From Streptomyces sp. WM6386 (GTDB lineage: Bacteria; Actinomycetota; Actinomycetes; Streptomycetales; Streptomycetaceae): a DNA stretch of 64,000 nucleotides. This document shows positions 1 to 64,000 of the stretch, in pieces. The stretch is taken from NCBI RefSeq assembly GCF_000972385.1, contig NZ_JXTE01000056.1:1-64000 (forward strand), in the 5' to 3' direction. The notes beneath the pieces were generated by a model, which was not told the DNA's origin, made no database searches, and worked only from the letters and a program-made list of their open reading frames with translations. Numbering within the stretch: position 1 is the stretch's first letter; each line of letters begins with the position of its first letter. Position numbers and translations under genes: made by a program.

Positions 1-222
1 GGCGACGTCGACGTGCTCGCAGCCGCCGTAGTAGCGCCGGCCCGGATAGCCCTCGGCGTACTTGTTCGTCAGGACCGAGCCCTGGGCCTCCATCACCGCG
101 ACCGGAGCGAAGTTCTCCGAGGCGATCATCTCCAGGGTGGACTGCTGACGGTCCAGCTCGGCGTCGACCGCGGCGGCGATCTCCGGGTCGAGCTCGTGCA
201 GGGGCGTGTTCAGTGCGGACAT
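1..222 (-). CDS. glyA: Serine hydroxymethyltransferase, N-terminal part (cut by window edge)
   Basis: SHMT interconverts serine and glycine using PLP and tetrahydrofolate, feeding the cytoplasmic one-carbon pool. Only the first 74 codons are present. The reading begins [15 protein letters not shown] and contains IASENFAP and the typical stretch [16 protein letters not shown], all hallmarks of the SHMT N terminus. The ATG at 222 is preceded on the minus strand by GGAG. The gene starts 15 bases after gcvH ends, so it is probably the third gene of a gcvT-gcvH-glyA transcript controlled by the upstream glycine riboswitch. The active-site lysine lies outside the window. Confidence 0.95.
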
Positions 223-237
223 CAGGTGTACGACTCC

Positions 238-615
238 TCAGCCGGCGGAAAAGGCGGTGTACTCGTCGGCGGAGAGCAGGTCGGCCGGCTCGTCCGCGAT
301 GCGTACCTTGAACAGCCAGCCGCCCTCGAAGGGGGCGGAGTTCACCAGCGACGGGTCGTTGACGACGTCCTCGTTGACCGCGGTGACCTCACCGGAGACC
401 GGGGAGTAGAGGTCGGAGACCGACTTGGTCGACTCCAGCTCGCCGCAGGTCTCGCCCGCGGTCACCGTGTCACCGACCTCCGGGAGCTGTACGAAGACGA
501 CATCGCCGAGCGCGTTGGCCGCGTGCTCCGTGATGCCGACCGTCGAGACGCCGTCCTCGGCGCCCGACAGCCACTCGTGCTCCTTGCTGTAGCGCAGCTG
601 CTGGGGGTTGCTCAT
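238..615 (-). CDS. gcvH: Glycine cleavage system H protein
   Basis: The H protein is the small lipoylated carrier that shuttles the aminomethyl group between the P, T and L proteins of the glycine cleavage system. The product is 125 aa, normal for the family. It starts [16 protein letters not shown] and carries the lipoylation context [15 protein letters not shown], with the modified lysine at about residue 64. The reading frame stays open far upstream, but the ATG at 615 has a good AGGAGA ribosome site and aligns with the family start. It sits between gcvT (118 bases upstream) and glyA (15 bases downstream). A gcvP gene is not in the window. Confidence 0.96.
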
Positions 616-733
616 GGCCTGAATTCTCCTGTACGCGGGGGAGTGCTGGTGGATGGGGGACCGCTGGAAACGTGCGTGAGCAGCGGAAATGTGCGCAGGG
701 TCACGCGCGGGCGCGCGACCTCGCGTCCAGTGT

Positions 734-1849
734 CTACTTCTGGCGCTTATAGAACGGCAGAGCCACGACCTCGTAGGGCTCGTGGCTGCCCCGGATGTCC
801 ACACCGACTCCGGTGGTGCCCGGCGCGGCGTGCATGGCGTCGACGTACGCCATCGCGATCGGCTTGCCCAGCGTGGGGGAGGGGGCGCCGGAGGTGACCT
901 CGCCGATCACCTGGCCGTCGGCGACCACGGCGTACCCGGCGCGGGGGACACGGCGGCCTTCGGCGATCAGGCCGACGAGGACGCGCGGCGGCTCGTGGTT
1001 GGCGTGCTCGGCGGCCTCGCGAAGGGCCGCGCGGCCCACGAAGTCGCCCTCCTTCTCGAACTTCACGACCCGCCCGAGGCCCGCGTCGTAGGGGGTCAGC
1101 TCGGTGGAGAGCTCATGCCCGTACAGCGGCATGCCCGCCTCCAGGCGCAACGTGTCCCGGCAGGACAGCCCGCACGGGACCAGGCCGACGCCCTCGCCCG
1201 CCTTGGTCAGGGCCTGCCACAGCTCGACCGCGTGCTCGGGCTTCACGAACAGCTCGAAGCCGTCCTCGCCCGTGTAACCGGTGCGGGCGATCAGCGCCGG
1301 GACGCCGGCGACCGTGCCGGGCAGCCCGGCGTAGTACTTCAGTCCGTCGAGGTCGGCGTCGGTGAGCGAGGCGAGGATCCCCGGCGACTGGGGGCCCTGG
1401 ACGGCGAGCAGCGCGTACGCGTCCCGGTCGTCCCGCACCTCGGCGTCGAAGCCGGCCGCACGTTCCACGAGCGCGTCCAGGACGACCTGGGCGTTGGAGG
1501 CGTTCGCGACGACCATGTACTCGGTCTCTTCGAGCCGGTAGACGATCAGGTCGTCGAGGATGCCGCCGTCCTCGCGGCAGATCATGGTGTAGCGGGCGCG
1601 GCCGACGCCGATGCTCCCGATGTTGCCCACGAGGGCGAAGTTCAGCAGCTGGGCCGCCTGCGGTCCGCTCACCGTGATCTCGCCCATGTGCGAGAGGTCG
1701 AAGAGCCCGGCCTTCGTGCGCACGGCGTTGTGCTCGTCGCGCTCGGAGCCGTAGCGCAGGGGCATGTCCCAGCCGGCGAAGTCGGTCATCGTCGCGCCGA
1801 GCGAGCGATGCAGGGCATCGAGCGCGGTAAGGCGGGGTTCATTGCTCAT
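734..1849 (-). CDS. gcvT: Glycine cleavage system T protein (aminomethyltransferase)
   Basis: GcvT moves the one-carbon unit from the H-protein aminomethyl arm to tetrahydrofolate, releasing ammonia. The product is 371 aa, a usual length. It begins [19 protein letters not shown] and shows family stretches [24 protein letters not shown] and [14 protein letters not shown]. The open frame continues to 1987, but that extension would translate the riboswitch, so the ATG at 1849 (GGGAG about 11 bases upstream) is preferred. It is the first gene of the glycine catabolic operon and is followed by gcvH and glyA. Regulation by glycine is strongly implied by the aptamers at 1925-2135. Confidence 0.96.
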
Positions 1850-1872
1850 CGGACGGTTGTCTCCCAAGGCGA

Positions 1873-1915
1873 TGGGGGTACCTCCCGCGCGAGCGCATTC
1901 GAGCGTGGGGGAGGG
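1873..1915. repeat. Hairpin-forming dispersed-type repeat between riboswitch and gcvT
   Basis: The plus strand reads GGGGGTACCTCCCGC, then a GAGCG-rich loop, then GTGGGGGAGGG. CCTCCC (1881-1886) can pair with GGGAGG (1909-1914). From memory, close variants of this GGGGGTACC...TGGGGGAGG sequence occur in many Streptomyces intergenic regions. Here it lies between the last conserved aptamer base and the gcvT ribosome site, so it would be in the leader mRNA. Whether it acts in the expression platform or is only an inserted repeat cannot be told from this copy. Confidence 0.5.
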
Positions 1916-1924
1916 CGAGGTCGT

Positions 1925-2135
1925 TCCTCCCCATCTGTCATCGGAACCTGAGAGGTTCGCCATGACCGCAGGGGACATGACTTGCACCTTGGGTGGAACC
2001 GCCGGAGGGCGGCTCGCTTTTCAGATGTGCCTCGCCCGCGCGGTAACGGGGCCTGAGAGATTCAAGGGAGGGACTTGCTCCTTCGGCGCCCGGGCGCTCG
2101 TACGAGAACGTACGGCCCGGAACTCTCCCGCGCGG
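1925..2135 (-). promoter_or_regulatory. Tandem glycine riboswitch upstream of gcvT
   Basis: Read on the minus strand, the first aptamer runs from CGGGAGAGTT (about 2132) through GGCGCCGAAGGAGCAAGTCC to AATCTCTCAGGC (about 2051). The linker CACATCTGAAAAGCGAGCC leads into a second aptamer with CACCCAAGGTGCAAGTC, ACCTCTCAGGTTCCGATGAC and a closing AGATGGGGAGG (about 1925). These blocks (GGAGAG, GCCGAAGG.GCAA, CUCUCAGG, GACAGA) are the conserved core of the glycine-binding riboswitch class. It precedes gcvT-gcvH-glyA, and in this class binding of glycine usually turns on glycine cleavage genes. Promoter elements farther upstream on this strand are not clear. Confidence 0.93.
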
Positions 2136-2361
2136 ATTCAAACGGCCGGTATGCAGTTGGCGCCGACATCATTGCACGCATCCGGCCGGCGGGGCAGGGG
2201 TGGCTCCCACCGGGGCCGCACCGACTCCACCGTCACTCGCCGCACCCTGTAGCAGGCCTGTTGCGAGAAACGGACGGAAACAGGAGGCGCCGCGGATTAC
2301 CTTCTCTTTACACTCGACGGGGAGGGGAACTCGTGACCCGCCCCAGGGGAGGACGATCACG

Positions 2362-3024
2362 GTGAACAGGACCACTGCGTACGCCAGCACGTCGGCCGTC
2401 GCGCTGCCCGCACAGCCGGCCGCTCCGGCCCGGGAGACGTGCGCGGCGCAACCGGTCGTCCGCGACCTGCGCGACCGCGCCGGCCACAGCCCGCACGCCC
2501 TGCTCTTCGCCCCGGACGACCTGGTCGTGATCACCGGCCTGCCCGGCAGCGGCAAGTCCACCCTGATGCGGCGGGCGGTCAAGGGCGTACGGATCGACTC
2601 CCAGGACACCCGCGACCGCTGGGACGACCGGGCGCCGCGCTTCCTGCCGTACGCGATCTACCGTCCCCTCGTCCGCGTCGCCCACTACCTCGGTCTGTTC
2701 CGCGCCCTGCGCTCCGGCAAGGGTGTCGTCGTGCACGACTGCGGCACCCAGTCCTGGGTGCGCGGCTGGCTGGCCCGCGAGGCCCGCCGCCGTGGCGGCA
2801 CCCTGCATCTGCTGCTGCTCGACGTCGCCCCGGACACCGCGCTGGCCGGCCAGCGCGAGCGAGGCCGCGGCGTCTCGAAGTACGCCTTCCTGCGGCACCG
2901 CACGGCCGCCGCCCGGCTGATCCGCTCCGTGGCCAAGGGCGACCTGCCGCAGGGCGTCGGCTCGGCGGTGCTGCTCGACCGGGACGCGGCGGACACCCTG
3001 CGCCGGGTCGGTTTCACGGGCTGA
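2362..3024 (+). CDS. P-loop ATPase/kinase-like protein
   Basis: A 220 aa soluble protein with a clear Walker A motif GLPGSGKST at residues 59-67, in the style of small AAA/zeta-toxin-like nucleotide kinases. Downstream are DSQDTRDRWDDR, VVVHDCGTQSWVR and a C-terminal basic helix region. The substrate cannot be deduced. The open frame extends to 2200, but GTG 2362 is preceded by GGGGAGGA at an 8-base spacing and is preferred. It is divergent from the gcvT riboswitch. In the 2136-2361 gap the only promoter-like element I see for this strand is TACACT at 2309-2314. The function remains inferred from the P loop alone. Confidence 0.85.
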   Translation: MNRTTAYASTSAVALPAQPAAPARETCAAQPVVRDLRDRAGHSPHALLFAPDDLVVITGLPGSGKSTLMRRAVKGVRIDSQDTRDRWDDRAPRFLPYAIYRPLVRVAHYLGLFRALRSGKGVVVHDCGTQSWVRGWLAREARRRGGTLHLLLLDVAPDTALAGQRERGRGVSKYAFLRHRTAAARLIRSVAKGDLPQGVGSAVLLDRDAADTLRRVGFTG

Positions 3025-3105
3025 CCTCAGCCGCCTCCGTACCCGCTAGCCTTTTCAGCCACAGACAAAGCCACAAGCGGCAGCACTCGGCAGGCGGACG
3101 GACAG

Positions 3106-3876
3106 ATGGCATTCCCGGCACAGGCACACCCCCATCCGCACGGCGGCGGATGGCCCGGCAACGAGCTGGAGGAGGTGCTCTCGGCCTCCCTCGGTATGCC
3201 CGCGGCCGGCGGCCGGATCATCGAGGTCCTGGGCCGGAGCTTCGTCTGGATCCCGCTGCCGAGCGGCGGCGGCCCGCACAGCGGCCCCCTGGACCTGCCC
3301 AGCATGGAGATCGGGGGCCAGGCGTACGTCCCGGTCTTCAGCTCCGAGGAGCAGTTCCGGCAGGTCGCGGGCGGGCACATGGCGTACACGATCGCGCCCG
3401 CCGTCGAGTTCGCGCGCGGTCTGCCCCCGCACATCGGGATCGCCGTGAACCCGGACGGTGTGGTCGGCGTCCCGCTTCCGCCGCCCGCCGTCGCCGAGCT
3501 CTGCCGCATCGGCCGCACCCCACTGGACGGGCCCAACACCGGCGGCCGCGTCAAGCTCTACGAGCCGGACTGGCAGGAGGACCCGGTCGACTTCCTCGCC
3601 ACCGCCTCCGCCGAGTTCGCCGCGACGGGTGTCGTCCTGACGGCCCGCCGCTGCCTGGCCTCGATCGAGACGGCCGAGCCCGTGATGTTCGTGGGAGTCG
3701 AACTCTCCCAATGGGAGGGCGACCTACGTACCCTCCCCATGGACGCCCTGGGTCGGGCCCTGGCCCAGACCCCGGTGCGGTGGCCGGTGAACCTGGTCCT
3801 GTTGGACGTAGCGGATGATCCGGTGGGTCACTGGATGAAAGAGAAGGTACGTCCCTTTCATCAGCAGGACTTTTAG
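3106..3876 (+). CDS. SseB-like protein (enhanced serine sensitivity family), copy 1
   Basis: A 256 aa soluble protein related to SseB, a family named for a serine-sensitivity phenotype and of poorly known biochemistry. It has an N-terminal half with LEEVLSASLGMPAAGGRIIE and the block VPVFSSEEQFRQVAGGHMAY, followed by PHIGIAVNPDGVVGVPLPP, then an SseB C-terminal-type half. No signal peptide or membrane segment is visible. The ribosome site is weak. A TANNNT box TAGCCT lies at 3047-3052, about 55 bases upstream. A second SseB-like gene follows after 149 bases containing a dispersed-type repeat. Confidence 0.85.
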   Translation: MAFPAQAHPHPHGGGWPGNELEEVLSASLGMPAAGGRIIEVLGRSFVWIPLPSGGGPHSGPLDLPSMEIGGQAYVPVFSSEEQFRQVAGGHMAYTIAPAVEFARGLPPHIGIAVNPDGVVGVPLPPPAVAELCRIGRTPLDGPNTGGRVKLYEPDWQEDPVDFLATASAEFAATGVVLTARRCLASIETAEPVMFVGVELSQWEGDLRTLPMDALGRALAQTPVRWPVNLVLLDVADDPVGHWMKEKVRPFHQQDF

Positions 3877-3892
3877 ACGCCCTCAGGGGCAG

Positions 3893-3930
3893 CACACCCA
3901 GGGGCGCGGGGAACTGCGCGACAAGCCCCC
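3893..3930. repeat. Dispersed-type Streptomyces intergenic repeat
   Basis: Starting CACCCAGGGGCGCGGGG and continuing AACTGCGCGACAAGCCCCC, this segment can fold with GGGGC (3901-3905) against GCCCC (3925-3929). From memory, nearly identical AGGGGCGCGGGGAACTGCG sequences recur many times in Streptomyces chromosomes just after genes. No second copy is seen in this window. It lies between the two SseB-like genes. Confidence 0.55.
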
Positions 3931-4025
3931 ACCGGCCTGCACCCGGCGGACCACCGCAACCCCCGAGCTCCCACCGCATAAGCTGTCGGCAGACACACGC
4001 AACTTTCCCGAAGGGGCGGTAGAAG

Positions 4026-4826
4026 GTGAGCGCGAGCGGCACCGCCGCGACCGGCCAGGTCGAGCACATGCTGCGCCAGGTGACGCCGGGGCGATACGAC
4101 GCCTACGAGGCACTCCTCCGCGCCCTCGCCACCCCCTCCTCCGGCCAGATCTGGATGCTCCTCTGGCACGGCCAGTCGGGCTCGCCCGACGCTCAGTACG
4201 GAAACATGGAGGTGGGCGGGTACGGATACGCCCCGTGCGTCACCTCCGCCCAGGAGCTGAGCGCCAGTGGGTGGAACCGCTCCTACGAGGTCGTCGACGG
4301 GATCGACGTCGCCCGCACCCTCTATCCCGACCACTTCGGCCTCTGGCTCAACCCGCACGCCCCCGGCGGCGGCGTCGGCATCCCCTGGCTCGACCTGCGC
4401 CGGATCGCCACCGGCCTGGAGCGCCAGCCCGCCGGCCCGCTGCGGCTGTCGGAGCCCGGGATCGAGATTCCGCAGTTCTACGGCCTGATCGTGCAGAACG
4501 CCCACCGCACCCCGGCCGTCCGCTCGCTGCGCCGCGCCTGGGTGCAGCCCGCGCTCGGGGCGCCGTATCTCGCCATCGGTCTGGATGTGTACGACACCAG
4601 TCCGCCCGCCGTGGACTCGGTGCGCGCGATGATGCAGCAGTCCATCGGCGCGGTCCCGGACGGGCTGCCGGTGTCGACCGTCGCCATGTCCGACGAGTTC
4701 GACCCGGTCGCGATGTGGATGCGCGGGAGTGCCCGCCCCTTCTACGACCGCGAGGCACATGCCGCGGCTCCGGCCCAGGCCCCGGCGGCGGGGTACGGCT
4801 ACCCTCCGGCGCCCGCCGGCTACTGA
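4026..4826 (+). CDS. SseB-like protein, copy 2 with Pro/Ala/Gly tail
   Basis: A 266 aa paralogue of the preceding SseB-like protein. It opens with QVEHMLRQVTPGRYDAYEAL, has the central block DHFGLWLNPHAPGGGVGIPW and a C-terminal half containing DEFDPVAMWMRGSARPFYDR, which parallels DDPVGHWMKEKVRPFHQ at the end of copy 1. The last 25 or so residues are a low-complexity Ala/Pro/Gly/Tyr tail. Start GTG 4026 follows GAAGGGGCGG. TAAGCT at 3979-3984 may be its -10 box. The pair probably acts together, but no enzymatic role can be stated. Confidence 0.85.
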   Translation: MSASGTAATGQVEHMLRQVTPGRYDAYEALLRALATPSSGQIWMLLWHGQSGSPDAQYGNMEVGGYGYAPCVTSAQELSASGWNRSYEVVDGIDVARTLYPDHFGLWLNPHAPGGGVGIPWLDLRRIATGLERQPAGPLRLSEPGIEIPQFYGLIVQNAHRTPAVRSLRRAWVQPALGAPYLAIGLDVYDTSPPAVDSVRAMMQQSIGAVPDGLPVSTVAMSDEFDPVAMWMRGSARPFYDREAHAAAPAQAPAAGYGYPPAPAGY

Positions 4827-5140
4827 TCCAGACCGGCACAGGCTCTTCTTGTTACGGGAGTGTATCTGCGCGCGTAGATGAGGGCAGAAGACCCCTATGA
4901 GGCCCTCATTGTCCCAACTGGTCCCCGTCCGGCGGGCGTTACCCGGCGTCCGGATAACGGAACCCTCCTAGCCGCATCACGTTTATGCATCCTTTCATCG
5001 CCAAGTCTGGCAACAGATCGCCAAAGCGTTGAAGACTCCCGCAGCAGGGGTGGGTTCGCCCCTGTGTACGACGGACTGATCACGCCGCCACAGCGGCAAG
5101 TGAAGGCCGGCTACCGCCGGTTGAGAGGGGCCCCTGCCAG
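4827..5140. other. Intergenic region before the Opp operon
   Basis: No convincing gene lies here. An 8-bp inverted repeat ATGAGGGC/GCCCTCAT at 4878-4885 and 4902-4909 could form a hairpin with a 16-base loop after the SseB-like gene. It has no T run. The rest should contain the promoter and leader of the ABC importer operon. I see no consensus -35/-10 pair that I would defend, only GAGAGGGG as the ribosome site at about 5124-5131. Confidence 0.5.
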
Positions 5141-6151
5141 ATGACGGCACCATTGCACGAGCCGACCGCGGAAGCGGCCCCGAGCGCGGCCGAAGAAGCG
5201 GCGGTTATCAGCGCCGACGCCAAGGCCGTACAGGGGCGTTCCCTGGGACGGATCGCCTGGGAGCGCCTGAAGCGGGACAAACTGGCGCTCGCGGGCGGCA
5301 TTGTCGTGCTCTTCCTCATCGTCGTCGCTCTGCTCGCGCCGGTGATCACCAGCCTGTACGGGCAGGACCCGAACACGTACAACGACAAAGACCTGATCGA
5401 TCCGCTGTTCGGCACCCCCAAGGGGTCCTTCGGTGGCGTCAGCGGCGACCACTGGCTGGGTGTCGAGCCGGTGAACGGCCGGGACATCTTCGCCCGGGTC
5501 CTCTACGGCGCCCGCATCTCCCTGCTCGTCGGCTTCCTGTCCGCGATCGTCGCCGTCGTCATCGGCACGGTCCTGGGCATCCTGGCCGGCTTCTTCGGCG
5601 GCTGGATCGACTCGGCCATCAGCCGGGTCATGGACGGTCTGCTGGCCTTCCCGCAGCTGCTCTTCATCATCGCGCTGGTCTCGGTCATGCCGAACGAGAT
5701 GCTGGGTCTGACCGGCACCGACGTGCGCCTGTTCGTGATGATCCTGGTCATCGGCTTCTTCGGCTGGCCCTACATCGGACGCGTGGTGCGCGGCCAGACG
5801 CTCTCGCTGCGCGAGCGCGAATACGTCGAGGCGGCCCGCTCGCTCGGCGCCGGGCGGTTCTACATCCTGTTCAAGGAACTGCTGCCCAACCTGGTCGCGC
5901 CGATCATCGTCTACACGACGATGATGATCCCCACCAACATCCTCACCGAGGCGGCGCTCAGCTTCCTGGGCGTGGGCGTCAAGCCGCCCACGGCCTCCTG
6001 GGGGCAGATGCTCTCGAACGCGATCGACTACTACAAGTCGGACCCCACGTACATGGTGGTCCCCGGTGTAGCGATCTTCATCACCGTTCTGGCCTTCAAC
6101 CTCTTCGGCGACGGCGTGCGTGACGCGCTGGACCCGAAGGGTTCCCGCTGA
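5141..6151 (+). CDS. Oligopeptide-type ABC transporter permease (OppC/DppC-like)
   Basis: Inner-membrane permease of a peptide/opine/nickel-family importer, 336 aa. A cytosolic N-terminal stretch of about 45 residues precedes the first membrane segment LALAGGIVVLFLIVVALLA. Then comes the OppC-type N-terminal signature with HWLGVEPVNGRDIFARVLYG. The EAA loop EYVEAARSLGAGRFYILFKE lies near residues 228-247, followed by ALSFLGVGVKPPTASWG, typical of the C-type permease. It is the first gene of a five-gene operon in the order permease, binding protein, permease, ATPase, ATPase. That is the same layout I recall for bldK, though sequence identity to bldK was not tested. Confidence 0.92.
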   Translation: MTAPLHEPTAEAAPSAAEEAAVISADAKAVQGRSLGRIAWERLKRDKLALAGGIVVLFLIVVALLAPVITSLYGQDPNTYNDKDLIDPLFGTPKGSFGGVSGDHWLGVEPVNGRDIFARVLYGARISLLVGFLSAIVAVVIGTVLGILAGFFGGWIDSAISRVMDGLLAFPQLLFIIALVSVMPNEMLGLTGTDVRLFVMILVIGFFGWPYIGRVVRGQTLSLREREYVEAARSLGAGRFYILFKELLPNLVAPIIVYTTMMIPTNILTEAALSFLGVGVKPPTASWGQMLSNAIDYYKSDPTYMVVPGVAIFITVLAFNLFGDGVRDALDPKGSR

Positions 6152-6220
6152 ACTGCCGTACACAAAGCGTCCCGTGGCACCAACACGGGGTCTCTCATCA
6201 AATCCGGAGGATCCGAGATC

Positions 6221-8020
6221 GTGACTACCCAACGCACCTCAGGGCGGCGGAAGCAGGCGTTTGCCGCTGTCGCCGCGGTCGCCGCGCTGCTGACCACGGC
6301 GGCGTGCGGCGGCGGCGGTGATGACGGCGACGACGGCGGCAACAGCGCGGGCGCGGCCGGCTTCAACGCCGCGAACAACAAGGTCGCCCAGGCCTCGCTG
6401 GCCAAGAAGGGCGGCGAGCTGAAGTTCGCCGGTGCCCAGGACGCCGACTCGTGGGACACCACGCGTGGCTACTACGGCTTCATGTGGAACTTCGCGCGCT
6501 ACTACAGCCGTCAGCTCGTGACGGGTGCCGCCGCGCCGGGCGAGAAGGGCACCGAGCTCACGCCGGACCTCGCCAGCGGTCTCGCCAAGGTCTCCGACGA
6601 CGGCAAGACCTACACGTACACCCTGCGTGACGGCATCACGTGGGAGGACGGCAAGCCGATCACGTCCAAGGACGTCAAGTACGGCATCGAGCGCGTCTGG
6701 GCGCAGGACGTGCTGTCCGGCGGCCCGGTGTACCTGAAGGACGTCCTCGACCCCAAGGGCGAGTACAAGGGCCCGTACAAGGACACCTCCGCGGACAAGC
6801 TGGGTCTGAAGGCGATCGAGACGCCGGACGACAAGACCGTCGTCTTCAAGCTGCCCGAGGCCAACGCCGACTTCCAGGAGATCCTCGCCCTGGTCTCGGC
6901 CTCCCCGGTCCGCCAGGACAAGGACACCAAGTCCAAGTACGGCCTGAAGCCGTTCTCCTCCGGCCCGTACAAGTTCCAGTCGTACAGCCCGGGCAAGGAC
7001 CTGGTCCTGGTCCGCAACGACAAGTGGGACCAGGCCTCGGACCCGATCCGCAAGGCGTACCCGGACAAGATCTCGGTCAAGTTCTTCTCGAACGCCAACG
7101 ACCTGGACGCCCGTCTGCTCGCCGGTGACTACGACCTGGACATCAACCAGACCGGTCTGTCCCCGCAGGGCCGCACCAGCGCCCTCCAGGAGCACAAGGC
7201 CAACCTGGACAACCCGGTCTCCGGCTACATCCGTTACGCGGTCTTCCCGCAGACGGTGAAGCCGTTCGACAACGAGCACTGCCGCAAGGCCGTGATCTAC
7301 GGTGCCGACCACGTCTCGCTGCAGACCGCGCGCGGTGGCCCGGTCGCCGGTGGTGACATCGGCACCAACATGCTCCCGCCGACCGTTCCGGGTTCCGAGG
7401 GCCAGTCCTACGACCCGTACGAGCTCGCCGGTGCCAACAAGAACGGCAACGTCGCCAAGGCCAAGGAAGAGCTGAAGGCCTGCGGTCAGCCGAACGGCTT
7501 CAAGACCACCATCGCGGTGCGTAACAACAAGCCGGTCGAGGTGGCCACCGCCGAGTCCCTCCAGGCCTCGCTGAAGAAGATCGGCATCTCCGTCGACATC
7601 GAGCAGTACGACGGCTCGCAGACCTCCGGCATCATCGGCAGCCCCTCGAACGTGAAGAAGAAGGGCTTCGGCATCATCATCATGGGCTGGGGCGCGGACT
7701 TCCCGTCCGTCCAGGGCTTCGGTCTGCCGCTGTGGGATGGCAAGTACATCCTGGAGAGCGGTAACAACAACTTCGCGATGATCGACGACAAGAAGATCAA
7801 CGGTCTGTTCGACACCTACGTGAAGACGCAGGGTGACGCGGAGAAGCTGCAGCTCGCCAAGGACATCAACCACGCGGTGATGGACGGTGGCTACTACCTG
7901 CCGTTCGTCTTCGAGAAGTTCGTGAACTGGCGCGGTGACCGCCTGGCCAACGTCTACACGTCGGACAACTACAGCGGCATGTACGACTTCGTCAACCTCG
8001 GTCTGAAGTCCTCGAAGTAA
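6221..8020 (+). CDS. ABC transporter substrate-binding lipoprotein (SBP family 5)
   Basis: Extracellular solute-binding lipoprotein of 599 aa that should capture peptides or similar ligands for the adjacent permeases. The N terminus has basic residues, a hydrophobic core and a lipobox TTAAC with the lipidated cysteine at about residue 29, followed by a Gly/Asp-rich linker. The mature part has family-5 features: ELTPDLASGLAKVSDDGKTY, YTLRDGITWEDGKPITSKDV and WGADFPSVQGFG. GTG 6221 has CGGAGG 10 bases upstream. It has many Lys AAG and Asn AAC codons with C/G third positions, consistent with high expression. It lies between the two permease genes. Confidence 0.93.
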   Translation: MTTQRTSGRRKQAFAAVAAVAALLTTAACGGGGDDGDDGGNSAGAAGFNAANNKVAQASLAKKGGELKFAGAQDADSWDTTRGYYGFMWNFARYYSRQLVTGAAAPGEKGTELTPDLASGLAKVSDDGKTYTYTLRDGITWEDGKPITSKDVKYGIERVWAQDVLSGGPVYLKDVLDPKGEYKGPYKDTSADKLGLKAIETPDDKTVVFKLPEANADFQEILALVSASPVRQDKDTKSKYGLKPFSSGPYKFQSYSPGKDLVLVRNDKWDQASDPIRKAYPDKISVKFFSNANDLDARLLAGDYDLDINQTGLSPQGRTSALQEHKANLDNPVSGYIRYAVFPQTVKPFDNEHCRKAVIYGADHVSLQTARGGPVAGGDIGTNMLPPTVPGSEGQSYDPYELAGANKNGNVAKAKEELKACGQPNGFKTTIAVRNNKPVEVATAESLQASLKKIGISVDIEQYDGSQTSGIIGSPSNVKKKGFGIIIMGWGADFPSVQGFGLPLWDGKYILESGNNNFAMIDDKKINGLFDTYVKTQGDAEKLQLAKDINHAVMDGGYYLPFVFEKFVNWRGDRLANVYTSDNYSGMYDFVNLGLKSSK

Positions 8021-8076
8021 TCCCGGCACACCCGCCGAACGGCACGAAAGGCAGGTGAAGGCCGGCGACGTGTGAT

Positions 8077-8109
8077 CGCGGGCCATCGGAAGACCTCCGG
8101 TGGCCCGCG
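8077..8109 (+). terminator. Strong stem-loop inside the Opp operon, after the binding-protein gene
   Basis: CGCGGGCCATCGGA pairs with TCCGGTGGCCCGCG over 14 bp (one G-U) with a 5-base loop AGACC. No T run follows. It sits 57 bases after the binding-protein stop and 21 bases before the next permease start. It is therefore better seen as a 3'-end stabiliser or partial terminator that keeps binding-protein mRNA in excess than as an operon end. Confidence 0.7.
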
Positions 8110-8130
8110 GTCCGCGGCGGGCCGAGAGCT

Positions 8131-9129
8131 GTGCTCGCTTACCTCATCAGGCGGCTGTTTGCCGCCGCAGTGATGCTCGTGGTCATCATCATGGTGGTCT
8201 TCGGCATCTTCTTCCTCGTCCCCAAGTGGGCGGGTGTCGACGTCGCCCTGAGCTTCGTGGGCAAGCAGGCCGACCCCGCCGCTGTCGAGGGCGTGCGGCA
8301 GAAGCTGGGACTGGGCGACCCGATCTACGCTCAGGTCTGGGAGTTCTTCAAGGGCATCTTCGCGGGTCGCACCTATGCGGGCGGCGGCGACGTCATCCAC
8401 TGCTCCGCGCCGTGCTTCGGCTACTCCTTCCGCAGCGAGCAGGCCGTCTGGCCGGTGCTGACCGACCGCTTCCCGGTGACCCTGGGGCTCGCGCTCGGTG
8501 CCGCACTGCTGTGGCTGATCCTCGGCGTCTCGGCGGGTGTGCTCTCCGCGCTCAAGCGGGGAAGCCTCTGGGACCGCGGGGCGATGGTCGTCGCCCTCGC
8601 GGGTGTCTCCCTCCCGATCTACTTCACCGGTCTGCTGAGCCTGGCGATCTTCTCCTACAGCCTGGGCTGGATCGAGGGCGAGTACGTGCCCCTCGAGGAC
8701 AGCTTCACCGGCTGGCTCGGCGGCATGATCCTGCCCTGGATCACCCTGGCCTTCCTCTACGCCGCGATGTACGCCCGGATCACCCGCGCCACCATGCTGG
8801 AGATCCTCGGCGAGGACTACATCAGAACCGCGCGCGCCAAGGGCCTCAAGGAACAGGTCGTCATCGGCAAGCACGCCATGCGCTCCACGATGACGCCCAT
8901 CCTGACCATGCTCGGTATGGACCTCGGCGCCCTCATCGGCGGCGCGATCCTGACCGAGACCACGTTCAGCCTCCCGGGCCTCGGCCAGGCGGTGCTGAAC
9001 GGCATCAAGAACCAGGACCTGCCCATCATTCTGGGCGTCACCCTGATCACTTCCGTAGCCGTGCTGATCGCCAACCTCGTGGTGGACGTCCTGTACGCCG
9101 TGATCGACCCCCGAGTGAGGCTCGCATGA
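8131..9129 (+). CDS. Oligopeptide-type ABC transporter permease (OppB/DppB-like)
   Basis: B-type permease, 332 aa, starting MLAYLIRRLFAAAVMLVVII, the classic OppB N terminus with an immediate membrane segment. A periplasmic insertion of roughly residues 45-105 contains QKLGLGDPIYAQVWEFFKG. The EAA loop region reads LGEDYIRTARAKGLKEQVV, followed by AMRSTMTPILTMLGMDLGAL and ETTFSLPGLGQAVLNGIKNQD. Six membrane segments are expected. GTG 8131 is the first plausible start but has only a weak GAGAG site. The stop overlaps the next ATG by 4 bases (ATGA), implying translational coupling to the ATPase gene. Confidence 0.93.
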   Translation: MLAYLIRRLFAAAVMLVVIIMVVFGIFFLVPKWAGVDVALSFVGKQADPAAVEGVRQKLGLGDPIYAQVWEFFKGIFAGRTYAGGGDVIHCSAPCFGYSFRSEQAVWPVLTDRFPVTLGLALGAALLWLILGVSAGVLSALKRGSLWDRGAMVVALAGVSLPIYFTGLLSLAIFSYSLGWIEGEYVPLEDSFTGWLGGMILPWITLAFLYAAMYARITRATMLEILGEDYIRTARAKGLKEQVVIGKHAMRSTMTPILTMLGMDLGALIGGAILTETTFSLPGLGQAVLNGIKNQDLPIILGVTLITSVAVLIANLVVDVLYAVIDPRVRLA

Positions 9130-10223
9130 CCGAACTCAGCAAGAGCGGAGCGGCCGTGGGCGAGCCCACCCCCGCTACGCCCGCGCCGACCGCCTTCCTG
9201 GAAGTGCGCGACCTGAAGGTGCACTTCCCGACCGACGACGGTCTGGTCAAGTCCGTCGACGGGCTCAGCTTCCAGCTGGAGAAGGGCAAGACCCTCGGCA
9301 TCGTGGGCGAGTCCGGCTCCGGCAAGTCGGTGACCTCGCTCGGCATCATGGGCCTGCACACCGCCGGCCAGTACGGCAAGCGCAAGGCGCAGATCTCCGG
9401 CGAGATCTGGCTGGACGGCACCGAGCTGCTCACCGCCGACCCGGACCACGTGCGCAAGCTGCGCGGCCGTGACATGGCGATGATCTTCCAGGACCCGCTG
9501 TCCGCGCTGCACCCGTACTACACGATCGGCCAGCAGATCGTGGAGGCGTACCGCATCCACCACAAGGTGGACAAGAAGACCGCCAAGCGCCGTGCCGTGG
9601 AGATGCTCGACCGTGTCGGCATCCCGCAGCCGGACAAGCGGGTGGACAGCTACCCGCACGAGTTCTCCGGCGGTATGCGCCAGCGCGCGATGATCGCGAT
9701 GTCGCTGGTCAACAACCCCGAACTGCTCATCGCGGACGAGCCGACGACCGCCCTGGACGTGACCGTCCAGGCGCAGATCCTCGACCTGATCCGGGATCTG
9801 CAGAAGGAGTTCGGCTCCGCGGTCATCATCATCACCCACGACCTGGGCGTCGTCGCCGAGCTCGCCGACGACATCCTGGTGATGTACGGCGGCCGGTGCG
9901 TCGAGCGCGGTCCGGCGGAGAAGGTGTTCTACGAGCCCCGCCACCCCTACACCTGGGGTCTGCTCGGCTCGATGCCGCGCCTGGACCGCGACCAGCAGGA
10001 GCGCCTGATCCCGGTGAAGGGCTCCCCGCCCTCGCTGATCAACATCCCGTCCGGCTGCGCCTTCAACCCGCGCTGCCCGTACGCGGACATCCCGAAGGAC
10101 GACGTCACCCGCACGGTCCGCCCCGAGCTGTCCGAGGTGGGCAGCCAGCACTGGGCCGCCTGCCACATGTCGCAGGAGCAGCGGGAGCGTATCTGGATCG
10201 AAGAGATTGCGCCGAAGCTGTGA
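9126..10223 (+). CDS. Oligopeptide-type ABC transporter ATP-binding protein (OppD-like)
   Basis: Cytoplasmic ATPase subunit, 365 aa. Walker A is GESGSGKS, the signature is FSGGMRQR and Walker B is [12 protein letters not shown], with the switch histidine in ITHDLGVV. The C-terminal oligopeptide extension carries CAFNPRCPY and a later WAACHM. The third cysteine usually seen in this four-cysteine extension is absent here (replaced in the ADIPKDD stretch). The 4-base overlaps with the genes on both sides point to coupled translation in the operon. Confidence 0.94.
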
Positions 10224-11467
10224 GCGAGGACAAAGTGAGCATCCCTGCGCAGAGCGAAGGCACGGTGATCACCAAGGGCGACGCCGCCCCCGGTGAGACC
10301 CTGCTGAAGGTGACCGGGCTCCAGAAACACTTCCCGATCAAGAAGGGCCTGCTCCAGCGGCAGGTCGGCGCGGTGCGCGCGGTCGACGGCATCGACTTCG
10401 AGGTCAAGTCCGGCGAGACCCTCGGTGTCGTGGGCGAGTCGGGCTGCGGCAAGTCGACGATGGGCCGGCTGATCACCCGGCTGCTCGAACCGACCGCCGG
10501 CACCGTCGAGTTCGAGGGCAAGGACATCACCCACCTCGGGGTGGGCGGCATGCGTCCGCTGCGCCGCGATGTGCAGATGATCTTCCAGGACCCGTACTCG
10601 TCGCTGAACCCGCGCCACACCATCGGCACGATCATCGGCGCCCCCTTCAAGCTCCAGGGCGTCACGCCCGAGGGCGGCATCAAGGCGGAGGTCCAGCGGC
10701 TGCTGTCGGTGGTCGGTCTCAACCCCGAGCACTACAACCGCTACCCGCACGAGTTCTCCGGCGGTCAGCGTCAGCGCATCGGCATCGCCCGCGCGCTCGC
10801 GCTCAACCCGAAGCTCGTGGTGGCCGACGAGCCGGTCTCCGCGCTGGACGTGTCGATCCAGGCCCAGGTGGTGAACCTGCTGGACGACCTTCAGCAGGAG
10901 CTCGGTCTGACGTATGTGATCATCGCGCACGACCTCTCGGTCGTCCGGCACGTCTCGGACCGGATCGCGGTGATGTACCTCGGCAAGATCGTCGAGCTGG
11001 CGGACCGCGAGTCGCTGTACAGGGCGCCGATGCACCCGTACACCAAGGCGCTCATGTCTGCGGTGCCGATCCCGGACCCGCGGCGCAGGAACGCCAAGAG
11101 CGAGCGCATCCTGCTCAAGGGCGACGTGCCCTCGCCGATCTCCCCGCCGAGCGGCTGCCGCTTCCACACCCGGTGCTGGAAGGCGACGCAGATCTGCAAG
11201 ACGACCGAGCCGAAGCTCATCGAGCTCAAGCCCGGTCAGCAGGTCGCCTGCCACCACCCGGAGAACTTCGAGGACCAGGCCCCGCAGGACACCGTCCTGC
11301 TGACGGTCGCCAAGGAGGCGGCCGAGCTGGTCGCGGACGAGGTGCTCGCGGAGTCGGCGGAGACTTCGGCGGCGGTGGCGGCGGAGGTCGCCGAGACCGC
11401 CGCCGAGGAGACGGAAGAGCCCGAAGCTCCTTCCGAAGAGCCTGAAGCTCCTTCCAAGGAGAAGTAA
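10220..11467 (+). CDS. Oligopeptide-type ABC transporter ATP-binding protein (OppF-like) with acidic tail
   Basis: Second ATPase subunit, about 415 aa. It shows GESGCGKS (Walker A), FSGGQRQR (signature) and [12 protein letters not shown] (Walker B). The intact four-cysteine C-terminal extension contains [14 protein letters not shown] and VACHH. Beyond it is an unusual tail of about 55 residues rich in Ala and Glu, ending with the repeat [20 protein letters not shown] 10220 overlaps the previous stop by 4 bases. An in-frame GTG at 10235 preceded by GAGGA is an alternative start. It is the last gene of the operon, followed 12 bases later by a terminator. Confidence 0.93.
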
Positions 11468-11479
11468 GTCCTGTCAGCG

Positions 11480-11510
11480 AGCCCCCGCCTTCATTTGTAA
11501 GGCGGGGGCT
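11480..11510 (+). terminator. Terminator of the Opp operon
   Basis: A perfect 12-bp stem, AGCCCCCGCCTT with AAGGCGGGGGCT, encloses a 7-base loop CATTTGT just after the last ATPase gene. There is no long T run, as is common for Streptomyces terminators. Confidence 0.88.
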
Positions 11511-11527
11511 TACTGCTGGGTGAGAAT

Positions 11528-12190
11528 GTGGGGGTGTTCCAGAACCTGTTCAGCCCCTCCGTCCAGCACACGCTCGATCTGATCGGCATCTTCGTCTTCG
11601 CGATCTCCGGCGCGCTGCTGGCCGTCCGCAAGAACTTCGACGTCTTCGGCATCGCCGTCCTCGCCGAGGTCACGGCGCTGGGCGGGGGACTGTTCCGGGA
11701 CCTGATCATCGGCGCGGTACCGCCCGCGGCCTTCACGGACCTGGGGTACTTCGTCACCCCGCTGCTCGCCGCCCTCCTGGTCTTCTTCCTGCACCCCCAC
11801 GTGGAGCGCATCCAGGTCGGCGTGAACGTGTTCGACGCGGCCGGTCTCGGCCTGTTCTGTGTCGCCGGGACGACCAAGGCGTACGAGTACGGGCTCGGCC
11901 TCACCCAGTCGGTGACCCTCGGCCTCGCCACCGCCGTCGGCGGCGGTGTTCTCAGGGACGTGCTCGCCAACGAGGTGCCCTCGCTGCTGCGCTGGGACCG
12001 CGACCTGTACGCGGTCCCGGCGATCGTCGGCGCCACCATGGTCGCCCTGTGCATCCGCTACGACGCCCTCACCTCGTTCACCAGCGGGCTCGCGGCCCTC
12101 ACGGCCTTCGTGCTGCGGCTGCTGGCGATGCGGTTCCACTGGCGAGCTCCGCGGGCCTGGAACCGGCGCTCGACCGTGCGCGAGGAGTAG
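11528..12190 (+). CDS. TRIC/UPF0126-type membrane channel protein
   Basis: Integral membrane protein of about 220 aa with seven expected helices arranged as two repeats. Each repeat carries the family glycine motif: GGGLFRDLIIG near residue 56 and GGGVLRDVLANEVP near residue 141. Prokaryotic members of this family are trimeric cation channels. Start GTG 11528 is the first in frame (GTG 11534 is an alternative), and neither has a strong ribosome site. The last 92 bases overlap the convergent esterase gene, and the C-terminal end is Arg/Trp-rich. Confidence 0.88.
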   Translation: MGVFQNLFSPSVQHTLDLIGIFVFAISGALLAVRKNFDVFGIAVLAEVTALGGGLFRDLIIGAVPPAAFTDLGYFVTPLLAALLVFFLHPHVERIQVGVNVFDAAGLGLFCVAGTTKAYEYGLGLTQSVTLGLATAVGGGVLRDVLANEVPSLLRWDRDLYAVPAIVGATMVALCIRYDALTSFTSGLAALTAFVLRLLAMRFHWRAPRAWNRRSTVREE

Positions 12191-13319
12191 CTCCCGCCCG
12201 GCCGTGCAGCAGTCCCATCTCCTCGGTCAGCCAGCGGAACGCCGGGACCACCTGCGGCCGCCACAGCGCCATGTTGTGGCCGCCCGCACTCCTCGGGACG
12301 TACACGGCGTGCACGGTCGTCGGCGCCTTCGCGATCTGTTCGAGGCCGGTGGCCGCCTCGTAGCCGTCGCCGGGCTGGCCGGACTGGTAGAGCGCGATCG
12401 CGGGCGGGGTGCGGGCGTCGCGCAGCAGCACGTAGGGGTTGTTGGCGCGGCGCAGTGCGGGTGTCTCGGCGGCCAGTGAGTTGGGTTCGCCGATCGGGTC
12501 GTTGTAGCCGGACATGCTCACCGCGGCCCGGTAGCGGTCGGGGTGAGCGACGGCGAGCTTCGTCGCGCAGTGCCCGCCCGCCGAGTATCCGGCCACCGCC
12601 CAGCCCGCCGGACCGGCCTGGGCGCGAAAGTTGTCCGTGACCATCTTCGGCACGTCGACGCTGAGCCAGGTGTCGGCGTTCACGGTGCCCGTGATGTTGG
12701 CGCACCCGGTGTCCACGCCCGCGAGCAGGTTCATGCGCGGGGCGACCATGATGAACGGCGCCACCCGGCCGTCACGCATCAGGGGCCGCAGCTGGTCCGC
12801 CGCGTGCAGCGATCCGAACCAGGCCTTCGCCGAGCCCGGGTAGCCCGACAGCAGTTCGACCACGGGGAACCTGTGGTGCCGGTAGGCGGGGCGGCCGTAC
12901 TGCGGCGGCAGCCAGACGTAGACCTCGGCGTTCACGCCCGACACCCGGCCCGTGAGCTGGGTCTCCCGGACTCCCCGCATCCCGGGTCCGGAGGCGTCGG
13001 TGAAGTGCTGCCGGACTCTCGGGAGCCGTTTCAGCGCGATACCGCCGGTGCCGTCGGCGCCCAGGTTCGCGGCCTGCTGGACGTGGTCGCCGGTGCCGAG
13101 CAGGTCGGCCCAGTCGTCGTACAGGTTGTTCTGGTTGTTGACCAGGACGAAGACGAGGGCGACGGCGGTCCCCTGGGCGAACACCACCATCAGCAGACGG
13201 CCCGCGGCGCGCAGGGCGCGGGGTCCCCGCAGCCGTGACCACAGGACGAGCGGAACGAGGACGGCGACGACGGACAGCACGATCAGGGTGGAGAGGAACG
13301 TGGTCCCGGTGAGGCTCAT
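12099..13319 (-). CDS. Membrane-anchored alpha/beta-hydrolase (esterase-D-like)
   Basis: A protein of about 406 aa with roughly three N-terminal membrane segments (FLSTLIVLSVVAVLVPLVL, then a second near LLMVVFAQGTAVALVFVLV). An extracellular esterase domain follows, with EVYVWLPPQYG, FPVVELLSGYPGS and the nucleophile elbow GYSAGGHC. PSAGGHNMALWR near the C terminus fits the catalytic histidine region. The fold resembles S-formylglutathione hydrolase/antigen-85-type esterases; the substrate is unknown. ATG 13319 begins directly before the first helix. The open frame starts further upstream, without a ribosome site. The 3' end overlaps the TRIC-like gene by 92 bases. Confidence 0.85.
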   Translation of the reverse strand: MSLTGTTFLSTLIVLSVVAVLVPLVLWSRLRGPRALRAAGRLLMVVFAQGTAVALVFVLVNNQNNLYDDWADLLGTGDHVQQAANLGADGTGGIALKRLPRVRQHFTDASGPGMRGVRETQLTGRVSGVNAEVYVWLPPQYGRPAYRHHRFPVVELLSGYPGSAKAWFGSLHAADQLRPLMRDGRVAPFIMVAPRMNLLAGVDTGCANITGTVNADTWLSVDVPKMVTDNFRAQAGPAGWAVAGYSAGGHCATKLAVAHPDRYRAAVSMSGYNDPIGEPNSLAAETPALRRANNPYVLLRDARTPPAIALYQSGQPGDGYEAATGLEQIAKAPTTVHAVYVPRSAGGHNMALWRPQVVPAFRWLTEEMGLLHGRAGATPRARSSAGSRPAELASGTASPAAAARRP

Positions 13320-13455
13320 GTCCCTACAGAGGGGGCGGCGGGGCATCGGGTTTACGGACGAGTGCGGACACTTACCAGGAAACTGCCCTGCTCTCACCCT
13401 GGCCCGACCGAAACCAAAGCTACCGCTTAGTAATTACTTGTTGTACCGTTCAGCC

Positions 13456-14310
13456 ATGCCAGAAGCAGCTACCGCCACGCAGGCCACGATCGGCGACAGC
13501 GAGTTCGACCGCGACACCGCGCTCACCCTCCGCGAGCCCGGCGTCTACGACATCGACCTCTCCGCCGGCTGGACGATCATCAGCGCCGTCAACGGCGGCT
13601 ACCTTCTGGCCGTCCTCGGCCGAGCCCTCGCGGACGCCCTGCCGCACGCCGACCCGTTCACGATCTCCGCGCACTACCTGACCGCCTCCCAGCCCGGCCC
13701 CGCGGTCGTCCGCACGGACCTCGTCCGCACCGGCCGCACCCTGTCCACCGGCCAGGCCTCGCTCTTCCAGTACGACGAGCAGGGCAACGAGATCGAACGC
13801 ATCCGCGTCCTCGCCTCCTACGGCGACCTGGGCTCCCTGCCCGACGACGTCCGTACGACGGCGAAGCCGCCCGCGTTCCCGCCCATGGACCAGTGCTTCG
13901 GTCCCGAGGACGGCCCGGCCCCGGTCGACGGCAGCTCCGCCATCACCGACCGGCTGATGCTCAAGCTGGACCCCTCGACCCTGGGCTGGGCCCTCGGCGC
14001 GCCGTCCGGCAAGGGCGAGATGCGGGCCTGGTTCGGCCTGGCCGACGGCCGCGACGCGGACCCCTTCTCGCTGCTCCTCGCGGTGGACGCGCTGCCGCCC
14101 ACCGCCTTCGAGATCGGCCTCAAGGGCTGGGTCCCGACGGTCGAGCTGACGGTCCACGTCCGCTGCCGCCCGGCCCCGGGCCCCCTCCGTGTCTCGATCA
14201 CCACCCGCAACCTCGCCGGCGGCTTCCTTGAGGAGGACGCCGAGGTCTGGGACAGCACGGACCGCCTGGTCGCCCAGTCCCGCCAGCTCGCCCGCGTCAG
14301 GCTCGGCTGA
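13456..14310 (+). CDS. Acyl-CoA thioesterase family protein (double hotdog, TesB-like)
   Basis: A 284 aa cytosolic protein with two hotdog halves. The first contains INGGYLLAVLGRAL-like sequence (VNGGYLLAVLGRALAD) and FTISAHYLTASQPGPAVV; the second contains WALGAPSGKGEMRAWF and DALPPTAFEIGLKGWVPT. This matches actinobacterial TesB-like thioesterases that hydrolyse acyl-CoA. ATG 13456 has no ribosome site but has TACCGT (13444-13449) six bases upstream, so the mRNA is probably leaderless. The upstream 13420-13443 stretch is AT-rich and includes the palindrome AGTAATTACT. Its stop overlaps the convergent TIGR03086 gene by 14 bases. Confidence 0.85.
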   Translation: MPEAATATQATIGDSEFDRDTALTLREPGVYDIDLSAGWTIISAVNGGYLLAVLGRALADALPHADPFTISAHYLTASQPGPAVVRTDLVRTGRTLSTGQASLFQYDEQGNEIERIRVLASYGDLGSLPDDVRTTAKPPAFPPMDQCFGPEDGPAPVDGSSAITDRLMLKLDPSTLGWALGAPSGKGEMRAWFGLADGRDADPFSLLLAVDALPPTAFEIGLKGWVPTVELTVHVRCRPAPGPLRVSITTRNLAGGFLEEDAEVWDSTDRLVAQSRQLARVRLG

Positions 14311-14878
14311 GGGGCTCCCGGCCCAGCCAGGCCGCCAACCGGCCGTAGGCGTCGGCCTCTTGGGGGGCCGGCACGGCGGGCTTGAAGGGGCGCCCTTCGC
14401 GTGAGTCACCGGCGGGGAGCGCGACCTGTGCCGTGGCGAGCGAGTACTCGGCCAGCTCCGGGTCGAGTCCCAGCGGCCGTCCGAGCCCCTCGGAGAGGTC
14501 CCAGGTGTGCGTCACGACCTCCATGACGTACATGGGCAGCGCGTCCCGCCCCAGGACCGAGCCCCAGGGCACCCGCACCGGCGTCGCCAACCGCTCGTCA
14601 CTCGCCCACGCGGCCAGCACCCTGGTCCTGATGCCGTCGTACGCCCGTGGCCAGCCGTCGTCCTCGACACCGTCCACGAACATCCGTACGTCGAGCCCGT
14701 CCCCGCGCTCACCGCACACCGAGATCCTCGTGAGCGCGCCGACGATATGGCTGAGCAGTGTGCGCACGTCGTAGTCGCGACAGGGCGTGGGCCCGTCCAG
14801 CTGCTCGGGCCGTACGGTCCCGACGACTTCGGCGGCCTGGGTGGTGGCACGGGTGAACAGGGGGCGCGGGTCGGTCAT
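14297..14878 (-). CDS. TIGR03086-type metal-binding (maleylpyruvate isomerase/DinB-like) protein
   Basis: A 193 aa protein with the helical-bundle fold of mycothiol-dependent isomerase/DinB-like proteins. It opens with a TTQAAEVVGTVRPEQLDGPT helix and the marker TPCRDYDVRTLLSHIVGAL. VMEVVTHTWDLSEGLGRP supplies a second histidine, so metal ligands are probably in LLSHIV and VVTHTWD. The exact reaction is unknown; some relatives use mycothiol. GAGAGGA precedes ATG 14878. It is divergent from a WYL-type regulator that is its likely controller, with tandem 11-bp repeats between them. Confidence 0.85.
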   Translation of the reverse strand: MTDPRPLFTRATTQAAEVVGTVRPEQLDGPTPCRDYDVRTLLSHIVGALTRISVCGERGDGLDVRMFVDGVEDDGWPRAYDGIRTRVLAAWASDERLATPVRVPWGSVLGRDALPMYVMEVVTHTWDLSEGLGRPLGLDPELAEYSLATAQVALPAGDSREGRPFKPAVPAPQEADAYGRLAAWLGREPLSRA

Positions 14879-14887
14879 GGCCGGTCC

Positions 14888-14909
14888 TCTCTGCGTACTC
14901 TCTGCGTAC
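14888..14909. promoter_or_regulatory. Tandem 11-bp repeats in a divergent promoter region
   Basis: TCTCTGCGTAC occurs twice in direct succession in the 87-base gap between the TIGR03086 gene and the WYL regulator gene. A perfect tandem repeat in such a short divergent spacer is a good operator candidate for the WYL protein. Binding is inferred. Confidence 0.55.
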
Positions 14910-14965
14910 CTTCGCGAGCGGATGCTCCTGGTGGATGCCTTCCCCGCAGGAGGGACCCTGGTGGG

Positions 14966-15925
14966 GTGAAATCCGACCGCCTCCTGTCGATCCTGCTGCT
15001 CCTGCAGACCCGCGGCCGCGTCCCCGCGCACGAACTCGCGGAACGCCTCGAGGTGTCCGTACGCACGATCTACCGGGACATCGAGGCCCTGTCCGCCTCG
15101 GGCGTCCCCGTCTACGCCGAACGAGGGCGGCACGGGGGCATCGAACTGCTCGCGGGATTCCGTACGGACGTCACCGGACTGACCGCCGACGAGTCCCGTG
15201 CGCTGTTCATCCTGGCCGCCCAGGGCGCGCATGCCGCGCTCGGCCTGGACGCGGCGCTCGGCTCGGCGCTGCGCAAGGTGATGGCGGCGCTGCCCGCACC
15301 CCATCGGCCCGCCGCCGAGGCGACCGCCCAGCGCATCCTCGTCGACGCCACCCGCTGGATGGGCGGACCGCAGGTCGCCGTCGACCTGGACGTGCTCCAG
15401 GACGCGGTCTTCGCCGACCGCCGGCTCCGGCTGCGCTACCGGCACAGCGGGCAGCGGGAACCGAGGACCTACACCGTCGACCCGTACGGCCTCGTCTCCA
15501 AGGCCGGCGTCTGGTATCTCGTCGCCGACCGGCGGGGGAGTCCGCGGCTGTTCCGTGCGGACCGGGTGCGTGCGGCGACCGTGCTCGACGATTCCGTGCG
15601 GCGCAGGGCGGGTGTCGAACTCGCGGACGTGTGGGAGGTGTTGCGCCGCGAGGTCGAGGAACGTCCCGGCGGGATCGACGTCGTCGTCCGGGTCCGGCGT
15701 GACCGACTCGACCTGTTCCTGCGCCTCAACGCCGCCTGGCTGACCGAACTCCCGCAGGGCGAGGGCGAGTGGGTGACCGCTCGGCTGTCGTACGGCGTGC
15801 TCGGCGAGGCCCGCCAACTGCTCCAGTTCTCCGACCGGGTCGAGGTGCTCTCGCCGCCCGAAGTGCGTGCGGAACTGCTCCGGGCGGCCACTTCTGTCAC
15901 GGACCTGTACCAGGGAGTCCTTTAG
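14966..15925 (+). CDS. HTH-WYL transcriptional regulator (YafY/DeoR-like)
   Basis: A 319 aa regulator. The N-terminal winged helix reads KSDRLLSILLLLQTRGRVPA, then LAERLEVSVRTIYRDIEALS and GVPVYAERGRHGGIELL. The WYL ligand-binding domain includes RTYTVDPYGLVSKAGVWYLV and LFRADRV, and a C-terminal WCX-like extension follows. GTG 14966 is preceded by AGGAGGG. Members of this family sense nucleic-acid or small-molecule ligands and often control a divergent neighbour, here the TIGR03086 protein. The longer open frame upstream reads antisense to that neighbour and is not used. Confidence 0.9.
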   Translation: MKSDRLLSILLLLQTRGRVPAHELAERLEVSVRTIYRDIEALSASGVPVYAERGRHGGIELLAGFRTDVTGLTADESRALFILAAQGAHAALGLDAALGSALRKVMAALPAPHRPAAEATAQRILVDATRWMGGPQVAVDLDVLQDAVFADRRLRLRYRHSGQREPRTYTVDPYGLVSKAGVWYLVADRRGSPRLFRADRVRAATVLDDSVRRRAGVELADVWEVLRREVEERPGGIDVVVRVRRDRLDLFLRLNAAWLTELPQGEGEWVTARLSYGVLGEARQLLQFSDRVEVLSPPEVRAELLRAATSVTDLYQGVL

Positions 15926-16039
15926 GCGGTCTTTGCCTCGCGCACAGGCCGGGGACAGTGATCACTCAAGGAAGCCCTAAGCCGCGTTGATTGAGTTCCA
16001 GCCCTCAGGACCCCCTCATCCTCCTTGGAGTTGTTTCTC

Positions 16040-16414
16040 ATGCAGCGTGTGCGTCTCATCCCCGCAGTGGCCCTGCTGGCGCTCTCGCCCCTCGCCCTGG
16101 TGGCCTGCGGCTCGGGCGACTCCTCATCCTCCTCGAACAGCGGCAACTCCGGGCAGCAATCGTGTCAGACCCCCTCCGGCGCACCGAGTGGCAACCCGTC
16201 GGGCATGCCGAGCGGCGCCCCGTCGGGCGCACCCACCGCGGGCGGCACGGTCCAGCCGTCCGGTGCGCCTTCCGGCATGCCCAGCGGCGGTCCCGGCGGT
16301 GGCGGCCCCGGCGGCGGCCAGGGCGGCGGCTGTGGTGGCCCCGGTGGTGGTGGGGGCGCGGCGCCCAGCGGCGCCCCCACCCAGCAGCCGTCGGCGTCGG
16401 CCACGAAGAGCTGA
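16040..16414 (+). CDS. Small low-complexity secreted lipoprotein
   Basis: A 124 aa protein with a signal peptide MQRVRLIPAVALLALSPLAL and a lipobox LVAC giving a lipidated cysteine at residue 23. The mature part is disordered: a Ser/Gly linker, then repeats of SGAPSGMPSGAP type, a Gly-rich run with two cysteines, and an SGAPTQQPSASATKS end. No domain is recognised. GGAG lies 9 bases before ATG 16040; an in-frame TTG at 16025 is less likely. A palindrome AGTGATCACT (15957-15966) lies upstream, and a very strong hairpin terminates the gene. It is probably a surface spacer or adhesive, but the function is unknown. Confidence 0.75.
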   Translation: MQRVRLIPAVALLALSPLALVACGSGDSSSSSNSGNSGQQSCQTPSGAPSGNPSGMPSGAPSGAPTAGGTVQPSGAPSGMPSGGPGGGGPGGGQGGGCGGPGGGGGAAPSGAPTQQPSASATKS

Positions 16415-16431
16415 CCTGCCACGTCGTACGA

Positions 16432-16470
16432 CAGGGGCGGCACTCCCGGTGAACGGGGGTGCCGCCCCTG
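16432..16470. terminator. Bidirectional terminator hairpin
   Basis: A 17-bp stem (one G-U pair) begins CAGGGGCGGCACTCCCG and encloses the loop GTGAA. It lies between the lipoprotein gene and the convergent FabR-like gene and probably serves both. Confidence 0.88.
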
Positions 16471-16490
16471 GGCGTTGCGGTCGGTGCGGC

Positions 16491-17117
16491 TCAGCCGTGC
16501 CAGTGGTCCCGGCCGATGCTGATGAGCCGCATCTGGCTGGTGGCGACCTGCCGGACCCGCTCCCGCTCCTGCTCCGAGCCCTCCAGTGACTCCAGGAACA
16601 GCGAGCCGGTGATGAGCATCTGGTCGACGTAGAGGTTCGCCAGCATCAGCAGGTCCTCGTCGCTCCAGTCCTCGGACTCCACGTCCTTGGCGAGCTCCTC
16701 CTTCACCTCCACGGCGAACCGGGCCAGTTGGCCCCGGATGGCCTCCCGCACGGGCTGGACCCCGCCGTGCCGCTCACGGGCGATGAAGCGGACGTGGGCG
16801 GGGTGCGTCTCCACGTGGTGGGCGATCAACTCGACGGCACGGACTATGCGTTCCTCGGCGTTGTCGGCCGAGGTGACCGTCGTGCGGATCATCGGGTGCA
16901 GGCTGCCCAGCGCCTCCTCGACGAGGGCGACGCCGAGGTCGGCGGTGGAGCGGAAGTGCCGGTAGAAGGCGGTCGGCGCGACGCCGACGGCGCGCGTGAC
17001 CTCGCGCAGGCCCAGACTGCTCAGGCTCTGCTCCTCCAGCAGTCCCAACGCGGCGTCGAGGAGCGCCTGTCGGGTTTTCTGCTTCTGGGCCTGCCGGATG
17101 CCGAGGGTGTGACTCAT
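16491..17117 (-). CDS. TetR-family repressor resembling FabR
   Basis: A 208 aa regulator. The HTH part reads QKQKTRQALLDAALGLLEEQ and LGLREVTRAVGVAPTAFYRH, which closely follows the E. coli FabR N terminus. RFIARERHGG and the C-terminal SQMRLISIGRDHW parallel FabR LLLRERSG and LQLRMISKGAYYW. FabR represses unsaturated fatty acid synthesis in response to acyl chain composition, so a membrane-lipid role is plausible here. ATG 17117 is chosen because the frame upstream contains operator-like repeats. It is divergent from two small membrane-protein genes and probably autoregulates through the sites at 17129-17206. Confidence 0.9.
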   Translation of the reverse strand: MSHTLGIRQAQKQKTRQALLDAALGLLEEQSLSSLGLREVTRAVGVAPTAFYRHFRSTADLGVALVEEALGSLHPMIRTTVTSADNAEERIVRAVELIAHHVETHPAHVRFIARERHGGVQPVREAIRGQLARFAVEVKEELAKDVESEDWSDEDLLMLANLYVDQMLITGSLFLESLEGSEQERERVRQVATSQMRLISIGRDHWHG

Positions 17118-17128
17118 GTCATCAGTAA

Positions 17129-17206
17129 ACAACTGTTCTCTGGAATTGAGAAGCCGTCGGGCGCGCTAGACTCTCAAGTCAGTGAACAACTGTTACTACA
17201 ACTGTT
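17129..17206. promoter_or_regulatory. Three ACAACTGTT repeats: probable operators of the FabR-like repressor
   Basis: ACAACTGTT occurs at 17129-17137, 17186-17194 and 17198-17206 in the 143-base divergent gap. The first sits in GTAAACAACTGTTCTC next to the repressor start. The second and third form GTGAACAACTGTTACT followed by ACAACTGTTCAC, so GTGAACA and TGTTCAC make an overall inverted repeat. An ACA-N2-TGT core is what I recall for enterobacterial FabR sites. A possible promoter TTGAGA (17146-17151)/TAGACT (17167-17172, 15-base spacer) points toward the small membrane-protein genes. Confidence 0.6.
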
Positions 17207-17260
17207 CACCGACATGTAACGAGAAGCACCACGCAAGCATCTCGGAGGGGGATTCATCCC

Positions 17261-17425
17261 ATGCTGTTCCTCGTCGCCGCACTTCTGCTCTTCGGTGCCG
17301 TCCTGGGCACCGTCGCCCACGCGCCGTTCGCCTTCACCGCGGTCGCCGCCGCCGTGATCGCCGCCTGGCTCGGCATCTTCGCGCTCCGCGAGCGGCACGG
17401 CCGCCGCCACGCCTCGACCCGCTGA
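17261..17425 (+). CDS. Small two-helix membrane protein
   Basis: A 54 aa product starting MLFLVAALLLFGAVLGTVAH, with a second hydrophobic stretch AFTAVAAAVIAAWLGIFAL and a basic tail ending RRHASTR. GGAGGGGGA lies 9 bases before ATG 17261. It looks like a genuine small gene: good ribosome site, membrane topology and position first after the FabR-like operators. It is followed 44 bases later by a DUF4190-like gene and may share its transcript. Function unknown. Confidence 0.65.
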   Translation: MLFLVAALLLFGAVLGTVAHAPFAFTAVAAAVIAAWLGIFALRERHGRRHASTR

Positions 17426-17469
17426 CCCGCCGCCCCACCCGACATCACGCACCCAGGGGACTGATCACC

Positions 17470-17748
17470 ATGCAGCTCACCGCACCGACCACCCGCAGCA
17501 CCACCCACAGCCCCGCCGTCCGTGACGCGGACGGCATGGCCGTGGCCGCCTTCATCCTCGGCCTCGTGGGCCTCCTCGTGCTGAACGTCTTCCTCGGCCC
17601 GATCGCCATCGCCCTGGCCTCGGTCGCCCTGTGGCGCGGCACCGCCCGCCGCGGCCGCGCCTTCCTGGGTCTGGGCCTGGGCGTCGCCGACCTCCTGGTG
17701 CTGGTGGCGTTCATGCAGATGGACAGCACGGTGTCCTGGAGCTTCTAG
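17470..17748 (+). CDS. DUF4190-like small membrane protein
   Basis: A 92 aa protein with a polar N terminus of about 22 residues, then two to three hydrophobic segments (AVAAFILGLVGLLVLNVFL, GPIAIALASVALWRG, FLGLGLGVADLLVLVAF). The G-x-x-A-x-A-L-G-like helix hairpin resembles DUF4190 proteins common in actinobacteria. AGGGGA precedes ATG 17470. It lies downstream of the FabR-like repressor operators and the 54 aa protein, so envelope or lipid-linked regulation is possible. No biochemical role is known. Confidence 0.7.
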   Translation: MQLTAPTTRSTTHSPAVRDADGMAVAAFILGLVGLLVLNVFLGPIAIALASVALWRGTARRGRAFLGLGLGVADLLVLVAFMQMDSTVSWSF

Positions 17749-17785
17749 CACCAACCCTTGCGCCGAGTCCTCTGCACAGGGCCCG

Positions 17786-17791
17786 TAGAAT
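17786..17791 (+). promoter_or_regulatory. -10 box TAGAAT for a leaderless cysteine desulfurase mRNA
   Basis: TAGAAT ends 9 bases before the ATG at 17801 and no ribosome site is present, so transcription should start at or within a base or two of the start codon. Confidence 0.55.
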
Positions 17792-17800
17792 CGGGTCACC

Positions 17801-18970
17801 ATGGCTTACCTCGACCACGCCGCGACGACTCCGATGCTTCCCGAGGCAGTCGAGGCACTCAGCGCACAGCTGGCCGTCACCGGCAACGCCTCCTCCCTCC
17901 ACGCGTCCGGCCGCCGAGCGAGGCGCACCGTCGAGGAGGCCCGTGAGACCCTCGCCGAAGCACTGGGCGCCCGCCCCAGCGAGGTCGTCCTCACCTCCGG
18001 CGGCACCGAAGCCGACAACCTCGCGGTCAAGGGCCTGTACTGGGCCCGCCGCGACGCCGACCCGGCCCGCACCCGAGTCCTGGCCAGCCCCGTCGAACAC
18101 CACGCCGTCCTCGACGCCGTGCACTGGCTCGGCGAACACGAGGGCGCCACGGTCGAGTACCTCCCGGTCGACGCGTACGGCCGCGTCCACCCCGACGCCC
18201 TGCGCGAGGCCGTCGAGCGCAACCCCGACGACGTCGCCCTCGCCACCGTGATGTGGGCGAACAACGAGATCGGCACCGTGATGCCGGTCCGTGAACTCGC
18301 CGACGTCGCCAAGGAGTTCGGCGTCCCGCTGCACGCCGACGCCGTCCAGGCGTTCGGTCAGGTCCCCGTCGACTTCGCCGCTTCAGGGCTTGCCGCGATG
18401 ACCGTCTCCGGCCACAAGGTCGGCGGTCCGTACGGCATCGGAGCGCTCCTCCTCGGCCGTGAGTACACCCCCGTACCCGTCCTGCACGGCGGCGGTCAGG
18501 AGCGCCACGTCCGCTCCGGCACCCTCGACGTCCCCGCCGTCGCCTCCTTCGCGGTCGCGGGCCGGCTCGCCGCCGAGCAGCGCGAGTGGTTCGCCCGGGA
18601 GATCGGCGCCCTGCGCGACGCGCTGGTCGAAGCGGTCCGTACGGCGGTCCCCGACGCGATCCTCGGCGGCGACCCTTCCTCCGGGGGCCGGCTTCCGGCC
18701 AACGCCCACTTCACCTTCCCCGGGTGCGAGGGCGACTCCCTGCTCCTGCTCCTGGACGCACAGGGCATCGAGTGCTCCACGGGCTCCGCCTGCACCGCCG
18801 GCGTCGCCCAGCCCAGCCACGTCCTCCTCGCCACCGGCACCGACCCGGACCTGGCCCGCGGCACCCTCCGCTTCTCCCTCGGCCACACCTCCACCGAGGC
18901 CGATGTGGAGGCGGTCGCCAAGGCGATCGGCCCGGCGGTGGAACGTGCCCGGGCGGCGGGGCTGACTTAG
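17801..18970 (+). CDS. Cysteine desulfurase (NifS/IscS-like)
   Basis: PLP enzyme of 389 aa that removes sulfur from cysteine for tRNA thiolation or Fe-S clusters. It starts [17 protein letters not shown]. It has the cofactor region [17 protein letters not shown] lysine K206 in [14 protein letters not shown] and the catalytic cysteine C331 in [14 protein letters not shown]. The nearby mnmA gene, separated only by a minus-strand amidase gene, suggests that it supplies sulfur for 2-thiouridine formation. That link is inferred from position. Confidence 0.94.
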
Positions 18971-19020
18971 GGAACCGGGGGCGAGGGGTTCTCGGCGAAG
19001 CGACGGTCGACGGTCGTGCG

Positions 19021-19683
19021 TCACACCTTCACTGCGGCCTCGCGGACGAGCTTCATGTACCGGTCCCAGTCCCAGTGCTCACCCGGGTCGGTGTGGTCCG
19101 TCCCCGGCACCTCCACGTGCCCGATGATGTGCTCGCGGTCCACGGGTATGCCGTAGCGCGCGCAGATCCGGGCCGTCAGCCGGGCCGAGGCCTCGTACAT
19201 CTCGTCGGTGAAGTCCTCGGGCCGGTCCACGAAGCCCTCGTGCTCGATGCCGACACTGCGCTCGTTGTAGTCGCGGTTGCCCGCGTGGTACGCCACGTCC
19301 AGCTCGCGGATCATCTGTGTGACCCGGCCGTTCTTGCCGACTATGTAGTGCGCCGCCGCCTCGTGCCCCGGGTCCTGGAAGGCCTTCACCGCGCTGTCGA
19401 AGCTGCCCTGGGTGACATGGACGACCACCATGTCTATGCCGTAGTCGTCGGGCCGGTCCGCGCGCCGCCAGTTGGCGTCCGAGGCCGCGACCCAGCGTGC
19501 GCCGGTGTAGTCGACCTCGCCCTCCTTGCGTGGCTTCTCCACGCCGGGCGTACGCCACCACAGGCGCGCCAGCTCGTCCCGGGCCAGCACACCGGTGCCC
19601 GCCGCGGCCGCCGCCCCGCCGATCAGCAGGGCGCGGCGCCCGATGCGCCGGTCGCCGTCCTTGGATGCTTCTCTCTCCCCCAT
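19021..19683 (-). CDS. N-acetylmuramoyl-L-alanine amidase (amidase_2), exported
   Basis: A 220 aa protein with a twin-arginine-like signal, [17 protein letters not shown], near residues 15-31. An amidase_2 domain follows: [53 protein letters not shown] and [17 protein letters not shown]. The histidines in VVHV and TDHTDPG and the IEHEG glutamate fit the zinc site and catalytic residues. It should cleave the amide between muramic acid and the stem peptide outside the membrane. It is divergent from mnmA with a 59-base gap; no ribosome site is obvious for ATG 19683. Confidence 0.9.
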
Positions 19684-19727
19684 GTGATCGTCAACGGATA
19701 TTCGTGGGCTCCGGTTCCCGCGCCCCG

Positions 19728-19733
19728 TACCCT
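19728..19733 (+). promoter_or_regulatory. -10 box TACCCT for a leaderless mnmA mRNA
   Basis: TACCCT ends 9 bases before ATG 19743. The spacing is the same as for the cysteine desulfurase gene, and again no ribosome site is present. Confidence 0.5.
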
Positions 19734-19742
19734 GGAAGAGTT

Positions 19743-20870
19743 ATGACTCACTCCACGCAGCGCCCCCTCCGCGTCCTCGCCGCCATGTCCGGCGGTGTGG
19801 ACTCCGCCGTCGCCGCCGCCCGAGCCGCGGAAGCCGGCCACGACGTGACCGGTGTCCACCTCGCCCTCTCGGCGAACCCCCAGTCGTTCCGCACGGGCGC
19901 GCGTGGCTGTTGCACCATCGAGGACTCCCGCGACGCCCGCCGCGCGGCGGACGTCATCGGCATCCCGTTCTACGTCTGGGACCTCGCCGACCGCTTCCGC
20001 GAGGACGTGGTCGAGGACTTCGTCGCCGAGTACGAGGCGGGGCGCACCCCGAACCCGTGCCTGCGCTGCAACGAGAAGATCAAGTTCGCCGCCCTGCTCG
20101 ACAAGGCGCTCGCGCTGGGCTTCGACGCGGTCTGCACGGGCCACTACGCCCAGGTGATCGTCCGTCAGGACGGCTCGCGCGAGTTGCACCGCGCCTCCGA
20201 CATGGCGAAGGACCAGTCGTACGTCCTCGGCGTCCTCGACGAGAAGCAGCTCGCCCACGCGCTCTTCCCGCTCGGCGACACGGTCACGACCAAGGACGAG
20301 ATCCGCGCGGAGGCCGAGCGCCGCGGCCTCGCGGTCGCCAGGAAGCCCGACTCCCACGACATCTGCTTCATCGCCGACGGCGACACCCAGGGCTTCCTGG
20401 CGAATCGCCTCGGCAAGGCGGAGGGCGACATCGTCGACGAGGCGGGCGCGAAGATCGGCACCCACGAGGGCGCGTACGGCTTCACCATCGGCCAGCGCAA
20501 GGGCCTGCGCATCGGCACCCCGGCCGCCGACGGCAAGCCGCGCTACGTCCTCGACATCTCCCCGGTCGACAACACCGTGACGGTCGGCCCCGCCGCCGCC
20601 CTGGACGTCGACGCGCTGACGGCCATCAAGCCCCGCTGGTGCGGGACGGCCCCGACCGGCTCCGGCACCTACACCGCCCAGCTCCGCGCCCACGGCGGCG
20701 AGACGCAGGTGACCGCGGAACTGGTGGACGGCGAACTGCGGGTGTCGTTCACGGAGCCCGTCCGCGGCGTGGCCCCCGGCCAGGCGATCGTGCTGTACGA
20801 CGACACGCGCGTGGTCGGCTCGGCGACGATCGCGACGACCACGCGCGCGAGGGCGGGCGCTACGGCGTGA
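19743..20870 (+). CDS. mnmA: tRNA-specific 2-thiouridylase
   Basis: MnmA adenylates and thiolates U34 of tRNAs for Lys, Glu and Gln. The product is 375 aa. The PP-loop motif is [13 protein letters not shown] near residue 14. Catalytic cysteines are C106 in [10 protein letters not shown] and C208 in [12 protein letters not shown], and [13 protein letters not shown] is a family marker. Compared with E. coli, the protein has an extra [19 protein letters not shown] block common in actinobacteria. The last 11 bases overlap a convergent hydrolase gene. The sulfur donor may be the cysteine desulfurase encoded just upstream. Confidence 0.95.
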
Positions 20871-21642
20871 AGCAGTCGGCCAGCACCGGAGCGAGGGCGG
20901 TCGGATCCACCATGTGGGTCTGACCCTCCAGCTTCCGGTACGACCCTTTCGCCGCCGCCTCCGCGACCGCCCGGGTGGCCTCCTGGAGCCACTCGGGGCT
21001 CGCACCTCCCGCGACCGCCAGGACGGGGACGGTGACCGAGGCCAGCAGGTCCCGGGGCACCAGACCGTCGCCCAGGACGGCATTGTCGTAGGCCAGACTC
21101 GGTGCGACGGCCTCCATGCCGGGCCACATGGGGGACCGGCGGGCGCCCTGGATCATCTCGTCGGGCATCTCGACGAGCCGGAGGAACAGCTCGACCGCCT
21201 CCCCGCGCCGGCCCCCAGCGAGAGCGGCGGTCAGGTTCTCGGTGTACTCGGCCCGCCCCTTCGCACCGTGCTCGGAGAAGTCCGCGAACGGCGTCTCGTA
21301 CACGGCGACCCGGCGCACCGGCAGCCCGCTCGCGGCCGCCCGGAGCACCAGCGCCCCGCCCGACGAGATCCCGTACAGACACGCTTCACCACCCGCCGCG
21401 TCGATCAGCGCGGCGAGGTCCTCGACCTCACGCTCCACCGCGTACGGCGCCGTGTCACCGCTCTCGCCACGGCCCCGGCGGTCGTACACGAGGACCTTGA
21501 AGCGGTCCGACAGCGGCACGGCCAGCGGAGCCAGCGTGCCGCCCGTCGACATCGCCCCGCTCACAAGGATCACGGCAGGGCCCTGCCCGGTGGATTCGTA
21601 GGCGATGGGCGTGCCGTCGCGGGAAAGGGTCTTCTTGTCCAT
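20860..21642 (-). CDS. Alpha/beta hydrolase
   Basis: A 260 aa soluble hydrolase: [20 protein letters not shown] at the N terminus, [13 protein letters not shown], and the nucleophile elbow [11 protein letters not shown] with serine near residue 92. The C-terminal [14 protein letters not shown] holds the catalytic histidine. The substrate cannot be predicted. ATG 21642 has GGGAGT upstream. It converges on mnmA with an 11-base overlap and lies 28 bases downstream of the DUF427 gene on the same strand, possibly as one transcript. Confidence 0.88.
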
Positions 21643-21670
21643 GCCGGTGAGACTCCCACCGGCCGCCGGA

Positions 21671-21997
21671 CTAATCGGTGATTTCCACCTCGTAGAAGCA
21701 GAGGTGGTCCTTGATCTCGGCCACCTCCGGCTTGGGGTCCGGGTAGGCCCAGACGAGGTCGGCCGCGTCCGGCAGCGACCAGTACGAGGCCGTCCCCTTG
21801 AAGGGGCAGTACGTGTGGGTGTCGGACGGGGTCAGCAGATCCAGGCGTACGTCCTCGGCGGGGATGTAGTACCGCACGGGAAGGCCTGTCTCGCGCAGGA
21901 CCAGGGGCCGGTCGGTGTCGGCGAGGACCTGGTCGCCATGGACGACGCGGACGTGCTCGGTGCCCTTCTCGACGGTGATGCGGTGCCCTGCGGTCAC
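21671..21997 (-). CDS. DUF427 domain protein
   Basis: A 108 aa protein with the compact DUF427 fold: EHVRVVHGDQVLADTDRPLV, then LPVRYYIPAEDVRLDLL, the conserved TYCPFKGTASYW and DLVWAYPDP, ending HLCFYEVEITD. Function is unknown; some fungal relatives bind nucleotides. GTG 21997 is preceded by AGGAGG at 8 bases and is preferred over the longer frame reaching 22030. It is divergent from the methyltransferase gene at 22081. Confidence 0.88.
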   Translation of the reverse strand: MTAGHRITVEKGTEHVRVVHGDQVLADTDRPLVLRETGLPVRYYIPAEDVRLDLLTPSDTHTYCPFKGTASYWSLPDAADLVWAYPDPKPEVAEIKDHLCFYEVEITD

Positions 21998-22080
21998 GGT
22001 GGTGCCTCCTTGGGGTAGCCGTCTCGCCAAGTGCAGCGCACGCTGGAGCCGAGTTCTTCCCTCGGTGCGCAGGAGGCCTC

Positions 22081-22884
22081 ATGGGAGCCGCCGACCCGTT
22101 CACGAACCGCCGGAACCTCGCCCATCGGGTGCGGTACGCCCTGCGCCACCCCGAGCGCGTCCCCGCCCACACCCGGCGGGCCGCGCGGGACGCCTGGCTG
22201 CGGCTGAGACACCCCGGCCATATCGCGTACTACCGCGCGGTGATGGCCGCCGACACGGCCCGCAGCCCCGAGGCGGCCGTGGGACACAACCCCTCGCGCG
22301 AGCGCTGGGACGAGATCGGCCGGATGCAGTTCGACTACCTGGTCGGCCACGGTCTGCTGCCGCACCACCGGATGCTGGAGATCGGCTGCGGCAACCTCCG
22401 CGCGGGCCGCCTCTTCGTCGACCACCTGGACACCGGCCACTACTACGGCCTCGACATCTCCCCGGCCATCCTGCTGGCCGCCCAGGACACCCTCGTACGA
22501 GAGGGTCTGCAATCCGAACTCCCGTACCTGGCGCTCGTCGAGGACCTGACCTTCGACTTCCTGCCCGCCGGGTACTTCGACGTCGTCCACGCGCACAGCG
22601 TCTTCTCGCACTCGCCCCCGCACGTCGTGGAGCAGTGCTTCGCGCACGTCGGCCGGGTGCTGGCGCCCGGCGGCTTCTTCGACTTCACCTTCAACCGCAC
22701 CGAGGGACGTGAACACCAGGTACTGCACGAGGATTTCTACTACCGGACGGGGACGCTGATCCGACTCGCCGCACGGCACGGTCTTCAGGCCCGCTTCATG
22801 GACGACTGGGAGCTGCTGCCGCACCGGCAGTCGAAGATGCGCGTGACGGTGCTGTCGGACCGGGCCCGTACGGTGGGCTCATGA
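22081..22884 (+). CDS. Class I SAM-dependent methyltransferase
   Basis: A 267 aa protein with an N-terminal basic helical region (residues 1-60). A Rossmann methyltransferase domain follows: motif I HRMLEIGCGNLRAGRL, acidic YYGLDISPAIL, then YFDVVHAHSVFSHSPP and VLAPGGFFDFTFNR. No acceptor is suggested by the sequence. AGGAGG lies 4 bases before ATG 22081. Its stop overlaps the start of the LOG gene by 4 bases (ATGA), so the two are probably co-translated. Confidence 0.88.
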   Translation: MGAADPFTNRRNLAHRVRYALRHPERVPAHTRRAARDAWLRLRHPGHIAYYRAVMAADTARSPEAAVGHNPSRERWDEIGRMQFDYLVGHGLLPHHRMLEIGCGNLRAGRLFVDHLDTGHYYGLDISPAILLAAQDTLVREGLQSELPYLALVEDLTFDFLPAGYFDVVHAHSVFSHSPPHVVEQCFAHVGRVLAPGGFFDFTFNRTEGREHQVLHEDFYYRTGTLIRLAARHGLQARFMDDWELLPHRQSKMRVTVLSDRARTVGS

Positions 22885-23420
22885 ACATCTGCGTCTTCCT
22901 CTCCGCCGCCGACCTCGACGAGCGCTATACCCGCCCCGCGCGGGAGTTCGCGGAGCTGCTCGGCAAGGGCGGCCACACCCTGGTGTGGGGCGGCTCGGAT
23001 GTCGGGCTGATGAAGGTGGTCGCGGACGGGGTCCACGAGGCCGGCGGCAGGCTGGTGGGCGTCTCCGTCGAGTTCCTGGCCGCCAAGGTCCGTCCCGGGG
23101 TCGACGAGATGGTGATCGCGAAGGACCTCGCCGAGCGAAAGAAGCTGCTCCTGGAGAAGGCCGACGCGGTGGTGATCATGGTGGGCGGCACGGGCACGCT
23201 GGACGAGGCGACGGAGATCCTGGAGCTGAAGAAGCACGGCCACACCGACAAGCCGGTGGTCCTGCTGAACACCGCGGGCTTCTACGACGGCCTCAAGGAG
23301 CAGTTCCGGCGCATGGACGACGAGGGCTTCCTGCCGCGTCCGCTGACCGACCTGGTGTTCTTCGCGGAGGAGCCGGTGGGGGCGCTGGCGTATCTGGAGG
23401 AGAGCCAGGGCATCGAGTGA
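22881..23420 (+). CDS. LOG-family (TIGR00730-like) nucleotide phosphoribohydrolase
   Basis: A 179 aa Rossmann protein of the LOG family, which hydrolyses (cytokinin) nucleoside 5'-monophosphates to base and ribose phosphate. MNICVFLSAADLDERYTRPA starts the fold, VGLMKVVADGVHEAGG follows, and AERKKLLLEKADAVVIM carries the catalytic arginine. The signature normally written PGGxGTxxE appears as VGGTGTLDEATE, so the leading proline is valine. Because the rest is intact, activity may be retained. The ATG overlaps the methyltransferase stop. TACGGT (22869-22874) six bases upstream could also give a leaderless mRNA. Confidence 0.88.
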   Translation: MNICVFLSAADLDERYTRPAREFAELLGKGGHTLVWGGSDVGLMKVVADGVHEAGGRLVGVSVEFLAAKVRPGVDEMVIAKDLAERKKLLLEKADAVVIMVGGTGTLDEATEILELKKHGHTDKPVVLLNTAGFYDGLKEQFRRMDDEGFLPRPLTDLVFFAEEPVGALAYLEESQGIE

Positions 23421-23446
23421 CCCCCGGGTGATGCGAGCATGGCGGC

Positions 23447-24136
23447 ATGGCTACACATGTGATCACCGGGGCGGGCTCCGGCATCGGCGCGGCGGTGGCC
23501 CGCCGTCTGCACGCGCGCGGGGACGAACTCGTGCTCCACGCGCGCGACGCGGGCCGTGCGAAGGAGCTGGCGGCGGAGTTCCCCGGGGCGAGGACGCTCG
23601 TCGGTGACCTGTCCGACCCGGACAAGCTGTCCTGGGCCTTCTCCCACCAGGCGCTTCCCGGCCGGGTCGACTCCCTGCTGCACATCGCAGGGGTGGTCGA
23701 CCTGGGGGCGGTCGGCGACCTGACCCCCAAGTCCTGGCGTCACCAGCTCAACGTCAACCTGATCTCTCCTGCTGAGCTGACCCGTCACTTCCTGCCCCAA
23801 CTCCGCATGGCGCGCGGGCACGTGGTGTTCGTCAACTCGGGTGCGGGCCTGCGGGCCGGCGCGGAGTGGTCGGCGTACGCCGCCTCCAAGCACGGCCTGA
23901 AGGCTCTGGCGGACTCCCTGCGCGACGAGGAGCACGGCAACGGCGTCCGCGTCACCTCCGTGTATCCCGGCCGCACGGCGAGCCCCATGCAGGCGAAGGT
24001 CCACCAGCAGGAGGGCAAGGAGTACGACCCCTCGGAGTGGATCGACCCCGAGTCGGTCGCCACGACCATCCTCACGGCGATCGATCTGCCCAGGGACGCG
24101 GAGATCAACGACCTGACGGTGAGGCCGGGACGGTGA
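23447..24136 (+). CDS. Short-chain dehydrogenase/reductase
   Basis: A 229 aa classical SDR. The nucleotide-binding motif TGAGSGIG is near residue 7, LLHIAGVVDLGAVG is the NAG-like region, and VFVNSGAG plus YAASKHGLKAL provide the Ser-Tyr-Lys catalytic residues. The DLS after LVG fits the adenine-ring aspartate. The substrate is unknown. Its stop overlaps the GTG of the methionine-synthase-like gene by 4 bases, suggesting coupled translation. There is no clear ribosome site upstream of ATG 23447. Confidence 0.9.
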   Translation: MATHVITGAGSGIGAAVARRLHARGDELVLHARDAGRAKELAAEFPGARTLVGDLSDPDKLSWAFSHQALPGRVDSLLHIAGVVDLGAVGDLTPKSWRHQLNVNLISPAELTRHFLPQLRMARGHVVFVNSGAGLRAGAEWSAYAASKHGLKALADSLRDEEHGNGVRVTSVYPGRTASPMQAKVHQQEGKEYDPSEWIDPESVATTILTAIDLPRDAEINDLTVRPGR

Positions 24137-25131
24137 CCGGGTTCGCCTTCGCTCCCGCGACCGGCGTGGGCTCCCTGCCCGGCGGCGACGCCAGGGAGGC
24201 CGCCAGGACGGCCACCGGTTCCTTCGACGACTTCCCGTTCCTGCCCGAGCTCCCCGCGCGCGGACCCGGCGCGGACATGATCGGCCGGACCGCCGGAATG
24301 CTCGTCGAGGTGTACGCGCGCGTCGAGCCCAGCGGGTGGCGGATCGGGGACCGGCCCGGCCGGGACACCAAGCGCGCCCGGTCCTGGCTCGGTGAGGACC
24401 TGGACGCCCTGGAGGAGTTCACCCAGGGGTACGAGGGCCCGCTCAAGGTGCAGGCGGTCGGTCCCTGGACCCTCGCCGCCGCGCTGGAGCTGAGCAACGG
24501 CCAGGCCGCCCTCGGCGACCCCGGCGCCTGCCGGGACCTGGCCGCCTCGCTCGCCGAGGGGCTGCGCGAGCACCTCGCCGAAGTGCAGCGCCGCATCCCC
24601 GGCGCCCAACTCGTCCTCCAGCTCGACGAGCCCTCTCTGATCGCCGTGCTCCGCGGGCACGTCAAGACCGCCAGCGGCTACCGCACCCATCGCGCCGTCG
24701 ACCGGCAGGTCGTCGAGTCGGCCCTCCGCGACGTCGTCGGGGTTCACGCGAGCGGCCCCGTCGTGGTCCACTCGTGCGCACCGGACGTCCCGTTCGCCCT
24801 CCTGCGCCGGGCCGGTGCGGCGGCGATCTCCTTCGACTTCAGCCTTCTCACTGAGCGTGACGACGACGCGATCGGTGAGGCGGTGGAGAACGGCACCCGG
24901 CTCTTCGCCGGTGTCGTCCCCGGCACGGACACGGCATTGTCGGACCCTGCCGGTAGCGTCATGGGTGTCAGGACGCTGTGGCGCAGGTTGGGGCTGCATC
25001 CGGGGCTTCTCGCGGAGGCGGTCACGGTCACTCCGGCGTGCGGACTCGCGGGGGCGTCCCCGAGTTACGCGCGCACGGCTCTCGCCCACTGCGTCCAGGC
25101 GGCGAGATCCCTCGCGGACAACCCAGAGTAA
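24133..25131 (+). CDS. Cobalamin-independent methionine synthase-like protein (MetE C-terminal fold)
   Basis: A 332 aa protein equivalent to the C-terminal catalytic barrel of MetE, without the N-terminal half. It begins FAPATGVGSLPGGDAREAAR. Zinc ligands are visible as VVHSCAPDV (His and Cys) and TPACGLAG (Cys), with QLDEPS in the substrate pocket. Such short forms transfer methyl groups to thiols, but the methyl donor here is unclear. GTG 24133 overlaps the SDR stop. ligA follows after 15 bases, so an SDR-MetE-like-ligA transcript is likely. Confidence 0.88.
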   Translation: MTGFAFAPATGVGSLPGGDAREAARTATGSFDDFPFLPELPARGPGADMIGRTAGMLVEVYARVEPSGWRIGDRPGRDTKRARSWLGEDLDALEEFTQGYEGPLKVQAVGPWTLAAALELSNGQAALGDPGACRDLAASLAEGLREHLAEVQRRIPGAQLVLQLDEPSLIAVLRGHVKTASGYRTHRAVDRQVVESALRDVVGVHASGPVVVHSCAPDVPFALLRRAGAAAISFDFSLLTERDDDAIGEAVENGTRLFAGVVPGTDTALSDPAGSVMGVRTLWRRLGLHPGLLAEAVTVTPACGLAGASPSYARTALAHCVQAARSLADNPE

Positions 25132-27339
<2,208 letters not shown>

Positions 27340-27521
27340 GCGCGACGCGGGCGAGGAGTAGGGCGGAGCAGCGGTTGAAGGTCACCCGATCGGCGCATAC
27401 CAGATGCATACGGGTGGCCGGGGCGCATTCGGGCAACCGTCGACGACCGCTGCCCGTGGAAGCCTTCTGCGGCCTACTGTTGAGATGTGCGCCTGCCGTG
27501 CCCAGCTGCGGTTGGGGCATC

Positions 27522-27546
27522 CCCTTGCTCCTCCAGAGCAGGGGGA
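27522..27546. repeat. Hairpin in the ligA to GGDEF-EAL gap
   Basis: CCCCTTGCTC pairs with GAGCAGGGGG (one G-U) around a CTCCA loop in the 292-base gap 27340-27631. The surrounding GGGGCATCCCC and GGGGGAAGG resemble GC-rich dispersed repeats I recall from Streptomyces. It may also attenuate transcription into the downstream gene. I see no gene in the rest of this gap. Confidence 0.4.
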
Positions 27547-27631
27547 AGGGCTTTCCAACGCGGCGCCGTCGAGGGTTTGTCGGGCAACGGGCCGCGTGGC
27601 GTGGGCACCGCCGGCTGTGAGAGGGACGGGA

Positions 27632-29872
27632 ATGGAACCGACCGAGAGCGCCGCCCCGGACTCACGGCTGCGCCGGCTGACGGGCGCCTGGCGGGGGAGC
27701 CGTTGGTCGACGCGGTCCGCGAACCGTCCGGGCGAGGAGGGGCGCGCCCTCGGACCGTACTCCGCGGCAGGCGGACGTAACGCCGTACAGCTCGCCGAAC
27801 ACCCGCCCGGGTTGCCGGGCTCCGGGTCCGAGCGGCATCTGTCCTGGCCCGCACTGCCCACCGGGGTCGTCGCGGCGGCCGGGTTCGTGCTCGGCGCCGG
27901 CTTCTACCGGGCCTTCACCGAAGGCCACGCGCTCTTCCCGTCCGGCTCCGTCGGCTGGTCCCTGGCCGTGCTGACCGGCATCATCGTCGGCCACCTGGTC
28001 GCGCTCGGCCGCGCCCGCTGGTGGGGCGGCACCGGCTCGGGCGCCGCCCTCACCCTCGCCGTGCTGCTGCTGTACGGCTGGGTGCCCGCCGGGATGGTCA
28101 GCCTCACCGTCGTCGTCCTGGTCGGCACAGCCAGGCGGAACCGCTGGCGACAGGGCGTCCTGCACGGCGCGGTGGACATCCTCGGCATCGGCGCCGGCGC
28201 CCTGGTGCTGGCCGCGTTCGGACGCCTCCCGTCCGTCGAGGCCCCCTGGAACCCCGACACCTGGACCTTCTACACCGCCCCCGCGGTGCTCCTCGTCGCG
28301 GCCGCCTACCTCGCGGTCACCCGCACCCTGCTGTGGTACCTGCACGCCCCGCGCACCGGCGGCCTGCCCACCGTGGCCCGCACCGCCCTCGTCAGACAGG
28401 GCCTGGTCGCGGTCGCGCTGCTCGGCATCGCACCGCTGGTCTGCGTCGTCGCCGTCGCCAAACCGGTGCTGCTGCCGCTCTTCTCGATCCCGCTCATCGC
28501 CCTCGACTCCACCCTGTGGATAGCCCGGGCCCGGGCGGAGGAGCAGCTGCGCGACCCGCTGACCGGGCTCCCCAACCGGCAATGGCTCCTCGAACGGATC
28601 TGGACCGCCCTGGACGACGCCGAGCGCATCGGCGCCCGGGCCGCCCTGATGCTCATCGACCTCGACCGCTTCCGGTCGGTCAACGACACGCTGGGCCACC
28701 TGGCCGGTGACCGGCTGCTCCTGCAGATAGCCGACCGGCTGCAGGCGGCCCTGCCGCGCGGAGCGGAGGCCGCACGGCTCGGCGGTGACGAGTTCGCCGT
28801 CTTACTGCCCGTCGCCGACTCCACGACGTCCGCGACCCGGGTCGCCCGCAACCTCGTGGCGGCCCTCAGCTCCCCGCTCGACCTGGACGGGCTCACCCTC
28901 GTCCTGGAGGCCAGCGCCGGCGTCGCCGTCTTCCCCGACCACGCCCTGGACGCCGAGGGGCTGCTGCGCCGGGCGGACGTGGCGATGTACCAGGCGAAGC
29001 GGGACCGTACGGGCGTCGAGGTCTACGAGTCCAAGCGGGACTCCAACACCCCCGACCGCCTCGGTCTGCTGGGCGACCTGCGGCGCGCGCTGGACGCGCA
29101 CGAGGTCCAGCTGCACTACCAGCCCAAGGTCCGCTTCGACGGACAGGTGGCGGGCCTGGAGGCCCTCGTCCGGTGGGTGCACCCGGAGCGCGGGAAGGTG
29201 CCGCCGGACGAGTTCATCGCCATCGCCGAGTCGTCGGGGCTGATGCCGCACCTCACGGAGTACGTCCTGGACACCGCGCTCGCCCAGGTGGCCCGGTGGC
29301 GCGCCCAGGGCCTGTACGCGCCCGTCGCGGTCAACGTCTCCCCGCGCGACGTCCACACCCCCGGCTTCGCCGGCTCCGTCGCCGCCCGGCTGGCCCGGCA
29401 CGGCGTCCCCGCGGGCTCGCTCCAGCTGGAGATAACCGAACACGTGCTCCTCGAAGATCCGCAGCGCGCCGCCGACACCCTCGCCGGGCTGACCGGGCAC
29501 GGCGTGAAGATGTCGCTGGACGACTTCGGTACGGGCTATTCGTCGCTGGTGCATCTGCGCCGGCTGCCGGTCAGCGAGCTGAAGATCGACCGCTCCTTCG
29601 TGGCCCGGCTGGCGATCGACACCGAGGACGCGGAGATCGTGCGGTGCACGGTGGATCTGGCTCACTCGCTGGGCCTCCTCGTGGTCGCCGAGGGCGTCGA
29701 GGACGACGAGACGTGGGAGCGGCTGCGGGACCTGGGCTGCGACGCCGTACAGGGGTGGCTGGTCGCGGCGGCGATGCCGGCGGAGGAGGCCACCGCCTGG
29801 CTGCGGGCCCGGGGTTCACGCGGATGGCAGCGCCCGCGGGCGGCTCTGCCGGCGGCTGCCACCGACGAGTAG
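27632..29872 (+). CDS. rmdB: Membrane GGDEF-EAL c-di-GMP protein (RmdB-like), with a TTA codon
   Basis: A 746 aa protein. A polar N terminus (about 75 residues) is followed by roughly seven to eight membrane helices to about residue 300. The GGDEF domain (DPLTGLPNRQWLL, LGGDEFAVL) is intact, and the EAL domain has LEALVRWVHPERG, LEITEHVL, DDFGTGYSSL and LKIDRSFV, so both catalytic sets look complete. It therefore could make or break c-di-GMP. I recall the S. coelicolor gene at this position (SCO5495) as the phosphodiesterase RmdB, hence the symbol. Codon 391 (28802-28804), right after GGDEFAV, is TTA, so translation should need the bldA tRNA. ATG 27632 follows GAGAGGGACGGGA. Confidence 0.88.
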   Translation: MEPTESAAPDSRLRRLTGAWRGSRWSTRSANRPGEEGRALGPYSAAGGRNAVQLAEHPPGLPGSGSERHLSWPALPTGVVAAAGFVLGAGFYRAFTEGHALFPSGSVGWSLAVLTGIIVGHLVALGRARWWGGTGSGAALTLAVLLLYGWVPAGMVSLTVVVLVGTARRNRWRQGVLHGAVDILGIGAGALVLAAFGRLPSVEAPWNPDTWTFYTAPAVLLVAAAYLAVTRTLLWYLHAPRTGGLPTVARTALVRQGLVAVALLGIAPLVCVVAVAKPVLLPLFSIPLIALDSTLWIARARAEEQLRDPLTGLPNRQWLLERIWTALDDAERIGARAALMLIDLDRFRSVNDTLGHLAGDRLLLQIADRLQAALPRGAEAARLGGDEFAVLLPVADSTTSATRVARNLVAALSSPLDLDGLTLVLEASAGVAVFPDHALDAEGLLRRADVAMYQAKRDRTGVEVYESKRDSNTPDRLGLLGDLRRALDAHEVQLHYQPKVRFDGQVAGLEALVRWVHPERGKVPPDEFIAIAESSGLMPHLTEYVLDTALAQVARWRAQGLYAPVAVNVSPRDVHTPGFAGSVAARLARHGVPAGSLQLEITEHVLLEDPQRAADTLAGLTGHGVKMSLDDFGTGYSSLVHLRRLPVSELKIDRSFVARLAIDTEDAEIVRCTVDLAHSLGLLVVAEGVEDDETWERLRDLGCDAVQGWLVAAAMPAEEATAWLRARGSRGWQRPRAALPAAATDE

Positions 29873-29984
29873 CCAGGCGATTTTCGCTCCCGCCGCCCTT
29901 ACCCGTTCCCATCCCCAGGGGCTGAATTCACCGACGCCGGCCGGGGGCGGGGAAACCGTTTCACGGGCACAGGGCGCCGCCCCA

Positions 29985-29990
29985 TAGGAT
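29985..29990 (+). promoter_or_regulatory. Probable -10 box (TAGGAT) for gatCAB
   Basis: CATAGGAT lies 39 bases before the gatC start, leaving room for a short leader with AGAGGAT as the ribosome site. No convincing -35 element is seen. Confidence 0.4.
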
Positions 29991-30029
29991 TGGCCCCAAA
30001 CCACACACTCTCACCCAGAGGATCGCTGC

Positions 30030-30326
30030 ATGCCTGGCATCACGCGCGAGGAGGTCGCCCACCTCGCACGGCTGGCGCGTCTGGAGCTGAAGCCCGAAGA
30101 GCTCGAGCACTTCGCGGGACAGCTGGACGACATCATCGGCGCGGTCGCACGCGTCAGCGAGGTCGCCGACCAAGACGTACCGCCGACCTCGCACCCGCTT
30201 CCGCTGACGAACGTCATGCGGGCGGACGAGGTCCGTCCGTCGCTCACCCCCGAGCAGGCGCTCTCCGGCGCCCCGGCCCAGGAGCAGCAGCGTTTCAAGG
30301 TGCCGCAGATCCTGGGGGAGGACTAA
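30030..30326 (+). CDS. gatC: Asp/Glu-tRNA amidotransferase subunit C
   Basis: GatC stabilises the GatA-GatB pair that converts misacylated Glu-tRNA(Gln) or Asp-tRNA(Asn) to the amide form. The product is 98 aa, with the typical start [20 protein letters not shown], then [20 protein letters not shown] and the C-terminal [26 protein letters not shown] precedes ATG 30030. It is followed 5 bases later by gatA. Confidence 0.95.
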
Positions 30327-30331
30327 CCGCC

Positions 30332-31839
<1,508 letters not shown>

Positions 31840-31843
<4 letters not shown>

Positions 31844-32079
31844 GCAAGCTGACCAAGGCCAAGGACTTCAAGAAGTCCAAGTCCGGCACGTACCTGTCCA
31901 TCGCCACCACGGCGTTCGGCGCCATCGGTGTCGCCAAGCGGCTCAAGAAGGCGCGCGCCGAGAGCGACACGTTGGTCCTGATCGACGCGACCGTGGCCGC
32001 CGTCGCCGTAGTCACCGGCCTCGCCGTCCTGTACCGCGAGCTGAAGCGGCTGGGCGACGACGACGTCCTGCTGGGCTGA
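31840..32079 (+). CDS. Small conserved-looking membrane protein between gatA and gatB
   Basis: A 79 aa protein beginning with a Lys-rich segment ([20 protein letters not shown]). A hydrophobic stretch [20 protein letters not shown] and the acidic end [10 protein letters not shown] follow. One membrane helix is likely. GTG 31840 overlaps the gatA stop by 4 bases, and gatB begins 15 bases after its stop, so it is embedded in the amidotransferase operon. I recall an unnamed gene at this position in S. coelicolor. Function unknown. Confidence 0.75.
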
Positions 32080-32094
32080 GAGGGAAGTTTCACC

Positions 32095-33609
32095 GTGACC
32101 ACCACGACCGACCTGGAGTCGTACGAGGACGCACTCGCGTCGTACGACCCCGTCATGGGCCTTGAGGTCCATGTCGAACTCGGCACCAAGACCAAGATGT
32201 TCTGCGGCTGTTCGACCGAACTCGGTCAGGACGCCAACACGCAGACCTGTCCCGTCTGCCTCGGCCTGCCCGGCGCGCTCCCGGTCGTCAACGCGACCGG
32301 AGTCGAGTCGGCGATCAGGATCGGTCTCGCGCTGAACTGCGAGATCGCCGAGTGGTGCCGCTTCGCCCGGAAGAACTACTTCTATCCGGACATGCCGAAG
32401 AACTTCCAGACCTCCCAGTACGACGAGCCGATCGCCTTCAACGGCTATCTCGACGTACAGCTGGAGGACGGCGAGACCTTCCGTGTGGAGATCGAGCGCG
32501 CCCACATGGAGGAGGACACCGGCAAGTCGCTGCACGTCGGCGGTGCCACCGGCCGAATCCACGGCGCGTCCCACTCGCTGCTCGACTACAACCGGGCCGG
32601 CATCCCCCTCATCGAGATCGTCACCAAGCCGATCGAGGGCGCCGGCGAGCGTGCTCCCGAGGTCGCGAAGGCGTACGTCGCCGAGCTGCGCGAGCTCATC
32701 AGGGCGCTCGGTGTCTCCGAGGCCCGCATGGAGCAGGGCCAGATGCGCTGCGACGTGAACCTGTCGCTGCGCCCGCACGGCCGCGAGAAGTTCGGCACCC
32801 GCAGCGAGACGAAGAACGTCAACTCGCTGCGTTCCGTGGAGCGCGCCGCCCGCTTCGAGATCCAGCGGCATGCCGCCGTACTCAACAGCGGCGGGACGAT
32901 CATCCAGGAGACCCGGCACTTCCACGAGGACACCGGGTCGACGACCTCGGGCCGCGTGAAGGAAGAGGCCGAGGACTACCGGTACTTCCCCGAGCCGGAC
33001 CTCGTTCCGGTGGCCCCCTCTCGCGAGTGGGTCGAGGAGATCCGCGCCGGTCTGCCCGAGCTGCCGCTGGCCCGCCGCAACCGTCTCGTCGCGGAGTGGG
33101 GCATCTCGGCGCTCGACATGCAGGCGATCCTCAACGCCGGTGCGCTGGACCCGATCGTCGCCACGATCGACGCCGGTGCCGACGCGGCATCCGCCCGCAA
33201 GTGGTGGATGGGCGAACTCGCCCGCAGCGCCAACGAGTCGGGCACCTCGCTGGACGAGCTGGCCATCACCCCGGCGCAGGTCGCCCGGGTCACCGAGCTC
33301 GTCTCCAAGGGTGACCTCAACGACAAGCTGGCCCGTCAGGTCATCGAAGGCGTCCTCGCGGGCGAAGGCACCCCGGACGAGGTCGTCGACAAGCGCGGTC
33401 TGAAGGTCGTGTCGGACGAGGGTGCCCTCGGCACCGCCGTCGACGAGGCCATCGCCGGCAACCCGGGCATCGCCGACAAGATCCGCTCCGGCAAGGTGGC
33501 CGCGGCCGGCGCCCTGGTCGGCGCGGTCATGAAGGCGACCCGCGGTCAGGCCGACGCGGCCCGCGTCAAGGAGCTGATCCTGGAGAAGCTGGGCGTCGGC
33601 GAGGGCTGA
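32095..33609 (+). CDS. gatB: Asp/Glu-tRNA amidotransferase subunit B
   Basis: GatB binds the misacylated tRNA and activates it with ATP before amidation. The product is 504 aa. It contains [33 protein letters not shown], the family box [20 protein letters not shown] and [11 protein letters not shown], followed by a helical tail domain (YqeY-like) ending [14 protein letters not shown] 32095 follows GAGGGAAGTTTCACC. It closes the gatC-gatA-small protein-gatB operon and is followed by a strong hairpin. Confidence 0.96.
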
Positions 33610-33621
33610 GGCCCGTCGTAG

Positions 33622-33658
33622 GCAGGGGCCGCGGAGGTCGTACCTCCGGGGCCCCTGC
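33622..33658. terminator. Terminator after gatB (convergent genes)
   Basis: GCAGGGGCC pairs with GGCCCCTGC, with an inner CGGAGG/CCTCCG stem and a TCGTA loop. It lies between gatB and the convergent methyltransferase gene and could serve both strands. Confidence 0.85.
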
Positions 33659-33660
33659 TG

Positions 33661-34470
33661 TCACTTACGGCGTCCCACGACCCGCGCGAAACCGAGCACA
33701 TGCTCGACGTCGGTGTGCATCAGGTCGACCGACCAGTGCGCCATGTCCGCCATGAACTCGCTGGAGCTCTCCTCGGCGCACACCTCGCTCCACAGCAGCC
33801 AGTCGCGCCAGCCGTCCTCCAGCCAGTCGGCCGTCTCGACCGTCACGGCCCCGCTGCGCGTCCACAGCCGCCGCCACCAGGCGGGGGAGTGGAACGCCCA
33901 GAAACCGGGGTCCTTCTCCCAGTACTCCTTCAGATGCGCCGGAGGCTCGTCGCCCTCCAGTTCCTCCCGAAGTGCCGGTACGACGATCCCGATCCGCCCG
34001 CCCGGCTTCAACAGCCGCGCCAGCGTGGGCAGATACAGGTCGTTCGTGCCGAAGTACTGATACGCGTCGACGGAGACGATCGCGTCGAACGTGCCCTCGC
34101 CGAACGGCAGGTCGTGCGCCTCGGCGTACACCGGCAGCACACGGTCGGCGACACCGGCCTCGGCGACGCGTACGGCGTTCTCGTCGGCCTTGACCCACAG
34201 GTCGGCGGCGGTGACCTGGACGTCGTACTCCTTGGCGAGGAACACGGAGGTCATGGCGCGGCCGCAGCCCAGGTCGAGGACGCGGGCGCCGGGGCGCAGC
34301 CGGTCCAGGCCCAGCGCGGGCGCCAGCCACTCCAGCAGCCACAGCGCGTTCGGGCCCATCTGGTTCTCGATGACCCAGCGGACGTCGTAACCGTTGCTGC
34401 GCGGAAAGCGGCTCTGGGTCAGCCGCCGGACGAGGTCCTCACTCGAGGTTCTCGGGGTGATGTCTGACAT
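33661..34470 (-). CDS. SAM-dependent methyltransferase
   Basis: A 269 aa cytosolic protein. Motif I is GARVLDLGCGRAMTSVFLA near residue 61, followed by VTAADLWVKADENA, FDAIVSVDAYQYFGTNDLYL and LLKPGGRIGIVVPAL. It resembles cyclopropane-synthase-like/ubiE-type small-molecule methyltransferases; the tryptophan-rich second half (PGFWAFHSPAWWRRLW) probably forms the substrate cover. AAGGAG lies about 11 bases before ATG 34470. The acceptor is not identifiable. Confidence 0.88.
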   Translation of the reverse strand: MSDITPRTSSEDLVRRLTQSRFPRSNGYDVRWVIENQMGPNALWLLEWLAPALGLDRLRPGARVLDLGCGRAMTSVFLAKEYDVQVTAADLWVKADENAVRVAEAGVADRVLPVYAEAHDLPFGEGTFDAIVSVDAYQYFGTNDLYLPTLARLLKPGGRIGIVVPALREELEGDEPPAHLKEYWEKDPGFWAFHSPAWWRRLWTRSGAVTVETADWLEDGWRDWLLWSEVCAEESSSEFMADMAHWSVDLMHTDVEHVLGFARVVGRRK

Positions 34471-34656
34471 CGGTGAACGGGCTCCTTGAGTCCTTCGTAG
34501 GGAAGAGAGATGCGTAGGAGCTCGGTCGGACCTTCAAAAAATCAACCTGCTTCGGTCGGCGGCGCGAGGCCGGAGACTGCGGACGGGGGGACCGTAGCAG
34601 GGGACGAGGCCGTCCGGCACCTGGTTTCTCAGGGAGACGCGCTACGCTCGCCCGCC

Positions 34657-34953
34657 ATGGACGGACGCGGCGATTCCGAGATACCAAAGGAGTACGCGGA
34701 CCCGGCCGAGGACGCGCGGCGGGCCCGCTGGACGGCTCTCGCCACCGGGGCGGTGCTGACGCTCGCGGGCATAACGGCCTCGGCGCTCCGCTTCACGGGA
34801 TCCGGCCCGGCGCTCGTCCCGGCCGCCTACGCCAGCGGGGCCGCGGTCTGTGCACTCGCGTCGGTGCTCGGCTCCCGGGGACGCACCCGCAGGGCGCTGT
34901 GGCTGCTGATCGTCGGTGTGATGGTGATGGCGCTGGGCGACCAGTTCGACTGA
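34657..34953 (+). CDS. Small DUF-type membrane protein
   Basis: A 98 aa protein: a polar N terminus MDGRGDSEIPKEYADPAEDA, then about three hydrophobic segments (LATGAVLTLAGITASAL, LVPAAYASGAAVCALASVL, ALWLLIVGVMVMALGDQFD). No family is recognised. ATG 34657 has no ribosome site but TACGCT (34643-34648) lies 8 bases upstream, so a leaderless mRNA is probable. The frame is open to 34510, but that part lacks coding character. Confidence 0.7.
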   Translation: MDGRGDSEIPKEYADPAEDARRARWTALATGAVLTLAGITASALRFTGSGPALVPAAYASGAAVCALASVLGSRGRTRRALWLLIVGVMVMALGDQFD

Positions 34954-35144
34954 GGTGACAGAGAGGACGTTACTGTCCTGTGATCTGCCTCCCACTCCTG
35001 TGAATAAACGCACCAATGCGGTAAACGATCATTTCTGGCTGCAAGAGTGGTCTCCGCATTGCTCATGCGTTCTTTGCGGGCCATTCATCTTTTGGGCGAC
35101 TGTTCCCGGTCAAAGATCCATAAATCCACCCGGGAGCACGTTTC
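34954..35144. other. AT-richer intergenic region before the MMPL transporter gene
   Basis: Clearly lower in GC than its surroundings. It holds an AGGAC/GTCCT hairpin near 34961-34976 and a perfect inverted repeat CAATGCGG (35014-35021)/CCGCATTG (35054-35061) with 32 bases between. The transporter promoter should lie here, but I see no classic -35/-10 pair. GGGAG at 35132-35136 is the ribosome site. Confidence 0.5.
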
Positions 35145-37373
35145 GTGGCAGCCCTCGCACGCTGGTGTGTCCAGCGCCGCCTCGTCGCCGTTCTGCTGTG
35201 GCTCCTCGCCTTCGGCGGGGTGACCGCGGCCGCCGTGGCCACCGGCTCGGCGTACTCGAACGACTACGAGGTCCCCGGCACCGAGTCGGGCCGCGCCACC
35301 CAGCTGCTGCAGGAAGGCTTCCCGGAACTCGGCGGTGACAGCGACACCGTCGTCTGGCACACCACGTCCGGCACGGTCCGTGCCTCCGCCGTCGAACAGA
35401 CCATGACCCGGACCCTCGACGAGATCGCCGATCTGCCCGGAGTGGCCACCGTCGTCAGTCCGTACGACGAACAGGGCGCCGCCCAGATCAGCGAGAACGG
35501 CCGTACCGCGTACGCCACGGTCACCTTCGACGACCGGGCCGAGGACATCGACAAGGGCCAGCCGCAGGCCGTCGTCGACACCGCCGAGGCGGCCGGCGGC
35601 GACGGACTCCAGGTGGAGCTGGGCGGCAGCGCCATCGCCCTCACCGAGTCCTCGGGCGGACATCTCGCCGAGGCCGTCGGCGTGCTCGTCGCCGCGGTCG
35701 TGCTGTTCCTCGCCTTCGGCTCGCTCGCCGCCTCGCTGCTGCCCATCGCCACCGCGCTGGTGAGCGTCGGCACGGCGTACGCCGGGATCGTGCTGCTCGG
35801 GCACGCCATGACCGTCGCCGACTTCGCGCCCATGCTCGGCATGCTGATCGGGCTCGGCGTCGGCATCGACTACGCCCTGTTCATCGTGACCCGGCACCGG
35901 CGCGGACTGAAACGCGGGCTCGGTGTCGCCGAGTCCATCTCCAACGCCGTCGCGACCACCGGACGGGCCGTCGTCTTCGCGGGTGCCACGGTTTGCATCG
36001 CCCTGCTGGGCATGCTGATCCTCCGGCTGAGCTTCCTCAACGGCGTCGCGATAGCCGCCTCGCTCACCGTCGTCCTCACCGTCGCGGCCTCCGTCACCCT
36101 GCTGCCCGCCCTGCTCTCCTTCATCGGCATGCGCGCCCTGAGCCGGCGCGAGCGACGGCACCTGGACGAGCACGGGCCCCAGCCCGAGCTGCCGACCGGG
36201 CTCGCCGCGCGCTGGTCGGCGTTCGTGGAACGCCACCCCAAGCTGCTCGGCGCGGTCGCTCTGGCCGTCATGACCGTCCTGGCCCTGCCCACGCTGGGGC
36301 TGCACCTCGGCACCTCCGACCAGGGCAACAACCCACAGGCGTCCACCACCCGCCAGGCCTACGACCTGCTCGCCGCCGGCTTCGGCCCCGGCGTCAACGG
36401 CCCGCTGACCCTGGTGACACAGATCGACGGCGCCGAGGACAAGCTCCTCCTCGACAACCTCGACGCCACCATCCGCACCACCGAGGGCGTCGCCTCGGCG
36501 ACACCGGTGACCTACGACGCGAGCGGGGGCACCGGATACTTCACGATCGTCCCGGAGTCGTCCCCGCAGTCCCAGAAGACCAGCGACCTCGTCGACCGGC
36601 TGCGCACCGAGGTGCTGCCACGCGCCGAGACCGGCACCTCGCTCGACATCCAGGTCGGCGGTGTGACGGCGTCGTACGACGACTTCGCCGAGGTGATCGT
36701 CGGCAAGCTGCCCCTGTTCGTCGGCGTCGTCATCGGCCTGGGCTGTCTGCTGCTCCTGCTCGCCTTCCGGTCCGTCGGCATCCCGCTGAAGGCAGCCGCG
36801 ATGAACGTCGCCGCGGTCGCCGCCGCCTTCGGGATCGTCGTCGCGATCTTCCAGTGGGGCTGGGGGAGCGAGTTCCTGGGCCTCGGCCGGGCGGGACCGA
36901 TCGAACCCTTCCTACCGGTGATCATGGTGTCTGTGCTCTTCGGGCTCTCCATGGACTACCAGGTCTTCCTGGTCAGCCGGATGTACGAGGAGTGGCTGGA
37001 GACCGGCGACAACCGGCGGGCCGTCCGCGTCGGGCTCGCCGAGACCAGCCGGGTGATCAACTCCGCCGCGGTCATCATGATCTCGGTCTTCCTCGCCTTC
37101 GTCCTCAGCGGCGACCGCGTGATCGCCATGTTCGGCATCGCGCTGGCCGCCGCCGTCGCCCTCGACGCCTTCGTCCTGCGCACGCTGCTCGTCCCCGCCC
37201 TCATGCACCTGCTCGGCGGCGCCAACTGGTGGCTGCCGGGCTGGCTGGACCGCCGGATGCCGCGCATCAGCATCGAGCCGCCCGAGCGCCGGGCCGCCCA
37301 TGCGAGGCTGGACGGCGTCGTGGCGGAGCTGGAGAAGGAGCGGGACATCGATGTACGCGATATCGCTGGGTGA
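35145..37373 (+). CDS. MMPL/RND-family membrane transporter
   Basis: A 742 aa integral membrane exporter of the MMPL type, probably moving lipids or other hydrophobic compounds using the proton gradient. The first helix (RRLVAVLLWLLAFGGVTAAA) is followed by an extracellular domain of about 130 residues. A helix bundle with GMLIGLGVGIDYALFIVTRH comes next, then a second extracellular domain and the matching VLFGLSMDYQVFLVSRMYEE. The duplicated GxxxDY motifs are the proton-relay hallmark. GTG 35145 follows GGGAG. Its 3' end overlaps the acetyltransferase start by 23 bases. Confidence 0.93.
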   Translation: MAALARWCVQRRLVAVLLWLLAFGGVTAAAVATGSAYSNDYEVPGTESGRATQLLQEGFPELGGDSDTVVWHTTSGTVRASAVEQTMTRTLDEIADLPGVATVVSPYDEQGAAQISENGRTAYATVTFDDRAEDIDKGQPQAVVDTAEAAGGDGLQVELGGSAIALTESSGGHLAEAVGVLVAAVVLFLAFGSLAASLLPIATALVSVGTAYAGIVLLGHAMTVADFAPMLGMLIGLGVGIDYALFIVTRHRRGLKRGLGVAESISNAVATTGRAVVFAGATVCIALLGMLILRLSFLNGVAIAASLTVVLTVAASVTLLPALLSFIGMRALSRRERRHLDEHGPQPELPTGLAARWSAFVERHPKLLGAVALAVMTVLALPTLGLHLGTSDQGNNPQASTTRQAYDLLAAGFGPGVNGPLTLVTQIDGAEDKLLLDNLDATIRTTEGVASATPVTYDASGGTGYFTIVPESSPQSQKTSDLVDRLRTEVLPRAETGTSLDIQVGGVTASYDDFAEVIVGKLPLFVGVVIGLGCLLLLLAFRSVGIPLKAAAMNVAAVAAAFGIVVAIFQWGWGSEFLGLGRAGPIEPFLPVIMVSVLFGLSMDYQVFLVSRMYEEWLETGDNRRAVRVGLAETSRVINSAAVIMISVFLAFVLSGDRVIAMFGIALAAAVALDAFVLRTLLVPALMHLLGGANWWLPGWLDRRMPRISIEPPERRAAHARLDGVVAELEKERDIDVRDIAG

Positions 37374-37923
37374 CGGTGCCGAACTGCGCCCACTGGAACC
37401 GTGGCACGCGGAGGAGTTCCTGGCGAACCTGGACCGCGGCAGGGAGTTCATCGGGGAGTTCATCCCCTTCGGCTCCAAGGCGGTGGACGTGGAGTCCGCG
37501 CGCGAGACGCTCCAGCGCTACGCCCGGATGCGCGCCGACGACACCGGCGGCTACCACGGCATCTGGCTGGACGGAAAGCTCGTGGGCGGAGTGCTCACCC
37601 TCAACTTCGACGCCGCTCAGGGCAACGCCGAGGTCGGCTGCTGGCTGGAGCCCGCCGCCACCGGGCGCGGGCTGATCACCCGGGCGATGCGGGTGCTCAT
37701 CGACTGGGTGATCGAGGGGCGCGGCATCCACCGTGTCGAATGGATCGCCGCCGCCGGCAACACCAACAGCCTCAATGTCGCCCGGCGGCTGGGGATGACC
37801 CGCGACGGCGTCCACCGTCAGGCGCACCCCTATGGTGGGATGCGGCACGATCTCGAGGTTTGGTCGGTGCTGGCGCCCGAATGGCGTGAGGCACGCGCGC
37901 GTGCCGCTCACAGCGATCATTAA
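37351..37923 (+). CDS. GNAT-family N-acetyltransferase (RimJ/RimL-like)
   Basis: A 190 aa protein: MYAISLGDGAELRPLEPWHA at the N terminus, GIWLDGKLVGGVLTLNFD, and the acetyl-CoA loop WLEPAATGRGLITRAMRVLI. VEWIAAAGNTNSLNVARRLG is the RimJ/RimL C-terminal signature. The acceptor may be a protein N terminus or a small amine. AAGGAG lies 10 bases before ATG 37351. The gene begins inside the end of the transporter gene, so the two are translated from one mRNA. Confidence 0.9.
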   Translation: MYAISLGDGAELRPLEPWHAEEFLANLDRGREFIGEFIPFGSKAVDVESARETLQRYARMRADDTGGYHGIWLDGKLVGGVLTLNFDAAQGNAEVGCWLEPAATGRGLITRAMRVLIDWVIEGRGIHRVEWIAAAGNTNSLNVARRLGMTRDGVHRQAHPYGGMRHDLEVWSVLAPEWREARARAAHSDH

Positions 37924-37958
37924 GAGACCTCTCAGACTGCGTCCGTACGGTGCGAGGT

Positions 37959-38540
37959 ATGGGAACCAAGACTGTTGACGAGACCGGGGCCGAGACGGGC
38001 CCCGAGGCCAGGACCGACGAGGAGAAGGTGGACGTCACGAAGAGCGACGCCGTGGGCGCCGACGAGGTGATCGAGGCCGACGACGCCGAGGACGGCGACG
38101 AGGCCGAGGTCCTCGAGGGCCTCGGCGAGGACGAGAAGGAGGGCCCGTCCGGCGTCGGCCAGGGTGCGGCCGCCGTCGTGTCCGCCGGGCTCGGTCTTGT
38201 CTCCCTCACCGGTGGCTGGATCGGTACGGTCGCCGCCGCCCGCGAGACCCTCGTGGGTCAGCTGGAGACGGCGTCGACCGCGACCGTCGCCACGCAGGTC
38301 AAGGAGATCTACGGCGACGCCTGGCAGACCTCCGCTCTGTGGGCCGGCTTCTTCGCGCTGGCCGCGCTGATCGTGGGCGTCTTCGTGCTGGCCCGGCCCG
38401 CCTTCGGGGCGCCCGGCAAGCCGCAGGCCCCGTGGATCAAGTCGGTCGGCTGGGCGGGCGTCTCGCTCGGGGTCATCGGCCTGCTCCTGGCCGTCCTCAA
38501 GTACACCGACGTCCTGCTCGGACTGCCGTCCACGAGCTGA
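37959..38540 (+). CDS. Acidic-tailed three-helix membrane protein
   Basis: A 193 aa protein. Residues 1-60 are highly acidic and likely disordered (VIEADDAEDGDEAEVLEGLG). They are followed by hydrophobic segments near residues 68-85, 128-145 and 165-185 (SVGWAGVSLGVIGLLLAVLK). No family is recognised. ATG 37959 is preceded by TACGGT at 7 bases and no ribosome site, so a leaderless mRNA is likely. An in-frame GTG at 37950 is the alternative start. Function unknown. Confidence 0.72.
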   Translation: MGTKTVDETGAETGPEARTDEEKVDVTKSDAVGADEVIEADDAEDGDEAEVLEGLGEDEKEGPSGVGQGAAAVVSAGLGLVSLTGGWIGTVAAARETLVGQLETASTATVATQVKEIYGDAWQTSALWAGFFALAALIVGVFVLARPAFGAPGKPQAPWIKSVGWAGVSLGVIGLLLAVLKYTDVLLGLPSTS

Positions 38541-38573
38541 ATCACCGCAGGTCACCAAGGGGTCTTAGGCCGA

Positions 38574-38621
38574 GCGTAAGCACCTTACGCGGCGCCTGAG
38601 GCCCCTTAGGCATGTCTAAGG
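38574..38621. promoter_or_regulatory. Two palindromes upstream of the 61 aa protein gene
   Basis: GCGTAAGCACCTTACGC (38574-38590) is a 7-bp inverted repeat with a 3-base centre. CCTTAGGCATGTCTAAGG (38604-38621) has CCTTAG/CTAAGG arms. Both sit in the 196-base gap before the small protein gene and could bind a dimeric regulator or form hairpins. Confidence 0.45.
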
Positions 38622-38736
38622 CCCCCACGGTGGCCGAAGATGCGGAACTCTCCCGATGTGGCGGACCCGCCTTGGAGACGAAGGTAAAGGCATCGCAGAA
38701 AGCGAAGCACGAAACCGACTCTCCCAAGGGGACACC

Positions 38737-38922
38737 ATGTACGAGTACGAGCTCTCCCAGCTTCGTTCCGCCGACCTGCTCCGTCAGGCCCAGCAGGAGC
38801 GTCTGGCCCGCGAGGCGGTCCGCAGCCGCCGTGCCGCCCGCCGCGAGGCAGCCGGCCACGACACCGAGGGCGAGGTGCATACCGGGCTCAGCCGCCGGCT
38901 CCGCTTCCTGCGCGCCGCGTGA
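38737..38922 (+). CDS. Small basic coiled protein
   Basis: A 61 aa protein, MYEYELSQLRSADLLRQAQQ followed by Arg/Ala-rich helix and ending RRLRFLRAA. It is very likely helical and strongly basic. AAGGGGA precedes ATG 38737 at good spacing. No domain is recognised, though the start pattern is familiar from small actinobacterial proteins of unknown role. A strong terminator follows 10 bases after the stop, which separates it from the LAL regulator. Confidence 0.72.
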   Translation: MYEYELSQLRSADLLRQAQQERLAREAVRSRRAARREAAGHDTEGEVHTGLSRRLRFLRAA

Positions 38923-38932
38923 CCGCGGGGGA

Positions 38933-38970
38933 GGGGGACGGCCGCCCGCCGACCGAGGCGGCCGTCCCCC
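38933..38970 (+). terminator. Perfect 14-bp terminator hairpin before the LAL regulator
   Basis: GGGGGACGGCCGCC and GGCGGCCGTCCCCC form a perfect 14-bp stem around a 10-base loop. Its position argues that the LAL gene starts after it (ATG 39000) rather than at the in-frame GTG 38919. Confidence 0.85.
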
Positions 38971-38999
38971 TGAACGCCGGGGTGGTGGCAGTGGGCACC

Positions 39000-41900
39000 A
39001 TGACGGCGGAAGCGGACACGCTCCCCGCGAAAACCGGTGCCGCGCTGTCGGACCCCCGTGCGATGCTCGGGCCCGTGGAGACCAGGTCCGTCAGTCCCGT
39101 GTTCGTAGGTCGCGCCGATGAACTGACCAACTTGAACGAGGCGCTCGCCCGTGCCGCCGCGGGCGAGCCGCAGGCGTTACTGATCGGCGGCGAGGCCGGC
39201 GTCGGCAAGACCCGACTCGTCGAGGAGTTCGCCACCGCGGCCGGCGGACAGGGCGCGGTCGTCGCGCTCGGCGGCTGCGTCGAGATCGGCGCCGACGGGC
39301 TGCCCTTCGCCCCGTTCTCCACCGCGCTGCGTGCGCTGCGCCGCGCACTGCCGGACGAGATGACCGTCGCGGCCGCAGGCCAGGAGGAGGAACTGGCCCG
39401 GCTCCTGCCCGAACTGGGCGAGGCGCCCTCGGGACGCCACGACGAGCAGAGCATGGCCCGTCTCTTCGAACTCACCGCCCGCGTGCTGGAGCGCGTCGCC
39501 GCCGACCGCACGGTCGTCGTCGCCCTCGAAGACCTGCACTGGGCCGACGCCTCCACCCGCCACCTCCTCGCCTACCTCTTCCGCACCCTGCGCACCGGCC
39601 GCCTCGTCGTCCTCGCCACCTACCGCGCCGACGACATCCACCGCCGCCACCCGCTGCGCCCCCTGCTCGCCGAACTCGACCGGCTGCGCACCGTCCGCCG
39701 CCTCGAACTCGGCCGCTTCAACCGCACCGAGGTCGGCCGTCAGATCGCCGGCATCCTCGCCTGCGAACCCGACCCGGCCACCGTCGACGACATCTTCGAA
39801 CGCTCCGACGGCAACGCCTTCTTCGTCGAGGAACTCGCCGTCGCCGCCCACGAGGGCTGCTGTGCCGGCCTCACCGACTCACTGCGCGACCTGCTCCTGG
39901 TCCGCGTCGAGGGACTGCCCGAGAGCACCCAGCGGGTCGCCCGGGTCGTCGCCGAGGGCGGCTCCACCGTCGAGTACCGGCTGCTCGCCGCCGTCGCCGG
40001 GCTCGCCGAGGACGACCTCATCGAGGCGCTGCGGGCCGCCGTGAACGCCAACATCCTCAGCGCCGCACCCGACGGCGACGGCTACCGCTTCCGCCACTCC
40101 CTGGTCCGCGAGGCCGTCAGCGACGACCTGCTGCCCGGCGAGCGCTCCCGCCTCAACCGCCGCTACGCCGAGGCCCTGGAGACCGACCCGGCGCTCGTGC
40201 CGGCCGACGGCCGCGTCATGCGCCTGGCCAGCTACTGGTACCACGCCCACGACGCCGCCAAGGCCCTGCCCGCCGTCCTGGACGCCTCCGTCACCGCCCG
40301 CCGCCGGCACGCCTACTCCGAACAACTGCGGCTCCTGGAACGCGCGATGGAGCTCTGGGACACCGCCCCCGAGGACGTACGGGACGCCCTGCGCCCCGTC
40401 GACTACGCCGAGGTCTACCCCGCCTGCGGCTGCGACCCGGCCACCACCCCGCTGCGCTATCTCGACCTGATGGCCGAGGCCGCCGTGGCCGGCCGGCTCT
40501 GCGGGGAACGGGAACGCGCCCTGAAGATCACCAAGCGGGCGCTGCACCTCCTGGAGGAGGAGGGCGATCCGCTGCGCAGCGCCTGGTTCTGGGTACAGCG
40601 CTCCCGGCTGATCTCGGCGCTGTCCCGGGGCGACGGCTGGCAGGAACTGGCCACCGCCCAGGAGCTGGTACGCGGCCTGCCGCCCTCCGAGGTGCACGCC
40701 GAGGTCCTCGCCAGCGTCGCCAACTGGTCCATGGTGCACGTCCCCGGCCCCAACGCCTTCTTCGCCGCCGAGCGCGCCGTGGAGTACGCGCGCATGCTCG
40801 GCGTCCGCGAGATCGAGATGAACGCCCGGCTCACCCTCGGCAGCCTCAAGGTCCACGCCGGTGACATCGAGACGGGACTCGGCGAGATGCTGGAGGTCAA
40901 GCGGGAGACGGTCGAGCACGGCCTCTCCGCCGTCGCGGCCCGCGTCTATGTGAACCTGCCGGACGCCCTCGAAGCCGTCGGACGCTCCGCCGACGCCGTG
41001 CCCATCCTGGAGGAAGGGCTCGCCTACACCCGGCAGTTCGGCCTCCCGGACAGCGAGGCCTGGGCCTGGGGCAACCTCGCCGAATCCCTCTGCAGCCTGG
41101 GCCGCTGGGACGAGGCCGCCGAAGCCTCAGTCAACGCCGGGCGGGTCGGGCAGAGCGCCAAGCCCCGCGGCTTCCATGCCCGCCTGCGCGCCGAACTCGC
41201 CCTCGCCCGAGGTGACCTGGCCGAGTCCGGCCACCAACTGGCCGCGTCCCGAAGCCACTTCGGCAGCCACGACCGGCCGCCCCAGAACGAGATCCCCCTC
41301 GCCCGCATCGCCATCGGCGTCGCCGCCGGCGAGGGCCGCCTCCTGGACGCCCGCGCCGAACTCGAACGCGCCATGGACACGGGCTTCCCGCCCGACACCC
41401 AGCGCTACGCCTGGCCCCTCCTGCGGACCGCCGCCGCCATGGAGGCCGACGCCCTCGGCCTGCCCGCCGCCGACCCCGGCCGCGCCGAACTCCTCGAACG
41501 CATCCGTACGGCCGCCAGACCCCTGGCCACCAACGTCCCTGTGTGGCAGGCCCACGAACGCTGGGTCCGCGCGGAGCTTCTGCGCGCCGAGGGCATGAGC
41601 GACCCCGACGACTGGTCTGAGGTGACCGCCGCCTTCGAGCGCCTGGACCGCCCCTACGACCTCGCCCGCGTCCGCCACCGCCTCGCCGAGGCCCTCCTGA
41701 CCACCGGCGGCGAGGACGAACGCGACCGCGCTACGGAACTGCTCCGCCTCGCCCACGCCGTCGCCCGCCACCTCGGTGCCCGTCCCCTGACCGACGCCGT
41801 CACCCAGCTCGCCCAGCGCGCCCGCCTCCCCATGGCCCGCGCCCCGAAGCGGTCCCAGGCCCCGACGGCCGATTCCCTCGGCCTCACCGGCCGGGAACGT

Positions 41901-42101
41901 GACGTGCTGCGCCTGGTCTCCGCCGGCCGCAGCAACCGCCAGATAGCCGAGGAGCTGTTCATCTCCCCGAAGACGGCCAGCGTCCATGTCTCGAACATCC
42001 TGGCCAAGCTCGGCGTCTCGGGCCGGGGCGAGGCCGCGGCCGTGGCACACCGGTTGGGGCTGTTCCCGGCGGAGCCGCTCACCGGCCGGACGGCGGGGTG
42101 A
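39000..42101 (+). CDS. LuxR-family LAL-type ATP-binding regulator, with a TTA codon
   Basis: A large regulator of about 1033 aa. An N-terminal AAA/NACHT-like ATPase has Walker A GGEAGVGKT (residues 63-71) and Walker B VVVALEDLHWADAS. A long helical TPR-like middle follows. The C-terminal LuxR HTH reads LTGRERDVLRLVSAGRSNRQ, then IAEELFISPKTASVHVSNIL. Such regulators typically activate secondary metabolism or sugar use. Codon 60 (39177-39179), just before Walker A, is TTA, so bldA dependence is expected. ATG 39000 is preferred because a terminator hairpin lies between it and the in-frame GTG 38919; neither has a good ribosome site. Confidence 0.92.
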   Translation: MTAEADTLPAKTGAALSDPRAMLGPVETRSVSPVFVGRADELTNLNEALARAAAGEPQALLIGGEAGVGKTRLVEEFATAAGGQGAVVALGGCVEIGADGLPFAPFSTALRALRRALPDEMTVAAAGQEEELARLLPELGEAPSGRHDEQSMARLFELTARVLERVAADRTVVVALEDLHWADASTRHLLAYLFRTLRTGRLVVLATYRADDIHRRHPLRPLLAELDRLRTVRRLELGRFNRTEVGRQIAGILACEPDPATVDDIFERSDGNAFFVEELAVAAHEGCCAGLTDSLRDLLLVRVEGLPESTQRVARVVAEGGSTVEYRLLAAVAGLAEDDLIEALRAAVNANILSAAPDGDGYRFRHSLVREAVSDDLLPGERSRLNRRYAEALETDPALVPADGRVMRLASYWYHAHDAAKALPAVLDASVTARRRHAYSEQLRLLERAMELWDTAPEDVRDALRPVDYAEVYPACGCDPATTPLRYLDLMAEAAVAGRLCGERERALKITKRALHLLEEEGDPLRSAWFWVQRSRLISALSRGDGWQELATAQELVRGLPPSEVHAEVLASVANWSMVHVPGPNAFFAAERAVEYARMLGVREIEMNARLTLGSLKVHAGDIETGLGEMLEVKRETVEHGLSAVAARVYVNLPDALEAVGRSADAVPILEEGLAYTRQFGLPDSEAWAWGNLAESLCSLGRWDEAAEASVNAGRVGQSAKPRGFHARLRAELALARGDLAESGHQLAASRSHFGSHDRPPQNEIPLARIAIGVAAGEGRLLDARAELERAMDTGFPPDTQRYAWPLLRTAAAMEADALGLPAADPGRAELLERIRTAARPLATNVPVWQAHERWVRAELLRAEGMSDPDDWSEVTAAFERLDRPYDLARVRHRLAEALLTTGGEDERDRATELLRLAHAVARHLGARPLTDAVTQLAQRARLPMARAPKRSQAPTADSLGLTGRERDVLRLVSAGRSNRQIAEELFISPKTASVHVSNILAKLGVSGRGEAAAVAHRLGLFPAEPLTGRTAG

Positions 42102-42190
42102 CGCCCCGAGGGAGCGGGGGCCACGGGCTCACCATTCGGACGAACGGAGTCAGGCTTACGCTGTAAAGGACGTCGGCCCAGGGAGGTCCC

Positions 42191-42379
42191 GTGTTCAACG
42201 CCTTCGAGGAACTGTTCGCACCGGGTCGAAAACACACCCAGGACGAAGAGAACCGGCTGGCGCTGACACGGGAGGACATCGGTGACAACGACCCCGGACG
42301 CGGGCCGATAGACCTCGCGTCCGGCAAGGTCGTCGTACGGCGGCCGACGCCGGACGAGGACGGGTCCGCCCAGGACTGA
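42191..42379 (+). CDS. Small DUF6191-like protein
   Basis: A 62 aa hydrophilic protein, MFNAFEELFAPGRKHTQDEE followed by a conserved-looking DNDPGRGPIDLASGKVVVRR, as in short actinobacterial DUF6191 proteins. GGGAGG is positioned well before GTG 42191, and TACGCT at 42157-42162 may be its -10 box. The stop is only 8 bases from the convergent sugar dehydrogenase stop. Function unknown. Confidence 0.75.
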   Translation: MFNAFEELFAPGRKHTQDEENRLALTREDIGDNDPGRGPIDLASGKVVVRRPTPDEDGSAQD

Positions 42380-42387
42380 CGGCCCGG

Positions 42388-43554
42388 TCAGCTCACCTGT
42401 ACCTGCAGGATCCGGTCGTCCCCCTCCTTCGGGTCCCCCCTCCCGTCCGTGTTGCTGGTGACCAGCCACAGCTTGTCGCCGCCCGCCGACACCACCGTGC
42501 GCAGCCGGCCGTACTCACTCTCCAGGAACGCCTGCGGGTCTGCCGAGGCCTCGGTGCCCTTCAGCGGGACGCGCCACAGGCGCTGGCCCTTCAGCCCCGC
42601 CATCCATATCGAGCCCTCGGCGTAGGCGATACCGCTGGGAGAGGCGTCATCCGTGGCCCACTGGGCTATCGGGTTGCGGAAGTCGCCGTCGTCGGACGTG
42701 CCCTCGACCTCCGGCCAGCCGAAGTTGCCACCCGGCTCGATCGCGTTCAGCTCGTCCCAGGTGTCCTGGCCGAACTCCGAGGCGAACAGACGCTGCTTGG
42801 CGTCCCAGGCCAGGCCCTGCACATTGCGGTGGCCGAACGAGTACACCGGGGAGTCGGGGAACGGGTTGCCCGGAGCCGGCTCCCCCTCCGGCGTCAGCCG
42901 CAGGATCTTGCCGCCCAGGGACTTCTTGTCCTGGGACAGACCGGTGTTGCCGCTCTCGCCCGTGCCCGCGTACAGCATCTTGTCCGGGCCGAAGGCGATC
43001 CGGCCGCCATTGTGGATATAGCCCTTGGGGATGCCCCTGAAGACGGTGTCCGGTGCGCCCAGCTGCTCGCCGGAGGGCTTCTCCTCCGCGTACAGCATGC
43101 GGACGATGCGGTTGTCCGAGGCCGAGGTGAAGTAGGCGTAGACCATGTGGTCCGAGGCGTAGTCCGGAGACAGCGCGAGGCCCATGAGCCCGCCCTCACC
43201 GGCGGGGGAGACCCCCGGCACCTCGCCCAGCTCGGTCTTCCTGCCGGTCTCCCCGTCGATCCGGGTGATCGTCGCCTTGTCCCGGGAGGAGACCAGCAGA
43301 TCGCCGTCGGGCAGCGGGGCCAGGCCCCAGGGAGTGTCCAGCCCGGTGGCGGCGGTGCGGAGCACCTTCACCGAGCCCTTCGCGGGGGGTGTCTCCTCGG
43401 CGGCCTGCTGGGTGGGGGAGGCCTCCGACGTCGTACCGCTGCTCGCTGTCGTACCACCGCCCGGCGCCCCGCCACCGCCATCGTCCGAGGAACATCCGGC
43501 CGTCACCAGGAGCGCGGTTGCGGCCAACACGGCCGACACTGCTCGTCGTTGCAC
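42388..43554 (-). CDS. PQQ-type soluble sugar dehydrogenase lipoprotein
   Basis: A 388 aa extracellular lipoprotein. The signal ends in a lipobox VTAGC with the cysteine at residue 21, followed by a Gly/Ser/Thr/Pro-rich linker of about 45 residues. The beta-propeller (glucose/sorbosone dehydrogenase-like) contains LDTPWGLAPLPDGDLLVSSR, GEGGLMGLALSPDY, YIHNGGRIAFGPDKMLY and FGHRNVQGLAWD. It should oxidise an aldose or similar sugar, perhaps with PQQ. GTG 43554 follows GAAGGGA. The aldo/keto reductase gene lies 113 bases upstream on the same strand. Confidence 0.88.
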   Translation of the reverse strand: MQRRAVSAVLAATALLVTAGCSSDDGGGGAPGGGTTASSGTTSEASPTQQAAEETPPAKGSVKVLRTAATGLDTPWGLAPLPDGDLLVSSRDKATITRIDGETGRKTELGEVPGVSPAGEGGLMGLALSPDYASDHMVYAYFTSASDNRIVRMLYAEEKPSGEQLGAPDTVFRGIPKGYIHNGGRIAFGPDKMLYAGTGESGNTGLSQDKKSLGGKILRLTPEGEPAPGNPFPDSPVYSFGHRNVQGLAWDAKQRLFASEFGQDTWDELNAIEPGGNFGWPEVEGTSDDGDFRNPIAQWATDDASPSGIAYAEGSIWMAGLKGQRLWRVPLKGTEASADPQAFLESEYGRLRTVVSAGGDKLWLVTSNTDGRGDPKEGDDRILQVQVS

Positions 43555-43667
43555 GATCTCGGTCCCTTCGACGCGGTGGCTTCTACTGTTCTTACACCGC
43601 TCGGGCCTCACAGGTTCCCGATCTCCGGGACCCGAACCGCCAAGGGCCTCTCAGACACAGGATCCCG

Positions 43668-44666
43668 TCAGTCCCAGGATCCCCGTGCCCCGGGCAGTGC
43701 CGCCACCTCCGCCAGGTCCTGCGCGGAGAGCCGCAGCTCGGCCGCCGCCGCGTTCTCCGTCACCCAGCGCTCCTGCTTGGCGCCGGGGACCGGGACCACG
43801 TGGCGGCCCCGGGCCAGCACCCACGCCAAGGCCACCTGAGCGGGTGTGACGGCGTCGCCGTGGCGGGCGGCGATGCGGCGCAGGCCGACGACGATCGGCT
43901 GGTTGGCGGCCATCATCTCCGCCGTGAAGCGGGGGTGGCGGGCGCGGACGTCGTCCGGTTCGAAGCCCTCGCCGGGGGTCAGGGTGCCGGTGAGGAAGCC
44001 GTTGCCCAGCGGCATCGCCGCCAGGAAGCCGACGCCGCGGGCCTCGCACCACGGCAGCAGCGACTCCAGGGCCTCCGGCGACCACACCGACAGCTCCGCC
44101 TCCACCGCGCTCACCGGGAAGACCTGCTGGACGCGCTGCAGCTGGCGGATCGTCGCGTCGTGCAGACGGGCCCCGGACCGACGGCCGCCTCGCGCGCCCA
44201 CCGCGCACAGCCCCAGCGACCGCACCTTGCCGGCCTGCACCAGCTCCGCCATCGCGCCCCAGGTCTCCTCGACCGGGACCTCGGGGTCGGCCCGATGCAG
44301 CTGGTACAGGTCGATCACGTCCGTCTGCAGCCGCCGCAGCGACGCGTCGCACGCCCGCCTCACATAACCGGGCCGGCCGTTGGCCACGATGTGCTGCTCG
44401 CCGACCAGCAGCCCCACCTTCGTCGACACGAAGGCCTCCCCGCGCCGCTCCTTCAACACCCGCCCCACCAACAGCTCATTGGTGAACGGGCCGTACATGT
44501 CGGCCGTGTCCAGCAGCGTCGAGCCCAGGTCCAGCGCCCGGTGCACGGCCCTGAACGACTCCTCACCCCGCTGCCGCGACCCGCTGTAGGCCCAGCTCAT
44601 CGGCATGCAACCGAGTCCGACATCCCCCACCGCGAGCGCCGCCGCCCCGATCGTCCTGCGCTCCAC
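43668..44666 (-). CDS. Aldo/keto reductase
   Basis: A 332 aa NADPH-dependent oxidoreductase with a TIM barrel. The catalytic tetrad is visible: Asp in LLDTADMYG, Tyr in MYGP, Lys in FVSTKVGLL and His in YQLHRAD. Near the C terminus, VPVPGAKQERWVTENAAA is the cofactor loop. It resembles the AKR13-like bacterial group; the substrate is unknown. GTG 44666 follows GGGAGGG. It is divergent from the D-2-hydroxyacid dehydrogenase gene. Confidence 0.9.
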   Translation of the reverse strand: MERRTIGAAALAVGDVGLGCMPMSWAYSGSRQRGEESFRAVHRALDLGSTLLDTADMYGPFTNELLVGRVLKERRGEAFVSTKVGLLVGEQHIVANGRPGYVRRACDASLRRLQTDVIDLYQLHRADPEVPVEETWGAMAELVQAGKVRSLGLCAVGARGGRRSGARLHDATIRQLQRVQQVFPVSAVEAELSVWSPEALESLLPWCEARGVGFLAAMPLGNGFLTGTLTPGEGFEPDDVRARHPRFTAEMMAANQPIVVGLRRIAARHGDAVTPAQVALAWVLARGRHVVPVPGAKQERWVTENAAAAELRLSAQDLAEVAALPGARGSWD

Positions 44667-44743
44667 CTGCTCGTGACCCTCCCTCTTCCGGCACCCCACA
44701 ACCTAACCTCTGCGCCCTCACGCACCTGACATAGCCTCGGACC

Positions 44744-45730
44744 ATGACCGCTGACGTGTGGCTCCCCATCCCGCCGGAAGAGATCGCAGGGCTCCCGGAA
44801 GGACCCCACTACCTTTTCTGGGACGGGGGTGAGGACGGCAGGCGGGAGTTCCCCGGGGACCCGGCCGACTGCGTCGTGTACGTCGTGCCCTACATGAAGC
44901 GGCAGCCCGTGAAGGTCCGCCCGCTGAAGGAGATGCGCAACCTGCGGCTCGTCCAGACGCTCACGGCAGGCGTCGACGACGTCCTGGCGCAACTGGACGA
45001 CATCGTGCCCGGCGTGGAGCTGTGCAACGCGCGCGGTGTGCACGAGGCGAGCACCGCCGAGCTCGCCCTCACCCTCACGCTGGCCTCGCTGCGCGGCATC
45101 CCCGGGTTCGTCCGCGCCCAGCAACAGGAGCACTGGCAGGGCGACTTCCACCCGGCGCTCGCCGACAAGTCGGTGCTCATCGTCGGCTACGGCTCCATCG
45201 GCGCCGCCATCGAGGACCGGCTCGTACCGTTCGAGGTCGCGCGGGTGGCGCGCGTCGCGCGCTCCGCGCGCACCACGGAGCGCGGACCGGTGCACGCCCT
45301 CACCGAACTGCCCGCCCTGCTACCGGAGGCGGACGTCGTCATCCTCTCCACGCCGCTGAACGACACCACCCGTGGTCTGGTGAACTCCGGGTTCCTGGCC
45401 CGGATGAAGGACGGCGCTCTTCTGGTGAACGTCGCGCGCGGTGGCGTCGTCGACACCAAGGCCCTGCTCGCCGAATTGGAGAGCGGTCGGATCACCGCGG
45501 CCCTGGACGTCGTCGACCCCGAACCCCTGCCCGCGGGGCACCCGTTGTGGCAGGCGCCCGGCGTGCTCATCAGCCCCCACGTGGGCGGACCGACGTCCGC
45601 GTTCCTGCCGCGCGCCAAGCGGCTGTTGGTGGACCAGTTGGGGCGATTCGTGAACCAGGAGCCATTGCGCAACGTGATCCTTACGACGGGCCCCACAAGC
45701 GCTGAGATCCGCGGAGCAACAAGCGCGTAA
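44744..45730 (+). CDS. D-2-hydroxyacid dehydrogenase
   Basis: A 328 aa NAD(P)-dependent reductase of the phosphoglycerate/glyoxylate dehydrogenase family. The Rossmann motif is VGYGSIGAAIEDRL near residue 147. The catalytic arginine is in VNVARGGVVD, the glutamate in DVVDPEPLP and the histidine in ISPHVGG. There is no ACT domain, so it is not a SerA. ATG 44744 has TAGCCT six bases upstream and no ribosome site, consistent with a leaderless mRNA. The substrate could be glyoxylate, hydroxypyruvate or a branched 2-keto acid. Confidence 0.9.
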   Translation: MTADVWLPIPPEEIAGLPEGPHYLFWDGGEDGRREFPGDPADCVVYVVPYMKRQPVKVRPLKEMRNLRLVQTLTAGVDDVLAQLDDIVPGVELCNARGVHEASTAELALTLTLASLRGIPGFVRAQQQEHWQGDFHPALADKSVLIVGYGSIGAAIEDRLVPFEVARVARVARSARTTERGPVHALTELPALLPEADVVILSTPLNDTTRGLVNSGFLARMKDGALLVNVARGGVVDTKALLAELESGRITAALDVVDPEPLPAGHPLWQAPGVLISPHVGGPTSAFLPRAKRLLVDQLGRFVNQEPLRNVILTTGPTSAEIRGATSA

Positions 45731-45812
45731 TCCGTTTCCGGTACCCTCCGCAACCCCCCGGACGCGGTCCGTGCTCGCATCCCCGCTGGTCGTCACGGAG
45801 CGTAGAGGAACT

Positions 45813-45902
45813 ATGTCCCTGAGTGACGAGACTGGTGTATCGTCCCGACAGGGGCTGCGCCGCGCACCGTTCGGCGCCGGGGATGGACATTGCAGACTGT
45901 GA
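45813..45902 (+). CDS. Possible 29-codon upstream ORF coupled to the GGDEF gene
   Basis: ATG 45813 is preceded by AGAGGAACT and opens a 29 aa frame (MSLSDETGVSSRQGLRRAPF and nine more residues). It ends at TGA 45900-45902, overlapping GTG 45899 of the large GGDEF protein by 4 bases. The peptide has no recognisable feature. It is either a small gene or a regulatory upstream ORF that hands ribosomes to the next start. The support is the ribosome site and the GTGA overlap only. Confidence 0.4.
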   Translation: MSLSDETGVSSRQGLRRAPFGAGDGHCRL

Positions 45903-48900
45903 GGGGGGCGACGGGCGATGCACGGCCTATGGACGAACGATCCGACGCGGCGAAGCCGCCGACGGCGACCCTGGCGCACGGCCGCGCGCAGACGCGGTCA
46001 CCACGGCAGCCACAGCTGCCGTCACAGCCATCACCACCGCAGGCACAGCAGCCGCAGGAGGCATGCGCATCCAGCGACCCCGGACTCCCGGGACCCTGGA
46101 GCGGCGCGGACCAGGAGGGTTCGGTGAGTTCGCCGCCGCCTCCCACGACCACCCTCAACGGAGCGCTGCGGGCACAGCCTTCGCCAGGGGCGCTGCCACC
46201 CCGGCCGCCGGCCTCCGCCAGCCGGACGAGCCTGGTCCACCAACTCGTACTGGCCCTGGTGTGCGCGGGATACGCCGTCGGTTCCGCGCTCGGCTGGGGC
46301 TCCCAGGAAGTCGCGCTGATCATGGGCGACTTCGGACTGAGTGCCGCGGCGGGCATCGCCGCCGTCTCCTGCTTCCTCTACGCCCGTAACCGGCGCGTCC
46401 GCTTTCGACTCGCCTGGATACTGTTCGCCCTCTCCTCCGCCATGGCGTCCCTGGGCAACCTGGTCTGGGGGTGGTACGAGGTCGTTCTGCAACGGCCCGT
46501 GCCCACCCCCAGCTACGCCGACGGGTTCTTCCTGTGCTTCGCGCCGCCCGCCATCGTGGGCCTGCTGGTCCTCGCCAAACGGCCGGTGACGAAGGCCGGT
46601 TGGGTCTGCCTCGGTCTGGACGCCTGGCTGATCGGCGGCTCGCTGCTCACGCTCTCGTGGAGCCTGGCCCTCGCCCAGGCGGCGCGGTCCGAAGGGTCGA
46701 GCGTGTCGCAGATCGCGCTGTCGCTCGCCTACCCGTTGCTGGACATCGCCCTGGTCAGCATGGTGCTCGCGCTGCACTTCCGGCGCTCGGCGATGAACCG
46801 TACGGCGGTGAACACCGCGATCGGCGCACTCGCCCTGACCGTCATGTGCGACGCCCTGTTCACCTCGCCGCTGGTCCAGAACGCCTACCGCTCCGGCCAG
46901 TTGCTGGACGCGGGCTGGTTCGCGGGCTCGCTCCTGCTCGCCTATGCGCCCTGGGCCGCACCTCGCCAGGGGCAGCCGGGCACCGAAGGGCAGGACGGCG
47001 CGGGACACACGCGCGTGGTCCACGAGCATGTGCCGGGACAGCGCGGCGGCATCCATCACCACGCACCCCCGCAGGGAGGTGATCACAGCCGGTATCCGGC
47101 CGCGGGGCCCATTGTCGGCTCCCTGTCCGCGCTCACTCCGTATCTCGCCGCCGCCGTCTGCACGCTGGGCATCCTCTACAACGTCCTCAACGGCCACAGC
47201 GTCGACCGCGTGGTGCTCCTCACCGGCGGCACCGTCGTGCTCGCCCTCGTGGTGCGCCAGGGCATCATGCTGCTCGACAACATCACCCTCACCCAGGAAC
47301 TGGCGCAGAAGGAGAACCACTTCCGCTCCCTGGTGCAGGGCTCCAGCGACGTCATCATGATCGCCGCACCCAACGGGATCCTCCGCTACGTCTCCCCGGC
47401 CGCCGCCGGTGTCTACGGCTGCCCCGCGGAGGACCTCGTGGGCACCGAACTGGCCAATCTCATCCACCCGGAGGACCTGGGCTGCGTGGTGCACGAGGTG
47501 CGCCGCTTCCTTGCCGCCAACCCTCTCGATGAACCCACTACGCGCATCGAGTGCCGTTTCCGGTCCGGCGACGGAGGCTGGCTCAATGTCGAGTCCACCG
47601 TCAACCGCCACCACGGCGGCCTCATCTTCAACAGCCGGGACGTGACCGAAAGAGTGCGCCTGCAGGCGCAGCTCCAGCACAACGCCGAACACGACCCGCT
47701 CACCGACCTGCCCAACCGCGCCCTGTTCACCAAGCGCGTCCAGCACGCGCTCTCCGGCCGCCGCGCCTCCGACCGCGGCACCGCCGTCCTCTTCATCGAC
47801 CTCGACGGCTTCAAGGCCGTCAACGACACGATCGGGCACCAGGCCGGGGACGAGCTGCTCGTCCAGGCCGCCCGCAGACTCCAGGACGCGGTCCGGCACG
47901 GCGACACCGCGTCCAGGCTCGGCGGCGACGAGTTCGCGGCCCTGATCGTCGGTGACGGCACCCGTGACCGCAGCGCCCGTGAACGGCACATCCTGGAGCT
48001 CGCCGACCGCCTCAGGATCACGCTCTCGCAGCCCTACCTCATCGACGGCAACGATGTCCGCGTCGCCGCCTCCATCGGCGTCGCGTTCTCCGAGCCGGGT
48101 CTCGGCGCGGGCGAGATCCTGCGCAACGCCGACCTGGCCATGTACCGCGCCAAGTCAGCCGGAAAGGGGCGCGTCGAGCTGTACGCGCCCCAGATGCAGC
48201 AGGACGTCGTACGCAAGGCGGAGCTCGCCACGCGCCTGCGCGCCGCACTGCACGACGGCGAGTTCGCGCTGCTGCACCAGCCCGTGGTCTGCCTGGAGGA
48301 CGGCCGGATCACCTCGGTCGCCGCCCAGGCACGCTGGCGCTCCTCGCAGGGGGTGCTCTTCACGCCGGCCGAGTTCCTCAGGGTCGCCGAGGACAGCGAC
48401 AAGACCGCCGAGCTGGGCCGCTGGATGCTGGAGGAGGCCGTCGACCAGGCCGCCGAGCGCGCCGCGACCGGGCTGACCATGCCGGTGTCCGTCCGGATGA
48501 ACGCCCGCCGGCTGCTGGACCGCTCCCTTCCGCTCGGCTCGATCGAGGCCCTGCTGACCCGGCACGGGCTGCCCTCCGGGTCGCTGGTCATCGAGCTGTC
48601 CGAGACCGACCCCCGGGTCTCCCTCGACGAGCTGGAACGCCGTCTCGGCGCCCTGCGCAGGCTCGGTGTCCGGATCGCCCTGGACGGCTTCGGAAGCGGA
48701 TACGCGGCGATCACGGCACTGCGCAGACTCCCCGTCGACGTGCTCAAACTCGACCGCAGTCTGGTCGAGGGGGTCGTGGAGTCCGCGCGGCTGCACAAGA
48801 TCACCAGTGGGCTGCTCAGGATCGCCGGGGATCTCGGGCTGCAGTCCGTGGCCGACGGCGTGGATCTGCCCGAGCAGGTCGTGGCGCTGCGGGCGATGGG

Positions 48901-49117
48901 GTGCACACATGGACAGGGAATGGCGTTTTCCGGTCCATTGGACGAGTACCGGCTGCGCCGGGCGCTCGGTTCCGGTCATTATCCGGTTCCGCACGGACCG
49001 GCGGAGCCCGCGTTCGCGGGGGGCGGTGCGGGGGTGTACACAAGTGGTGTGCCCGCTGTTCTCGGAGGCGGAAGTGCCCTTCGCTCACATAATGAGACTC
49101 CCGTCCCACCCGCTTGA
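45899..49117 (+). CDS. Membrane PAS-GGDEF protein with a degenerate EAL domain
   Basis: A c-di-GMP signalling protein of about 1072 aa. The first 100 residues are Pro/Gln-rich and disordered. About nine to ten membrane helices follow to roughly residue 465, interrupted by a polar His/Gly loop near 375-400. A PAS domain (FRSLVQGSSDVIMIAAPNGI) and an intact GGDEF domain (DPLTDLPNRALF, LGGDEFAAL) come next. The EAL domain has lost key residues: EAL is replaced in TSVAAQARWRSS, and the usual DDFGTGYSS is DGFGSGYAA. A cyclase-only role is inferred. GTG 45899 is chosen for its overlap with a small upstream ORF; ATG 45929 is an alternative. I recall SCO5511 at this locus. Confidence 0.85.
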   Translation: MRGATGDARPMDERSDAAKPPTATLAHGRAQTRSPRQPQLPSQPSPPQAQQPQEACASSDPGLPGPWSGADQEGSVSSPPPPTTTLNGALRAQPSPGALPPRPPASASRTSLVHQLVLALVCAGYAVGSALGWGSQEVALIMGDFGLSAAAGIAAVSCFLYARNRRVRFRLAWILFALSSAMASLGNLVWGWYEVVLQRPVPTPSYADGFFLCFAPPAIVGLLVLAKRPVTKAGWVCLGLDAWLIGGSLLTLSWSLALAQAARSEGSSVSQIALSLAYPLLDIALVSMVLALHFRRSAMNRTAVNTAIGALALTVMCDALFTSPLVQNAYRSGQLLDAGWFAGSLLLAYAPWAAPRQGQPGTEGQDGAGHTRVVHEHVPGQRGGIHHHAPPQGGDHSRYPAAGPIVGSLSALTPYLAAAVCTLGILYNVLNGHSVDRVVLLTGGTVVLALVVRQGIMLLDNITLTQELAQKENHFRSLVQGSSDVIMIAAPNGILRYVSPAAAGVYGCPAEDLVGTELANLIHPEDLGCVVHEVRRFLAANPLDEPTTRIECRFRSGDGGWLNVESTVNRHHGGLIFNSRDVTERVRLQAQLQHNAEHDPLTDLPNRALFTKRVQHALSGRRASDRGTAVLFIDLDGFKAVNDTIGHQAGDELLVQAARRLQDAVRHGDTASRLGGDEFAALIVGDGTRDRSARERHILELADRLRITLSQPYLIDGNDVRVAASIGVAFSEPGLGAGEILRNADLAMYRAKSAGKGRVELYAPQMQQDVVRKAELATRLRAALHDGEFALLHQPVVCLEDGRITSVAAQARWRSSQGVLFTPAEFLRVAEDSDKTAELGRWMLEEAVDQAAERAATGLTMPVSVRMNARRLLDRSLPLGSIEALLTRHGLPSGSLVIELSETDPRVSLDELERRLGALRRLGVRIALDGFGSGYAAITALRRLPVDVLKLDRSLVEGVVESARLHKITSGLLRIAGDLGLQSVADGVDLPEQVVALRAMGCTHGQGMAFSGPLDEYRLRRALGSGHYPVPHGPAEPAFAGGGAGVYTSGVPAVLGGGSALRSHNETPVPPA

Positions 49118-49150
49118 CACTGGGTGTGCGCCGGGGGGAGGGTCAGTGCC

Positions 49151-49192
49151 ATGCGCACCCGAATTCTCGTACTTGGAAAGCGCGTCGGCTGA
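49151..49192 (+). CDS. ilvB leader peptide (attenuator)
   Basis: A 13-residue ORF MRTRILVLGKRVG, with GGAGGG just upstream of ATG 49151. Five of its 13 residues are Ile, Leu or Val, the end products of the downstream pathway. This is the hallmark of a transcription attenuator in which ribosome stalling on branched-chain codons decides read-through into ilvB. Confidence 0.85.
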   Translation: MRTRILVLGKRVG

Positions 49193-49245
49193 GCTGGTGA
49201 CGTCCGGATCGACCCGGAACTCCCAGCGACCACACCCGGCGCGCT
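49193..49245 (+). promoter_or_regulatory. Pause/antiterminator region of the ilvB attenuator
   Basis: Directly after the leader stop, GCTGG...TCCGG can pair with CCGGA...CCAGC to form an early hairpin. The following CCGGCGCGC stretch leads into the terminator. The exact alternative pairing was not computed. Confidence 0.55.
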
Positions 49246-49279
49246 CCCCTCGCTTGCCTCTTGGCACGAGGGGTTTTTT
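49246..49279 (+). terminator. Intrinsic terminator of the ilvB attenuator
   Basis: CCCCTCG pairs with CGAGGGG, with an inner TGCC/GGCA stem and TCTT loop, followed by six T residues. A true T run is uncommon among the hairpins in this window and supports transcription attenuation 74 bases before ilvB. Confidence 0.9.
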
Positions 49280-49352
49280 GTTGCACAGACACCAGGCGTA
49301 AAAAGCGTCACACCGTACAAACCTCGCAAAAACCCTCAGCATCGAGAAGAGA

Positions 49353-51203
49353 ATGACGATGACCGAGCAGGCCACCGGGGCCCATCCGCAGCCGCGGCCC
49401 CGATCCGGAGGACAGCAGTCCGCCCCCGAGCACGTCACGGGCGCGCAGTCCCTCATCCGCTCTCTCGAGGAGGTCGGCGCCGAGACGGTATTCGGCATCC
49501 CCGGCGGTGCGATCCTGCCCGCGTACGACCCGCTGATGGACTCCCGGCGGGTGCGCCACGTCCTGGTCCGTCACGAGCAGGGCGCCGGCCACGCGGCCAC
49601 CGGTTACGCGCAGGCCACCGGCAAGGTCGGCGTCTGCATGGCGACCTCCGGACCCGGTGCCACCAACCTGGTGACGCCGATCGCGGACGCACACATGGAC
49701 TCGGTGCCGCTCGTGGCGATCACCGGGCAGGTCGCGTCCAAGGCGATCGGCACGGACGCCTTCCAGGAGGCGGACATCGTCGGCATCACGATGCCGATCA
49801 CCAAGCACAACTTCCTCGTCACCAAGGCCGAGGACATCCCGCGGGTGATCGCGCAGGCGTTCCACATCGCCTCCACCGGCCGCCCCGGCCCGGTCCTGGT
49901 CGACATCGCCAAGGACGCCCTCCAGGCACGGACCACCTTCTCCTGGCCGCCCGCCATGGACCTGCCCGGCTACCGGCCCGTCACCAAGCCGCACGCCAAG
50001 CAGATCCGCGAGGCCGCGAAGCTCATCACCAACGCCAAGCGGCCCGTCCTCTACGTCGGCGGCGGTGTCATCAAGGCACACGCCACCGCGGAGCTCAAGG
50101 TTCTCGCCGAGCTCACCGGAGCGCCCGTCACCACCACCCTGATGGCGCTCGGCGCATTCCCCGACAGCCACCCGCTGCACGTGGGAATGCCGGGCATGCA
50201 CGGTGCGGTCACCGCCGTCACCGCGCTGCAGAAGGCCGACCTGATCGTCGCCCTCGGAGCCCGCTTCGACGACCGCGTCACCGGCAAGCTGGACAGCTTC
50301 GCCCCGTACGCCAAGATCGTCCACGCCGACATCGACCCGGCCGAGATCGGCAAGAACCGCGCCGCGGACGTGCCGATCGTCGGGGATGCCCGCGAGGTCA
50401 TCGCCGACCTGGTCCAGGCGGTGCAGAAGGAGCACAGCGAGGGCCACCAGGGCGACTACACCTCCTGGTGGAAGGACCTCAACCGCTGGCGCGACACCTA
50501 CCCGCTCGGCTACGACCAGCCCACCAACGGGACGCTGTCCCCGCAGCAGGTCATCGAGCGCATCGGTCAACTCGCGCCGGAGGGCACGATCTTCGCCGCG
50601 GGCGTGGGCCAGCACCAGATGTGGTCCGCGCACTACATCCAGTACGAGAAGCCCGCGACCTGGCTGAACTCCGGCGGCGCCGGAACGATGGGCTACGCGG
50701 TCCCGGCCGCGATGGGAGCCAAGGCCGGAGCCCCGGACCAGACGGTCTGGGCGATCGACGGCGACGGCTGCTTCCAGATGACCAATCAGGAGCTCACCAC
50801 CTGCGCCCTGAACAACATCCCGATCAAGGTCGCCATCATCAACAACGGTGCCCTCGGGATGGTCCGCCAGTGGCAGACCCTCTTCTACAACCAGCGGTAC
50901 TCCAACACCGTGCTGCACTCCGGCCCCGAAGACGTCAACCCGGAGGCCAGGGGCACCCGCGTCCCCGACTTCGTGAAGCTGTCGGAGGCCATGGGCTGCT
51001 ACGCGATCCGCTGTGAGTCCCCGGACGACCTCGACAAGGTCATCGAAGAGGCGAACTCCATCAACGACCGCCCGGTCGTCGTCGACTTCATCGTCCACGA
51101 GGACGCGATGGTGTGGCCGATGGTCGCCGCCGGCACCTCCAACGACGAGATCCTGGCCGCCCGGGACGTCCGCCCCGACTTCGGCGACAACGAAGACGAC
51201 TGA
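49353..51203 (+). CDS. ilvB: Acetolactate synthase large subunit
   Basis: TPP- and FAD-dependent enzyme that condenses pyruvate (or pyruvate plus 2-ketobutyrate), the first common step to Val, Leu and Ile. The product is 616 aa. It has [19 protein letters not shown], the catalytic glutamate region [17 protein letters not shown] and [16 protein letters not shown]. The TPP/Mg motif spans [20 protein letters not shown] and [17 protein letters not shown] 25-residue Gln/Pro-rich N-terminal extension is typical of actinobacteria. ATG 49353 is preceded by GAGAAGAGA. Expression is expected to fall when branched-chain aminoacyl-tRNAs are plentiful, through the attenuator. Confidence 0.97.
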
Positions 51204-51224
51204 GCGAGAGAGACGTAAAAGATC

Positions 51225-51749
51225 ATGTCCAAGCACACGCTCTCCGTCCTGGTGGAGAACAAGCCGGGCATCCTCGCCCGCATCGCCGCGCTCTTCTCCC
51301 GCCGCGGCTTCAACATCGACTCGCTCGCCGTCGGTGTCACCGAGCACGCCGACATCTCCCGCATCACGATCGTGGTGAGCGTCGAGGCGCTGCCCCTCGA
51401 GCAGGTCACCAAGCAGCTCAACAAGCTCGTCGAGGTGCTCAAGATCGTCGAGCTCGAACCGGCGAACGCCGTTCAGCGTGAACTCGTTCTGGTGAAGGTG
51501 CGCGCCGACAACGAGACGCGCTCGCAGATCGTCGAGATCGTCCAGCTGTTCCGCGCCAAGACCGTCGACGTCTCCCCGGAGGCCGTCACCATCGAGGCCA
51601 CCGGCGGCAGCGACAAGCTGGAGGCCATGCTCAAGATGCTGGAGCCGTTCGGCATCAAGGAGCTCGTCCAGTCCGGCACGATCGCCATCGGCCGCGGCGC
51701 CCGTTCGATCACGGACCGCTCACTGCGCGCCCTCGACCGATCTGCGTGA
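51225..51749 (+). CDS. ilvN: Acetolactate synthase small (regulatory) subunit
   Basis: IlvN activates IlvB and carries feedback inhibition, usually by valine, through its ACT domain. The product is 174 aa: SVLVENKPGILARIAALFSR at the start, RGFNIDSLAVGVTEHADISR, and a C-terminal ALS_ss_C domain with VDVSPEAVTIEATGG. It follows ilvB by 21 bases and shares its mRNA. A 7-bp hairpin in the gap to ilvC may trim read-through. Confidence 0.96.
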   Translation: MSKHTLSVLVENKPGILARIAALFSRRGFNIDSLAVGVTEHADISRITIVVSVEALPLEQVTKQLNKLVEVLKIVELEPANAVQRELVLVKVRADNETRSQIVEIVQLFRAKTVDVSPEAVTIEATGGSDKLEAMLKMLEPFGIKELVQSGTIAIGRGARSITDRSLRALDRSA

Positions 51750-52865
<1,116 letters not shown>

Positions 52866-52875
52866 GCCTCGGATG

Positions 52876-52906
52876 ACGGGGCCGGAGCGCCATGCTCCGG
52901 CCCCGT
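52876..52906 (+). terminator. Terminator after ilvC
   Basis: ACGGGGCCGGAGC and GCTCCGGCCCCGT form a perfect 13-bp stem with a 5-base loop, 10 bases after the ilvC stop. The remaining gap to serA (52907-53095) has no gene. Confidence 0.9.
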
Positions 52907-53051
52907 TGTCCAGCCCGTCGAAGCACGGACGGGTGATCCTTCCGCAGAGGCGCAAGACGACCTCCGCCGCGCCACTACACTGGCGCACAACATTCGCGTC
53001 AGGCCCACAGCGTCGTGCGTCTTCCACGCGGCTTGCCACCTCCACCGCATG

Positions 53052-53100
53052 CGGCCGTCGGGACGGCCGTCCGCATTGGACATGTGAGGACTCACGTGAG
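53052..53100 (+). promoter_or_regulatory. Hairpin and start-codon palindrome in the serA leader
   Basis: CGGCCGTC (53052-53059) pairs with GACGGCCG (53062-53069). The serA start GTG lies in the perfect palindrome CTCACGTGAG (53091-53100), preceded by GTGAGGA, so the ribosome site and start can fold onto each other. A translational control role is possible but untested. Confidence 0.4.
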
Positions 53101-54685
53101 CTCGAAACCTGTCGTACTCATCGCTGAAGAGCTGTCGCCCGCGACCGTCGACGCGCTTGGCCCGGACTTCGAGATCCGGCAGTGCAACGGCGCCGACCGG
53201 GCCGAGCTGCTGCCCGCCATCGCCGACGTGGACGCGATCCTGATCCGCTCCGCCACCAAGGTGGACGCCGAGGCGATCGCCGCAGCCAAGAAGCTGAAGG
53301 TCGTCGCGCGAGCCGGCGTCGGCCTGGACAATGTCGACGTCTCCGCCGCCACCAAGGCCGGCGTGATGGTCGTCAACGCCCCCACCTCCAACATCGTCAC
53401 CGCCGCCGAGCTGGCCTGCGGTCTGCTGCTGGCCACCGCGCGCCACATCCCGCAGGCCAACACCGCCCTGAAGAACGGCGAGTGGAAGCGCAGCAAGTAC
53501 ACGGGTGTCGAGCTGGCGGAGAAGACCCTCGGTGTCGTCGGCCTCGGCCGCATCGGCGCGCTCGTCGCCCAGCGCATGTCGGCCTTCGGTATGAAGGTCG
53601 TGGCCTACGACCCCTACGTGCAGCCCGCTCGGGCCGCGCAGATGGGCGTGAAGGTCCTCTCCCTCGACGAGCTGCTCGAGGTCTCCGACTTCATCACCGT
53701 GCACCTGCCCAAGACCCCCGAGACCCTCGGTCTCATCGGCGACGAGGCCCTGCACAAGGTCAAGCCGAGCGTGCGCATCGTCAACGCCGCGCGCGGCGGG
53801 ATCGTCGACGAGACGGCGCTGTTCTCGGCGCTCAAGGAGGGCCGCGTCGCCGGCGCCGGCCTCGACGTGTACGCGAAGGAGCCCTGCACGGACTCCCCGC
53901 TCTTCGAGCTCGACGAGGTCGTCTGCACCCCGCACCTCGGCGCCTCCACCGACGAGGCCCAGGAGAAGGCCGGTATCGCCGTCGCCCGCTCCGTGCGCCT
54001 CGCGCTCGCCGGTGAGCTGGTCCCGGACGCGGTCAACGTCCAGGGCGGCGTCATCGCCGAGGACGTCAAGCCGGGCCTGCCGCTCGCCGAGCGCCTCGGC
54101 CGGATCTTCACCGCGCTCGCCGGTGAGGTCGCGGTCCGCCTCGACGTCGAGGTCTACGGCGAGATCACCCAGCACGACGTGAAGGTGCTGGAGCTCAGCG
54201 CCCTCAAGGGTGTCTTCGAGGACGTCGTCGACGAGACCGTGTCGTACGTCAACGCCCCGCTGTTCGCGCAGGAGCGCGGCGTCGAGGTGCGCCTGACGAC
54301 CAGCTCGGAGTCGGCCGACCACCGCAACGTCGTCACCGTGCGCGGCACGCTGGGCAACGGCGAGGAGGTCGCGGTCTCCGGCACGCTGGCCGGCCCCAAG
54401 CACCTCCAGAAGATCGTCGCGGTCGGCGAGTACGACGTCGACCTGGCCCTCGCCGATCACATGGTCGTCCTCAAGTACGAGGACCGCCCGGGCGTCGTCG
54501 GCACCGTGGGCCGCGTCTTCGGCGAGGCCGGCATCAACATCGCCGGCATGCAGGTGTCCCGTGCGGTGGCCGGCGGCGAGGCGCTGGCCGTACTGACCGT
54601 CGACGACACGGTGCCGGCGGGCGTGCTGGCCGAGGTGGCCGAGGAGATCGGCGCGACGTCGGCTCGTGCGGTGAACCTGGTCTGA
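53096..54685 (+). CDS. serA: D-3-phosphoglycerate dehydrogenase
   Basis: First enzyme of serine biosynthesis, oxidising 3-phosphoglycerate with NAD. The product is 529 aa, the long actinobacterial type. The catalytic/NAD domains have VVARAGVGLDNVDVSAATKA, the Rossmann VVGLGRIGALVAQR, arginine in VNAARGGIVDE and histidine in CTPHLGASTDEAQ. An intervening substrate-binding domain follows. A C-terminal ACT domain (HMVVLKYEDRPGVVGTVGRV, then GINIAGMQVSR) probably mediates serine feedback. GTG 53096 has GAGGA six bases upstream. It is followed by a very strong terminator. Confidence 0.96.
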   Translation: MSSKPVVLIAEELSPATVDALGPDFEIRQCNGADRAELLPAIADVDAILIRSATKVDAEAIAAAKKLKVVARAGVGLDNVDVSAATKAGVMVVNAPTSNIVTAAELACGLLLATARHIPQANTALKNGEWKRSKYTGVELAEKTLGVVGLGRIGALVAQRMSAFGMKVVAYDPYVQPARAAQMGVKVLSLDELLEVSDFITVHLPKTPETLGLIGDEALHKVKPSVRIVNAARGGIVDETALFSALKEGRVAGAGLDVYAKEPCTDSPLFELDEVVCTPHLGASTDEAQEKAGIAVARSVRLALAGELVPDAVNVQGGVIAEDVKPGLPLAERLGRIFTALAGEVAVRLDVEVYGEITQHDVKVLELSALKGVFEDVVDETVSYVNAPLFAQERGVEVRLTTSSESADHRNVVTVRGTLGNGEEVAVSGTLAGPKHLQKIVAVGEYDVDLALADHMVVLKYEDRPGVVGTVGRVFGEAGINIAGMQVSRAVAGGEALAVLTVDDTVPAGVLAEVAEEIGATSARAVNLV

Positions 54686-54698
54686 CGACCGACAGACA

Positions 54699-54743
54699 GA
54701 AAGGCCGGGCCGGTCGAGGCATCCTCGACCGGCCCGGCCTTTC
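54699..54743. terminator. Bidirectional terminator, 21-bp perfect stem
   Basis: A perfect 21-bp stem beginning GAAAGGCCGGGCCGGTCGAG with a 3-base CAT loop lies between convergent serA and the MFS gene. The flanking A and T residues give it T tails on both strands, fitting a bidirectional terminator. Confidence 0.93.
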
Positions 54744-54747
54744 TCTC

Positions 54748-56277
54748 TCACACCAGCGACTTCTCCGGCTCCGGAGCCTCCTCGGGCCGGCGCACCTCGA
54801 CCCCCCGCAGCATCACCGCCGCCAGCACCGCCGCCCCCGCGAGAACCACCGCCCCCGCGATCGACGCCCCCTGCATCCCGTTGGTGAACGCCTCCCGGGC
54901 CACGGTCGCCAGTCCGGGCACCTGATCGGCGACCGCCAGCGCTCCGCCCAGCGTCTCGTGGGCCACGTCGGGCGCGGAGGCCGGGATGTCGTGGCGGTAG
55001 ACGGCCGTACCGATGGAGCCGAGGATCGCCATCCCCAGCGCGCCGCCGAACTCCGAGCCCGTCTCCATCAGGGAGGACGCGGTGCCGGCCCGCTCGACCG
55101 GGGCGGTGCCCATGGCGAGGTCCATGATCTGGGACATCACGGTGACGCCGCCGACCGCGAGGACGGCGCAGGAGACCAGCACCAGCCACATCGAGTCCGT
55201 ACCGGCCGACGCCAGCAGCGCGAAGCCGCACGCGGAGATCGCGAAACCGGCGGTGATGACGTGGGCGCGGTTGACGCCCTTCTGGACCAGAGCGGCCGCG
55301 ATCGGCGCCGCGGCCCCGATCGGCACCGACGGCAGCAGTGCCCACAGGGCCGACTCCAGCGCGCTCTTGCCGAGCACCGACTGCAGGTACTGCGTGGTGA
55401 AGTAGGCCGACCCCATGATCCCGAACGCCGAGACGAGGTTCAGGGCGACGGAGGGTGCGAAGCCGCGGCCGCGGAACAGGGCCGGGTCGATCATCGGTGA
55501 GGCCGTGGTGCGCTGGCGGTGGACGAAGAGGGCCGCGAAGAGCAGACCGACGGTGATCGAGACGACGTAGCGGACGTTCCAGCCCTCCGAGGGGATCTCC
55601 TTGAGGCCGTAGATCACGGGGAGCACGGCGGCCATCGACAGCGGGACGCTCAGCCAGTCGAAGCGGCCGGGGGAGGTGTTCCTCGACTCCGGGAGCAGCA
55701 TCGGGCCGAGGAGCAGCAGCAGGGCCATCGCGGGCAGGTTGACCAGGAAGACCGAGCCCCACCAGAAGTGCTCGACCAGCACTCCGCTCATCACCGAGCC
55801 GAGTGCGATCCCGGCCGTCATCACGCCGGACCACAGGCCGATCGCCTTCGCGCGCTGGCCGGGGTCGGTGAACATCGTGCGCAGCAGGGCCATCGTCGAC
55901 GGCATCAGGGTCGCGCCGCCGATGCCGAGGACCGCGCGGGCGGCGATCAGGGTCTCGGCGCTGTTCGCGTACGCCGCCACCAGCGAGGCGGCGCCGAAGG
56001 CGGCGGCGCCGATCAGCAGGAGCCTGCGGTGGCCGATGCGGTCGCCGAGCGAGCCCATCGTCATCAGCAGGCCGGCCAGCACGAACGCGTAGATGTCGAA
56101 GATCCACAGCTGCTGGGTGCCGCTGGGCTCCAGGTCCGCGCTGATCGACGGGATCGCGAAGTAGAGGACGGAGACGTCCATCGAGACCAGGAGCAGCGGA
56201 AGCATCAGGACGGTGAGGGCAGTCCATTCACGGCGACCGGCGAGGGTGCCGGCGGGAGTGCTCGTCGGGTTCGTCAT
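54748..56277 (-). CDS. MFS drug exporter (DHA2, EmrB/QacA-like)
   Basis: A 509 aa exporter with about 14 membrane helices. Features include LLVSMDVSVLYFAIPSISAD (helix 1, motif D1-like), the motif A loop GSLGDRIGHRRLLLIGA and ARAVLGIGGATLMPSTMALL. The C-terminal motif region reads ERAGTASSLMETGSEFGGAL. These match multidrug efflux of the QacA type. ATG 56277 has TATAGT 7 bases upstream and TAGACA 17 bases before that, so the mRNA is probably leaderless. The adjacent divergent TetR is its likely repressor through the repeats in the gap. Confidence 0.92.
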   Translation of the reverse strand: MTNPTSTPAGTLAGRREWTALTVLMLPLLLVSMDVSVLYFAIPSISADLEPSGTQQLWIFDIYAFVLAGLLMTMGSLGDRIGHRRLLLIGAAAFGAASLVAAYANSAETLIAARAVLGIGGATLMPSTMALLRTMFTDPGQRAKAIGLWSGVMTAGIALGSVMSGVLVEHFWWGSVFLVNLPAMALLLLLGPMLLPESRNTSPGRFDWLSVPLSMAAVLPVIYGLKEIPSEGWNVRYVVSITVGLLFAALFVHRQRTTASPMIDPALFRGRGFAPSVALNLVSAFGIMGSAYFTTQYLQSVLGKSALESALWALLPSVPIGAAAPIAAALVQKGVNRAHVITAGFAISACGFALLASAGTDSMWLVLVSCAVLAVGGVTVMSQIMDLAMGTAPVERAGTASSLMETGSEFGGALGMAILGSIGTAVYRHDIPASAPDVAHETLGGALAVADQVPGLATVAREAFTNGMQGASIAGAVVLAGAAVLAAVMLRGVEVRRPEEAPEPEKSLV

Positions 56278-56284
56278 GACGGCG

Positions 56285-56347
56285 ACTATACGTACGTCTT
56301 AAACGCTTGTCTATGACGCTTGTATAAATCGCTTGTCTAGATAGGGT
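56285..56347. promoter_or_regulatory. Overlapping divergent promoters with three 13-bp direct repeats
   Basis: Minus strand: TAGACA (56308-56313), a 17-base spacer and TATAGT (56285-56290) serve the MFS gene. Plus strand: TTGTAT (56320-56325), 16 bases and TAGGGT (56342-56347) serve the TetR gene. CGCTTGT repeats with exact 13-base spacing start at 56304, 56317 and 56330 (units CGCTTGTCTATGA, CGCTTGTATAAAT, CGCTTGTCTAGAT). They cover both -35 regions. The TetR protein probably binds here and represses both genes. Confidence 0.72.
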
Positions 56348-56353
56348 GAGCGC

Positions 56354-56932
56354 ATGGGACACCGTGAGGATCTGCTCGAAGGCGCCAAGCGCTGCCTGCT
56401 GGCCAAGGGCTTCGTGCGCACGACGGCGCGCGACATCGTCAAGGAGTCGGGGACCAACCTCGCCTCGATCGGCTACCACTACGGCTCGAAGGACACGCTG
56501 CTGGCGGAGGCGTATGTGGCCCTGGCCGAGGGGATGGGGGACGCCTTCGAGGGGGACGGGAGCGCCAGCGCCGAGCCGGGTTCCCTGGAGCGGTTCCAGG
56601 AGGTGTGGTCGAACATCATCGCCACCATGCGGGAGCCCGGTTCGCTCTGGCACCTCAGCATGGAGATCGTGGTCATGGGCGACCAGCTGCCCGAGGTGCG
56701 CGACCATCTGGCGCGGGCCCAGCGCGAAGCCGGGCGCGGGCTCATCCCCATGCTCATGGGCGGGCGTGAGGAGGATGTCTCGGACGAGACCGCGGACACC
56801 CTCGGCATGTTCTATGTGACGCTGATGACGGGTCTCATCGCGCAGTGGCAGTTCGACCCGAACACCGCGCCCGGCGCGGAGCAGCTCGCCGAAGGGCTGC
56901 GCCAGGTGATCGCCGGGGTCAAGAAGAGCTGA
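56354..56932 (+). CDS. TetR-family regulator
   Basis: A 192 aa regulator. The HTH reads EDLLEGAKRCLLAKGFVRTT, then ARDIVKESGTNLASIGYHYG. The ligand-binding half contains FQEVWSNIIATMREPGSLWH and ends TLMTGLIAQWQFDPNTAPG. It most resembles regulators paired with drug exporters. ATG 56354 lies six bases after TAGGGT with no ribosome site, so the mRNA is probably leaderless. It is divergent from the MFS exporter, and its 3' end overlaps the convergent ABC ATPase gene by 14 bases. Confidence 0.9.
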   Translation: MGHREDLLEGAKRCLLAKGFVRTTARDIVKESGTNLASIGYHYGSKDTLLAEAYVALAEGMGDAFEGDGSASAEPGSLERFQEVWSNIIATMREPGSLWHLSMEIVVMGDQLPEVRDHLARAQREAGRGLIPMLMGGREEDVSDETADTLGMFYVTLMTGLIAQWQFDPNTAPGAEQLAEGLRQVIAGVKKS

Positions 56933-57599
56933 TCCGCCCGTCCCGCATCTCCAGGGCGCGGTCCGCGAAGTGCCGTACGACCGCCCGGTCGTGGCAGATG
57001 AACAGATAGCCGAGACCCAGCTCGTCCTGGAGGTCGGCCAACAGGTTCAGCACCCCGGCCCGCACCGACGGGTCCAGCGCCGACACCGGCTCGTCCAGCA
57101 CCAGAAGGCGTGGCTCGGAGGCCAACGCCCGGGCGATCCCCGCGCGTTGGCACTGGCCGCCGGAGAGCTCGTGCGGATACCGGTCGCCGTACGACGGGTC
57201 GAGGCCGACCCGGTCGAGGAGTTCGGCCACCCGGGCAGGGCCGGCCGTGGCGGCCCAGCGGCCCTGGACCTTCAGCGGTTCCGCGACCGCGTCCCGGATG
57301 CGATGGCGGGGGCTGAGGGAGCCGTAGGGGTCCTGGAAGACGGGCTGCATGCGCGGGCGGAGAGGGCGGAGTTCGCGCTCCGTCATGGCCGTCAACTCCC
57401 GGCCCTCGAAGCGCACTTCGCCGGAGTCAGGGCGGCGCAGCTGAAGCACCGCCAGCGCGGTGGAGGACTTTCCGCAGCCGGAGGGGCCGTTGAGAGCGAG
57501 GGTCTCGCCGGCCTCCAGGGAGAAGCCGACACGGTCCACCGCGGTCACGGCACCGTGGCGGACGACGAGGGCGCGGACGTCGAGAAGGGGTGTGCTCAC
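56919..57599 (-). CDS. ABC transporter ATP-binding protein, short OppF/NikE type
   Basis: A 226 aa ATPase with Walker A GPSGCGKSS, Q-loop PVFQDPYGSLSPRH, signature LSGGQCQRAG, Walker [13 protein letters not shown] and switch ICHDRAVV. The signature has Cys where Arg is usual (SGGQRQR). It lacks the C-terminal oligopeptide extension of long OppF proteins and in length matches NikE/CntF-like subunits. GTG 57599 overlaps the preceding gene by 4 bases. It is the last gene of the fused-permease importer operon. Confidence 0.9.
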   Translation of the reverse strand: MSTPLLDVRALVVRHGAVTAVDRVGFSLEAGETLALNGPSGCGKSSTALAVLQLRRPDSGEVRFEGRELTAMTERELRPLRPRMQPVFQDPYGSLSPRHRIRDAVAEPLKVQGRWAATAGPARVAELLDRVGLDPSYGDRYPHELSGGQCQRAGIARALASEPRLLVLDEPVSALDPSVRAGVLNLLADLQDELGLGYLFICHDRAVVRHFADRALEMRDGRISSS

Positions 57600-58516
57600 A
57601 CTCTCTCCCAGTGGTGGCAGGAGACCAACCGCCCGTCCACCCGTCGCGGTTCAGGCTCCTCGCGGCGACAGGAGTCGGTCGCGAGCGGACAGCGCGGGGC
57701 GAAGGCGCAGCCCGGCGGAAGCGCTCCCGGGGCCGGGGGTGTGCCGGGGAGGACGGGAAGGCGGCGGCCCCGGGCGTGCTGCGGGAGGGACGCCAGCAGG
57801 CCCGCCGTGTACGGGGCCCGCGGACGGGCCAGTACCTCCTGCGCCGGGCCGAGTTCGGTCAGTCGACCGGCGTACATGACCAGCGCGCGGTCCGCGTGCC
57901 GCCGTACGACGTCCAGGTCGTGCGTGACCAGGACGAGCGCGGCGCCGACCGCCTCCCGTTGCTCGGCCAGGACCCGGAGCACCTGCTCGCGGCGTTCCTC
58001 GTCGAGGGCGGTGGTGGGTTCGTCGGCGACCAGGATGTCGGGTTCGTTGATCGTGGCCATCGCGACGACCGCACGCTGGCGCATACCGCCCGAGAACTCG
58101 TGCGGATACGACCGTGCCCGGCGCGCGGCATCCGGGATGCCCACCCGGTCGAGTGCCGCGATCGCGCGCGCCCGGGCCTCCTTGCGGGAGACGCGGGCCA
58201 CCGACCTTACGGAGGCCGCGAGTTGGTCGCCCACCGGATGTACGGGGGAGAGGGCGGACAGGGCGTCCTGGGGGACCAGGGCGATGCGGCTCCCGCGCTC
58301 GGCGGAGAGGTCCGGCCGGACGGTCCCTGTCGCCGTCGCGTCCTTCGGCAGCATTCCCAGCAGCGCCCGCGCGGTCAGGGACTTGCCCGCGCCCGACTCG
58401 CCGACGATCGCCAGCACTTCGCGGGGACGGATGTCGAAGGACAGCCCGCGTACGGCCTCGACGCCGTCGAAGGCGATCCGCAGATCGTGTACCGACAGCA
58501 GTGCTTCAGACTCCAA
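57596..58516 (-). CDS. ABC transporter ATP-binding protein, OppD/NikD type
   Basis: A 306 aa ATPase: Walker A GESGAGKSL, signature [12 protein letters not shown], Walker [13 protein letters not shown] and switch VTHDLDVV. The C-terminal extension keeps four cysteines (PPGCAFAPRCPLATDSC, then VSCHHWE). The start is taken as TTG 58516, with GGGAGG 5 bases upstream and an 11-base overlap with the permease gene; no ATG or GTG gives a full-length N terminus. It is coupled by GTGA overlap to the second ATPase. Confidence 0.88.
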   Translation of the reverse strand: MESEALLSVHDLRIAFDGVEAVRGLSFDIRPREVLAIVGESGAGKSLTARALLGMLPKDATATGTVRPDLSAERGSRIALVPQDALSALSPVHPVGDQLAASVRSVARVSRKEARARAIAALDRVGIPDAARRARSYPHEFSGGMRQRAVVAMATINEPDILVADEPTTALDEERREQVLRVLAEQREAVGAALVLVTHDLDVVRRHADRALVMYAGRLTELGPAQEVLARPRAPYTAGLLASLPQHARGRRLPVLPGTPPAPGALPPGCAFAPRCPLATDSCRREEPEPRRVDGRLVSCHHWERV

Positions 58517-60245
58517 CGGGGGCCTCCCTCACGGCTCGCCGGCCCTTCGTGACGTTCCGGCCCTGCGCGTACGACGCCCCCGACACCGCCAGCCCCGCCA
58601 GCAGGGCCAGCGCCACAGCCGGGGCGAGGGCTGCCCAGGGGGCGCGTTCGACATAGGCGCGGGACTCGTCGAGCAGCAGGCCCCACTCCGGGGCGGGCGG
58701 CTGGGCGCCCAGGCCCAGGAAGCCCAGCGAGGCCAGGGCGAGCGCGATGCCGGGCAGCCGCAGCAGGGCGTGCCGGGCGACGGGAGCGGCCACCGAGGGC
58801 AGGACGTGCCGGGTCAGGATCCACAAGGGCGGTGCGCCGATGGCGCGTTGGGCCATCAGGAAGGAGGACGCCCGTACCTCCTGCACCAGCGCCGCCGCAT
58901 GCGCGGCCAGCGGCGGCCACGAGATCAGGGCGACCGCGAGAGCCGCACCGCCCGTGCCGGGTCCGGCCACCGCGGCGACCAGGATGCCGACGATCACCGG
59001 GGGCAGGGCGTTGGCGATGTCCGCCGCGCCCGCCGCGACACCGGGCAGGAAACCGAGCGCCAGCGCGACCAGCAGGCTCAGCAGACAGACGGCGGCGGCC
59101 GTGCCGACCGTGGAGGCGGCGCCGTGCCCGAGCCGGGCCAGGACGTCACGGCCGAGGCCGTCGGTGCCGAGCGGATGCGACCAGGTGGGAGAGGCCAGCC
59201 GGTTCGCGGTGTCGATCGCGTACGGGTCGCGCAGCAGACCCCAGCCGATCGCCACGGCGAGGACGGCGAACAGGGTCGACGGGATCGCCGGGTGGGTACG
59301 GACCGGCCGGGCCGGCGGCAGGGTGAGTGAGGCGTCCCGCAGGGCCGGACCCAGCAGCCGGCGCCGGGTGAGCGCGGACAACGCCCCCACGGCCAGCCCG
59401 AGCAGCAGCAGGGCGAGCACCGCACCCTGGAGAAGCGGCAGGTCCTGCGACTTGGCGGCCCCCAGCGCCGTACGCCCGATCCCCGGCACCGCGAACACCG
59501 TCTCCACGGCGACCGCGCCCCCGGTGAGCCCGACGGCGGCCATCCCGAACTGCGGGACGAGAGGCGGCAGTACGCGCCGTAGGGCGGCCGCGGAGACCCG
59601 GGCCCTGCCGACCCCGGCCCCGCGCCACAGCTCCACCCACCGCTCGTCGAGCACGGCGGGCAGCGCGTCCGCGACCAGCCGCCCGAGCAGCCCGCCCGCG
59701 GGGACGCCGAGGGCGAGGGCGGGCAGGACCAGGTACGCCGGACCCTGCCAGCCGGAGGTCGGCAGCCAGCCCAGCCACACCCCGCAGACCAGCAACGCGA
59801 CGGTGGCCAGCAGGAATTCGGGCACGGCGGCCAGCATCGCCGCGAAGGCCCCGGCCGACCTGCGCCCCCGTACCAGCACGGGCGCGACCAGCGCACCCGC
59901 GAGCAGCACCGCGACGGCGAAGGCCGCGCCCATCAGCGCCAGCGACACCTGGAGCCCGGACACGACGGACGGCAGCACGTCGGTACCCGACACCCACGAG
60001 GTTCCGAGGTCCCCGTGCAGCAGATCGGACGCCCAACTCCCCAGCAGCGAAAGGGGACCCGCGTCGAGGCCGAGATCCTGTCGTACGGCGTCCAGGGCCT
60101 CCTTCGTCGGCTCCTGCTCGGCGGAACGGGCGCGCAGGACGGTGAGCGCCGGGTCCCTGCCGGAGAGCCAGGGGAGCAGACCGACGGCGGTCACGACCCC
60201 GACCAGACACAGGACCCGGGTCACCCCGGCCGCGGTCGGCCTCAC
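58506..60245 (-). CDS. Fused ABC permease (OppB-like plus OppC-like domains in one chain)
   Basis: A 579 aa membrane protein with two binding-protein-dependent permease domains. Residues 1-290 are B-type (DAVRQDLGLDAGPLSLLGSW, VETVFAVPGIGRTALGAAKS). Residues from about 310 are C-type (SHPLGTDGLGRDVLARLGHG, ALASLGFLGLGAQPPAPEWG). About twelve helices are expected. In most Opp/Nik importers these are separate genes. GTG 60245 overlaps the binding-protein stop by 4 bases. The fusion is continuous, with no sign of a frameshift. Confidence 0.9.
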   Translation of the reverse strand: MRPTAAGVTRVLCLVGVVTAVGLLPWLSGRDPALTVLRARSAEQEPTKEALDAVRQDLGLDAGPLSLLGSWASDLLHGDLGTSWVSGTDVLPSVVSGLQVSLALMGAAFAVAVLLAGALVAPVLVRGRRSAGAFAAMLAAVPEFLLATVALLVCGVWLGWLPTSGWQGPAYLVLPALALGVPAGGLLGRLVADALPAVLDERWVELWRGAGVGRARVSAAALRRVLPPLVPQFGMAAVGLTGGAVAVETVFAVPGIGRTALGAAKSQDLPLLQGAVLALLLLGLAVGALSALTRRRLLGPALRDASLTLPPARPVRTHPAIPSTLFAVLAVAIGWGLLRDPYAIDTANRLASPTWSHPLGTDGLGRDVLARLGHGAASTVGTAAAVCLLSLLVALALGFLPGVAAGAADIANALPPVIVGILVAAVAGPGTGGAALAVALISWPPLAAHAAALVQEVRASSFLMAQRAIGAPPLWILTRHVLPSVAAPVARHALLRLPGIALALASLGFLGLGAQPPAPEWGLLLDESRAYVERAPWAALAPAVALALLAGLAVSGASYAQGRNVTKGRRAVREAPVGV

Positions 60246-61735
60246 TTGACGTACGTGTCGGCCGTGACCAGCTCACGCTCGCGCGGGTCGTGCGCGGCGT
60301 CCACGACGTCGGCGGCGTCGCCCTGGATCACGCGCTCGTGCAGCATCGGGACGGCCGCGTCGGTGCCGAGCACGGCGGCCTCGGCCGCGATGACGGCCTT
60401 GCGCCGGGCCTCGCCGGTCTCGGTCCCGCCGGCCTTCTTCAGGGCGGCGTCCACCTGGGCGTCGGCGAGCTGGGAGATGTTGAAGGAGCCGTCGGAGGCG
60501 AAGTCGCTGTAGAGGTAGGCGGCCGGGTCGCCGGAGTCGAGGACGGTCGCGCGGGAGAGGATGAAGGCGTCGAACTCGCCGGCGAGGGCGTCGGACTCGA
60601 TGTTGGCGTACTCGCGGACGTCGAGCTTCACCTTGAACCCGGCGTTCTGGAGCTGCTGTTGGAGGGTGGCGGCGACCTCGGGGAGTTCGGCGCGGTCGGT
60701 GAAGGTGCCGATGGTGACGGTCCGACCGTTCGGCTCGGCGGCGGTGGTGCGCCGCAGGCTCGACCGCAGTTCGGCGGCCCACGGCAGCGCCGGCCCGAGC
60801 AGCCCCTCGGCGACATCCGCCCGCCCCTCGTACACGCCCTTCACGATCGATTCGGCGTCGATCGCCTCGCGGGCGGCGGCACGCAGGGCGGCGTCCTTGA
60901 AGACGCCCTTCTCGGTGTTGAGGTAGAGGGTGTTGGTGCGCGGCATCGGGACCTCGGTGATCAGGTCCTCGTCCAGGAGCGCGGCCTGGGAGACGGGGAC
61001 CGCCTCGACGATGTCGGCCTCACCGCTGCGAAGGGCGGCGGCCCGGGCGGTGCCGTCGGGCACGAACGTCACGTCGATACCGGGGGACTTGGCCTTGCCG
61101 CCCCAGTAGGCGTCGTAGCGGTCGAGGGTGGCGGAGGAGGTGCCGTCGACCTCGGTGAGCTCGAAGGGGCCGGTGCCGGCGCCGACGGGGTTCACCGTCT
61201 TCCCGCGGTAGGCCTTCGCGGCGAGGATCGACAGCTGGGGCGAGCTGAGCCGCTGCGGGACGAGGGGGTCCTTGTCGGCGGTGGTGACGGTGACGGTGTC
61301 CGAGTCCTTCGCCTTCGCGGTCAGTTCGACGCCGTCGAGGATGCGGGGCTTGGGGGAGGCGGTGGCGGCGGTGGTGAGTGAGCGTACGACGGCCTCGGCG
61401 TCGAGCTTCGTGCCGTCGTGGAAGGTGACGCCGTCGCGTATCTCGAACGTCCAGGTCCTGCCGGACTGCTGCCACTCGGTGGCGAGCGCGGGCTCGGCGT
61501 CCCCGTCGGCGTCGAGCTTCACGAGGGTCTCCGCCGTCGACCAGCGGGACAGCTTGAACGCGTCGTCGGAGAGCGGGGAGAGGGCCGAGCGCGGGGGCTG
61601 CATCATCGCGACCCGGACGCGCCTGCCGTCACCGTCGCCGTCGCCCTCACCCTCGGCGGAGGCACCGGAGAAACAGCCGGTGAGCAGAGTGGACGCCACG
61701 GCGGCCGTGAACAGGTGACGGGCGGGCAGGCGCAC
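60242..61735 (-). CDS. ABC transporter substrate-binding lipoprotein (SBP family 5, NikA/CntA/OppA class)
   Basis: A 497 aa lipoprotein. The signal peptide ends in the lipobox LLTGC, with the cysteine at residue 21, followed by an acidic Gly/Asp linker. The mature domain has ATEWQQSGRTWTFEIRDGVT, FHDGTKLDAEAVVRSL and VGAGTGPFELTEVDG, typical of the family that binds peptides, nickel or metallophores. CCGGAGG precedes GTG 61735. A Zur-box-like palindrome lies 54 bases upstream. It is the first importer gene and is followed by the fused permease and two ATPases with overlapping frames. Confidence 0.9.
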   Translation of the reverse strand: MRLPARHLFTAAVASTLLTGCFSGASAEGEGDGDGDGRRVRVAMMQPPRSALSPLSDDAFKLSRWSTAETLVKLDADGDAEPALATEWQQSGRTWTFEIRDGVTFHDGTKLDAEAVVRSLTTAATASPKPRILDGVELTAKAKDSDTVTVTTADKDPLVPQRLSSPQLSILAAKAYRGKTVNPVGAGTGPFELTEVDGTSSATLDRYDAYWGGKAKSPGIDVTFVPDGTARAAALRSGEADIVEAVPVSQAALLDEDLITEVPMPRTNTLYLNTEKGVFKDAALRAAAREAIDAESIVKGVYEGRADVAEGLLGPALPWAAELRSSLRRTTAAEPNGRTVTIGTFTDRAELPEVAATLQQQLQNAGFKVKLDVREYANIESDALAGEFDAFILSRATVLDSGDPAAYLYSDFASDGSFNISQLADAQVDAALKKAGGTETGEARRKAVIAAEAAVLGTDAAVPMLHERVIQGDAADVVDAAHDPRERELVTADTYVK

Positions 61736-61789
61736 GGAACCCTCCGGGTAAAGGGGTGGTCAAGGGTGAGTGCGCCGACGCTAACACGA

Positions 61790-61804
61790 TGACAATCGTT
61801 TTCA
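61790..61804 (-). promoter_or_regulatory. Zur-box-like operator upstream of the importer operon
   Basis: TGACAATCGTTTTCA (plus strand) matches the actinobacterial Zur consensus I recall, TGAAAATGATTTTCA, at 12 of 15 positions, and keeps TGA...TTTTCA arms. On the minus strand it is followed by TAGCGT, a TANNNT -10 box (about 61778-61783), so a bound repressor would cover the -35 region. It overlaps the last codons of the upstream MFS gene. Confidence 0.6.
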
Positions 61805-62980
61805 GTAATCAGTGTGACGGAGATCGCGCAGCGCCGGGACCAGCGCGACCAGCATCAGTGCGGCCGTCGCCGCGAACGCCCATGGATAGCCGGTCAGTCC
61901 GGCGAGGACGCCGAAGCCCGCCGCGCCGACGCCCATGCCACCGTCGTAGGCGAGATTCCACAGTGCGCTGACCGTGCCGTACGAAGAGGCGGAGACCCGG
62001 GCGTACATGAAGGTCAGGGTGGCGTTCTGGGCGATGCCGAAGCCGGCCCCGAACAGCGCCGATCCCGCGACGACGGCGACCGGGCTGCCGGTCGCGGCGG
62101 TGAGCAGCACGCCCGCCGCAGACAGGAGCAGGCCGGGCAGGACGAGTCCGGCGCTGCCGTGCCGGTCGCCGTGCCGGCCCGCCAGCCAGCGGGTGACGGT
62201 CGCGGCCGCGGGCTGGGCGAAAAGGGCCGACGCGATCACTGCGGAGGACGCCGAACCGGCCGCCAGCGGCAGGAAGGTGACCAGGATTCCGGCGGCCGTC
62301 GCGGTGGCGCCGAAGATGAGAACCGGGCGCAGCAGGGCGCCGGTGCGCAGCCCGCGGACCACACCGACCGGCCGCTCGGCGCTCGCGCCGTGGTCCGGCA
62401 GACCGAACACCGAGACGATCGCGGCGAGTGCGGCAGCGCCGCCGACGGCCGCGACGGTCCCGTATCCCGCGTGCTCCGTCAGCCACAGCCCGAGCGGCAG
62501 CGCGACCAGCGACGGCACCCCGGACACCACGCCCACCACGGCAAGGCCCTCGCCCCGGCGCTCGGCCGGGATCAGCGTCGCGGTCAGGGCGCCGCCCGCG
62601 ACGATGGTGAGCGCGAAGCCCAGTCCGCGCACCAGACACACGGCCACGATCCACCCGATGTCCCGCGAGGCGGTCAGCGCCAGAGCAGGGGCGCCGAGCA
62701 GGAACAGACCGGCGATCAGGACCACCCGGTATCCGAAACGTGCGACCAGCCGGGGAGTGACCAGTTCACCGAGGACCGTGGAGAGCATCAGGGCACCGGT
62801 GGCGAGGCCCGCCGCACCCCCGCCGCCCGACTCGGCCGCGTAGGCGGGTACGACCGACAGCAGCAGGAAGAAGCTGACGGTCGCCCCGATCAGGCTCACG
62901 AAACGGAGCAGCAGGGGCCGGGTGAGCAGGGGCGGACGTGAACCGGTCGTCCGCGCGGGGTGCTTGGCCGAAGTCGTCAT
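61802..62980 (-). CDS. MFS transporter (DHA1-like, 12 helices)
   Basis: A 392 aa transporter. The first helix (LLLRFVSLIGATVSFFLLLS) is followed by LATGALMLSTVLGELVTPRL and VARFGYRVVLIAG (motif A-like), ALTIVAGGALTATLIPAERR, and a second half after a loop at about residue 195 (GALLRPVLIFGATATAAG). The substrate is unknown. ATG 62980 has TACCGT 7 bases upstream and no ribosome site, so a leaderless mRNA is likely. It is divergent from a MocR regulator, its probable controller. It ends 66 bases before the importer operon and could read through into it. Confidence 0.9.
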   Translation of the reverse strand: MTTSAKHPARTTGSRPPLLTRPLLLRFVSLIGATVSFFLLLSVVPAYAAESGGGGAAGLATGALMLSTVLGELVTPRLVARFGYRVVLIAGLFLLGAPALALTASRDIGWIVAVCLVRGLGFALTIVAGGALTATLIPAERRGEGLAVVGVVSGVPSLVALPLGLWLTEHAGYGTVAAVGGAAALAAIVSVFGLPDHGASAERPVGVVRGLRTGALLRPVLIFGATATAAGILVTFLPLAAGSASSAVIASALFAQPAAATVTRWLAGRHGDRHGSAGLVLPGLLLSAAGVLLTAATGSPVAVVAGSALFGAGFGIAQNATLTFMYARVSASSYGTVSALWNLAYDGGMGVGAAGFGVLAGLTGYPWAFAATAALMLVALVPALRDLRHTDY

Positions 62981-63027
62981 ACCGTCGACGGTAGGGTCGC
63001 ACCGGCCCTCCGCTAAGCTCCAATTCC
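62980..63027. promoter_or_regulatory. Divergent MFS/MocR promoter region with a 14-bp palindrome
   Basis: The 47-base gap holds TACCGT for the MFS gene (minus strand, 62988-62993) and TAAGCT for the MocR gene (63014-63019), each 7-8 bases from its ATG. The perfect palindrome TACCGTCGACGGTA (62980-62993) overlaps the MFS start and -10 box and is a candidate MocR operator. Confidence 0.55.
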
Positions 63028-64000
63028 ATGCCACTGCAATGGGCCGGTCTGTCGCCCGAGCTGCTTCTGACCGTCGACCGGGACAGCACACAGCGGCTGT
63101 CCGCGCAGGTGGAGGGGCAGCTGCGGGACGCGATCCGCACCGGGCGGCTCCAGGCCGGCGAACGCCTCCCGTCCTCCCGGGAACTCGCGCGCGAGCTCGG
63201 TCTGTCCCGTGGTCTCGTCCAGGACTGCTACGCCCAACTCCAGGCCGAGGGCTACCTCGTGACCCGCGTCGGCTCGGCCACCCGCGTGGCGGCCTGCGCC
63301 CAGCCGTCGCAGCCCGCCCGGGCACACCCGCCCGACCCCCACCCCCGGCTGATCGCCGACTTTCGCCACGGGGTGCCGGACCTGACCTCCTTCCCGCTCG
63401 CCGACTGGCTCTGGGCCACCAGGGAAGCGGCCCGGCACATGCCCACCGCCGACCTCGACTACGGTGACCCGCGCGGGAGTTCGGCCCTGCGCGAGGTCGT
63501 CGCCGGATATCTGCGCCGGGTGCGCGGCGCCGCCGCCGACCCCGCCAGGACCGTGGTCTGCTCGGGCTACGCGCAGGGGCTGAGCCTCGCCCTGGGCGCC
63601 CTCGCCCGCAGGGGTGTGCGGGTCGTGGCGTACGAGGACCCGGGCGGCCCGGCCACCGCGCGGGCGGCCGCCGAGGCGGCGGGACTGACGGCCGTACCGG
63701 TTCCCGTCGACGAAGAGGGTCTGGACGTAGGGGAGTTGGCGGCCACCGGCGCCCGGGCCGTGATCGTCACCCCGGCCCACCAGTGGCCGACGGGAGTCGT
63801 GCTGGCGCCCGACCGCCGCCATGCGCTGATCGACTGGGCCGTGCGCCAGGACGCGTACGTCATCGAGGACGACTACGACGCCGAGTTCCGCTACGACCGC
63901 GAACCGGTCGGTGCGCTCCAGGGATTGGCGGCGGACCGGGTGATCTCCATCGGCACGGTCAGCAAGTCACTGGCCCCCGCCCTGCGACTGGGCTGGCTGC
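63028..64000 (+). CDS. MocR-type regulator (GntR HTH plus aminotransferase domain), C terminus cut
   Basis: At least 324 codons, open to the window edge. The GntR winged helix reads QVEGQLRDAIRTGRLQAGER, LPSSRELARELGLSRGLVQD and CYAQLQAEGYLVTRVGSATR. After a Pro-rich linker (residues 90-110) comes a class I aminotransferase-like domain with FPLADWLWATREAA, YGDPRGSSALREVVAGYLRR, VTPAHQWPTGVVL and VIEDDYDAEFRYDREPVGAL. The PLP lysine is in IGTVSKSLAPALRLGW. MocR proteins bind PLP or its adducts and control divergent genes. ATG 63028 lies 8 bases after TAAGCT and has no ribosome site. Confidence 0.92.
   Translation, partial: MPLQWAGLSPELLLTVDRDSTQRLSAQVEGQLRDAIRTGRLQAGERLPSSRELARELGLSRGLVQDCYAQLQAEGYLVTRVGSATRVAACAQPSQPARAHPPDPHPRLIADFRHGVPDLTSFPLADWLWATREAARHMPTADLDYGDPRGSSALREVVAGYLRRVRGAAADPARTVVCSGYAQGLSLALGALARRGVRVVAYEDPGGPATARAAAEAAGLTAVPVPVDEEGLDVGELAATGARAVIVTPAHQWPTGVVLAPDRRHALIDWAVRQDAYVIEDDYDAEFRYDREPVGALQGLAADRVISIGTVSKSLAPALRLGWL

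Follow-up and report, generated by a model that had tools for sequence, protein, structure and literature searches.

A Zur-type box precedes a family-5 ABC importer operon with a fused permease in Streptomyces sp. WM6386: a candidate route for chelated zinc

Gene organization of the importer operon

The window analysed here is a 64,000-nucleotide stretch of the Streptomyces sp. WM6386 genome. ORF analysis of its minus strand finds a four-gene ABC importer operon at 56919-61735 with overlapping reading frames; from the substrate-binding protein (SBP) gene through the short ATPase gene, the overlaps are 4, 11 and 4 nt. The features of the locus are as follows.

56919..57599, minus strand: short NikE-type ATPase without oligo_HPY tail (Pfam, NCBIfam)
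57596..58516, minus strand: OppD/NikD-type ATPase with oligo_HPY tail (Pfam, NCBIfam)
58506..60245, minus strand: fused permease of 579 residues, NikB-like and NikC-like halves in one chain (Pfam, NCBIfam)
60242..61735, minus strand: family-5 substrate-binding lipoprotein, NikA/Opp5A-like, with lipobox LTGC and invariant C21 (profiles)
61740..61748, minus strand: GGAGGG-type ribosome binding site (seen in sequence)
61778..61786, minus strand: putative extended -10 element TGTTAGCGT, which reads TGCTACGGT in most related loci
61790..61804, minus strand: putative Zur box TGACAATCGTTTTCA (TGAAAACGATTGTCA on the minus strand), 54 nt upstream of the SBP start codon
61802-62980, minus strand: MFS gene adjoining the operon on its upstream side (ORF list, profile search)
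From 63028, divergent: MocR/PdxR-like gene (ORF list, profile search)

Pfam assigned SBP_bac_5 to the SBP (222.4 bits), BPD_transp_1 twice to the single permease ORF, ABC_tran plus oligo_HPY to the first ATPase and ABC_tran alone to the second. All matches lie above the gathering cut-offs, and an SBP_bac_5 protein with two permease and two ATPase domains identifies a family-5 peptide/nickel ABC importer. NCBIfam resolved the permease into an Opp2B/NikB half (residues 11-294) and an Opp2C/NikC half (residues 339-549). The ORFs and both profile sets bear out the layout given in an earlier note on this DNA, namely an SBP, a single-chain permease and two ATPases in overlapping frames. The fused permease is kept in all 80 related loci. 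Public records label such genes "peptide/nickel".

A conserved Zur-type box in the operon promoter

The Zur motif of S. coelicolor derived from ChIP is published as tGaNNatSatNNtCa (PMC5472717), and TGACAATCGTTTTCA agrees with it at 10 of the 11 specified positions. The claimed fit to a Zur consensus therefore stands on the published motif, while the earlier count of 12 out of 15 positions was not made against it. By itself, the published motif is loose: with at most one mismatch it occurs at 129 places in the genome versus 34 for the reversed control. The full box is far more selective. With at most two mismatches, TGACAATCGTTTTCA was found at 6 places in 9,215,882 bases, and these are the operon box, twin boxes at two loci recognised by eye as znuA-type (four places) and one intragenic site. 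A scan with TGAAAATSATTTTCA under the same limit also gave 6 genome places, all located in promoters; they include two znuA-type loci, ribosomal paralogues with CobW, and a surface-protein cluster. A Zur-like gene, recognised by eye, lies directly after znuB in this genome.

The box was present in 30 of 30 related loci. In a larger set, 79 of 80 related loci have a box with at most one mismatch ahead of the operon, compared with 25 of 19,040 random stretches. The box is beyond chance because of these 79 loci and because the six genome places stand against none for the reversed control. Read on the minus strand, its first bases are the stop codon of the adjacent MFS gene. In the 79 aligned loci it forms a sharply bounded conserved block with 11 of its 15 columns invariant, and a -10-like element, which may act as part of the promoter, is kept directly after it. 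On the other side, only 5 of 16 distant actinobacterial loci and 11 of 30 loci of a second SBP clade have clear Zur boxes, which speaks against the Zur reading as a general trait. Among the 14 family-5 SBP genes of the genome, only the SBP of the window has a strict-threshold box within 1,500 bp upstream. Judged from sequence, Zur control of the operon is well supported, and the own-genome matches, the conservation across loci and the sharp bounds of the site back the earlier claim of such control.

Fur-family 7-1-7 boxes resemble each other, which lends some plausibility to another regulator of this family (Nur, FurA or CatR) at the site. We regard this as highly improbable. Within this genome the box has its nearest matches at znuA-type loci, it agrees with the ChIP-derived Zur motif, and inspection of the promoter by eye finds no TTGCAA, the consensus Nur half-site.

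Weaker boxes were also considered. The genome has 15 places at exactly three mismatches, of which 14 were inspected by eye and one (C41:2423) was left out. Apart from an operon on contig C1 and a znuA-type pair, of which the place at C46:71945 is a part, nothing metal-related, and no zincophore cluster, was seen at these 14 places.

Relationship to nickel, metallophore and peptide importers

The closest NCBIfam models are Opp5A/NikA for the SBP and Opp2B/Opp2C for the permease. The equivalog cut-offs of the nickel importers are missed by the SBP (213.9 vs. 600) and by the permease halves (164.5 vs. 300 and 150.7 vs. 350), and the CntA equivalog model gives the SBP 76.1 bits against a cut-off of 800. 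In PDB profile comparisons, the SBP scored 195 bits with a Bacillus halodurans nickel binder, 174 with S. aureus NikA and 118 with DppA. These profiles support placing the SBP nearer to nickel and metallophore binders than to dipeptide binders. Comparison of the predicted fold of the SBP did not separate metallophore from peptide binders.

A peptide importer induced by zinc starvation for some other cause, such as recovery of zinc-binding peptides or amino acids, would fit the common superfamily, the "peptide/nickel" annotation in public records, and the Z scores of dipeptide binders against the SBP model, which are lower by just a few units. We consider this improbable, as the SBP profile scores higher for nickel and metallophore binders than for DppA and OppA, and no Zur box lies within 1,500 bp of the SBP match of the other, Opp/Dpp-type operon in the window.

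Partner genes and metallophore synthesis

The adjacent MFS gene had been suggested as the paired exporter. It is present in just 3 of the 80 related loci, and the MocR gene in 2 of 80; on these counts both were rejected, the former as exporter partner and the latter as a component of the system. The notion of an MFS partner as such fared better, although the wrong gene had been named: among 16 loci from more distant actinobacteria, 15 have another MFS, of MdtH-like type, within the operon or close to it. This MdtH-like gene was found in none of the 80 close loci. In the genome studied here, it sits elsewhere, behind a weaker Zur-like box. Contig C1 carries a Zur-like box, a GNAT gene, a second binding protein and this MFS, and contig C2 carries a third binding-protein/permease pair, apparently under iron control. 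Because an iron-type box is found at one paralogue, members of the family may transport something other than zinc.

A nicotianamine-synthase (NAS) gene was found neither in this genome, where the earlier note had proposed to look for one beyond position 64000, nor in any of 150 Streptomyces genomes. A search for staphylopine-type dehydrogenases gave 0 of 150, a count that says little, as its positive control was silent too. Given the absence of NAS, it is unlikely that this genome makes its own opine-type zincophore, and this candidate was rejected. In Halostreptopolyspora alba, the operon is divergent from a NAS gene, with two Zur boxes between them. Across the class, NAS and the fused permease co-occur in 2 of 296 genomes versus about 1.7 expected, which shows no genome-level link beyond chance. 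Twenty other NAS loci (13.5-19 kb each) gave no match to the fused permease, the partner MFS or the GNAT.

The lack of a metallophore gene match in the genome would suit a Zur-controlled Nik-type importer of simple complexes (nickel, cobalt or zinc with histidine or similar) that works without a dedicated metallophore. The nearest NCBIfam models of the operon are nickel systems, and S. aureus NikA has been solved with Ni-histidine and thiazolidine ligands, according to PDB entry titles. Moreover, a NicO nickel/cobalt permease adjoins twin Zur-like boxes on contig C46; therefore, a Zur-type box does not necessarily point to zinc only. We nevertheless hold such an importer to be unlikely, since relatives of the operon carry an MFS partner and in one case NAS, as expected for a secreted chelator, and the scores stay well below the equivalog cut-offs of NikA and NikBC.

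Proposed function and comparison with known systems

We propose that the operon is probably a Zur-repressed importer that takes up a zinc-chelate complex during zinc starvation. When zinc is sufficient, zinc-loaded Zur would occupy the box, which lies just upstream of the -10-like sequence, and block RNA polymerase. When zinc falls, Zur would leave and the four genes, whose frames overlap, would be made as a single transcript. By analogy with the family, the lipoprotein may capture extracellular zinc bound to a small chelator and deliver it into the fused NikB-NikC channel, with the two ATPases supplying the energy. A small metallophore of amino-acid or aminopolycarboxylate type is the probable chelator; it might be made elsewhere in the genome, come from neighbours, or be a simple Zn-histidine-like complex.

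Zinc-responsive importers of related kinds have been reported. In Corynebacterium diphtheriae, DIP2162-2165 and DIP2125-2128 are described as NikA/OppA-like ABC importers whose expression zinc and Zur repress, and one of the loci adjoins the sidAB NRPS/PKS genes (PMC6711530). They are presumably the nik1 and nik2 loci, which reportedly help the bacterium grow when zinc is scarce (PMC12445094). By description, they share with the window operon their actinobacterial origin, NikA/OppA likeness and Zur link, but have two separate permeases and one ATPase where the window has a fused permease and two ATPases. In Paracoccus denitrificans, Ni/dipeptide ABC genes are reported to rise 7.7- to 16-fold under zinc starvation, among them Pden1341-1344, which encode an SBP of Ni/dipeptide type with its permeases and ATPase and go up 12.6- to 16-fold upon zinc depletion (PMC5387054); unlike the window operon, this system belongs to an alphaproteobacterium and has two permease genes. 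The S. coelicolor Zur regulon has the same box type, and its znuACB, ribosomal paralogues, CobW and surface proteins also stand behind boxes here; the regulon table in PMC6103462 names no family-5 importer.

The staphylopine importer of S. aureus, CntABCDF (with CntE and CntKLM), is of the same transporter class, and its MFS exporter partner and NAS-type gene have counterparts among relatives of the operon. The window operon differs from it in the CntA-model score (76 vs. 800 bits), the fused permeases and the absence of NAS, and operons of the window clade contain no MFS. S. aureus Opp5A (NikA)/Opp2BCDF and E. coli NikABCDE are the nearest NCBIfam models and rank high among the PDB matches; the operon is unlike them in missing all the listed cut-offs, in its NikB-NikC fusion and in its Zur-type box. 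This kind of pump is known in other bacteria, whereas the fused-permease version seems to be undescribed so far.

More tentatively, and with considerable doubt, the fused NikB-NikC importer, the MdtH-like MFS exporter and the GNAT acetyltransferase might form an unnamed actinobacterial metallophore cycle under Zur. Its Streptomyces parts would be scattered over the chromosome, with one pair moved to iron control; H. alba would use a nicotianamine-related carrier, and Streptomyces another chelator.

ZnuABC is a known zinc importer in Streptomyces, and we know of no identified uptake route in this genus for zincophores such as coelibactin and EDDS. Zincophore uptake can now be tested on a candidate Zur-controlled importer whose promoter site is clear. 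Zinc supply is reported to affect sporulation and antibiotic production in Streptomyces (PMC5472717). Many actinobacterial genes labelled "peptide/nickel transporter" could be reassigned.

The operon and its flanking genes

Five features of the window are considered here.
56919-61735, minus strand: importer operon of four overlapping genes (ORF reading)
61790-61804, minus strand: putative Zur box TGACAATCGTTTTCA, upstream of the start codon of the substrate-binding protein (SBP)
61802-62980: MFS gene directly upstream of the operon, followed by a divergent MocR/PdxR-like gene
54748-56932: TetR gene and, divergent from it, a gene for an LfrA-like efflux MFS; the TetR gene is convergent with the operon and overlaps the last ATPase gene by 14 nt
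5141-11467: Opp/Dpp operon of unremarkable appearance, distinct from the importer operon above (SBP at 6221-8020); no Zur box lies up to 1,500 bp from its SBP match

According to Pfam and NCBIfam, the operon encodes a family-5 binding lipoprotein nearest to Opp5A/NikA, a permease carrying NikB-like and NikC-like halves on a single chain, one OppD/NikD-type ATPase and one short NikE-type ATPase. Because none of the four proteins reached any NCBIfam cut-off shown (for the ATPases, among the best 25 rows each), we treat them as related to the nickel system rather than as members of it.

The Zur-type box

TGACAATCGTTTTCA matches 10 of the 11 specified positions of the ChIP-derived S. coelicolor Zur motif (PMC5472717). 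With up to one mismatch, this published motif found 129 places in the genome vs. 34 for the reversed control and is thus weak on its own. The 15-mer itself, with up to two mismatches, occurred at six places and its reversed control at none. A palindrome search gave six places at up to two mismatches, and 21 at up to three as compared to 8 for the reversed control.

Places in the genome found with up to two mismatches (C numbers are contigs)
Window: own box; 15-mer and palindrome
C745: znuA locus (znuA by eye); two 15-mer places, and palindrome
C46, 71905-71959: twin Zur-like boxes with a znuA-like gene (by eye) on one side and a divergent NicO nickel/cobalt permease gene (Pfam) on the other; two 15-mer places, and palindrome
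C379: within a coding frame; one 15-mer place
C157: MFS gene and family-5 importer operon; palindrome
C290: ribosomal paralogues (by eye) and CobW (Pfam); palindrome
C423: surface-protein cluster (by eye); palindrome

The twin boxes on C46 hint at a second metal route that could likewise be under Zur. A Zur-like gene lies directly after znuB (by eye). Among the 14 family-5 SBP genes of the genome, only that of the window has a box within 1,500 bp at the strict threshold; the box of the C157 copy is at a greater upstream distance, before the MFS gene.

We examined the box in two sets of loci, which have genomes in common and are not independent. The first, from a genus search, consists of 30 loci: SBP identity is 74-100% in 28, among them the operon of the window, and 56-57% in the other two. 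A box with at most one mismatch from the published motif stands upstream in all 30. The second, from a named-genome scan, is the best 80 of 560 loci, 79 titled Streptomyces and one "Actinobacteria bacterium OK074". Here such a box lies no further than 200 bp from the start of the match in 79 loci and the remaining locus has two mismatches; among 19,040 randomly drawn 200-bp segments of these loci, 25 contain one. When 79 loci were aligned on the box (one, without 30 bp upstream, was excluded), 11 of its 15 columns were invariant and TGCTACGGT was conserved 3' of it, whereas columns -30 to -4 before the box showed just 33-57% conservation. This marks a bounded site, beyond what shared ancestry alone would give. 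The Zur-type box proposed in the earlier note is borne out by the motif match, the related loci and the znuA-type matches, and we judge that the operon is very probably under Zur control. The operon, the box and its conservation are direct observations, as is the gene content of relatives; repression by Zur and a response to zinc are what these observations predict.

Gene neighbors in close relatives

Tblastn (E≤1e-20) of the same best 80 of 560 loci found the SBP and fused permease in 80/80 and each ATPase in 76/80, five of those for the second ATPase being just 38-39% cross-hits at contig ends. serA was found in 56 loci. The upstream MFS gene was present in three and MocR in two; the adjacent MFS, suggested earlier as a paired exporter, is therefore an incidental neighbor. 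The MdtH-like partner MFS of distant relatives was found in 0/80. TetR is kept beside the operon in 53 loci and the LfrA-like downstream MFS in 54, and no sign of Zur control was seen for this pair.

Binding protein and cargo

The AlphaFold model of the SBP has a mean pLDDT of 91.0, with residues 1-35 below 50. The family profile scored 195 bits for a B. halodurans nickel binder and 174 for S. aureus NikA vs. 118 for DppA and 117 for OppA. The top structural matches were a B. anthracis family-5 protein, the B. halodurans nickel binder, YliB and S. aureus NikA. The claim that the SBP is nearer to nickel/metallophore than to dipeptide binders holds by profile, but by structure the dipeptide binders are just a few Z lower. 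The operon probably imports a metal chelate, which we infer to be its cargo.

Zur- or zinc-responsive importers of the same class are known in C. diphtheriae (PMC6711530, PMC12445094) and P. denitrificans (PMC5387054), and opine-zincophore clusters that include importers of this class have been mapped in actinobacteria (PMC7438024). In the literature reached, chiefly the main texts of openly accessible papers, we saw no family-5 importer of Streptomyces described as being under Zur control.

Wider family and paralogues

Permease matches at E≤1e-60 occurred in 23 of 296 class genomes with seven family labels, and 16 of the 24 permease places were examined. Each of the 16 carries genes for an SBP and a fused permease; in G321 a stop codon interrupts the match. 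ATPase genes follow these two at four loci and precede them at eight; at the remaining four none was found. In 15, the operon contains an MdtH-like MFS gene or has one nearby (14 full, one partial). Clear Zur boxes were seen in five. Thirty loci of a second SBP clade include 11 with a Zur box at the strict threshold and one with a box of the iron type. At L182 (1999-3984), ATPase-MFS-SBP-fused-permease genes are separated by a Zur-type box from a divergent importer of FecCD type (by eye). At L180 (10237-16091), the operon neighbors are an ArsR-type regulator, a P-type ATPase, the partner MFS and a surface protein (by eye), surroundings that look like a zinc island.

Paralogues in this genome (L numbers are loci)
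C1 (L133 6741-10419): 3-mismatch Zur-like box, acetyltransferase (GNAT) gene, SBP (51% identity), permease remnant with a central deletion, partner-type MFS (79% identity to that of L190)
C2 (L132 5612-8946): iron-type box followed by SBP and fused permease genes, with no ATPase genes
C157 (L194 1995-8128): second family-5 importer operon of MFS (34-42%, related to the partner MFS family), SBP, two permeases and two ATPases, with Zur-like box CGATAATCATTTTCA ahead

The C2 box differs by 4 mismatches from the IdeR/DmdR consensus. A similar box precedes L261, a second-clade relative. Putative zinc control of some copies and iron control of another is reminiscent of C. diphtheriae DIP2162-2165, which is under both (PMC6711530).

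Nicotianamine synthase

In Halostreptopolyspora alba (G432), an ATPase-ATPase-MFS-SBP-permease operon faces a nicotianamine synthase (NAS) gene. Two Zur-type boxes separate the start of the ATPase gene from the NAS domain, and the NAS frame would overlap them if taken at its greatest possible length. NAS was found in 22 of the 296 class genomes and co-occurs with the permease in two vs. about 1.7 expected, which counts against a general link. In the other co-occurring genome, G226, NAS and the permease are about 190 kb apart, and a GNAT gene of the C1 GNAT's family (36% identity) is convergent with NAS. In one actinobacterial family (L271-L290), 20/20 NAS loci have, no more than about 260 bp ahead of the NAS gene, a palindrome near TGAACATGAGTCTCA, which itself differs from the Zur motif by 1 mismatch.
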